The position numbers and the translations under genes were made by a program. Of a stretch of DNA of 38,224 nt, positions 1 to 38,224 are shown piece by piece. The DNA lies in NCBI GenBank assembly GCA_019307945.1, contig JAFDIS010000026.1, forward strand, positions 1-38,224, given 5' to 3'. The number at the start of each line of letters is the position of its first letter. The stretch's first letter is position 1. Below the pieces are notes generated by a model. The model saw nothing but the letters and a program-made list of their open reading frames with translations. It did no database searches and had not been told where the DNA came from. This DNA is from Deltaproteobacteria bacterium. Its GTDB lineage: Bacteria > Desulfobacterota > DSM-4660 > Desulfatiglandales > Desulfatiglandaceae.

Positions 1-136
1 CTTTCGGCAAATTGAAAACCCTTTGGGATTTCCCCTCCCACCCCATCCGCTGCGGGGCCCGAGGCCGAGGCGCATACTATGCACCCACTGGTTTCAGGGA
101 GCCTTGCATCCCCTGCGAACTCGAAAATCACTCGAT

Positions 137-580
137 TCAGGTTCGTCTCCCCTTTTTCGCCCATTCCGGTATCCGCACGTCGGCAGCCGGATCAAGTATT
201 TCGGTGCAAGGCTTGATGTCCAGAACCGGAGTGCCGTCAAAGGCGTCCAGTTTCTCCACCAAGAGGCGGTTTCCATCCATCTTCAAGAGTCTGCAGATCC
301 ACATGCCTATGGGGTTGGGCCTTGCGGGCGACCGTGTGGCGAATACGCCCCGCAGGGGATTTCGGGGATCTCCGCGCGGGTGGACCTGAAGGATTTTCCG
401 TCGGGAACGAGTATCAGTCCCGTGAAACCAGGCCAGCAGCACGAGATGGGAGAAATCCTCGAGTCCCATAAGGGCGTCTGCATAGGCGTCAAACACCTCG
501 ATGGTGGTTCTCGCAACCTCCTGCCGGATGATCCCCACCGGGCGGACCTGGTATGGCCCCATGGGATGGTTGGTGTCCAT
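137..580 (-). CDS. trmO: TrmO-like tRNA t6A37 methyltransferase (TsaA/YaeB family)
   Basis: The 147-residue product belongs to the TsaA/YaeB/VirR family, whose characterised member TrmO N6-methylates the t6A at position 37 of some tRNAs using SAM. Seen: the family core FSHLVLLAWFHG and the signature GVFATRSPARPNPIG followed by KLDAFDGTPVLDIKP. The chosen start (ATG at 578-580) has GGGGAG seven bases upstream. The frame stays open for 38 more codons, but that extension is Pro/Arg-rich and unlike the family, so I left it out. The protein is shorter than the E. coli enzyme (about 235 aa) because it lacks the C-terminal extra domain, as is common in compact homologues. Cytoplasmic. It is transcribed away from the next gene, with no obvious partner. 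Confidence 0.85.
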   Translation of the reverse strand: MDTNHPMGPYQVRPVGIIRQEVARTTIEVFDAYADALMGLEDFSHLVLLAWFHGTDTRSRRKILQVHPRGDPRNPLRGVFATRSPARPNPIGMWICRLLKMDGNRLLVEKLDAFDGTPVLDIKPCTEILDPAADVRIPEWAKKGRRT

Positions 581-1138
581 CTGTTTTCTCCCCGGCAACA
601 GGGTGGGCGGTATAGCCCCGTCCCCCCGGGCGGCCGGTGCCCCGGGGGATGGGGGGCTTCTAAAACGGCGCAATGTGAAATCCATGGTTATCATATTACG
701 GATCGATTTTCACGCGGGGAAGCTCTCATTCGCTTGAGGCCTCACTAACTCCTTCTCTGTTCAGTCTACCTTTGGGGGCTCACGGGCTCTTGACTTCCCC
801 TTTTCAAAAGTAAGCCGCTGGTCTATAGTGACATTCCATGATCGCATTCCAGTGCCCCAACGTCCACCCGGAGGAGCAGGCCGGTCATGAGACCGATGCG
901 CCAGGTTCCCTTTCGACGCAAGGTCCGGCGTTTGACGAGAGCCAACCCTGTGTGGCTCCACGGGCTGCTTTCCCGCAGGCCGTCCACCTGCGGAGGCGGC
1001 GGGTCTTTCCGGCCGGGCTGACGCAGGATCTCCGGGGTCAGGGGAACTGAGATCCGGATCGGGGTGTCCTCGGCCCCGGGGAGTGCGCGCCGCCTACGAA
1101 GGCGGGGATGAACGGCCGAAGAGCCCAGGGGAAGAGCC
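581..1138. other. Gene-free interval between divergent genes
   Basis: About 560 bases separate trmO (leftward) from the permease-kinase gene (rightward). I see no frame with a recognisable product or credible ribosome site. It should hold both promoters. A possible TATAGT -10 box lies at 824-829 but lacks a good -35 partner. The rightward gene has a purine-rich site AGGGGAAG shortly before its ATG. Confidence 0.5.
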
Positions 1139-4111
1139 ATGAGAGCATGGGTGGAAATCCTGGAATTGTGGGGCTGGACGCGTTTCGTGGTGGCCCACAG
1201 GATCCTGGTGATCGCGGTCTTTGCGATCGTGACGGCAGCGCTCTGTGCCGGACTTCCACGGCTCCGCCTGGAGACATCCATTTACGATCTGGCCATCGAG
1301 GACCTTCCGGAGAAAAAGGCCTACGACGCCTTTAAAGAGAGATTCGGCAGTGAAGAAATCATCGTGGTGGTGGTCCATGATGTCGACGTCTTCAATCCCC
1401 GGGTCTTCGAGAAAATTCGGAATCTTTCGGAGTGTCTGTCCAAGGTGCCCGGGGTCAGGCGGGTCCTGAGTCTTCCTCACATCAAAGACAGGATGGATGT
1501 GACGAAGAAGTGGGATCTGGCCCGCTACCGGCAGGTAGTCCGCCAGGTTTCTCTCTTCACCAGGAATATCGTTTCTCCCGATGAGAGGCACACGGCCATC
1601 ACCCTGGTCCTGGAGGCCGGGCCGCCGAGGGCCCGCATCCTGGCCGAGGTCCGCTCGGTCATGGCCGGTGAGGGCAAAGGACTTCCCCTTTATGACACCG
1701 GACTTCCATCGGTCTCGGACGCCCTGGTCCGTGCCACGGAAAGGGATTTCATCTGGCTTCCGCCCCTGACCTTTCTCCTGATGGCCGTGGCCCTCGCGGT
1801 TGTGTTCCGCCGGGCGGGTTTTGTGCTCTTGCCGGTGGCCTCCCTCTTGCTCGTCCTGCTGTGGACATTCGGCGCAATGGCCTGGGCCGGAGTGCCGCTT
1901 TCCATGCTGACCATGATCGTGCCGGTTTTTCTCGTTGCCGTGGGGACCGCCTACGGCCTGCACGTCCTTTCCGAGCACAAAGTCTCAGTGGAAAAGACCC
2001 CGGGGGCCGGCGAGGCGGCCCGCCGCACCTATGCGCGCATGGGGTTCCCGGTGTCCCTGGCCGTGATTACTACGGGAATCGGTGTGGCTTCCCTGCTGGT
2101 CAACAAGATGGAGGGAATCAGGCAGTTTTCCGTCGCCTCCTGTTTCGGTCTCCTTGGCCTCTTCGTGGTCATGCTTGTCCTCTGGCCGGCCGTGTTGAGC
2201 CTGCTGCCTCGCGGCGCGTTTCTCCCCAAAGCTCGGGACGGGGATGTGCCGGGACTCGCGGCGCGCTTCCTGGAAAAGGTGCTGGGCGCTGTGATGAGGG
2301 AAGAGAAGAGGACATTGCGGATCATTTGCGCGCTTTCCATACTGGCGGGGGTGGGTCTTTTCCGGCTGGAGGTGGAGACCAACCCTGTGGACTATTTCAA
2401 GGAGAGTTCGGACGTTGCGCGGAACATCCGACACATCAAAGAACACCTGGCCGGGCCCTTTCCCGTCAACGTGATCATGGACGGCAAGGAGGAGGACTTT
2501 TTCGAGAACCCGGCCAACGTGGCTCGAATCGCTGCGCTCCAGGATTTCTTGGGAACTCTCGAGGGGGTGGATACCACCGTTTCCCTTGCCGACTACCTGC
2601 GCCTGGTCAACTACGCCACGAACCGGTACAAGGAGAAATTTTACCGACTGCCCGCAGAAGGTTTCGAACTCCGCATCCTGATGAACAACCTCAAGAGTCT
2701 CCTGGGTCAGGATGTCTTCGACCAGTTCATGACGGCGGATCTTTCCTCCGCCAACGTGCTGCTTAGGACGAGCATCTCGAGTTCCACCGATTTTTTGAAG
2801 CTCAAGGAAAAGATTCTCCGCCACGTGGCCGATGCCACCTACGGTGGGGCCGATATACGGGTCACCGGGTTGGGGCCCGTTATAGCCGAGAGCAGCCACC
2901 TGCTTACACGAGGTCAGATCAAGAGCCTTGCACTGACCCTGGCCCTTATTTTTGTGGTGATGTTTTTGCTTTTCATGTCGGCCAAAGTAGGGTTGGTGGC
3001 CCTGGTCCCCAACCTTTTTCCCATCCTGGTTTGTTTCGGTTTCATGGGATGGTTCGGGGTGGAGATATCGGTGGCCACGGTCTTGGTGGCCTGTGTGGCC
3101 ATCGGGCTCGCGGTGGACGATACGATTCATTATCTGTTTCGTTACAACAGGGAATTTCGGCTCGACCCTGACCGCCGCCGGGCGGTACGCCGAGCCCTGC
3201 TCGGCATGGGAAGACCCATCGTTTTCACCACCCTGACCATCAGCCTGGGATTTTGCGTATTGCTTTTTTCCAGTTTCAAACCCACCATTACTTTCGGGGC
3301 GCTGATGGTCCTGACCATGGTCTCGGCCCTTGTGGGAGACCTCGTGGTCCTGCCCGCCTTGATGCGCCGGGTGGAGTTGGTGACCGTGTGGGATCTTCTA
3401 AAGTCCATGTCCACCGTGGACAGGATGGCCGGAGACCTGATTCACGAGTTGAATCAACCGCTCAACGCCATCAAGATGGGAAGCGAATTCATCCGGATGT
3501 GCGTTGAGGAGCGGGAAGACGACGGGGGTGAGGAACTGGCCCGGGTAGCCCGGGAGATCAGCACCCAGGCGGATCGTGCGGCCGAGATCGTATGGAGAAT
3601 ACGTGAATTTGAAACCAGGCCCGGCGTGGAAACGGAGAGGGTCGACATCAACGGGCCCATCCGGAGTGTAGTTGATATCATGGCCCATCAACTTCGGGTG
3701 GACGATATACGGCTGGATCTGGATCTGGCCCATGACCTGCCCCCCGTGTTGGCCCACGAGGACCGTCTGAAGCAGGTGTTCTACAACCTGCTGACCAACG
3801 CCCGGGAGTCCATAGACAGGAAGCGGAGAGGCCCCCGACCGCCTGAAGCCCATCGGATCCGGATCGCCACCTCCATGGACGGAGACCGTGTGGTGGTTTC
3901 CATCACCGATACGGGGGAGGGGATACCGAAACGGGATCGAGAGCGGATTTTCGACCCCTTCTACACCACCAAGCCACACGGGCGGGGGAAGGGGCTGGGT
4001 CTTTCCATCAGCCGCGGGATCGTCAGGGAATACGGGGGCCGGGTCCTGGTCCGTTCGGAGCCGGGCCGGGGGGCGATATTCCGATTGACATTCCCCCGGG
4101 CCCCCTTCTAA
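1139..4111 (+). CDS. RND/MMPL-family permease fused to a C-terminal histidine kinase
   Basis: The 990-residue membrane protein has two parts. Residues 1 to about 750 are an RND/MMPL exporter: one N-terminal membrane helix, a periplasmic loop, five helices, then the same 1+5 pattern repeated. VAVGTAYGLHVLSEHK and VAIGLAVDDTIHYLFRYNREFR are the duplicated helix-4-like motifs. Residues about 755-990 are a complete kinase core: H-box LIHELNQPL with phospho-acceptor His769, N-box NLLTNA (Asn883, Asn887), G1 box DTGEGIP (Asp924), FDPFYTTK F-box, and G2 box GRGKGLGLSI (Gly950). The H-box is of the HELNQPL type seen in NtrB/DctB-like kinases. No response regulator is adjacent. Inference: transport or ligand occupancy may control phosphorylation. 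AGGGGAAG supports the ATG start. Substrate unknown (lipids or hydrophobic compounds are typical for MMPL proteins). Confidence 0.88.
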   Translation: MRAWVEILELWGWTRFVVAHRILVIAVFAIVTAALCAGLPRLRLETSIYDLAIEDLPEKKAYDAFKERFGSEEIIVVVVHDVDVFNPRVFEKIRNLSECLSKVPGVRRVLSLPHIKDRMDVTKKWDLARYRQVVRQVSLFTRNIVSPDERHTAITLVLEAGPPRARILAEVRSVMAGEGKGLPLYDTGLPSVSDALVRATERDFIWLPPLTFLLMAVALAVVFRRAGFVLLPVASLLLVLLWTFGAMAWAGVPLSMLTMIVPVFLVAVGTAYGLHVLSEHKVSVEKTPGAGEAARRTYARMGFPVSLAVITTGIGVASLLVNKMEGIRQFSVASCFGLLGLFVVMLVLWPAVLSLLPRGAFLPKARDGDVPGLAARFLEKVLGAVMREEKRTLRIICALSILAGVGLFRLEVETNPVDYFKESSDVARNIRHIKEHLAGPFPVNVIMDGKEEDFFENPANVARIAALQDFLGTLEGVDTTVSLADYLRLVNYATNRYKEKFYRLPAEGFELRILMNNLKSLLGQDVFDQFMTADLSSANVLLRTSISSSTDFLKLKEKILRHVADATYGGADIRVTGLGPVIAESSHLLTRGQIKSLALTLALIFVVMFLLFMSAKVGLVALVPNLFPILVCFGFMGWFGVEISVATVLVACVAIGLAVDDTIHYLFRYNREFRLDPDRRRAVRRALLGMGRPIVFTTLTISLGFCVLLFSSFKPTITFGALMVLTMVSALVGDLVVLPALMRRVELVTVWDLLKSMSTVDRMAGDLIHELNQPLNAIKMGSEFIRMCVEEREDDGGEELARVAREISTQADRAAEIVWRIREFETRPGVETERVDINGPIRSVVDIMAHQLRVDDIRLDLDLAHDLPPVLAHEDRLKQVFYNLLTNARESIDRKRRGPRPPEAHRIRIATSMDGDRVVVSITDTGEGIPKRDRERIFDPFYTTKPHGRGKGLGLSISRGIVREYGGRVLVRSEPGRGAIFRLTFPRAPF

Positions 4112-4146
4112 CTAGAAAGACGGTATGATGAAAGGAATCGGTTTCA

Positions 4147-5595
4147 ATGGTTGAAGATGCTTTTCGTTCTGCGCTGCTCACCGATCTCTATCAGTTGACC
4201 ATGGTGGGCGGTTACGTGCTCGCGGGCAAGGCCGGACAGCGGGCAAACTTCGATTATTTTTTCAGACAGGTGCCCGACAACGGCGGATTCTGTGTCCTGG
4301 CGGGCCTGGAGCAGGTAGCCGCCTATGTTCGCAACCTGCGGTTCACAGAAGACGACCTGGCCTACCTCGAAAGCCTTGGGCTCTTCCCCGAGCCCGTACT
4401 TAGCTATTTCAAAGAGTTTTCTTTTCATGGGGACCTTTATGCCATGCCTGAAGGGACCGTGGCCTTTCCCCAGGAGCCCCTCATCCGGGTGACCGCCTCG
4501 CTGCCCGAGGCGCAGCTCATCGAGACCGCACTTTTGAATATCGTTAATTTCCAGACCCTCATCGCCACCAAGGCGGCCCGGGTATGTATAGCGGCGGAAG
4601 GGGGAGTCGTCATTGATTTCGGCCTGAGGCGGGCGCACGGGCCCAACGGCGGGCTCATGGCTTCCAGGGCGGCCTACGTGGGGGGGGTGGAAGGCACGTC
4701 CAATGTCCTGGCCGGTAAGGCTTACGGTATTCCGCTTCGTGGTACACATGCCCATAGCTGGGTGGAAAGCTTTCCGTCGGAACTGGACGCCTTTCGCACA
4801 TACGCAGACCTCTACCCGGACAATGTGGTTCTGCTCGTGGACACGTACGACAGTTTACGATCCGGGCTTCCCCACGCTGTCCAGGTGGGAAAGGAGCTCA
4901 AGGAGCGGGGAAAGAGCCTGAGAGGTGTCCGGCTGGACAGCGGTGATCTCGCCTATCTGAGCCAACGGGCCCGGGAGGAATTGGACCGAAACGGGCTTCA
5001 GGACGCTGGTATCGTGGCCTCCAGCGACCTTGACGAATGGCTCATCGAAAGCCTGAAAAAACAGGGTGCCATGATCGATATCTGGGGAGTGGGTACGCGG
5101 CTTGTCACATCCTATTCCTCGCCTGCTCTGGGGGGAGTGTATAAACTAACGGCCCTGGACGAGAACGGAAGGAAGATGGTGCCCAAACTCAAGCGTTCGG
5201 ATAATCCCATGAAAATCACCAATCCGGGCAAGAAGGTTCCCATTCGTATCGTGGACGAGCACGACCAGATCCGTGGAGACGTGCTTTTCCTGGTAGATGA
5301 AGATCCTTTCGAGGAGGCGCCGTTGGTGGCGTTTCATCCCCTGTACAGCCACGTGCGAAAGGAATACCCCGCCCATTTCAAGAGGGAGGAACTCCTGGTG
5401 CCGGTCCTGGTGGGAGGAGAGCCGGTGTACGAGTTCCCGCCCCTGGAAGAGGTGAGGAAAAACACCTTCAGAAACCTCTCCCGGCTGGACCGGGCCTATA
5501 AACGCTTTCACAATCCGCATACCTATCATGTGAGCCTCAGCAAACGCCTTTTCGAAATGAAGCAGCGCTTGCTGGTCAACTCCGGCATCGGATAA
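4147..5595 (+). CDS. pncB: Nicotinate phosphoribosyltransferase
   Basis: The 482-residue enzyme joins nicotinate with PRPP to make nicotinate mononucleotide in the Preiss-Handler NAD salvage route; cytoplasmic. Seen: N-terminal LLTDLYQLTM, NFQTLIATKAAR, FGLRRAHGPNGG, the GTHAHSW motif at residues 199-205 that includes the His phosphorylated in this family, VRLDSGDL, and the GVGTRLVTS phosphate-binding segment. Length is normal for the bacterial long-form enzyme. AAAGGA lies about 11 bases before the ATG. It starts 35 bases after the permease-kinase gene on the same strand, so co-transcription is possible, although no functional link is evident. No other NAD gene is nearby. Confidence 0.95.
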   Translation: MVEDAFRSALLTDLYQLTMVGGYVLAGKAGQRANFDYFFRQVPDNGGFCVLAGLEQVAAYVRNLRFTEDDLAYLESLGLFPEPVLSYFKEFSFHGDLYAMPEGTVAFPQEPLIRVTASLPEAQLIETALLNIVNFQTLIATKAARVCIAAEGGVVIDFGLRRAHGPNGGLMASRAAYVGGVEGTSNVLAGKAYGIPLRGTHAHSWVESFPSELDAFRTYADLYPDNVVLLVDTYDSLRSGLPHAVQVGKELKERGKSLRGVRLDSGDLAYLSQRAREELDRNGLQDAGIVASSDLDEWLIESLKKQGAMIDIWGVGTRLVTSYSSPALGGVYKLTALDENGRKMVPKLKRSDNPMKITNPGKKVPIRIVDEHDQIRGDVLFLVDEDPFEEAPLVAFHPLYSHVRKEYPAHFKREELLVPVLVGGEPVYEFPPLEEVRKNTFRNLSRLDRAYKRFHNPHTYHVSLSKRLFEMKQRLLVNSGIG

Positions 5596-5627
5596 ACAAA
5601 GTGGACGCCGTCAAGTTTTAAGTTTCC

Positions 5628-5843
5628 GGCAAGAGGACCTGTTTTTCCTCGGAGAAGATGGAAATATTTGTCAATCAACGCCCATGCACGGCAAAGGATC
5701 TTTGTATCCTTGACGGTTTTTCCCGGTCGCTCCGGAAAATGATTTCCGTCCGTATCGTTTCGGAATATCGTCCCTATTTCAATGCCTCTGACCATTATGT
5801 GATGCAGGGCAGCGGGAGTGTCGATTCGAGATTGCCCCGGCAT
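5628..5843 (-). pseudogene. Truncated REP-associated tyrosine transposase (RAYT, Y1_Tnp)
   Basis: Reading leftward from 5843 the frame gives MPGQSRIDTPAALHHIMVRG and then RAWALIDKYFHLL, which match the N-terminal third of RAYT proteins (typically PRxxRxDxPGALHHIxxRG ... AWxLxxNHFHLL). Similarity stops near residue 72; the frame then runs through unrelated sequence into the pncB 3' end. The HUH motif that should read HFH is Tyr60-Phe-His62 here, so a metal-binding His is lost in addition to the truncation and the missing catalytic Tyr. RAYTs mobilise short palindromic REP sequences. Local base composition is AT-richer than the neighbours, in keeping with acquired DNA. Clearly non-functional. 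Confidence 0.75.
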
Positions 5844-6202
5844 GATCCGCCTTTACAACTTTCAGGACTCCCCAATCAACTCAAAGACCTGACAGCGTCC
5901 CCCTTCCTCCCGGCTAAGGTGGACCGAAAAGACGAGCGTGAATGTACGGGGCTATGTTTGATTATATATCGAAACATTGCAGATTATATGCTGCGAGATA
6001 TGTAAAGGCGCTCATCCGTTCAACAAGAAAGCTTTAGGATATGCCTCGATGTGGACGTATTGAGCCGGAGCCTGAAAATCCCTGATTTAGACAGGTGATC
6101 TAAGGGAACTGCAGACTCGTCGTACATCCAGTCATCGGTTGAGATGATGATATCGAAATCCTTGCCGTAATTCATGGCGTCTGTGAAATGAAAGGGGCTT
6201 TT
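5844..6202. other. AT-richer gene-poor interval upstream of the RAYT remnant
   Basis: This stretch has much lower GC content than the flanks. A purine-rich GGGAGGAAGGGGG segment on the minus strand shortly before the RAYT start is probably old transposase leader. A 51-codon leftward frame (6175-6020, beginning MNYGKDFDIIISTDDWMYDE) has no recognised family and no ribosome site; I regard it as chance or a remnant. The 3' end holds the AAAGGGG ribosome site (6191-6197) of the following gene. Confidence 0.4.
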
Positions 6203-7156
6203 ATGATGGAAACCCGCATCACTCGACTCCTCGGAATCCAGTACCCGTTTCTCCAGGGCGCCATGGCCTGGATCACCGGCTGGGAGATAGCCTCGGCGGT
6301 CTCCAATGCGGGCGGTCTGGGCACGATAGCGGCGGCAACCATGGAACCTGAGCGCCTCATCCATGAAATTCGCAGGACCAGGGACTCCACGCAGGCGCCT
6401 TTCGCCGTTAACATCCCGATCCGTCTTCCGACATCACAACAGGCCATTGACGTAGTCATCTCTGAAAAGGTCCCCATCGTGGTCCTGGCAGCGGGTGATC
6501 CGATGAAGGTGACGGAGCGGCTGCATCGGGCGGGTATTCTGGTACTCCAGGTGATTTTTTCACTGGAAATGGCCGATCGAAGCAAGGAGGCCGGCGTCGA
6601 TGCCGTGATCGCCATGGGTGCCGAGGCCGGAGGGAATCTGGGACCCGACGAACTTGCCACCATGGTGCTTGTGCCCCAGGTGGCCCGGAGAATCGATCTC
6701 CCGGTGGTGGCAGCGGGCGGCATTGGTGATGGAAGGGGATTGATCGCCGCGCTGGCGCTCGGGGCCGAAGGCATTCAAATGGGGACCCGGATACTTGCAA
6801 CGCGGGAGTGTACCGTGCATCCCGCATATCAGGAGGCCCTGTTGAGGGCCAAGGACGTGGATACCACCGTCACGGGAAGACGTACCGGTCTCGAATTCAG
6901 AGTCCTGAAAAACGATCTTTCCCGAAAAATCCTGGGCATGGAAAAAAGCGGGGCAGGCCGCGAGGAAATCGACGCCATCTCGATCGGCGGTCTTCGAAAG
7001 GCCGCGGTTGAGGGGGATACGAGTACGGGCTCCGTGATGATGGGCCAGGTCTCGGGAATGATCTCGGATATACCATCCGTAGCTGAGCTCTTCAACCGGA
7101 TTATGTCTGAGGCTTCAGCCAGGATTCGCGAAGTGGCGAGATACTTTGATTCGTGA
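6203..7156 (+). CDS. Nitronate monooxygenase / FabK-like FMN flavoprotein (NPD family)
   Basis: The 317-residue TIM-barrel flavoprotein belongs to the 2-nitropropane dioxygenase/FabK family. Seen: N-terminal TRLLGIQYPFLQGAMAWITG, SNAGGLGTIAAATM, the PFAVNI strand, GAEAGGNLGPDEL, and the FMN phosphate sites AAGGIGDGRGLIAALALGAEGIQMGTRI. The C-terminal lid (GSVMMGQVSGMISDIPS) is also typical. In nitronate monooxygenases and FabK the EAGG motif is followed by a catalytic His; here it is Asn (residue 145 of this start). The start at 6203 sits five bases after AAAGGGG; ATGs at 6188 and 6206 are alternatives. The paralogue IpdC acts in steroid ring C/D degradation, and an IpdAB-like CoA-transferase lies next door. 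True substrate unknown. Confidence 0.85.
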   Translation: MMETRITRLLGIQYPFLQGAMAWITGWEIASAVSNAGGLGTIAAATMEPERLIHEIRRTRDSTQAPFAVNIPIRLPTSQQAIDVVISEKVPIVVLAAGDPMKVTERLHRAGILVLQVIFSLEMADRSKEAGVDAVIAMGAEAGGNLGPDELATMVLVPQVARRIDLPVVAAGGIGDGRGLIAALALGAEGIQMGTRILATRECTVHPAYQEALLRAKDVDTTVTGRRTGLEFRVLKNDLSRKILGMEKSGAGREEIDAISIGGLRKAAVEGDTSTGSVMMGQVSGMISDIPSVAELFNRIMSEASARIREVARYFDS

Positions 7157-7545
7157 ATAAAAGGAAAGGGTGGGAAAGTGTGAGAATGGGGTCAAGACTG
7201 CTTTTGATTCTTTCAAGGTAAAATGTTACAGGCAGGGGTGGCGTGTGACCCATCCCCTCTGGGAAAAGCTTGATGCCGGCACCCTTGAGCTTACCTTTGC
7301 GCCCGGGATGAAGCGCATGGTGATGAAGACCTTGATCTATCCCTGCGATGAAGATCCCCTCTGGAACATGATGAAATACCGTTGCGGGAGAAGTACTTTG
7401 ACCGCGTGGCAGACAAGACCCACACCTGCATCAAAGCCAAATACAGGTTCAGGTGACGGCACCTTCCACCTTGCCGTGGCCGCAACAGCCAACCCGCGCC
7501 CCAAACGTGTTCCCCCCGGGCCCTGGTCCTCGGTCCCCGGGCTGG
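7157..7545 (+). pseudogene. Possible degraded, frameshifted coding remnant between convergent genes
   Basis: A frame from 7170 reads KCYRQGWRVTHPLWEKLDAG and continues TLELTFAPGMKRMVMKTL, IYPCDEDPLWNMM; near 7370 the sensible-looking sequence moves to another frame (EIPLREKYFDRVADKTHTCI...AKYRFR, stop at 7454-7456). I recognise no family. The interval lies between convergent genes and has no promoter or ribosome site that I trust. It may be a broken gene with one frameshift, or only chance open frame in GC-rich DNA. Confidence 0.25.
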
Positions 7546-9336
7546 CTAATGAGTTCGTATCTTTCCCAGAAACTGCCGTTTCGGGTCGTAGAGACGAAGC
7601 ATCTCTAGAAACTCCGCATCATCGACCGCCAGGGTTTCCAGAGGCTCCCCGACCTCAAGATCCCACCCGCAGCGCTGCTTGATCTCGCGCACTCTCTCGT
7701 CCAATTCGTTGCCCGAAAAGGTTCCCAGCACGGCGGTCAGGCGAAGCGTTTGGCGGCCGCGTTCCTTTTGGAAGACGCCCATGTCGGACACGACGGTCCT
7801 GACGTTTTCACCCGGGCTCGTGACATAGTGGACATCCTGCGGGAAGCGGTATTTCTCCTGCGGGCAGACCACCAGTGTCTCCTCCGCACCTGAGGCCACG
7901 TCGTTTGCGCCCCCGGAGCCCACCAGCAGGATGTCGCCCTCCATGAGTGTTGAATTGACCCGGCCCCAGCGGTCCACCTGGCCAGCTCCGATGGCGCCCA
8001 GGGTTCGGCTGTCGCTGCCCGAAACGAACTGCCCCATGATGGTCTCCACATCCGAGAGCATCTTGCACGTGGGCATGTTGCGGTAGTTGAAGATGAAGGG
8101 ATCCGCGGGCCTTGGAGCATATCCGTAAAACCCGATCTCCGCCATGACCTCCGCGTCGTGGCCGCTTTCCTTCAGGCGACGGAGGGCGAGCCAGGAAGCG
8201 AGGTTTGCGGCCCCCACGCCCGCCAGTAGATGCCGGTAACCGTTTTCCAGGCATCGGCGGGCCATCATCTTGGCCGCCGCCATGATCATCTTCTCCTGGG
8301 CGTTGGGCGGCGCCTTCCAGTCCACTTGGGCGGCCAGCTCCAGGATGTCGGCGTACCAGGAATCCCCTCTCGCCTTGCCCTTGAGGAAGCCTATGCGGTC
8401 TTTTCCAAGGCGCCCGAGGTACGCCGAGCGGGTTTCGGGCTCCAGTATCCAATGTCGGATCCAGGCGTCCAGGCGCTCTGGATCACGAGATGCCTTACGC
8501 ATATCTTCCAGGAAGTCGTAATCGTCCGCATAGGACTCCATCTCCGGAATCCCCTGGCTGCTCAAACCGCTGGGGTGGGATCCCATGGCGATGGGGACCA
8601 CACAACGCACCAGGGATCCGGGGATCTTGATCAAGTTGTTGTGACGACGGATGAAGTCCGTGGACACGATCCGTTCCACAGAGACCACCGTTCCTTCACG
8701 ACTGGCCATGGCGCCGTAAAAACCCTCGCCGTAGGGAGGGGTGAAAAGGACGTTGCCGTTGCGGTCGGAAACCCAACCGTGAATCAGGCTGATGTCCGGA
8801 TTCAGGGGCCGGAGCACCCCGGTGGGTCGCTCGTCCCCGAAAAAGTCTTCCACCACCCTGAAATCTTCGGCGTTTTCCTTTTCCATGGTGCTCCCCAGCA
8901 GGGAACGGGTGGGGTAGCCCGCCATGTCCATGGCCCCTGCTTTGAGCCTCAGGGTGAAGGTGAGGATGGACCAGTGCCGGAGGAAGAGTTTTTGTGTGCG
9001 AAAAGCCTCCTGGTATATGGGGTTGGGACCCGGAGTGGGATAGGGATCCCCGATGAAGGTGGTCTGGTAGCTGCGTCCCAGACCTCCGTGCACCAGGGCC
9101 ACACAAGGGCCTGTGACCCCCATGGTGATGAATTCGAACCCCGGGTCTTTTCCCCAGAATTTTCGGATCAGTTCATAAAGGAGCCCGTAAGCCCTGCTGT
9201 GGGTGGCCGCGATGTGGATGGACATTCCTGGTCTGATGTGCCGCTCAATGGCCTCCGAGGCCGAGCAGACCTTGTCCTCTCCTTCAATCGGTGGGATCTG
9301 GAACCAACGCTCCAGCGAATCATCCAGTGTTTCCAT
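7546..9336 (-). CDS. Single-chain CoA-transferase family I protein (fused alpha and beta; IpdA/IpdB-like)
   Basis: The 596-residue protein joins the two subunits of family I CoA-transferases, which are usually separate genes. Residues about 15-320 are the alpha half (RHIRPGMSIHIAATHSRAYG, MGVTGPCVALVHGGLG, VVSVERIVSTDFIRRH, VVPIAMGSHPSG). Residues about 345-590 are the beta half (AEIGFYGYAP, GAIGAGQVDRWGRVN, GSGGANDVASGA, TSPGENVRTVVSDMGVF). Glu400 in AEIG sits where glutaconate-CoA-transferase-type enzymes carry the catalytic Glu. The halves also resemble IpdA and IpdB, the COCHEA-CoA ring hydrolase of steroid catabolism, and an NPD flavoprotein lies nearby. The start at 9336 has GGAGG only a few bases upstream; an in-frame ATG at 9360 is the alternative. 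Cytoplasmic; acyl-CoA substrate unknown. Confidence 0.82.
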   Translation of the reverse strand: METLDDSLERWFQIPPIEGEDKVCSASEAIERHIRPGMSIHIAATHSRAYGLLYELIRKFWGKDPGFEFITMGVTGPCVALVHGGLGRSYQTTFIGDPYPTPGPNPIYQEAFRTQKLFLRHWSILTFTLRLKAGAMDMAGYPTRSLLGSTMEKENAEDFRVVEDFFGDERPTGVLRPLNPDISLIHGWVSDRNGNVLFTPPYGEGFYGAMASREGTVVSVERIVSTDFIRRHNNLIKIPGSLVRCVVPIAMGSHPSGLSSQGIPEMESYADDYDFLEDMRKASRDPERLDAWIRHWILEPETRSAYLGRLGKDRIGFLKGKARGDSWYADILELAAQVDWKAPPNAQEKMIMAAAKMMARRCLENGYRHLLAGVGAANLASWLALRRLKESGHDAEVMAEIGFYGYAPRPADPFIFNYRNMPTCKMLSDVETIMGQFVSGSDSRTLGAIGAGQVDRWGRVNSTLMEGDILLVGSGGANDVASGAEETLVVCPQEKYRFPQDVHYVTSPGENVRTVVSDMGVFQKERGRQTLRLTAVLGTFSGNELDERVREIKQRCGWDLEVGEPLETLAVDDAEFLEMLRLYDPKRQFLGKIRTH

Positions 9337-9508
9337 GGGACCTCCAAGTGATGGGTGCATTTCAATGTGCCTTTTCCTACATACACAAAGCGGGCCCCGC
9401 TTTCAAGGGATCCTCGGCTGGAAAAGAGACTTTTCGGTGTGATGCATGTGGGGGGCCTCCCCCCGTCTCCCGGGGATGAGTGGAAGATACGGAGGTTTCC
9501 TGCTAGTC

Positions 9509-9537
9509 TTGCAACATAGAACCAAATGGAGTAAAAA
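9509..9537 (+). promoter_or_regulatory. Candidate sigma-70 promoter for the hisHF unit
   Basis: TTGCAA at 9509-9514 and TAAAAA at 9532-9537 are separated by 17 bases, in the gap between divergent genes. An A7-TG-T7 dyad (9533-9548) overlaps the -10 box, and AAAGGAGGAGGG directly precedes the hisHF ATG. A G6-CCT-C6 inverted repeat sits upstream at 9450-9464. Pattern match only. Confidence 0.35.
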
Positions 9538-9581
9538 AATGTTTTTTTGCGTTCCCGGGGACGCATCGAAAGGAGGAGGGC

Positions 9582-11150
9582 ATGATCACCTTGCTGGACT
9601 ACGGGGCCGGAAACGTGAGAAGCGTCATCAACGCCATCCAGGCCCTGGGGGAGCAGGTCACGGTGGTTCGAGACCCCGACGATATCCTGCGGGCGGAGAA
9701 ACTGGTCTTTCCCGGCGTGGGCGCCTTTGGGAGCATGATGCAGATCCTCGAGAAACGCCGTTTCGTGGAACCGCTGAGGGCCTACCTCGGTTCGGGGCGT
9801 CCCTTCCTCGGTATCTGCCTGGGCCTCCAGGCCCTGTTCGAAGTCAGTGAGGAAGCCCCGGGCGTGCCGGGCCTGGGGTTTTTCCCGGGCACCGTGGAGA
9901 GGTTTCGGGTGGACCGCTCCGTGCCCCATATCGGCTGGAACGGGATCAGCGCCAAAAAACCCTCAGGCCTTTTCCGGGGGCTCCGGGGAGATGAGAAATT
10001 CTATTTCGTTCATTCCTACCACGTGGTCCCGGAGGACCCCAAGATCGTGCTCACCACGACCAGGTATGGTTACGACTTCGTGAGCGGGGTGCAGAATGAA
10101 AACCTCTTCGCCACCCAGTTTCACCCGGAAAAGAGCGGTGAGGCCGGTTTGACGATCCTGAGAAATTTCCTGGCGGGGCGGCCGGGCACCACCGCCCTGC
10201 CGTCCGGCGCGGGCACCCGTTTGGCCCGCCGCATCATAGCTTGCCTGGACGTGCGCTCTGACGACGCCGGGGACCTCGTGGTGACCAAGGGGGATCAGTA
10301 CGATGTGAGGGAAAGGGGGGCGGTGCGCAATCTGGGAAAGCCGGTGGATCTTGCCCGGCGGTATTACGAGGAGGGGGCCGATGAGATCACCTTCCTCAAC
10401 ATCACTGCCTTCCGGGATTTTCCCCTGCTGGACATGCCCATGCTGGATGTCTTGAAACGAACCTCGGAGAACGTCTTCGTGCCGCTGACCATCGGGGGCG
10501 GGATCCGCGATTACACGGACCGAAACGGCCGGCGGTATTCGGCCCTGGAGGTGGCGGCCGAATATTTCAGGTCAGGGGCGGACAAGGTGTCCATCGGAAG
10601 CGACGCGGTACGCATCGTGGAGGATTATCTCCGCACGGGAAAAAAGACCGGCAAGAGCGCCATTGAGGAGATTTCCAGGGTCTATGGAAACCAGGCCGTG
10701 GTGATTTCCATCGATCCGAGGCGCGTCTACGTGGCCGGGCCCGATGAGGTTCCCCACCATGTCCTGGAGACGGAGCTGCCGGGCCCTCGGGGCGAGCGCT
10801 ATTGCTGGTATCAGTGCACCGTGAAAGGGGGTCGCGAGGGGCGACCTGTTGATGCGGTCACCCTGGCCCGGGCCGTGGAAGACCTGGGGGCCGGGGAGAT
10901 CCTGCTCAACTGTATAGACCGGGACGGGACAAACCTGGGGTTCGACCTGGAATTGATCAGCGCCGTCAAAAAGGCCGTCTCCATTCCTGTGATCGCCTCG
11001 AGCGGAGCCGGATCCGTGGAGCATTTCCTGGAAGTGTTCGCCGCCACTGACGCGGAAGCGGCCCTTGCGGCCGGGATTTTCCACAGAGAAGAGGTGCCCA
11101 TCCGGGCGGTGAAGGAATTCTTGGCGGGGAAAGTGGAGATAAGGCCATGA
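9582..11150 (+). CDS. hisHF: Bifunctional imidazole glycerol-phosphate synthase, HisH-HisF fusion (HIS7-like)
   Basis: One 522-residue chain makes both IGP and AICAR in histidine biosynthesis. Residues 1-205 are the HisH glutaminase ([25 protein letters not shown]) with catalytic Cys79, His181 and Glu183. Residues about 215-522 are the HisF cyclase barrel with Asp223 (ACLDV) and Asp378 (SIDPRR), the ammonia-accepting synthase. Most bacteria encode two proteins; the fused order HisH then HisF is that of fungal and plant HIS7. The HisF half also carries the eukaryote-type long insertion including [15 protein letters not shown] and ends [19 protein letters not shown], very like HIS7. A strong AAAGGAGGAGGG precedes the ATG. 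Its stop overlaps the next ATG (ATGA). No other his gene is in the window. Cytoplasmic. Confidence 0.95.
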
Positions 11151-12901
11151 AAGGCCGGGGGCGCCGGGCACGGGACGAGGGCCGGAGCGGCGTGGGGCTC
11201 GTGGTGCGCCGCGCGGCGAACGGGAGTCTCACAGGGGGATACCGCCTCCCGGACGGCCGCGAGATCCTGCTCCATAGCGCCGTGGATCCTGAAGACGAAG
11301 CCCGGTTCCTGGTCAAGAACGTGCGCCCCGCCGAAAGAACCCTTTACGTGGTGCTGGGATTCGGCATGGGGTACCATGTAAGGGAGATCTTGAGACGGAT
11401 CCCGGACACCTCCCGGGTCGTGGTGGTGGAGCCTGCAAGAACCGTAATCAGCAGGGCGGCCCTGGGAGTCCTTGAAAAGGAGAGGCGGCGTTGGTTTCGT
11501 GACCGTAGACTGATCCTCCAGAATCATCACGACCCCGCTACCGCACCCCTTTTCCTGGCCGATACGTTCGCCCGCCATCGTCTCCTGGGATTGAACCTTT
11601 ACACGCATATCCCCACCGCGTGCACGGATGAGACCTTTTACAGGCGCCTCCTGGGGTTGGTGCCGGAGCGTTTCCCCGGGGCCTTGCAGGCCCACCTGGC
11701 CCAGTACGAAGGGCTCCTGGAAAACGATCTCACCAATTTTTGGGCGAACCTGCCCGTCTCCTGGGAGTGTCCTCACGTGTCCTTCCTTTCAGGGAGTTTG
11801 AAGGGAATGCCCGCGCTGGTGGTGGGGGCGGGACCTTCCCTGACGGAAGACCTGGACGCAGTGAAAGCAGCCAAGGGGCGGGCCTTGATTCTCTGCGTGG
11901 CCACGGCCGCCCCGGTCCTGATGAAACATGGGGTGGTCCCGGACCTCGTGGTATCCATAGACCCCAACGAGGCGAACATGGCCCATTTCGAAGGATGGGA
12001 CACCGCAGCTTCCCCCCTGGTCTATTACCATCGAATCTGGCGGGGTGTCTTGTCCGTGTACAAGGGCGGGAAATTCTGGTTCACCATGGAGGACGAACCA
12101 TTACCGCCCCATGCGGGGCACGTTGGAAGGGCACCCTTCCGGCGCGGGGGGAGCGTGACCTTCACGGCCCTCCAACTGGCCCACTACATGAAGGCCCGGG
12201 TCGTGGCCCTGGTGGGTGTGGATCTCGCCTTTCACGGGGGCAGGACACATGCGGAAGGGGCGGCTTATTGCCAAACCCTTGGCGGAAGCGACCTCCCCCA
12301 GGGGTATTTCCGCGTGCCGGCGACCTTCGGGGGACAGGTGGCGACCAACGAGACCTATTATGCTTTTCTGCGATACCTGGAGGATTTCATCCGGCGTGAG
12401 CCCCGGGTGCTGCACGTCAACACCGCGAGGCACGGGGCGAGGATCGGCGCCACCCAAGAGATGGGGCTTTCCGAGTTCCTGGAGCGGTTCTGCGGTCCCG
12501 GAGGCGGCATGGCATGGAAACCGCCCCAAGCCCCTCGGAAGGTATCATCCCCGAAAACCGCCTTGAGGCGAATCGAGGCGGTGGACCGATGGGCGCGTGA
12601 TGCGGATCGTTTCGCGCGGTCTTTCCAGGACGAGGAGCGGGTCGATGCCGTGATCCGGGCCTTCCGGGGTCTTTCCCTCTACCGCGCCATGGAGAGGAGC
12701 TACGAGGATTGTTTCTACCTGTGGGAAATTCAGGCCCGGGGAGAGGGCGGGATGCGGGGCACGGCGCCGCGGGCCCGACGACTCCTTGCCCACGCAAGAG
12801 AGGTATCAGGGTCTCTTGGGCGAACGGCTCGCCGTCTGGAGGCCTCGGCCGTCTCAGACCCGGGAACCGGGACAGGGGGCCCGCGGCAAGGAGATACATG
12901 A
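11147..12901 (+). CDS. MptE-like / motility accessory factor (DUF115) protein
   Basis: The 584-residue cytoplasmic protein matches the DUF115 (6-hydroxymethylpterin pyrophosphokinase MptE-like) family, which includes the Maf proteins that attach nonulosonic acids to flagellin. Seen: N-terminal [17 protein letters not shown] and [15 protein letters not shown], then the hallmark [31 protein letters not shown] and [19 protein letters not shown], which form the Rossmann-like nucleotide-sugar or pyrophosphate site. The C-terminal 150 residues are Arg-rich and not assigned. ATG overlaps the hisHF stop as ATGA, implying coupled translation. No flagellin or sialic-acid gene is in view, so the glycosylation role is inferred only from family. 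Confidence 0.75.
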
Positions 12902-12902
12902 C

Positions 12903-13451
12903 ATGGAGATGACCCGCGAAACGCTGCCGGTGGGGGATGGGGAAGGGGGCCGAGAGGTTCTGAACAGGATCCGGGACATGGGCGATCGGATCGTGGTGAA
13001 CATCGCAGGTCCCGGGGATGCGGGCCCCGTCTTTTTCACGCAGGAGAATCTGGAGGCTCGGCTGAAGGGAGAGCAGAGAAGCCTCTTGGTGGAAACGGTG
13101 CGGGAACGAGAATACAGGGACTTGATAGTGAGCGAGTCCGCAAACCTCATCCGTGCGGCCCGGGATTTCTCGGCAGCGCTCCCCGAGCGTTTCTTGCCCG
13201 ACCTCTCCGAAGAGGCGGCTCACCTGGAAGGTCGGCTCCGGAATTTCCTGCTTTTTCTGCACTGTTTTTCTCTCCAGCGGCCCGGGAAAAGCCTGGAGAG
13301 GTGCCGCCGCACCCTGGTGCGGACGGCCGAGGGGTTGAAACGGGACGCGTTACAGTGTCCCGATACGGTTAAGACCCTGGACCTCTTGAGGTATCGTCTT
13401 ATGCCGGCACTGGCGGCGATCCCGGATATCTTGGGAATGAAGGCCACTTGA
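12903..13451 (+). CDS. Uncharacterised protein downstream of the DUF115 gene
   Basis: The 182-residue protein begins MEMTRETLPVGDGEGGREVL. I recognise no domain. It is mostly helical in appearance, Arg/Leu/Glu-rich, with no signal peptide or membrane helix; the second half (NFLLFLHCFSLQRPGKSLE onward) has evenly spaced Leu and Cys residues that could form a helical bundle. The start was chosen because AAGGAG at 12888-12893 is nine bases upstream and the preceding stop (12899-12901) is immediately adjacent; the longer open frame upstream lies inside the DUF115 gene. Position as third gene of a tight unit suggests it works with the DUF115 protein. Confidence 0.65.
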   Translation: MEMTRETLPVGDGEGGREVLNRIRDMGDRIVVNIAGPGDAGPVFFTQENLEARLKGEQRSLLVETVREREYRDLIVSESANLIRAARDFSAALPERFLPDLSEEAAHLEGRLRNFLLFLHCFSLQRPGKSLERCRRTLVRTAEGLKRDALQCPDTVKTLDLLRYRLMPALAAIPDILGMKAT

Positions 13452-13483
13452 GGGCGAAGCAAAGGCGCTCTTGCGGAGCTCTT

Positions 13484-14296
13484 TCAGTGGCGGGTGCTTT
13501 CGTCCGCGTCCAGCGAAATCGTCTGAAATCCCGGAGGCAGGCGGAGTGCGAAGACCGGATCCGGGATGCTGCCGTTGAACACCATCTTCGTGACGCGGAT
13601 CCGTATCCGGCGTCCGGAGGGATGGTGGCGCACGGTGATCTGCCGGGCGTGAGGGATTCCTGCCTCGGTCTCCAAACGCGAAAAGGCCACCCGGAGACCC
13701 ATAAGGGGATATTCCAGCGCGACGGGCGGGGCGTCGGGTCCGGGGAGATAAAGGACCTGGAGGACCCTGCCGTGCTCATCCCGCAACGCGATTTTTCCCG
13801 GTGTCGGGGAATCGGCCCGCAAGCCCTGGTAGAGGACAGGTCGACCCTGAAGCAGCCCCCACAGGTGACGGACCGGAATGGGGCCCGGGAAGAATCGTGG
13901 GACCTTTTCCAGCCCCCCTTTCCAAGTGTAATATTTCTTTTCTGAAAAAGAGATGAGCCCCTGGGTGGATTCCCTCAACAGCAAATGAAACAGGGGGCCG
14001 CCCCACGGGTGGGAGACTTCCACCCGGAGGCGGAAGGGCTTGCGGGTGCCCAGAGTGAGAATGCGAAGGGTTGATTCCCCGTCGTTTTCGCGCACCAGGA
14101 GCGTGCCGGTGCAGAAGAAGGCCCGGACCCTTTGCTGGGCATCCCGGATCGAGCTCAGGGCTCGTTCAATCTGCGCCTGGTCGAATCTTTCGACGGGCGG
14201 CACGGCGGGCCGGGGCGCGGCGCAGCCCGAAAGGAACAGGAGAGCCAGGCAAAAGATCGCACGGCCGCCGAAAGGATGGGCGTTTATGCTTCTCAA
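13484..14296 (-). CDS. LolB-like outer-membrane lipoprotein
   Basis: The 270-residue protein starts with a lipoprotein signal peptide (CLALLFLSGC, lipidated Cys25), then a helix rich in Gln/Arg and a region of beta-strand character (AFFCTGTLLVREN, FRLRVEVSHPWGGPLFHLLL, PVALEYPLMGLRVAF) like the LolB/DUF4292 fold that accepts lipoproteins at the outer membrane. The only in-frame start giving the signal peptide is a TTG at 14294-14296 that overlaps the upstream stop as TTGA, so translation probably depends on ribosomes finishing the TPR gene. It is the last gene of the long leftward run. Family assignment is by overall pattern, so moderate confidence. Confidence 0.65.
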   Translation of the reverse strand: MRSINAHPFGGRAIFCLALLFLSGCAAPRPAVPPVERFDQAQIERALSSIRDAQQRVRAFFCTGTLLVRENDGESTLRILTLGTRKPFRLRVEVSHPWGGPLFHLLLRESTQGLISFSEKKYYTWKGGLEKVPRFFPGPIPVRHLWGLLQGRPVLYQGLRADSPTPGKIALRDEHGRVLQVLYLPGPDAPPVALEYPLMGLRVAFSRLETEAGIPHARQITVRHHPSGRRIRIRVTKMVFNGSIPDPVFALRLPPGFQTISLDADESTRH

Positions 14297-16047
14297 TGGT
14301 CGGACTTCAAGAGTTTTTCCACCTCGGAGATTTTTTCGCGCACCTTTTTCTCCTGGGGGTGTTCCAGGGAGAGGGCCTTCTTGTACTGTTGAAGACTCTC
14401 CTTATAACGTTTTTTCTTCAGATACACGTCTCCCAGGTGTTCATTGATGGTGGGATCGTCCGGGGTGAGTGAGACGGCCTTTTTGAGCTCCCTTTCCGCT
14501 TCGTCGTACATGCCTTTCTGATAGTAGATCCATCCGAGGCTGTCCACGATATAGCCGCTGTCCGGTTTCAGGCGAAGGGCCTTGCGAATCATCTCCATGG
14601 CCTCGTCCAGGCGGGTCCCCTGTTCAGCCCAGGTGTAGCCGATATAATTGAGGGCGTCTGCGTGGTCCGGGTCTATCTTGAGGATCTGCTCCATCTGGGC
14701 GATACAGGACGCCTTGTCTCCGCCCTTGTCATAGATCACGCCGAGCCTGTAATGGAGATCCACGTTTTTGGGCGCCTTGACGAGTCCCTCCCGGATCACC
14801 TCCACGGCCTTGTCATATTCCTTGGTCGCCTCGTAGATGGAGCCCAGTGCAAGATACAATTCCGGTTTTTCACTCTTTTCGGCGATGGCCTCCCGGAGAA
14901 CCTTTACGGCGGCCTCGTAACGTTCTTCGGTCTGATGAATGTAGGCCATATGGATCCGGGCGTTGACGAAATAGGGCGATTCCGGCTTGATCTTCCCGAA
15001 GTGCTCCAGGGCCTCGGCTTTTTCACCTTTCTGCTCGTAGGCCGTGGCCAGAAAGTAGCGGGACTTGTGATCCTCGGGCCATGCGGCTACGATCAGCCTG
15101 AGTTCCTCTATGGATTCGTCGATTCGGCCCTGCTGCAGGTAGATGAGGCCCAGCGTCTGGCGCCCGGGCTCGCCGGGCTTGGAGCGGCTCTTGATGATTT
15201 CCATCTCCTTTTCCGCTTTTTCCTTCCAGCCCAATTTGAGGTAGAGCCCCACGAGCCTCTCCCGGACTCCCATGTTGCCGGGGTAGTATTTCAAGAGTGA
15301 TTCGTAGGCGGCCACTGCGGCCTTGTTATCGCCCTTCAACTGGTAAAGGGTGCCCAGGTCGAACCATGCCGGTTCCAGGCTCTCGTTGAGTTCCAAAGCC
15401 TTGCGATAGGCTTTTTCCGCCTCCTCGCGGCGGCCCAGCTCCAGGTAGATTCTACCCCGGTAATAGTGGGGGATCACCATCCGGGGATTCTCTTCCGTCA
15501 GGGTGTCGAGCAGACTCAGCGCCCTTTCGAAGCGCCCCTTGCGGATGAGGATGGTGGCCAGTATGAGCCTTACACGCTGGTTTGCGGGATTTGCCTCCAG
15601 GATCTTCTCGTATTCCCCGGCGGCCAGGTCGTCCTGCCCCAGAAGGGCATGGAGATCCGCCACCAGGATCCGGAAGTTGGCCCGATCAGGGTGGAGAGCG
15701 GTGCATTTTTCCGCGTATTTCAGCGCCTCCTTGTATTCTTTGGTCCGCTTCAGGAGAATCGCCATTTTCCAGTTCAGATAGGCGGAGTCCTGATCGAGTT
15801 CCAGGGCCGCCTTCATGTGTTCCTTGGCCTCGGCATACCGTCCCTTGGAAATGGCCAGGGAAGCAAGGGCGAAATGGGTGTATCCGGAAACCTTGGGATC
15901 CTGGTGGCGGGCGCTGGGTTGGGGCTCCGATACGGGGCGCGACAGGAGCGGTCCACAGCCCCAGGTGAACAGGAAGAGAAGCATGGCACCCAAGGTGCAT
16001 GAAAACCCGAGCGATCCGAGGCCGCCTCCGGGGCGGGCGTTTTTCAT
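14293..16047 (-). CDS. TPR-repeat lipoprotein
   Basis: The 584-residue protein has an N-terminal export signal (GAMLLFLFTWGC, lipidation Cys31 from this start) and then about a dozen 34-residue tetratricopeptide repeats, e.g. AEKAYRKALELNESLEPAWF, AVEVIREGLVKAPKNVDLHY and AERELKKAVSLTPDDPTINE. Such proteins scaffold complexes at the envelope. The start at 16047 gives a normal-length lipoprotein signal. An in-frame ATG at 16095 overlaps the sigma-factor stop as ATGA and could be the true initiation site, at the cost of a 16-residue N-terminal extension. The ortholog order TPR then LolB-like is consistent with a shared role in outer-membrane or lipoprotein assembly, which is inference. Confidence 0.8.
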   Translation of the reverse strand: MKNARPGGGLGSLGFSCTLGAMLLFLFTWGCGPLLSRPVSEPQPSARHQDPKVSGYTHFALASLAISKGRYAEAKEHMKAALELDQDSAYLNWKMAILLKRTKEYKEALKYAEKCTALHPDRANFRILVADLHALLGQDDLAAGEYEKILEANPANQRVRLILATILIRKGRFERALSLLDTLTEENPRMVIPHYYRGRIYLELGRREEAEKAYRKALELNESLEPAWFDLGTLYQLKGDNKAAVAAYESLLKYYPGNMGVRERLVGLYLKLGWKEKAEKEMEIIKSRSKPGEPGRQTLGLIYLQQGRIDESIEELRLIVAAWPEDHKSRYFLATAYEQKGEKAEALEHFGKIKPESPYFVNARIHMAYIHQTEERYEAAVKVLREAIAEKSEKPELYLALGSIYEATKEYDKAVEVIREGLVKAPKNVDLHYRLGVIYDKGGDKASCIAQMEQILKIDPDHADALNYIGYTWAEQGTRLDEAMEMIRKALRLKPDSGYIVDSLGWIYYQKGMYDEAERELKKAVSLTPDDPTINEHLGDVYLKKKRYKESLQQYKKALSLEHPQEKKVREKISEVEKLLKSDH

Positions 16048-16091
16048 TATGTGTGGTTTCTGGGGCCGGGCGAGTTCTAGACGCATTGGGA

Positions 16092-17066
16092 TCATTTGAC
16101 GAGGTCTGCGTAAACTTCCTCGAAGTTTGGAATTTCTTCCTGGAGCCACGCCTTGATATTCTTTACGATTTTTTCCTGAATCTGCCGGACCCGTTCCCTG
16201 GAGATCTTGTAGCGGTCTCCCAACTCCTGCAGGGTCATAGGTTTTTCGGCCATGATGCGGTTGTCGAAGATGTCCGCCTCTTTGCCGGAAAGGGTCTTAC
16301 GAAACTCGGCCAGTTTCTTCAACAGCAGTTGCCGTGATTCATGGTCCGTGAGTTGTTGTTCGAAATCGCTCTTGGGATCGGGCAGGAAGGCTCCGTACGC
16401 CTCACGTGAATCGTCCCCCACGGGCGCGCTGAGGGAGACCTCCCAGCCCCCCAGACGCTGGCTCATTTCGATCACTTCTTCTTCCTTTACGTCCAGGCGC
16501 TCGGCCAGCAGGCGGGGCTCCGGGGAAAAGCCTTCCGCTATGAGCTTGTCCCTTTCCTTGGCCAGGTTGAAGAAGAGCTTTCGTTGCGTCTGGGTTGTCC
16601 CTATCTTGACCAGCTTCCAGTTGTCCATGATGAACTTTAGCATGTAGGCCTTGATCCAGAACGAGGCGTAGTAGGAAAATTTGATGCCCCGATATGGATC
16701 AAACTTGCGCACTGCCTGAAGCAGGCCCAGATTCCCCTCCTGGATCAAATCCAGAAGGTTTTTGGTCCAGTATCGGTGAAAGTCCATGGCGATTTTTACC
16801 ACGAGTCTCAGGTTGGAGGTGACCAATTTATAGGCTGCTTCCTGGTCGTTATTCTCCCGGACCCGAACGGCAAGTTCCATCTCCTCTTCCCGGGTCAGCA
16901 GATTGTACCGCTTGATCTCCAGGAGGTACATCTGCAGCGGGTCATAGGGGACCAGTGCCTTCTGTGAGGCAGGTACAGGGGGCAGTGCACGCGGGGCGGC
17001 CTCGGGGGCCGGGCCCGTCTGCCTGCCCCCGTTTTTACTCCTGGATGTGTTCTTTTTTACGTCCAT
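16092..17066 (-). CDS. rpoH: Heat-shock-type sigma factor RpoH (sigma-32)
   Basis: The 324-residue product directs RNA polymerase to promoters of stress genes. Seen: region 1.2/2.1 (PLQMYLLEIKRYNLLTREEE), region 2.2 (NLLDLIQEGNLGLLQAV), region 2.3/2.4 (FDPYRGIKFSYYASFWIKAY), the RpoH box TQRKLFFNLAKERDKL diagnostic of sigma-32, and region 4.2 (TLQELGDRYKISRERVRQIQ). The C-terminus is normal. A 45-residue Pro/Ala-rich N-terminal tail precedes region 1.2. The start at 17066 (MDVKKNTSRSKN) was chosen because the longer frame runs into the tyrS end. It sits 82 bases downstream of tyrS and shares an operon with periplasmic folding factors, a sensible location for a stress regulator. Confidence 0.9.
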   Translation of the reverse strand: MDVKKNTSRSKNGGRQTGPAPEAAPRALPPVPASQKALVPYDPLQMYLLEIKRYNLLTREEEMELAVRVRENNDQEAAYKLVTSNLRLVVKIAMDFHRYWTKNLLDLIQEGNLGLLQAVRKFDPYRGIKFSYYASFWIKAYMLKFIMDNWKLVKIGTTQTQRKLFFNLAKERDKLIAEGFSPEPRLLAERLDVKEEEVIEMSQRLGGWEVSLSAPVGDDSREAYGAFLPDPKSDFEQQLTDHESRQLLLKKLAEFRKTLSGKEADIFDNRIMAEKPMTLQELGDRYKISRERVRQIQEKIVKNIKAWLQEEIPNFEEVYADLVK

Positions 17067-17148
17067 GATCCAAATGCCCGGGGAAAGGGGGTGGCCGATC
17101 TCCCCCTGCCCGCCTCCGATGCGCTCCCGGTTTGCAGCGACCGCCCGC

Positions 17149-18384
17149 TCAGGCATCGGCCGGGGTCACCACCATGTAGCGCTTTTTCCCCGCCCGAAGC
17201 AGGATGGCCTCCTGTTGGAGGTCGTCCGTGTTGATGATCCGGTCGAAGGTATCGATCTTGCGGTCGTTGAGGTAGCCTCCACCCTGGTCGATAAGCCTTC
17301 GCGCCTCGCTCCTCGTTTTGCAAAGCCCGGTCCTTTCAAAAAGGATGTAGGCCGGGATTCCCGCCTCGAGTTCGTGTTTCGGGATTTCGTACCCCGGGGC
17401 GGACTCCGGAATCGCACTTCCGCCCCGACCGAAAAGCCCTCTGGCCGCGGCGCGGGCCTTTCGCGCCTCTTCTTCCCCGTGACAGATCCTGGTGGCCTCG
17501 AAAGCCAGCACCTCTTTGGCTTGTCTGATTTCGGCCCCCTCGAGGCGACCCAGCCTGCGCACCTCTTCCATGGGGAGAAAGGTGAAGAGAGCGAGGAACC
17601 GCTCCACGTCCCGGTCGTCCTGGTTGATCCAGTACTGATAGTAGTCATACGGGGGCGTAAGAGCCGGGTCCAGCCAGAGTGCTCCCTTGTGGGTCTTACC
17701 CATCTTTATCCCGGCCGATGTGGTGAGCAGCGGCAGAGTGAGACCGTGGACCACCGCCCCCTCGAGCCTCCGGATTAGGTCCGCTCCCGCAAGGATGTTC
17801 CCCCACTGGTCGTTGCCTCCCATTTGAAGAAGACAGTTGTGATGCTTGTAAAGATACCAGAAATCATACGCCTGGAGGAGCATATAATTGAACTCGATAA
17901 AGTTGAGGCCGGTTTCCAGGCGGGCCCGGTAGCTTTCTGCGGCCAGCATCCGGTTCACGCTGAAATGCCGCCCGATGTCACGGAGGAAATCAATGTATCC
18001 CAGCCGGACGAGCCAGTCCGCATTATTCAGCATCAAGGCCTTGCCCTCACTGAAATCGATGAACCGCGCCAGCTGGGATTTGAGGGACTCCGCGTTGCCG
18101 TCGATTTCCTCACGGCTCATGATAGGGCGGGTCTCGGTCTTTCCGCTGGGATCCCCCACCAGGCCTGTGCCGCCGCCCACCAGTGCGATGGGCCTGTGTC
18201 CCGCCCTCTGCATATGCACCAGGGACATTATGGGCAGCAGGCTGCCCACGTGAAAACTGGGAGCCGTCGGGTCGAAACCTATGTAACAGGTAATGGGCCT
18301 TTCCATCTGTTCGCGGACCGAGTCCCTGTCCGTAACCTGCTCGATAAAACCCCTTTCCTCAAGGATGTCGAATACGTTTTCCAC
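17149..18384 (-). CDS. tyrS: Tyrosyl-tRNA synthetase (GTG start)
   Basis: The 411-residue class I enzyme charges tRNA-Tyr; cytoplasmic dimer. Seen: CYIGFDPTAPSFHVGSLLP with the HIGH-equivalent HVGS at residues 45-48, GGGTGLVGDPSGK, the tyrosine-binding segment NRMLAAESYRARLETGLNFI, QMGGNDQWGNI, the KMSKS-equivalent KMGKT at 227-231, and a C-terminal S4 RNA-binding domain (residues about 345-405). The start codon is GTG at 18382-18384; the rodZ TAA ends one base before it, and no nearby ATG would keep the conserved N-terminus. The KMGKT loop is usual for this bacterial subgroup, not a defect. Confidence 0.96.
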   Translation of the reverse strand: MENVFDILEERGFIEQVTDRDSVREQMERPITCYIGFDPTAPSFHVGSLLPIMSLVHMQRAGHRPIALVGGGTGLVGDPSGKTETRPIMSREEIDGNAESLKSQLARFIDFSEGKALMLNNADWLVRLGYIDFLRDIGRHFSVNRMLAAESYRARLETGLNFIEFNYMLLQAYDFWYLYKHHNCLLQMGGNDQWGNILAGADLIRRLEGAVVHGLTLPLLTTSAGIKMGKTHKGALWLDPALTPPYDYYQYWINQDDRDVERFLALFTFLPMEEVRRLGRLEGAEIRQAKEVLAFEATRICHGEEEARKARAAARGLFGRGGSAIPESAPGYEIPKHELEAGIPAYILFERTGLCKTRSEARRLIDQGGGYLNDRKIDTFDRIINTDDLQQEAILLRAGKKRYMVVTPADA

Positions 18385-18385
18385 G

Positions 18386-19435
18386 TTACCTATTGTTCCT
18401 CACTGTCTTGAGATCTTGCGGGAGCCGCAGATGGACCACCTTTCCAGTTTCGCCTAGCTTCCCAATTTTCTCATCGTTCAGACTCAATTCCACTCCCCCG
18501 GCGTTGCCTATGCTCAGATCGAAGGAGCGTAATCCCTCCCACGCGGGTTGGCTTCCGGGGCGGAAGATGTACTCCTTGGCCTGTCCTCCGTCCACCGTGA
18601 CCCTGACCCAAGTCCGTTCCAGGACGTTCATTCGTAGGGTCATGACCTGCTCGGAGGAAGGCCCGGCCACCTCAACCTCCTCCCGTTTCTCCGTTTCAAC
18701 AGCCGGTGAGGTCCCGGTCCCGGCGGTCTGTTCAGCGGCACCGGCGGGGGGGGCGGGGGCGGGCGCCACGCTCTCCGCCGCAACAGGCATGGGCGGGGGC
18801 CCGGACGTGGGGGCTTCGGGCCGCCCCGGGGGCGGCACTTGCCTTTCGACGGGCGCAGGGGCTGTTTCGGTCGTCCCCACCTCGGAGGAGGCCCCGGCCT
18901 CGGGTTCCCTGGGAGGGCTGAGCATCAGATCCTTGGCACTCGTCTCCTGCCCTGTCGTGGCCGTCGGCGCCCGGGTGAGAGGATGCTCCTTCTGCGGCAC
19001 CCGCCTTCCGTTTTCCGGCGGTAAACTCATCCATAGGTAGATCCCGAGTGCCAGGACCACCAGTACCGCCAATGCATATCGGCCCCATTTCTTGCGCCCC
19101 GCCTCGGGTCCCACCAGCGGGAGCGGCAGGGGGACTTCCTCGATCGGCTTTACGGCGTGAAACCGCCCGAGGACCACTTCTTCGTCAAGGTCCAGCACCC
19201 GTGCGTAGGAACGTAGGAAGCCTTTGACGAAAACCGGGGGAGGCAGCCTGTCCCAGGCCTCTTCTTCTATGGCTTCCACGAAGGACGGCCTGAGCCGGGT
19301 GAGCTCGGAGATCTCGGTGTAGCCCAGTCCCCTGGCCTCCCTTTCGCGTCTGAAGAGGTCCCCCAGCCCCTCTTTTTCCGCGGGGGCCGTCTTTTCCGGG
19401 CCGATGCCTCCGGTATGCTCTTTATCCTTTTTCAT
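18386..19435 (-). CDS. rodZ: RodZ-like cell-shape protein (HTH, membrane helix, DUF4115)
   Basis: The 349-residue protein has the RodZ layout: a cytoplasmic Xre-type HTH domain (residues about 23-85, GLGDLFRREREARGLGYTEI then LPPPVFVKGFLRSYARVLDL), a basic stretch, one membrane helix (about 118-138), a very long Pro/Ala/Gly/Thr-rich periplasmic linker, and a C-terminal DUF4115 beta domain (about 265-345, WVRVTVDGGQAKEYIFRPGS). RodZ links MreB filaments to the elongasome. It lies between the surA-like gene (15 bases apart) and tyrS (1 base apart). No mreB is in the window. SD weak. Confidence 0.88.
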   Translation of the reverse strand: MKKDKEHTGGIGPEKTAPAEKEGLGDLFRREREARGLGYTEISELTRLRPSFVEAIEEEAWDRLPPPVFVKGFLRSYARVLDLDEEVVLGRFHAVKPIEEVPLPLPLVGPEAGRKKWGRYALAVLVVLALGIYLWMSLPPENGRRVPQKEHPLTRAPTATTGQETSAKDLMLSPPREPEAGASSEVGTTETAPAPVERQVPPPGRPEAPTSGPPPMPVAAESVAPAPAPPAGAAEQTAGTGTSPAVETEKREEVEVAGPSSEQVMTLRMNVLERTWVRVTVDGGQAKEYIFRPGSQPAWEGLRSFDLSIGNAGGVELSLNDEKIGKLGETGKVVHLRLPQDLKTVRNNR

Positions 19436-19450
19436 CTCGGGCCCCCGGCC

Positions 19451-20425
19451 TCAGAAGACGATCTTGGTGTAGGCCTTTTCGCGAAGCTCCTTGATCCAAT
19501 CCGAGTATCTCTTGTCCACCTCCCGCCGGTAGAGGATATCGTAGATGGCGTTTCGGACTTCAGGAAACGGCCTTAGGGCGCCCCCTGTTTTTTCGAGGAC
19601 TTTCAGGATCTGAAATCCGAAAGGCCTCCTGACGGGCTCGCTGATCTGCCCCGGCGAAAGTCTTTGGGCGATTTCCCTCAAGACGGGATCCAACTGGGCC
19701 ACCTTGAACGAGCCCAGGTCTCCCCCTTCCGCGGCGCCCGGACCCTGGGAGAATCTGCGGGCCATCTCTGCGAAGTCGGCCCCTTGCTCGATACGGTCGT
19801 GAACCGCCATGGCCTTTTCCCGGAGCGCGTTCAAGGCCCGGTCGTCCTGAGGGTCCCTGCATTTGAAAAAGATCGACGCCAGCCGTACCTTCCGAGGTTC
19901 TTCAAAGGACGATTTGTGTTCCTTGTAATAGGCCCGGATCTCCTCCTCACGCAGGACGATCTTGGATTTGACTTCCCGGTTGATCAGGCGAACCCGTTCC
20001 AGCTCTTTCCGGATCTTGTCGCGGTACGCTTCGAAAGTCAGACCGCTCTCCTTGAGCTTGGCCAGCAGATCCTCGTGCGTCAACCGGTAGTTTTCCTTGA
20101 TCCTCTCGATAGCTGCATCCACTTCCTCGTCTTTGACTTTGATGGCCAGTTCACGGATCTTCTCTTCCGCTATCTTTTCGTTTATGAGCAGATCGATGAT
20201 CCGGGCCCGGGTCTGGAGAAAGCCCTTTTCGTCCCGCCGCCGGAGCGCTTCGGGAGCCATTCCGGTCACCTGCCTGATCTTTTCATTTAGTTCGTGAAGG
20301 GTGATCAGGTCGTCGTTCACCACTGCCACCACCCGGTTGCGAAGCTCGGCCGGGGACGAAGACGGGGACCACACCAAAACCAACGCCAGGATAAAAAGAA
20401 CCCACAGGGATTTCTTGTCGATCAT
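19451..20425 (-). CDS. SurA-like periplasmic peptidyl-prolyl isomerase/chaperone
   Basis: The 324-residue protein starts with a cleavable signal peptide (hydrophobic core WVLFILALVLVW, likely cut after SPA at residue 26). A SurA_N chaperone domain follows (LRNRVVAVVNDDLITLHEL, RARIIDLLINEKIAEEKI), then one parvulin domain (about 177-281: RKVRLASIFFKC, GGDLGSFKVAQLDPVLREIA, PFGFQILKVLEK). Family members escort outer-membrane proteins. Its ATG touches the stop of the upstream PpiC lipoprotein gene (TAA then ATG), so the two are probably translated together. E. coli SurA has two parvulin domains; this one has a single domain. I did not assign surA because the operon holds two related proteins. 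Confidence 0.87.
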   Translation of the reverse strand: MIDKKSLWVLFILALVLVWSPSSSPAELRNRVVAVVNDDLITLHELNEKIRQVTGMAPEALRRRDEKGFLQTRARIIDLLINEKIAEEKIRELAIKVKDEEVDAAIERIKENYRLTHEDLLAKLKESGLTFEAYRDKIRKELERVRLINREVKSKIVLREEEIRAYYKEHKSSFEEPRKVRLASIFFKCRDPQDDRALNALREKAMAVHDRIEQGADFAEMARRFSQGPGAAEGGDLGSFKVAQLDPVLREIAQRLSPGQISEPVRRPFGFQILKVLEKTGGALRPFPEVRNAIYDILYRREVDKRYSDWIKELREKAYTKIVF

Positions 20426-21397
20426 TTAGGACAACTCCAACGCTGCAAGGGCTTCCCGGCTCAACTTGACGGGAAAACGCTCCCTGAGCCCCTTGAGCCA
20501 CTTTCTATACCGGACTTCGCACCGGCGTTCAAAAATTTCCATTTCGATCTGATCGAGCACCTCGGGCAGAGTACGGACACGCGCCGGGCGCCGCTCCAGG
20601 ACTTGGAAAATGTGAAAACCGTAAGGTGTTTGAACCACGGATCCCGGCCGTCCCGGCTCCTGAGAAAACAGGGCCTTTTCCATGGATTGTTCCAGTTGGC
20701 CCTTGGAGATCCATCCCACCTCGCCGTTACGGTCGGCCTCGGGACCCTCGGAATAAGTCCTGGCGAGTGTACCGAAGTCTTCGCCGTTCTTCAGGCGCTC
20801 GGCCAGTTGTCGCGCCTTTCCGGCGTCCCGGGTGAAGATCTGCCGAAACCGGACGCTTGCGGGTACACGAAAACGGGCGAGATTCGCCTCGTAGAACCGC
20901 TTGATTTCTTCCGAACTGGGGGGCCTTACCTGTTCCTTGACGGCGCGCAGCACGCGCTCGAGCAAAAGTCGCTTGGCGGTCCAATGCTCCAGTTCCTCCG
21001 GATCCACGCATTCCCGCATGAGGACATCTTGAAAGGCCCGGGTCGAATATCCCCGCCGGATATCCGCCATGGCCCGGGAGATTTCCTCCGGGGATATGCT
21101 CAGGCCGTTGACCCTTGCAAACTCCATCATCAGGTAACGGTCTATCACGCGCTCCAGTAACCGTTTTCTTATGGACGGATCCGAGAGACTCCCGGGGCCG
21201 GGACTCAGGTAGTTCATCTCCTTCTTGAGTTCTTCGAGACAGACGCGCCGCTCCCCCACGATGAGTGCCGGATCGTGTTCACGGCCTTCGGGAAGATCAC
21301 ATCCTGCCGGGAAAAGTAAAATGGCGAACAGCAACAAAAAAGGGGCGGAGCCCCGCTTCCAGCACCTCCGGAAAGGTATTATCAGCAAGCCACGCAT
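20426..21397 (-). CDS. PpiC/PrsA-like parvulin lipoprotein
   Basis: The 323-residue lipoprotein has an N-terminal signal with lipobox FPAGC (Cys33), then a SurA_N/PrsA-like helical domain (GERRVCLEELKKEMNYLSPG, RVIDRYLMMEFARVNG) and a parvulin rotamase domain (about 178-271: RFRQIFTRDAGKARQLAERL, GEVGWISKGQLEQSMEKALF, TPYGFHIFQVLERR). It is expected to be membrane-anchored in the periplasm and to help fold exported proteins. GGGAG eight bases before the ATG supports the start. It begins 91 bases after mfd and directly abuts the SurA-like gene, with which it looks like an old duplication. Confidence 0.85.
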   Translation of the reverse strand: MRGLLIIPFRRCWKRGSAPFLLLFAILLFPAGCDLPEGREHDPALIVGERRVCLEELKKEMNYLSPGPGSLSDPSIRKRLLERVIDRYLMMEFARVNGLSISPEEISRAMADIRRGYSTRAFQDVLMRECVDPEELEHWTAKRLLLERVLRAVKEQVRPPSSEEIKRFYEANLARFRVPASVRFRQIFTRDAGKARQLAERLKNGEDFGTLARTYSEGPEADRNGEVGWISKGQLEQSMEKALFSQEPGRPGSVVQTPYGFHIFQVLERRPARVRTLPEVLDQIEMEIFERRCEVRYRKWLKGLRERFPVKLSREALAALELS

Positions 21398-21488
21398 CGG
21401 AACGCTCCCGGGGAGCCACCCGGCCCGGGCGTCTCAAACCCTGAGATCTTAAACAATCTAAACTATCAGCTATGTAGTAAAATGCAAG

Positions 21489-24400
21489 TCATTTTCGGCT
21501 TGCGGACCCTTCCGCCTTCCCCAAAGAGGCGTCGAACACGGGCGTCCGGGCTGCGCCCAGTTCCAGTAAGGCCTCCCGGATCTTCCCGAAATGTTCGGGC
21601 AGGACGATTTTTCCAACCTTTACGGCAAGCTTGTTGTGGGCGGCGAAGCTGTATCGATGCGGATGCCCGGCAATGTGATCCAGGAGCCCTCCCGGGTCCA
21701 TGCGGCCGTCTTGCGGATAGGTGAGTGTGATGCGGCTTGGTCCCACGTCCATCCGACGGATGCCCAGCTTCTTGAGAAGCAGCCGAAGTGCCATGACCTC
21801 CAATAGGTTTTCCACCTCCCGGGGAAAGGGCCCGAAGCGGTCCTTTATCTCTTCCCTCATGCCCGGGAGCTCCGCTTCGTCCGACAGGGTGGAGAGACGG
21901 CGATAGAGGTTGAGGCGGACGTCGGCGTCCATAACATAACCCTCGGGGAGAAAGGCCGGCACATCCACATGAATCTCGGGGTTGACTTCTTCGTGCCATT
22001 CTTCTCCTTTCAATTCCGCCACCGCCTGCTCGATCAGCTTCACGTACAGTTCGTAGCCCACGGCCGCGATTTGCCCCGATTGGGCGTATCCCAGAACGTT
22101 CCCCCCCCCACGGATACGCAGGTCGTGCAGAGCCAGGTGGAGCCCTGCCCCCAGGGTGGTGAAGTCCATGAGGGCCTTGAGCCTCTTTTCTGCGTCCCTT
22201 GTGAGCCTCGAGTGGCGTGAGAGGAGCAGATAAGCATAAGCCTTTTCCTTGGACCTGCCCACCCGGCCCCGCAACTGGTAGATCTGGGAAAGCCCAAGTC
22301 GGTCCACCTCATTGATGACGATGGTATTGGCCGACGGGATGTCCAGTCCGGACTCGATGATGGTGGAGCAGACCAGTACGTCCACCTCTTTTCTCAGAAA
22401 GCGGATCATGGCCTCTTCCAACTCGCGTTCCTTCAACTGTCCGTGAGCGACGGCGAGGCGTGCCTCGGGGACCAGGTCACGGAGCCGGCTTGCCATCTGC
22501 TCGATGGTTCGTACCCGGTTGTGGACGAAGAAGACCTGCCCCCCCCTTTCCAGTTCCGCCAGAATGGCACGCCTCACCGTGGATTCATCGAACGGGGATA
22601 GGTAGGTCTGGATGGCCAGGCGGTCCTCGGGGGGCGTCTCGATGATGCTGAGGTCCCGCACTCCCATCATGGCCATCTGAAGAGTCCTGGGAATGGGGGT
22701 CGCGGTGAGGGCGAGCACATCCACCAACGCCCTGTATTTTTTGAGTTTCTCCTTTTGTTTCACTCCGAAGCGTTGCTCTTCGTCTATGATTAGAAGCCCC
22801 AGGTTCTTGAAGCGCACGTCCTTTTGCAGCAATCGGTGAGTGCCTATCAGGATGTGTATTTTCCCCGCCCGGACTCGGGCCAGGGTTTCCGTCTGCTCGG
22901 CCCGGGACTTGAAACGACTCACGATTCCCACCCGGTAAGGGTAGGGCTTCATCCGTGCGCTAAAGGTTTCGAAGTGTTGTTCCGCAAGCACGGTGGTGGG
23001 CACGAGCATGGCGACCTGTTTGCCGTCCGAGACGGCCTTGAAGGTCGCGCGAAGGGCCACTTCGGTCTTGCCGAAGCCCACATCTCCGCACACCAGACGG
23101 TCCATGGGCTTTTCCGAGGACATGTCCTCCAGGGTGTCTTCGATGGCCTTGATTTGATCGGGCGTTTCTTCATGTTCAAAAGTCGTCTCGAACTCCCTGA
23201 AATAGTTGTCCGGGGGTGAATAGGCAAAGCCTTTCCGGGACGCCCGCAGGGCGTACAGCTCTATGAGTTGCCTGGCGATGGCCTTGACCGACTTCTTGGC
23301 GTTTTTCTTGGCCAGATTCCAGGAGCGACCGCCGAGCTGGTCCAGCTTGGGGTTGTGGGCGTCGGCACCGATGTACTTCTGCAGCACGCTCACGCGATCA
23401 GCCGGGATGTACAAACGGTCGTTGTTTGCATATTCGACGATCACGAAATCGTTGACCATGCGGGCGATCTCCATCTTGACGAGGCCCCTGTAGCGGCCGA
23501 TGCCGTGCTCTTCGTGGACCACGAGGTCGCCTTCCTGAAGCTGGCTGAAGGCGGACCAGGCGATCCCGGGGCGTCCGGGCTTCTTGACGGTCCTTCGTCC
23601 CCGTTTGGGCCCGAAAATCTCGTCCTCGCTGATCACGTAAAGCTTCAACTCAGGCCAGGCGAATCCCCTTGAGAGCCTTCCGATGCAGATGGTCAGGCCC
23701 GGGGCCTTGGGCACATCACGCCATCCGGTCACGGCGGAGCCCACAGGGACATGGTAGTTTTCCAGGATCTCGCTCAGCCGGCCCGCCTGCTGCTCGGTCC
23801 TGCTCACCACCACCACGCGGCCGCCGCCCGCGATCCACCCGGATATCCGCTCGGCCAGGGGCGCCAGTGACACGCGGCCCTTTCGTTCCGTCCTCACGTC
23901 CAGTTCCAGATCCCTGCCCGGGACAAGAGTCTCCTTCAGGACCACCTGCTTTTCGTAGACCCCCTCGGGGGCGAGGTTCAGCGGGCCCACGTCGAGTCGC
24001 CTTCTTGACGTAAGGTGTTCCCGGAGTTCCCGAACGTCCAGGAGTAGGCCTTGGGTCTCCGGGAAGGGCACACCCCTTTCCGCGGCCTCTTCGCGGAATT
24101 TGTCGGTCTCCCGCAGGAACTTGGCTTCCACGCGCTCCGCCACGGCGTCCACACGATGGGGGTCGATCACCACCAGGAGGCCGTTTTCCGGAAGATAGCC
24201 GAACAGGGTGTCCGTGCGGCCGTAGAAATGATTGAGCCAGGCCTCTTTTCCGGGGAAATCCATACCCTGATCGGGCCCGGCCGGCAGGCGGCCCATGGAA
24301 CGGGCCCGGGCCACGTTTCTTTTGGTCATGATGATCTCGCAAGCGGGCAGGATCACCGTTTCTTCCAGGACATTCCTGGAACGCTGGCTCAGGGGATCGA

Positions 24401-25031
24401 AGCTACGGATGGATTCCAGGTGGTCCCCCCAGAATTCCAGCCGAACAGGTTCCGGCGAAAGTGGGGGGAACAGATCGATGATGCCGCCTCGCACCGCGTA
24501 GTCCCCGCGTTCCTCCACGATGGAGGTCCGATGGTATCCCAGGGTCTCCAGGGTGCGGATCAATGCCTCCCGGTCTACGTCTTCATCGGTCTCCAGGTAT
24601 TCAAGGGACCTGACCAGGGCCTCCTTGGGCAGGATCCTATGGCATGAGGCTTCCAGCGATGAGACCACCACCGCGTGATCGCCGGCCGTCAGCGCGAAAA
24701 GGGACTCAATGCGCCGGGTGACGATTTCTTGATGCGGGCTCAGACCGGACAGGGGCGAAATATCGTAGCCGGGAAAAGAGAAGAGTCTTTCCAGGTGAGA
24801 GCGGCCCTCGTTCCGCCCCCCCGCCATGAAGAACCGTAGTTCCCTGACCAGTCTCTCCGCGTCTGAATCCGAAGGGGCCAGGATGACGCAGGGCCGCTTA
24901 AGGGGGGAAAGGACCCGCGAGAGGAGATAGGAGACGGCCGCACCGGATGCACCGAAAACTCCGATGCCGTCCACTCCCTCGTCGATCCAGCGGCGTATTC
25001 GGTCGAAGACCTGATTGTTCGGTCGCTTCAT
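21489..25031 (-). CDS. mfd: Transcription-repair coupling factor Mfd
   Basis: This 1180-residue ATPase removes stalled RNA polymerase and recruits UvrA to the lesion. Domains in order: UvrB-like N-terminal region (VFGASGAAVSYLLSR; GDYAVRGGIIDLFPP), the CarD-like polymerase-interaction domain (LQEGDLVVHEEHGIGRYRGL), the RecG-like helicase with Walker A GDVGFGKT (Lys655), DEEQRFG box (Asp750) and LTATPIPRTLQMA, then QLRGRVGRS motif VI and the C-terminal TRCF domain. Length is standard. Two starts are possible: ATG at 25106 is jammed against AAAGGAGG with no spacer; the ATG at 25031 (MKRPNNQVFDRIRR) gives the usual family start but has no clear ribosome site. I chose the latter. Confidence 0.95.
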   Translation of the reverse strand: MKRPNNQVFDRIRRWIDEGVDGIGVFGASGAAVSYLLSRVLSPLKRPCVILAPSDSDAERLVRELRFFMAGGRNEGRSHLERLFSFPGYDISPLSGLSPHQEIVTRRIESLFALTAGDHAVVVSSLEASCHRILPKEALVRSLEYLETDEDVDREALIRTLETLGYHRTSIVEERGDYAVRGGIIDLFPPLSPEPVRLEFWGDHLESIRSFDPLSQRSRNVLEETVILPACEIIMTKRNVARARSMGRLPAGPDQGMDFPGKEAWLNHFYGRTDTLFGYLPENGLLVVIDPHRVDAVAERVEAKFLRETDKFREEAAERGVPFPETQGLLLDVRELREHLTSRRRLDVGPLNLAPEGVYEKQVVLKETLVPGRDLELDVRTERKGRVSLAPLAERISGWIAGGGRVVVVSRTEQQAGRLSEILENYHVPVGSAVTGWRDVPKAPGLTICIGRLSRGFAWPELKLYVISEDEIFGPKRGRRTVKKPGRPGIAWSAFSQLQEGDLVVHEEHGIGRYRGLVKMEIARMVNDFVIVEYANNDRLYIPADRVSVLQKYIGADAHNPKLDQLGGRSWNLAKKNAKKSVKAIARQLIELYALRASRKGFAYSPPDNYFREFETTFEHEETPDQIKAIEDTLEDMSSEKPMDRLVCGDVGFGKTEVALRATFKAVSDGKQVAMLVPTTVLAEQHFETFSARMKPYPYRVGIVSRFKSRAEQTETLARVRAGKIHILIGTHRLLQKDVRFKNLGLLIIDEEQRFGVKQKEKLKKYRALVDVLALTATPIPRTLQMAMMGVRDLSIIETPPEDRLAIQTYLSPFDESTVRRAILAELERGGQVFFVHNRVRTIEQMASRLRDLVPEARLAVAHGQLKERELEEAMIRFLRKEVDVLVCSTIIESGLDIPSANTIVINEVDRLGLSQIYQLRGRVGRSKEKAYAYLLLSRHSRLTRDAEKRLKALMDFTTLGAGLHLALHDLRIRGGGNVLGYAQSGQIAAVGYELYVKLIEQAVAELKGEEWHEEVNPEIHVDVPAFLPEGYVMDADVRLNLYRRLSTLSDEAELPGMREEIKDRFGPFPREVENLLEVMALRLLLKKLGIRRMDVGPSRITLTYPQDGRMDPGGLLDHIAGHPHRYSFAAHNKLAVKVGKIVLPEHFGKIREALLELGAARTPVFDASLGKAEGSASRK

Positions 25032-25200
25032 TAAGAACGGTTCGTGGGCCGGGACCCCGATTCCCGGGCCTGTGTGACGGCCTGGTTCCTGAAAATGAGA
25101 AGACATCCTCCTTTTCCGGATTCAGGATAAGTGTCCTCTCGCATATCCCCGGGCAGGCCGAGGTGGGCGCAGGGGGGTGGAGGGGGCATTCCACTTCATT

Positions 25201-25220
25201 CCCGGGGCGCGCGCCCCGGG
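25201..25220. repeat. 20-bp perfect GC palindrome
   Basis: The arms CCCGGGGCGC and GCGCCCCGGG are exact reverse complements. It lies between the ABM gene end (25265) and the mfd start. As RNA it would form a strong hairpin with a GCGC loop, but no T-run follows on either strand, so a classical intrinsic terminator is not supported. It could be a partial or Rho-independent-like stop after the ABM gene, or a protein-binding dyad. Confidence 0.4.
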
Positions 25221-25264
25221 CTGGTGAGGATCGGACGGCGTCAGCCCCCCGGATTCGTCCTCTT

Positions 25265-25552
25265 TCAGCCGTAATAATAGGCGTCGTACTGGGTCTCCAC
25301 ACCAAGCAGATCGTCTATCTTCTTTTGAATCTCTTGCCGCTGTCTTGTGGAGATCCACGTCTTCCAGAAGTCCACCGACTGCCAGGTGCTGATTACAAGG
25401 TAGTCATCCGGCCGGTCCACGTTCCGGAGGGTTTCCCCCGAGATGTAACCGGGCTGCGCAGCGGCAAGCGCTCTCAACTGGATGAGAAGAGGCAACAGGC
25501 GCCCCTCCTTGTCCTTGCCCACTTTCCTCCGAATGATGATCTTGACGGCCAT
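25265..25552 (-). CDS. Small ABM-domain (antibiotic biosynthesis monooxygenase-like) protein
   Basis: The 95-residue protein is a single dimeric alpha/beta-barrel ABM domain: MAVKIIIRRKVGKDKEGRLL, LRALAAAQPGYISGETLRNV, DYLVISTWQSVDFWKTW. Similar stand-alone proteins range from quinone-forming monooxygenases to haem-degrading enzymes, but none of their diagnostic active-site residues let me choose. The start has a very good AGGAGG about six bases upstream; the open frame upstream of it is low-quality sequence. Cytoplasmic, leftward, alone. Function not assigned. Confidence 0.8.
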   Translation of the reverse strand: MAVKIIIRRKVGKDKEGRLLPLLIQLRALAAAQPGYISGETLRNVDRPDDYLVISTWQSVDFWKTWISTRQRQEIQKKIDDLLGVETQYDAYYYG

Positions 25553-25987
25553 GAGCCACCTCCTCCGAACACAGAAAACATACCATCCCCCACCCCGCGG
25601 ACAGGGGGAAGGAGGATCCTCCCGGAGTGCCCCGATCGGTCGGGGCCGACGGAGCGCGCACCGCGGGAAGGCACGCCCCACCGTTTGTGGTCGCTTCAAG
25701 CCTGGTTTTCAATACAAACAATTCTATCACAATGCAGAGGTAATGGACACGAAAATCGTTCCGTCGTGACAGGGCCCCCACGCGTCACGTCCAGCGCTCC
25801 GGCATGGCCCGGCCGTTCGCGCTGGGGCCTTGAGCAGGCCGGCGGCGCCCGGGGTCCGTGGATCCCACGGGAGTTGCCAAGCCGACACGGATCGGGTATG
25901 AGGTGCATTGGGGCTCTTGAGGATCCAAGACATGAACAGAGCGGACCGGTATGAATCGGAGGCGGTATCTCCTGCATGGGGCCCTTA
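25553..25987. other. Gene-free interval between divergent genes
   Basis: No recognisable gene. An AT-rich patch at about 25704-25740 in otherwise GC-rich DNA may hold promoter elements, but no -35/-10 pair with good spacing stands out. The cyclase ribosome site (GGGG before the ATG at 25988) is at the right edge. Confidence 0.4.
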
Positions 25988-27550
25988 ATGAAAACCATGA
26001 AAAGACATCTCATCGAGTTCCACCTGCGGACCGTGGGGGCCAATCTGGTGGGCTTCGCCACGGTGGCCAGCCTCAACGCCCTGACACCTCACGACGTATT
26101 CAGGGCGCAGCGGCATTACCTTCTGCAGGAAGGCCATCAGGTTTTTCTCCTCTGGGTCACTCTGGTGGTGATCTTGGCGGCCGTGGCGGTACAATGCCGG
26201 CTCCAGTACCCGATACACGTCTATCTCACCGGTAAGGACGCCTCGTCACGTGCCCGCTTGAAGGCGGCCCGGAGGCTCGTGAACCTGCCCTTCCTGGTGA
26301 GTGCGGGCGGCCTGTTCATGTGGTTCCTGCTGCCCGCGGCCGTCGCCTCCCTCCTGGTCCTGTTCCAGGATGTGCCCGTCAAGATCGCACTCTTTGCGGC
26401 CCTGCGGGCCACAATCGTGGGGCTTGTCTCATCCACCCTTTCATTTTTCCTCCTGGAGGAACACGCCCGCAACCGGCTCGTCCCCCTCCTGTATCCCGAG
26501 GGCAAGCTGACGCTCATGCCGGGCACCGTGAAACTCCCGGTCCTGGGCCGCATCCGGATCCTTTATGTGACCGGTACATTGGTGCCCATGATTATCCTGT
26601 TGGCCACCTACCTCCTTGTGCTCAAGGGGATGGAAGGTGCTACTCTGGAGGCGAGGATTTTCGCAAGGGAAATGTTTTACTTCACCGGGTTCTTGAGCCT
26701 GGTGTTCCTGATGATCGCTTTCCGCCTGACCCACCTGGTGGGGCGCTCCATCTCGGACCCGGTCAAAAACATCATGCGGAGCGTCAAGGCGGCGCGACAG
26801 GGCCGGTTTCACCTAAGGATCCAGGTGGTTTCCAACGACGAGATCGGAGCCCTGGGCGATGCGGCCAACGAAATGATGGCGGGCCTTGAGGAACGGGAAT
26901 TCATCAAGGACCTTTTCGGGAAATACGTGGCCCCGGAAGTGCGGGACGAGATCCTGTCGGGCAGGATCCCGCTGGACGGGGAGCGCAGGCGCGCCACGGT
27001 GCTCTTCGCGGACCTGCGCGGGTTCACCGCATACGTAGAGGCCCATCCCCCGGAGGAGGTGATCCACGGCATGCGCTCCTATTTTTCAGCCATGGATCAG
27101 GCGGTGCGTGCCCACGGGGGGCTGGTCCTGCAGTACGTGGGGGACGAAGTGGAGGCGGTCTTCGGGGTACCCCTGCCCCTGGAAGACCACGCCCAACGTG
27201 CAGTGGCTGCGTCCCTTCTGATGCGGCAGGCCCTCAAGCGCCTCAACCGGCAACGGGAATCGGCCGGGCTCGCGCCCTTCTCCCACGGTGTGGGGATCCA
27301 TACCGGAGAGGTCCTGGCGGGCAACATGGGCAGCGAGGCGAGACTGTCCTACGCCCTGATCGGCGACACGGTGAATCTCGCCTCCCGGATCCAGGATCTC
27401 ACCAAGCGCTTCGGGTGCGACGTCCTGGCCAGCGCAGAGACGGTGGCCGAAGTGCAAGGCCGCTTCGTCACCGAGGCAAAACCCCCTGTGCAGGTGAAAG
27501 GTTATTCCCGGCCGATCCAGGTTTACGCCGTGCGAGGCATCGCATTTTGA
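25988..27550 (+). CDS. Class III nucleotidyl cyclase: six membrane helices, HAMP, cyclase domain
   Basis: The 520-residue membrane protein probably makes cAMP (or cGMP). Six hydrophobic helices span residues about 18-250, followed by a HAMP linker (about 255-310, GRSISDPVKNIMRSVKAARQ, DEIGALGDAANEM) and a cyclase domain (about 330-515). This layout matches the six-helix/HAMP cyclases best known from actinobacteria. Metal-binding Asp342 (FADLRGFTA) and Asp386 (YVGDEVEAVFG) and the transition-state pair Asn463/Arg467 (NLASR) are present, so catalysis is plausible. The base-selecting Lys is Gln382 and the usual Asp/Thr position appears to be Ala456, so ATP versus GTP preference cannot be read. 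Start at 25988 follows GGGG by six bases; ATGs at 25976 and 25997 are alternatives. Confidence 0.87.
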   Translation: MKTMKRHLIEFHLRTVGANLVGFATVASLNALTPHDVFRAQRHYLLQEGHQVFLLWVTLVVILAAVAVQCRLQYPIHVYLTGKDASSRARLKAARRLVNLPFLVSAGGLFMWFLLPAAVASLLVLFQDVPVKIALFAALRATIVGLVSSTLSFFLLEEHARNRLVPLLYPEGKLTLMPGTVKLPVLGRIRILYVTGTLVPMIILLATYLLVLKGMEGATLEARIFAREMFYFTGFLSLVFLMIAFRLTHLVGRSISDPVKNIMRSVKAARQGRFHLRIQVVSNDEIGALGDAANEMMAGLEEREFIKDLFGKYVAPEVRDEILSGRIPLDGERRRATVLFADLRGFTAYVEAHPPEEVIHGMRSYFSAMDQAVRAHGGLVLQYVGDEVEAVFGVPLPLEDHAQRAVAASLLMRQALKRLNRQRESAGLAPFSHGVGIHTGEVLAGNMGSEARLSYALIGDTVNLASRIQDLTKRFGCDVLASAETVAEVQGRFVTEAKPPVQVKGYSRPIQVYAVRGIAF

Positions 27551-27633
27551 GGGTTCACAAAAGCGTCTGATTGGCCTATGATACGCATTTTCCGAAACTT
27601 TCCGGCTGGAAGCACGAAATCAAGGATGAAAAC

Positions 27634-29223
27634 ATGAGGTTTTTGCTCGTCAACCCCTACTATCCGATCTCCGAGACGCCCTCGCCGCCTTTGGGATTGG
27701 CGTTCTTGGCCGCCGCCCTGGAACGGGCGGGCGTCGAGGTGAAGATCCTCGATTTCGTGGTCTTTCCCTACGGCAGGGCGCGACTTGCGCGGGAACTGGC
27801 CGATTTCGACCCGCAGATGATGGGTGTGACCTCCGTGACCATGAGCTATGACCATGCGGCGCGTATCGTCAAGGAGGCAAAAGAAATCGACCCAGAGATC
27901 GTCACCGTGATGGGCGGGCCCCATGTGACTTTCCGGGCGGAAAAGACCCTTGAGGAGCTGCCTGAGGCCGATATCATCGTGCGTGGAGAGGGTGAGAAAG
28001 CCCTCGTGGATCTGGCGCGCAGGGCACAGAAGGACCGGGACTGGGAGAAGGTGCAAGGGCTGGTCTTTCGTCGGGGAGGAGACTTGGTGGACACCGGGGT
28101 GCGCCCCCCCATCGCCTCCCTGGATTCCCTGCCCACGCCGGCACGGCACCTGATCCCCCTGGGGCGTTACCGGGCCCTGGGAATGCCGGTGAGTATGACC
28201 ACGAGCCGGGGGTGCCCGTTTCAGTGCATCTTCTGCGTGGGCCGCAAGATGGTGGGGGCCAAGGTGCGATACCGGAGTCCCGAAAAGGTGGTGGACGAAC
28301 TGGCTTACCTGGCCACGCTCAACTTCCACCAGATCAACATCGCCGACGACCTCTTCACCGCCAACCCGGGCCACTGTATGGCCGTGTGCGACGAAATCCT
28401 GCGCCGAGGCCTCAAGGTGGGCTGGACCTCCTTTGCGCGGGTGGACACGGTGCGCCTGGAGGTGTTGAAAAAGATGAAGGCCGCAGGCTGCCACACCGTA
28501 AGTTTCGGGGTGGAATCGGCCAACGCCCGGATCCTCAAGACCATCAAAAAGGGCATTACCACGGACCAGGTGATCACGGCGGTGAAGATGTGCGGTGAAG
28601 CCGGGATTGTCCCGCATGCCTCCTTCATCCTGGGTCTTCCGGGAGAGACGCCCGAGACCATCCAGGAGACCGCCGCGTTCGGGCTAAGGCTCAAGGAGTT
28701 GGGAGTCAGCTACGGATTTCACCTGCTCGCTCCCTTTCCCGGTACGGAAGTCCGAGAGCGGGCCGCAGAGTACGGGATCAGGATCCTCACCGACGACTGG
28801 TCCCAGTATCACGCGAACCGCGCCATCGTGGAGACGGAAGCGGTGGACAGGGAAACTTTGGACCGGTTCGTGGGCCGATGGGAAGAGGATTTCAACCTCT
28901 ACCTCGGGGATATCAAGCGGCGCATGGCCTCCAATGAAGCGACGCGGGAAGAAACAGCAACGCTCGAGAACCTGGAGCGGGCCGTTTTTCTCTATGATTT
29001 GATGATGTCCAGGACACTGGAAGAAAAGGGCTCGTGGAACGGCGGTCCTGACGGGAGGCAAGAGCACCAGGCCCTTGAGACCCTCTTGGACAGAATCGGG
29101 GATTTCGGAAAGTTGGGGCGCCGCAAGGCGCAGCAGATCCTTCAGGACGCCGAGGCACGCGGGGATCTGCGCTGCGTCAGGCAGGGGGGGCGCACCTGCT
29201 GGGAGTGGGTGAACCGTCTATGA
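27634..29223 (+). CDS. B12-binding radical SAM protein
   Basis: The 529-residue enzyme has an N-terminal cobalamin-binding (Rossmann) domain, MRFLLVNPYYPISETPSPPL through MGGPHVTFRAEKTLEELPEA, and a radical SAM barrel with the cluster motif Cys194-x3-Cys198-x2-Cys201 (TSRGCPFQCIFCVGRK) plus HASFILGLPGETPETI. This class (BchE, HpnJ, P-methylase relatives) methylates or rearranges unactivated carbons, often on lipids or natural products. The C-terminal 130 residues are charged and unassigned. AAGGA lies eight bases before the ATG at 27634. It begins 84 bases after the cyclase gene and heads a rightward set of glycan-type genes. Substrate unknown. Confidence 0.88.
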   Translation: MRFLLVNPYYPISETPSPPLGLAFLAAALERAGVEVKILDFVVFPYGRARLARELADFDPQMMGVTSVTMSYDHAARIVKEAKEIDPEIVTVMGGPHVTFRAEKTLEELPEADIIVRGEGEKALVDLARRAQKDRDWEKVQGLVFRRGGDLVDTGVRPPIASLDSLPTPARHLIPLGRYRALGMPVSMTTSRGCPFQCIFCVGRKMVGAKVRYRSPEKVVDELAYLATLNFHQINIADDLFTANPGHCMAVCDEILRRGLKVGWTSFARVDTVRLEVLKKMKAAGCHTVSFGVESANARILKTIKKGITTDQVITAVKMCGEAGIVPHASFILGLPGETPETIQETAAFGLRLKELGVSYGFHLLAPFPGTEVRERAAEYGIRILTDDWSQYHANRAIVETEAVDRETLDRFVGRWEEDFNLYLGDIKRRMASNEATREETATLENLERAVFLYDLMMSRTLEEKGSWNGGPDGRQEHQALETLLDRIGDFGKLGRRKAQQILQDAEARGDLRCVRQGGRTCWEWVNRL

Positions 29224-29383
29224 CCGGGCCTATGCCGAAGGGGCGCCGGCGAGGGGGGCGGGAGCGGCTTGCGGCACTCGATACCGGAGGCTCCGGCAAC
29301 GTCACATCGGCTCCCGGAGGATGTTATTAGGGGTGGCGGAAAAGGCAATGGGAGAAGACCTCTTTCGACCTGAGCGGAGCAAA

Positions 29384-30631
29384 ATGCGATCCGGAGACCC
29401 CGATTCGCTCAGGATCTGCATCTTGAGCTACCGCAGTAATCCGCACTGCGGAGGACAGGGGGTCTACGTGAAAAATCTCAGCCGGGCCCTCAGGGAGTTG
29501 GGACATCACGTGGAAGTGGTGGCGGGCCCGCCGGACCCCTGCCTGGACGAGGACATTCCGGTCCATCGCCTGCCCTGCCTGGACCTTTACAACCCGGAGG
29601 CCCTGTTTCGGATACCCACGTTGCGGGAGCTGACGGATCCGGTGAACGTCTGGGAATGGTTGAGCGTTTGCACCATGGGTTTCCCGGAGCCCTTCACTTT
29701 CGGCCTTCGAGCCTACCGTTTTCTGAGACCGAGGTTCGGCCGCTACGACGTGGTGCACGACAACCAGAGCCTCTCCTACGGCCTCTGGGCCATCATGAGA
29801 CATGTGCCCACGGTGGTCACCATCCATCACCCAATCACCGTGGATAGAAAACTGGCCGTGCAGTCGGTCAGGGCGCCCTGGAAGAAACTAAAGCATATGC
29901 GGTGGTATTCCTTCGTGGGGATGCAGAAGCGGGCGTCGCTCAAGTTCCGGCGAATCATCACGGTCTCCGAATGCGCCAAGCGGGATATCAGCCGCGATTT
30001 CGACATCCCGCCGGCGCGGTTCAGGGTGGTCCCGAACGGGATCAACCTTGATCTTTTCCGTCCTCTTCCCGGGGTGGAGCGGGAAAAGGACAGGCTCATC
30101 GTTACCAACAGCGCGGATATGCCCCTCAAAGGGCTTCATTACCTGCTGCGGGCCCTGGCCGAAGTGGCTCGCAAGCGACCGGTGAGGCTCACGGTGATCG
30201 GTACGCCCAAGAAAAACGGCGTGGTGGTCAAATTGGTGCGGGAATTGGGGCTTCGGCCGCTGATCACCTTTACGGGGCGGGTGTCCGACGAGGAACTGGT
30301 GCGACAGTACGCGCGGGCCGCCGCCGCGGTGGTGCCTTCTCTTTACGAGGGCTTCGGTCTGCCCGTGGGGGAGGCCATGGCCTGTGCGGTACCGGTCATC
30401 AGCACCACCGGCGGGGCCCTGCCCGAGGTGGTGGGGGATGCGGGCATCCTGGTCCCCCCCGGAGATTCGTCCGCCCTGGCCCGGGCCGTCGAGGACCTGC
30501 TGGGCGACCCGGAACGAGCACAGGAACTGGGGCAGGCGGGATACCGAAGGGTGCGCGAGTATTTCTCCTGGCGACGCGCGGCGGAGAAGACCGTGGAGGT
30601 ATACAGGGAAGCGATCAATGATCACCGTTGA
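29384..30631 (+). CDS. GT4-family glycosyltransferase
   Basis: The 415-residue GT-B enzyme transfers a sugar from a nucleotide donor, with retention. Seen: N-terminal acceptor side LRICILSYRSNPHCGGQGVY, HDNQSLSYGLWAI, VVTIHHPITVD, and the donor side ITVSECAKRDISRDF, VVPNGINLDLFRP and LYEGFGLPVGEAM with the E-x7-E pair Glu322/Glu330. No membrane helix. The start is uncertain: the ATG at 29384 has GGAG four bases upstream and sits close to the conserved N-terminus; ATGs at 29321 and 29348 extend it. Its 3' end overlaps the next gene by 14 bases. Acceptor unknown. Confidence 0.9.
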   Translation: MRSGDPDSLRICILSYRSNPHCGGQGVYVKNLSRALRELGHHVEVVAGPPDPCLDEDIPVHRLPCLDLYNPEALFRIPTLRELTDPVNVWEWLSVCTMGFPEPFTFGLRAYRFLRPRFGRYDVVHDNQSLSYGLWAIMRHVPTVVTIHHPITVDRKLAVQSVRAPWKKLKHMRWYSFVGMQKRASLKFRRIITVSECAKRDISRDFDIPPARFRVVPNGINLDLFRPLPGVEREKDRLIVTNSADMPLKGLHYLLRALAEVARKRPVRLTVIGTPKKNGVVVKLVRELGLRPLITFTGRVSDEELVRQYARAAAAVVPSLYEGFGLPVGEAMACAVPVISTTGGALPEVVGDAGILVPPGDSSALARAVEDLLGDPERAQELGQAGYRRVREYFSWRRAAEKTVEVYREAINDHR

Positions 30632-31337
30632 TTTTTCACGGCTTGCCATAGAGCCCGGATTCAGGGTCCTGGACATGGGTTGCGGATCCGGAAGGCATAC
30701 CTGTGCGGTGTCTCGTTTCAAACAGGTGGTGGCCGTGGGGTCCGATATCCGCTTCAAGGAGGTGGCCGAGGCCAGGGAGAGGCTTCGTTTCGAGGAGGAG
30801 GTGGGGACTCAGGACGGGGCGGTCTGGGCCACGCTGGTTTCCGATATCCTCCGTCTTCCATTCAGGGACGAGGCATTCGACCTGGTGATCTGCTCCGAAG
30901 TCCTGGAGCACATCCCGGACCACAGGCAGGCGGTGGCCGAGCTGGTCAGGGTGCTGAAGCCCGGCAGAGACCTGGTGGTGAGTGTACCCCGTTACCTGCC
31001 GGAGAGGATTTGCTGGGTCCTCTCGCCCAATTATCATAAAGCGAATGACGGTCATGTGCGGATCTATGAAAAGGAAGAACTGGTTTCCCTTCTCGAGGAG
31101 GCAGGCGTCAGGAAATGGGCGGATCATTTCGCCCACGCCCTTCACACGCCCTACTGGTGGCTCAAGTGCCTGGTGGGCCCCACCCGGGAAGACTCGAGCC
31201 TGGTCAATCTCTATCACCGTTTTCTTGTGTGGGATATTATGAAAGGCCCTTGGTTGACCCGTTTTCTCGATCAGATGTTGAACCCGGTTCTCGGCAAAAG
31301 CGTTGTACTCTACCTGAGGAAAGAAAAACATGCATGA
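30618..31337 (+). CDS. Class I SAM-dependent methyltransferase
   Basis: The 239-residue protein is a Methyltransf_11-type enzyme: motif I VLDMGCGSGRH (Asp19 to His27), acidic loop SDIRFKEVAEARERLR, motif IV-like LPFRDEAFDLVICSEVLEHI, and post-motif LKPGRDLVVSVP. The C-terminal part (YHKANDGHVRIYEKEELVSL, HTPYWWLKCLV) is like small-molecule or glycan O-methyltransferases. It starts inside the glycosyltransferase gene (14-base overlap) and its own stop overlaps the next start by 8 bases, so the three proteins are probably made in fixed ratio. Substrate unknown. Confidence 0.88.
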   Translation: MITVDFSRLAIEPGFRVLDMGCGSGRHTCAVSRFKQVVAVGSDIRFKEVAEARERLRFEEEVGTQDGAVWATLVSDILRLPFRDEAFDLVICSEVLEHIPDHRQAVAELVRVLKPGRDLVVSVPRYLPERICWVLSPNYHKANDGHVRIYEKEELVSLLEEAGVRKWADHFAHALHTPYWWLKCLVGPTREDSSLVNLYHRFLVWDIMKGPWLTRFLDQMLNPVLGKSVVLYLRKEKHA

Positions 31338-32424
31338 AGCCATACCGCAAAGAAAAGCGCGATACCCTCTGATCGATGTCCCTGCCACGGCGGAGTACAT
31401 CGCTAGTGTCCAGAAGGAAGACGGCGAGATCCCCTGGTCCGCGGGAGGAAAAACCGACCCGTGGGACCACGTGGAAAGCGCCATGGGATTGACGGTGGGT
31501 GGTTACACGGAAGAGGCGGCCAGGGCCTACACCTGGTCTGCGCGGACCCAGCAGGAAGACGGAAGCTGGTGGTCCTATTACCGCGACGGCAATCCCATCC
31601 CCGAGGCCTATAAGGATACCAATATGACGTCCTATATCGCTGTGGGCGTATTTCACTATTATCTGGCCACCGGCGATTACGTCTTTCTCCGGCGCATGTG
31701 GCCCATGGTGGAAAAGGCCCTGGATTACGTGATCGGGCTTCAGGCGGACGAGGGACAGGTATACTGGGCCAAGCGAGCCGACGGCAGCGTGGATCGGAAG
31801 GCATTGCTCACCGGAAGCTGTTCCATCTATTTAAGTCTCGGGTGCGGCCTGAGGACCGCCTCCCTGTTGGGAGTGGAAAAGCCGCCGTGGGAGATCGCTC
31901 GCGCCAAATTGGGCGACGCCATAAGGTATCGTCCGACCCTGTTCGATCAGAGCAAATCGCGCTTTTCAATGGACTGGTATTACCCGGTGCTCTGCGGCGC
32001 ATTGAAGGGAAACGAGGCCCAGCGGCGCTTCAGGGCGGGTTGGAGCACCTATGTGGTGGACGGCTGGGGAGCCCTCTGCGTCACGGACAGTCCCTGGGTG
32101 ACCATGGCGGAGACGGCGGAGCTCGTCGTGGCCTTGGCGGCCACGGGGGAGATGAAGACGGCGGAGACCGTTTTTTCCTGGCTTCCGGAACGCAGGTACG
32201 AAGACGGTGCCTTCTGGACCGGGGTTACGGTTCCCGATGAAATTATCTACACGGAAGAAAAGACCGCCTGGACCGGTGCGGCGGTTCTCCTGGCGGCGGA
32301 TATCCTCTACGATCTGACCTCGGCAAGCCGGTTTTTCAGCCACGCCTTCTGGAAACCCTTTCCCCTCTCGTCCCGGAGAGAAAAGCCCCGGCAGGGTGTT
32401 GGAAGCCGTAGCGAGCACTTCTAA
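31330..32424 (+). CDS. Alpha/alpha-toroid protein (prenyltransferase/terpene-cyclase-like repeats)
   Basis: The 364-residue protein has repeated helical pairs and QW-like motifs typical of six-hairpin toroids: VQKEDGEIPW (27-36), TQQEDGSWW (73-81) and RYEDGAFW near residue 290. Fold relatives include squalene cyclases, protein prenyltransferases and family-15/88-type glycosidases. I see no DxDD protonation motif and no zinc-site signature, so terpene chemistry is not supported; a hydrolase or lyase acting on a glycan is just as likely. No signal peptide. GAGGAAAG precedes the start, which overlaps the methyltransferase stop. Inferred: acts in the same pathway as its upstream neighbours. Confidence 0.7.
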   Translation: MHEAIPQRKARYPLIDVPATAEYIASVQKEDGEIPWSAGGKTDPWDHVESAMGLTVGGYTEEAARAYTWSARTQQEDGSWWSYYRDGNPIPEAYKDTNMTSYIAVGVFHYYLATGDYVFLRRMWPMVEKALDYVIGLQADEGQVYWAKRADGSVDRKALLTGSCSIYLSLGCGLRTASLLGVEKPPWEIARAKLGDAIRYRPTLFDQSKSRFSMDWYYPVLCGALKGNEAQRRFRAGWSTYVVDGWGALCVTDSPWVTMAETAELVVALAATGEMKTAETVFSWLPERRYEDGAFWTGVTVPDEIIYTEEKTAWTGAAVLLAADILYDLTSASRFFSHAFWKPFPLSSRREKPRQGVGSRSEHF

Positions 32425-32510
32425 CCTCATCATCGGCAAGCATGGTGGTTTTTCAAGAGCCTGGCGGGGGGGACCGCCCATTCGTCCTGCACGTGCGGCG
32501 GCAACGGCCC

Positions 32511-33137
32511 TCAGATCCTCTTTCGAAGGATACCGAGGGTCTTGACCATGGGCAAATCTCGATACCGGCCTGAGCCCAGCGCGAGCTTGTAGACCTCATA
32601 GGGAGCCTGTCCTCCCTCGTCGGGGTCCTTGAAGATATCATGGATCAGCAGGTAGCCTTCCGGCACTAGGTGTCCCTCCCAGGACAAGAAGTCGGTCTTG
32701 GCGGCTTCGAAGGAATGGCCGCCGTCGATGAACACTAGACCCAGAGGAGTGGACCACTTCCGGGCGGCCGCCGCAGAGGCGCTCACGATCGGGATCACGT
32801 TTTCTTCCAGGCCTGCAAGTGCGAGGGTCCTCCGGAAGAACCTGAAGGTGTCCACGCACCCCCTTTCGTAATCAAACAGGTCCGGGTCAAAGTATTCCTC
32901 GCCGGGCTGCTGTTCTTCGGATCCCCTGTGGTGGTCGATGGAAAAGAGAATATTGTCCGTTTTCCTGCACGCCTCGCCCAAGTATAGGGCGGACTTGCCG
33001 CAATAGCTGCCGATCTCGAGGCAAGGGCCCAAGGGGGCCGCCCGCAGGGCCAGGCGATAAAGTGCCGCCCCCTCCTCCTCGTCCAGGAAACCCTTGGTAC
33101 GCTCCAGGAGTTCTCTGCTGGGCAGTCCGTCAAGCAT
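32511..33137 (-). CDS. Class I methyltransferase (Methyltransf_24-like)
   Basis: The 208-residue protein has a SAM site CLEIGSYCGKSALYLGEA (Glu41, Gly43, Gly47), an acidic loop ILFSIDHHRGSEEQQPGEEY, and GLVFIDGGHSFEAAKTDFLS with a DGGH metal/catalytic-type motif, then YLLIHDIF. This is the pattern of CmcI/TylF-like and cephalosporin or sugar O-methyltransferases (Methyltransf_24). It converges on the toroid gene and is read from its own promoter (33167-33197), so it may act on the same product but is regulated separately. The ATG follows GGGAG by ten bases. Confidence 0.85.
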   Translation of the reverse strand: MLDGLPSRELLERTKGFLDEEEGAALYRLALRAAPLGPCLEIGSYCGKSALYLGEACRKTDNILFSIDHHRGSEEQQPGEEYFDPDLFDYERGCVDTFRFFRRTLALAGLEENVIPIVSASAAAARKWSTPLGLVFIDGGHSFEAAKTDFLSWEGHLVPEGYLLIHDIFKDPDEGGQAPYEVYKLALGSGRYRDLPMVKTLGILRKRI

Positions 33138-33428
33138 CTAGGTTTACTCCCGATCTCAATGGTCCGATTGTATGAAAAAATGTACGGTTCATGTCAATAA
33201 ATGGACACAATGCGGGGGAATCCACGTATTTTTCTCTTAGGTCCAAAGATCCTCCCTGCGGGGGGTTGCAGTGTTTCGAGATTAAAAACAAATGGTTAGC
33301 CCTGGTCGAAGCCCCGCTGTAATGTCTACGGCACAGTTGTTGCAAAATCTTCGATTGCAAGGAAACAAGACGGCGCTCCAGGTCCGGGGCCGCTACGGGT
33401 CCTGAACGTGACAACAGGGGAGGATTTA
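33138..33428. other. Interval between divergent methyltransferase and PilZ-like genes
   Basis: Contains the leftward promoter described separately and the PilZ-like ribosome site GGGAGG near the right edge. Two TTGCAA words, about 21 bases from start to end, occur around 33340-33360. No structured RNA recognised, and I see no match to cyclic-di-GMP riboswitch signatures. Confidence 0.4.
33167..33197 (-). promoter_or_regulatory. Candidate sigma-70 promoter of the Methyltransf_24 gene
   Basis: On the minus strand a perfect TTGACA (33197-33192) and TACAAT (33172-33167) are separated by 19 bases, a slightly long spacer. The start codon lies about 30 bases downstream of the -10 box. This is the best promoter match I find in the window. 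Confidence 0.45.
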
Positions 33429-33794
33429 ATGGGAAACCTTGTCACCGCAATCGAACACGCCGACAGAAGATCGGAACCCCGCAGGCCCGCAGACCGCTAC
33501 CACAGCGTGGAGTTGTGTGTCAACGGGCTCAGCCTGCCCTATCAATTCAAGCTCTGGAACATCGCCTCACGCTCTCTCTGCGTCATGGTCCGGGAGGACT
33601 CCGATATCCTTGAACGCATCCGAGTGGGTGACATCCTCAACATGAAATACTATACCGGCGAAGCTTCCTGTCCGGTGGAACAGCGGGCCACTGAGATCCG
33701 GCACATTACAAAAGACGAAGAAGGGCGGTTCAAAGGGCATTACCTGGTGGGCCTCGCCATCCTGAGCGAGGACGGCGGGGCAACTCCCAACTAA
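33429..33794 (+). CDS. PilZ-like domain protein with a degenerate motif
   Basis: The 121-residue single-domain protein carries the opening Arg motif of PilZ domains (RRSEPRRPADRY; RxxxR at 14-18 or 19-23) and the following beta-strand order VELCVNGLSLPYQFKLWNIA, RVGDILNMKYY. The second half of the c-di-GMP signature, D/NxSxxG, reads NIASRSL (44-50), so the Ser and Gly positions are changed. It may bind the nucleotide weakly or not at all. GGGAGG sits six bases before the ATG at 33429; the ATG at 33408 is less likely. Cytoplasmic. No cyclase or EAL gene for c-di-GMP is in the window. Confidence 0.6.
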   Translation: MGNLVTAIEHADRRSEPRRPADRYHSVELCVNGLSLPYQFKLWNIASRSLCVMVREDSDILERIRVGDILNMKYYTGEASCPVEQRATEIRHITKDEEGRFKGHYLVGLAILSEDGGATPN

Positions 33795-33902
33795 GCCGAA
33801 AGCCCCCCGCCGAGCCCGACACTGAGACGATGCGCTGATCCGGAGCCGTCCCGGGGCCGAGACGCGCCTGTCTCTGTGAACCGGAAGCCCCCCTGCGGAC
33901 GC

Positions 33903-34559
33903 CTATCCTATCTTTTCCAGGACCTTCGACACGAGTCTTTCTATTCCCACGGCCACGTCTTTGATGCCCGGGCCCAGCATGTAGGCGGGTGTCGTAACCA
34001 GGTTGTTTCCCTCGTCCACGTGGATCATGTCCACGGCGCAGGTCTTGTGTTTCCCGCCCATGGTCTCGATGGCCGAAGCGGTGGCCTCGTCGCTTCCGAT
34101 GGTCACTTCCGGGTTTCGGTCGGAAAGGGCCCTGGTGAGGGTGGCTGGTGCGATGCAGATGGCGCCGATCGGTTTCCTCGCCTCAACCATGTCCCGGATA
34201 AGCCGTTTCACCTCAGGGTGTACCGTGGCATCGGGACCCTTCACCGCGAAGTCGCTGAGATTCTTGGCCGCCCCGAATCCGCCGGGGATGATCAGCGCAT
34301 CGATATCCCCGGCCGATACGTCACGGATGTCCTGGATTTCCCCCCGTGCGATGCGGGCCGATTCAACAAGCACGTTTCGCTTCTCGTCCGTCACCTCCTG
34401 GGTGAGGTGATTGATCACATGGTACTGCTCCGTGTTAGGGGCCATACATCGGATCTCGGCGCCTGCGCGGTCCAGGGCCAGCAATGTGATCACCGCCTCG
34501 TGGATCTCGGTTCCGTCGAAAACGCCGCATCCGGACAATAGAACGCCAACGGTCGCCAT
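33903..34559 (-). CDS. elbB: ElbB-type DJ-1/PfpI glyoxalase-like protein
   Basis: The 218-residue protein matches ElbB (YhbL), a DJ-1/PfpI superfamily member linked to isoprenoid production and reported to have glyoxalase activity. Seen: VGVLLSGCGVFDGTEIHEAV, DALIIPGGFGAAKNLSDFA, the nucleophile elbow GAICIAPA with Cys135, HKTCAVDMIHVDEGNNLVTT and PAYMLGPGIKDVAVGIERLV. Length matches. AAGGAGG seven bases before the ATG. Stand-alone leftward gene; no isoprenoid genes nearby. Confidence 0.92.
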   Translation of the reverse strand: MATVGVLLSGCGVFDGTEIHEAVITLLALDRAGAEIRCMAPNTEQYHVINHLTQEVTDEKRNVLVESARIARGEIQDIRDVSAGDIDALIIPGGFGAAKNLSDFAVKGPDATVHPEVKRLIRDMVEARKPIGAICIAPATLTRALSDRNPEVTIGSDEATASAIETMGGKHKTCAVDMIHVDEGNNLVTTPAYMLGPGIKDVAVGIERLVSKVLEKIG

Positions 34560-34922
34560 GGCACTGCCTCCTTGATTCTCTGGGTTCTCCGTTCTCCCGG
34601 GTCGGGCCTCCGTGCTTCGGGGGATCGATCCCCCCGTCCAACTGAAAGGTGTCCGCCCGAGCAGGACCGAGGGCCATCATAGGGTGCGTTTCGGCCGCGT
34701 GTCAAATCAAAAGCCTTCCCGATCGGCTGAAGACGCGGGGCTTCCGCCGCTGATCTCGGCGCTCTTCTTCCCTGAGCGGATAAAACTCGTTGATTCATCG
34801 TGTGATCCATGGTTTGATTCCGCATGCTGAAAGGGAACCGTTCCCGGGCGGGTCCGGGACGGTGCGAAGCATGACATGGAGAGGAGGCGGGGGGAGTCCT
34901 CGCGTCTCCCTGCGAGGTGAGC
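34560..34922. other. Gene-free interval between divergent elbB and MscS genes
   Basis: About 360 bases without a recognisable gene. It should contain the promoters of both flanking genes. The MscS ribosome site GAGG lies five bases before the ATG at 34923. No repeats or hairpins of note. Confidence 0.4.
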
Positions 34923-36053
34923 ATGGAGCGCTTTTTCGAAAGGATCAGCGCGTACCTGGGTGATCTGGATGCGGCGGTGAGCCACGGGATTTACATCGTG
35001 GGCGTGCTGCTGGGTGCTGCTGCGGGGTGGTGGGTGTGGAATATCCTGGTCCGCGCGTTTCGCAGGAAGTATGAGGGCCGTCCCTTTCTACAGGGGGACG
35101 ATTCCCTTTTTCCGCTGGTGCGGCGCGGCGGGCACTATGCGGTTGTCATCCTGGCGGGTGCGGCCCTGCTCAGGCGCTTTCAGGTCCCGGTGGTTGAGAA
35201 CCTTTTTTACGCCCTGCTGATCCTGGTCCTGGCGTCTCTGGCGAGCGGTCTGTTCAACCGGATTCTACCCTTCCTTGAAAAGGGCTGGGTGGAGAAGACC
35301 CGGACCCACGTGGACGACGTGATCGTGGATCTCCTCAAGAAATTTTCGGGTGTCCTCATCTACGCCACGGGCCTTATCCTGGTCCTTGACATAATGGGGC
35401 TCAACATCATGCCCTTCGTTGCGGGGGCCGGGGTGGCGGGTATCGCCATCGGATTCGCGGCCAAGGACACCCTGTCCAACCTGATAGCCGGCATCCTGCT
35501 CATCATCGACCGACCTTTCGAGGTGGGGGACCGGATCGAGGTTTGGTCGGCTCCAAAGAATTCAGCCACGTGGGGTGACGTGATCGACGTGGGTCTGCGG
35601 GCAACGAAGATCCGGACCACGGACAACATCGTCATCGTGATACCGAACAACGAGATCATGAAGCGGGATATCATCAATTACACGACGATCCGCGAGGAGA
35701 TCCGCGTTCGCATCCCCGTGGGTATCTCCTATGAGTCGGATGTTGAAAAGGCGAAGGAAATCATGCGGCGCATCAGCCTGGAACTACCCTGGGTCATGAA
35801 GGATCCGGGGCCCAAGGTGGTGGTGAAGAGCTTCGGGGATTCGGCCGTGAATCTGGAGGCGCGGGTGTGGATTAGGGATCCCCGCCGGAGGATCGACACC
35901 ATTTCCCATGTAACGGACCGGGTCAAGGAGGCTTTCCGGGAAGAGGGAGTGGAAATACCTTACCCCAAGCGGGAAATCTATCTCAGGGTCTCGGGAGAGC
36001 AGAGCGGCGACCGGCAGGGCTCCGGCGGTTCACGGGGCGGTGGGGAAGCCTGA
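34923..36053 (+). CDS. MscS-family small-conductance mechanosensitive channel
   Basis: The 376-residue inner-membrane channel opens under membrane tension to release solutes. Seen: helices at about 20-40, 70-90 and 95-115, another near 145-165, the pore helix AGVAGIAIGFAAKDTLSNL, then the beta domain NLIAGILLIIDRPFEVGDRI, TTDNIVIVIPNNEIMKRDII, and a C-terminal alpha/beta cap ending VEIPYPKREIYLRVSGEQSG. It has more N-terminal helices than E. coli MscS (286 aa), as in many medium-length homologues. I chose ATG 34923 over GTG 34917 because GAGG then has a five-base spacer. The last 15 residues are low-complexity Gly/Ser. Confidence 0.92.
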   Translation: MERFFERISAYLGDLDAAVSHGIYIVGVLLGAAAGWWVWNILVRAFRRKYEGRPFLQGDDSLFPLVRRGGHYAVVILAGAALLRRFQVPVVENLFYALLILVLASLASGLFNRILPFLEKGWVEKTRTHVDDVIVDLLKKFSGVLIYATGLILVLDIMGLNIMPFVAGAGVAGIAIGFAAKDTLSNLIAGILLIIDRPFEVGDRIEVWSAPKNSATWGDVIDVGLRATKIRTTDNIVIVIPNNEIMKRDIINYTTIREEIRVRIPVGISYESDVEKAKEIMRRISLELPWVMKDPGPKVVVKSFGDSAVNLEARVWIRDPRRRIDTISHVTDRVKEAFREEGVEIPYPKREIYLRVSGEQSGDRQGSGGSRGGGEA

Positions 36054-36123
36054 ATATTTTTTTCTGTGACGGGTTTTCCCGAAAATGCATACTTTGCGCC
36101 CGGCAGGCGGTCTGTCGATTCGG

Positions 36124-36951
36124 TCAGAGATCAACAAGTTCCACTGTTTCAGGTGAAATGGGCTCGCCCAGAAAAATTTCCCCCACCCGGCAAAACCGAG
36201 CTATGCCGTCCGTGGCCAGAAAGTGCGTCTTCCCTTCCCCCCCGGCATTCAGGAGCCCTGCGATTTCAAGCCCGTTTTTCACCGCCACGGCAGTGGTCTC
36301 TGCCGAGTCCACCAGGGTGACTCCGGCCCCTGCCACGGAACGGATCGCGTCCGAAAGGGGAGGAAAGTGTGTGCAACCCAGAACGAGGCAATCGGGTCTT
36401 GTGGGGGACCCGCCGCCCAGGATTGGTTCGAGATACCGGGCCACGATGGCCTCCACCAGTTCGCCCCTAACCCACCCCTCCTCGGCCAGGGCCACGAAAA
36501 GGGAACATGGACGGGCCACGATTCGTGCGTCGGGTCGGAACCTGCGTATGGCCCTCTGGTAGGCTCCCCCGCGGATGGTGCCCTCCGTACCGATGACGGC
36601 TACATGCCCCGTGACCGATAGCCTGCAACAGGCCTCCGCCCCCGGCTCCACCACACCCACCACGGGCAATGGGCGATAGGCGGCCTCCAGGGCTTCCAGG
36701 GCCACGGCCGAGGCGGTGTTGCAGGCTACCACGAGCTGCTTGATGCCCCGGTCGACGAGGACCCGGGCGGCTTGAAGCGCGTATCGCGTGACCGACTTGG
36801 CGCTCTTGGTGCCGTAGGGGACCCGGGCCGTGTCTCCCAGATAGACGAAGTCCTCCGCTGGGAGCTGCGAACGAAGCGCCCGGAGCACCGTGAGGCCCCC
36901 CACCCCCGAATCGAAGACCCCTATGGGGCGTTTTCGATCTCCTTTTTCCAT
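36124..36951 (-). CDS. murI: Glutamate racemase
   Basis: The 275-residue cofactor-independent enzyme makes D-glutamate for peptidoglycan. Seen: IGVFDSGVGGLTVLRAL with Asp14/Ser15, GDTARVPYGTKS, the first catalytic Cys77 in VVACNTAS, VVGVVEPGAEA, and the second catalytic Cys193 in LVLGCTHFP, ending VTLVDSAE. All expected residues are there. It converges with the MscS gene and diverges from the DruA-like fragment. The SD is weak (GGGAG about 12 bases upstream). Confidence 0.95.
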   Translation of the reverse strand: MEKGDRKRPIGVFDSGVGGLTVLRALRSQLPAEDFVYLGDTARVPYGTKSAKSVTRYALQAARVLVDRGIKQLVVACNTASAVALEALEAAYRPLPVVGVVEPGAEACCRLSVTGHVAVIGTEGTIRGGAYQRAIRRFRPDARIVARPCSLFVALAEEGWVRGELVEAIVARYLEPILGGGSPTRPDCLVLGCTHFPPLSDAIRSVAGAGVTLVDSAETTAVAVKNGLEIAGLLNAGGEGKTHFLATDGIARFCRVGEIFLGEPISPETVELVDL

Positions 36952-36988
36952 GGATGATCCGGCTCCCGCCGTCGTCAGACGGGGTGTC

Positions 36989-37022
36989 GCCCCATCCTCC
37001 GCGATGCCGCGGAGGATGGGGC
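36989..37022. repeat. Perfect 15-bp stem, 4-base loop hairpin upstream of murI
   Basis: GCCCCATCCTCCGCG at 36989-37003 and its exact complement at 37008-37022 flank the loop ATGC. No T-run follows on either strand. It lies in the murI 5' region and also before the rightward DruA-like fragment, so it does not end any gene seen here. It also marks the change from GC-rich chromosomal DNA to the AT-richer right end. Confidence 0.6.
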
Positions 37023-37140
37023 GGATTTGTAATAGCTCAATAAATAGGGGCGGTCATTCCCATTACGAATCCGGTCATATTTTTTGAAAAATCCACATCT
37101 TTTTTTACGTTCCGGTCCCTGATTCTCTATAGTGTGACGC

Positions 37141-37461
37141 ATGGAGATCGTTGCAAGATATCGGGGACGTAATATCACTGAATCGGACATTGCTGTTGTC
37201 AGACGAATCATTGCCGCCTATCCCGATGGCGGCAGGAGGTTCATCTCAAAAGAGGTTTGCAAGGCATGGGGCTGGCGGCAAACAAACGGCACACTCAAAG
37301 ACATGGTCTGCCGCAGGCTGCTCTTCCTGCTGCAATCAAAAGGTCTTATAACATTACCGCCTCCCAAGTGTAAACTTCCCACTCCTCTTGCCAATCGGAA
37401 AAAACCCGCGAAAATAGAGGTTGATCAAACCCCGATAGAATGCACCCTAAAACCTGCATAA
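37141..37461 (+). pseudogene. N-terminal fragment of a DruA-like (DUF4338) protein
   Basis: The 106-residue frame has GRNITESDIAVVRRIIAAY, SKEVCKAWGWRQTNGTLKDM and VCRRLLFLLQSKGLITLPPP, the typical N-terminal helical region of DUF4338/DruA-like proteins, which are found in Druantia anti-phage loci and in transposon-like contexts. Full-length relatives are about 300 or more residues with a C-terminal GNAT-like region; here the frame stops at TAA (37459-37461), exactly in the left arm of a 15-bp inverted repeat. I see no continuation downstream. TATAGT at 37128-37133 is only eight bases before the ATG. Most likely a truncated remnant; without druB-E genes it is not a Druantia system. Confidence 0.6.
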
Positions 37462-37580
37462 ACTATTTTCAAAGAGGAAGTTATGCTTTTAATATTAGGG
37501 AGTTATGGGAACGTTGTGCTTGCATGACACGCATCAATTCGAATGCGGCCATAAAGTCTTGGGTTTTTGAAAATAGTTTA
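37459..37580. mobile_element. 122-bp element bounded by 15-bp inverted repeats (MITE-like)
   Basis: TAAACTATTTTCAAA at 37459-37473 and its exact complement TTTGAAAATAGTTTA at 37566-37580 flank 92 bases that code for nothing recognisable. The left arm supplies the stop codon of the DruA-like fragment. No target-site duplication is evident outside the arms. It could be a miniature inverted-repeat transposon, the ends of a decayed element, or a large cruciform. Confidence 0.5.
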
Positions 37581-37676
37581 CCCTTCGGCAGCGCCGATTT
37601 TACCGAAACCGGGGACCCACCCTTAGGGTGAGGAGTCCGAGTGAAGCGAGGACAATCTGCGGCGTTGGCAAGGACT

Positions 37677-37700
37677 TGAAGTATCGTATGAAGTATCGTA
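37677..37700. repeat. 12-bp tandem duplication (TGAAGTATCGTA x2)
   Basis: TGAAGTATCGTA occurs twice head to tail without a mismatch. Confidence 0.6.
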
Positions 37701-37726
37701 GTACGTCTGCGCCCTTGCCGCCTTGC

Positions 37727-37747
37727 ACCTGCCTGCGGCAGGCAGGT
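37727..37747. repeat. REP-like 21-nt palindrome
   Basis: Arms ACCTGCCTGC (37727-37736) and GCAGGCAGGT (37738-37747) pair perfectly around a single G. This GC-rich dyad in AT-richer DNA looks like the palindromic unit of a REP or BIME repeat family, the type of sequence RAYT proteins handle; a broken RAYT gene is present near 5.7 kb. No link between the two has been shown. Confidence 0.55.
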
Positions 37748-37906
37748 CTTCGGCAAACTCGACGCTTGCAGGATTTAGGTGCACCATTGATGACCTTGGC
37801 CCCATTCTATCATTATGTCTTCGATCGTATCTCCGGCGCCTTTGAAATGCCCAGTATGGCTGAGCTTATCACTCAAAGAGCCCAACAACTCAATCTGGGC
37901 ACCTCA

Positions 37907-37930
37907 TGGAATCCCCCTTGGAATCCCCCT
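37907..37930. repeat. 12-bp tandem duplication (TGGAATCCCCCT x2)
   Basis: TGGAATCCCCCT is repeated exactly, head to tail, near the window end. Confidence 0.6.
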
Positions 37931-38224
37931 TAAAATACCTTTTAAACACCTTCATCTCCTGGTAATCTCTTTATGGCCTCGATCTGGAATGCGCTCCACA
38001 CACAGTGCCTCACCACAGATTGAGTTTGCCGCTATTTATTGATCTATTACGATGGAGTAATGATGAAGGCGCATAATATCACGAACTTCATCTAGGAGCT
38101 TTTTTTCTTTTTTGTTTGACATATATTAAGCTCTTTTGTATGGCCAAATATATGAAGGAAAAACTACCCGATATTAGCGTTTCAATCAAGTTATCAGGGC
38201 AAAAAGGCCTGTGAATCAATGGTT

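Follow-up and report, generated by a model that had tools for sequence, protein, structure and literature searches.

Architecture of the Fusion Protein

The locus analyzed here raises the question of what an RND/MMPL-type transporter domain does at the head of a histidine kinase, and which regulator and which cellular process such a kinase would serve. The window, which is the whole stretch of 38,224 nucleotides from a Desulfatiglandaceae genome that was analyzed, contains an open reading frame of 990 codons (1139..4111, + strand) with zero internal stops, in which Pfam recognizes MMPL, HisKA, and HATPase_c domains. The MMPL/RND domain with its 12 transmembrane helices occupies residues 1-745 (1139..3373; Pfam PF03176, AlphaFold2, Foldseek/VIA), and is followed by a short linker (residues 743-764; 3365..3430) with a conserved VELVTxWDLL sequence, a HisKA/DHp domain (residues 761-825; 3419..3613; PF00512), and a HATPase_c domain (residues 873-988; 3755..4102; PF02518). 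The phospho-acceptor is His769 (3443-3445) in the sequence HELNQPLNAIK, and it is unchanged across six aligned full-length fusions. The HATPase_c domain has intact N (N887), G1 (D924, G926, and G928), F (F938), and G2 (G950, G952, and G954) boxes, so that the protein has both the H-box histidine and the four boxes expected of a HisKA-type kinase. The initial annotation had described a permease and a histidine kinase in one chain, with a full 12-helix RND/MMPL part and an intact kinase core around His769; all of this is borne out by the Pfam matches, the residue check, and the structural model.

That model, built with AlphaFold2 from 31 aligned relatives, has a mean pLDDT of 82 and places 12 long membrane helices within residues 21-742; low confidence chiefly concerns the linker and the kinase's DHp portion. 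The linker, whose structure the initial annotation had suggested predicting, was thus modeled (as a monomer) at low confidence. The PF03176 match scores 131.3 bits against a cut-off of 20.5 and falls in two stretches, while TIGR00921 (HAE3 subfamily) scores 247.7 bits, under its cut-off of 351.9. An SSF/SLC5 domain was sought by Pfam without a match in the fusion, and the membrane domain is of the MMPL type. RND topology places the C-terminal end on the cytoplasmic side, where a kinase has to be.

The proton-relay positions of this domain depart in part from those of ordinary RND pumps. In TM4, Ala271-Tyr272 (1949..1954, +) align to Asp407-Asp408 of MexB, and the acid has been lost, whereas the Asp660-Asp661 pair of TM10 (3116..3121, +) is retained invariantly in the alignment. 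Alanine at the position equivalent to MexB Asp407 was found in all 15 kinase-type relatives aligned, and in 17 of 18 relatives of a second type carrying a cyclic-nucleotide-binding domain (cNBD). Given the lost TM4 acid and the invariant TM10 pair, a changed function or one in sensing is no less likely than ordinary pumping, and a proton coupling that is altered rather than abolished would suit the sensing of proton motive force (PMF) or of a membrane ligand no less well than pumping.

Distribution of the Fusion and Its Sister Family

The same architecture recurs in at least 15 other Desulfobacterota species-level genomes, with 43-48% full-length identity and about 51-62% junction identity to the window protein. 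A junction search returned proteins of about 1000 residues, 51-59% identical across the junction, from a number of genera within the same family. As the same junction is found in all of these genomes, a chance or frameshift artefact of assembly is excluded. The initial annotation had named a consistent occurrence of homologs as two separate genes as evidence against a true fusion; close homologs are single-chain, and permease and kinase as two genes were not seen among them. The fusion is present in 11 of 85 genomes of the class and in 5 of 395 genomes of a spread sample of the phylum, two of the five (L177 and L178) being from another family. No plasmid-borne copy covering 80% of the fusion protein was found in 72,556 plasmids. 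A scan of GTDB species located the fusion in further genomes, including at least the cultured Delta proteobacterium NaphS2 (L074) and a Desulfosudis oleivorans MAG (L100), which makes hypotheses on its function testable; MMPL-kinase fusions of independent origin may occur elsewhere. The window copy lies on a long branch in the MMPL-domain tree, and its function may therefore have drifted.

The MMPL part also occurs without a kinase, either alone or with a different output. In a sister family (L053 5663-8908, +, and its relatives L055, L062-L064, and L075-L095), the same MMPL domain and VELVTxWDLL linker are joined to a cNBD, mostly followed by a GGDEF domain, and many of these genes sit between a hydrogenase large subunit gene and the gene for the protease HycI. 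The GGDEF domain is degenerate, and an active diguanylate cyclase was rejected because the GG[DE]EF motif is absent in all members aligned. The MMPL domains of the kinase-type and cNBD-type proteins interleave in the tree, which suggests that output domains have been exchanged between the two sets. With either output found in hydrogenase loci, the MMPL domain would appear to be a re-usable input module of such loci. Separately, a gene on contig C26 (L010 1477-4458, -) encodes a 993-aa protein with a TPR domain ahead of an MMPL transporter and no kinase, and the window itself encodes a HAMP plus adenylate/guanylate cyclase protein (25976-27550, +), a possible source of cyclic nucleotide for cNBD-type proteins.

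Gene Neighborhoods in Relatives and in the Window Genome

We compared 18 loci carrying the fusion outside the window (L047, L048, L051, L052, L067-L074, L078, L097, L100, L101, L177, and L178). In 16 of them, a response regulator with a receiver domain is encoded close to the fusion, the contigs of the remaining two ending too soon. Nearly all 18 also have another histidine kinase beside the fusion, which contains PAS and in some cases Cache domains. [NiFe]-hydrogenase genes are present in 12 loci, of which 10 have a cytoplasmic-type pair (hydS' and hydL') and eight a periplasmic-type pair; in six of these eight, a HycI-type protease gene separates the hydrogenase from the fusion. The full order HydS-HydL-HycI-[MMPL-HK]-hydS'-hydL'-PAS-HK-regulator is found in L069, L177, and L178, which represent different families. 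Counting against a role in hydrogenase control, the stretches read in L047, L048, L070, L072, L074, and L078 contain no hydrogenase (L070, L072, and L074 being the NaphS2-type loci). The regulators of L047 (1627-2346, +) and L051 (9796-10629, +) are longer and combine a receiver with a STAS domain, as determined by Pfam in the former and judged by length and alignment in the latter, hinting at a partner-switching output.

In the window, the fusion is flanked by genes outside this system. A divergent gene upstream (137..694, -) encodes a protein with a TrmO N-terminal domain, and 35 bp past the fusion begins a gene for nicotinate phosphoribosyltransferase (NAPRTase; 4147..5595, +), which is possibly co-transcribed with it. 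Coupling to NAPRTase as a general feature was discarded, since this pairing was met only in the window and not in the relatives' loci. No receiver domain is encoded on the window contig, which begins just 1138 bp upstream of the fusion. The initial annotation had remarked that the regulator is missing next door and must be orphaned elsewhere; this holds in the present genome but not in general, given the nearby regulator in most relatives. Further downstream, HisH and HisF, the glutaminase and cyclase of imidazole glycerol phosphate synthase, form a single 522-aa chain (9582-11150, +), like eukaryotic HIS7.

Two other contigs of this genome carry related genes. Contig C31 (L066) contains a hydS'-hydL'-PAS-HK-regulator set homologous to that in the relatives. 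Contig C103 encodes a periplasmic [NiFe] hydrogenase and its protease, with a 122-aa MMPL gene remnant (L176 1391-1759, -) between the large subunit and HycI, at the position occupied in relatives by a full MMPL-cNBD-GGDEF gene. The fusion gene itself stands outside any hydrogenase locus in the window genome, a further point against hydrogenase control, as is the lack of the C31-type hydrogenase in 6 of the 11 fusion-bearing genomes of the class. Conversely, all five genomes of the class with a C31-type hydrogenase have the fusion, vs. 11 of 85 overall (hypergeometric p of 1.4e-5, kinship ignored). The retention of the fusion in relatives beside hydrogenases, a related kinase, and a regulator indicates that it is probably a membrane sensor that helps to control hydrogen metabolism. 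This setting among hydrogenase genes, which was not visible to the initial annotation, provides the chief clue to what the protein does.

The Linked Cytoplasmic Hydrogenase

The large subunit encoded on contig C31 (L066 3753-5312, +) is here called group 2c-like. Its L2 motif, SFDPCLVCTVH, which is shared by most relatives, agrees with the group 2c consensus SFDxCLVCTVH, known mostly from sulfate reducers and methylotrophs (PMC4853749). HydDB treats group 2c as putative sensors whose role is undetermined, and they have been described as diguanylate cyclase-linked (PMC5037454). The closest solved structure is the group-2 hydrogenase Huc, from which the linked hydrogenases also branch apart in the tree, and inspection of the N-termini of the linked small subunits found a Tat signal in none of them. 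Membership in HupUV is unsupported, as the tree separates a HupV clade (100/99) from a group (99/98) formed by the linked hydrogenases and one cyclase-linked relative, the latter being the plasmid enzyme L229 on a long branch in a tree that held no curated 2c set. The L1 motif of the C31 large subunit contains a Gln (RICGICTTAQ), and so do those of three HupV references. HupV reference large subunits terminate at the His, and the C-terminal tail of the linked large subunits is 4-8 residues in 6 of 10 and longer in C31, L073, L097, and L101, with C31 having an unusual tail of 22 residues. Judging from these sequence features, the linked hydrogenase is probably a group 2c-like H2 sensor.

Kinase Origin and Candidate Regulator

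A tree of 53 kinases, comprising 17 fusion kinases, 16 neighboring kinases, and 20 others of the window genome, resolved the fusion kinases as one clade (99/92). This clade and the 16 neighboring, hydrogenase-linked kinases together formed a 100/100 clade apart from the 20 others. Both sets share the acceptor helix HELNQPLNAIKxG, and none of those 20 has it. The acceptor helix region of HisKA kinases sets the choice of regulator, and with this helix in common, the fusion kinase and the PAS kinase probably act on the same regulator. By one further inferred step, the regulator of the fusion in this genome would most probably be the receiver protein on contig C31.

Proposed Function and Alternative Explanations

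Taken together, we favor, at slightly better than even odds (a probability of roughly 0.55), an explanation in which the fusion is a membrane sensor kinase with an RND/MMPL input, feeding the hydrogenase-linked regulator and thereby helping to control hydrogen metabolism. Its basis is the architecture, the catalytic residues, their conservation, the co-location with hydrogenases and regulator, and the kinase paralogy, and from these we infer the shared regulator, sensing over pumping, the identity of the signal, and the control of hydrogenase. The RND/MMPL domain would have been recruited as the input module of a kinase, and its conformational state would be passed through the short cytoplasmic VELVTxWDLL linker to the HisKA-type kinase. 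The latter, as a paralog of the hydrogenase-linked PAS kinase, would act on the same receiver-only or receiver-STAS regulator, which in this genome is most probably the one on contig C31 beside the cytoplasmic group-2 [NiFe] hydrogenase and the PAS kinase. The fusion would thus add a membrane or energy-state signal to the H2 signal, candidates being PMF, perceived via the TM10 Asp pair, or a membrane-soluble ligand. More tentatively, these proteins may represent a new sensor class in sulfate reducers, in which an interchangeable RND/MMPL input reads the membrane energy state, and H2 and PMF meet on one regulator; H2 supply would then be reported by the group 2c-like sensor hydrogenase and the PAS kinase, and PMF by the MMPL kinase.

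The protein could instead be a functional RND/MMPL exporter with an added signaling role, moving a lipid or other hydrophobic substrate while the kinase reports flux, a coupling that the initial annotation had envisaged. CbrA provides a precedent, being a histidine transporter as well as an active kinase (PMC7096432), and the fusion keeps the full 12-helix fold, both periplasmic porter-like domains, and the invariant TM10 Asp pair. We nonetheless consider this possibility rather doubtful, because the TM4 acid is lost in every kinase-type protein aligned (15/15) and replaced by Ala in 17/18 of the cNBD type, and because the recurrent neighbors are hydrogenases, with no recognizable lipid or hopanoid genes among them. 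It is less likely still that the hydrogenase linkage is no more than inherited gene order, the fusion in this genome having acquired another purpose or being in decay and playing no part in hydrogen metabolism. Its detachment from the C31 set, its long branch, the shrinkage of the cNBD-type MMPL gene in the C103 hydrogenase operon to a 122-aa remnant, and the unusual 22-aa tail on the C31 large subunit would all agree with such a history, but no kinase box and none of the invariant MMPL residues has been lost, the C31 set has been retained, and the Gln in the C31 L1 motif is found in three HupV sensors too. That two unrelated outputs, a kinase and a cNBD with an inactive GGDEF, are attached to the same MMPL domain in the same kind of locus might also mean that this domain is mainly a membrane anchor or scaffold that brings a kinase/phosphatase close to the periplasmic hydrogenase and senses nothing. 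This is highly improbable, as a 745-aa 12-helix transporter fold, with acids kept invariant inside the membrane and a linker that is conserved, goes far beyond what an anchor needs.

Comparison With Known Systems

Transporter-headed kinases with SLC5, Amt, and MFS heads are already known. A search of the open-licence PMC literature turned up no paper on an RND/MMPL head fused to a histidine kinase, in line with the initial annotation, which had called such a partner far less familiar; one review names the Amt example as its sole transporter-kinase fusion. An MMPL protein in PMC13101534 belongs to a benzene-transport cluster and is unrelated to the fusion. CbrA of Pseudomonas, an SLC5-histidine kinase combining histidine transport with kinase activity (PMC7096432), was an apt comparison in the initial annotation, as it likewise has a membrane domain with a transporter fold ahead of a histidine kinase within a single chain. 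CbrA differs in its SLC5 fold, a PAS domain between the two parts, and its regulator CbrB, whereas the fusion has an RND/MMPL fold, a short linker, a receiver-only or receiver-STAS regulator, and hydrogenase loci. In Ks-Amt5 of Kuenenia, an ammonium transporter domain is also directly fused to a kinase and has been turned into a sensor, for which binding without transport was shown (PMC5764959); it differs in its Amt fold and its ligand ammonium, and in that binding is shown, the fusion described here being known from sequence and a model. Sensor kinase-MFS fusions (TCDB 2.A.1.34, named in PMC3924187) are again transporter-kinase fusions, but of the MFS fold. Conversely, HAE3/MMPL transporters, HpnN, MmpL3/4/5, Patched, and NPC1 share the fold of residues 1-753 and have no kinase, and MexB-type pumps have an acid pair in TM4 where the fusion has Ala-Tyr. 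An RND head would bring into this group of sensors the fold of Patched and NPC1, for which sensing roles of their own are under debate.

The tie to hydrogen metabolism at the level of the system is of more interest than a new kinase head. The link to a group 2c-like hydrogenase provides a concrete hypothesis for H2 sensing coupled to membrane state in sulfate reducers. Similar to the HupUV-HupT and HoxBC-HoxJ systems (group 2b), the relatives' loci combine a Tat-less cytoplasmic group-2 hydrogenase with an adjoining PAS kinase and a regulator. Those systems use a HoxA/HupR-type activator, whereas the regulators here are receiver-only (receiver-STAS in L047 and L051); further, the linked hydrogenase is apart from HupV, and there is an extra membrane kinase with an RND head. 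The likeness to group 2c [NiFe]-hydrogenases lies in the L2 motif, the clustering with a cyclase-linked relative, and the occurrence in sulfate reducers, with the difference that group 2c in HydDB is diguanylate cyclase-linked, whereas the linked hydrogenases described here are kinase-linked.
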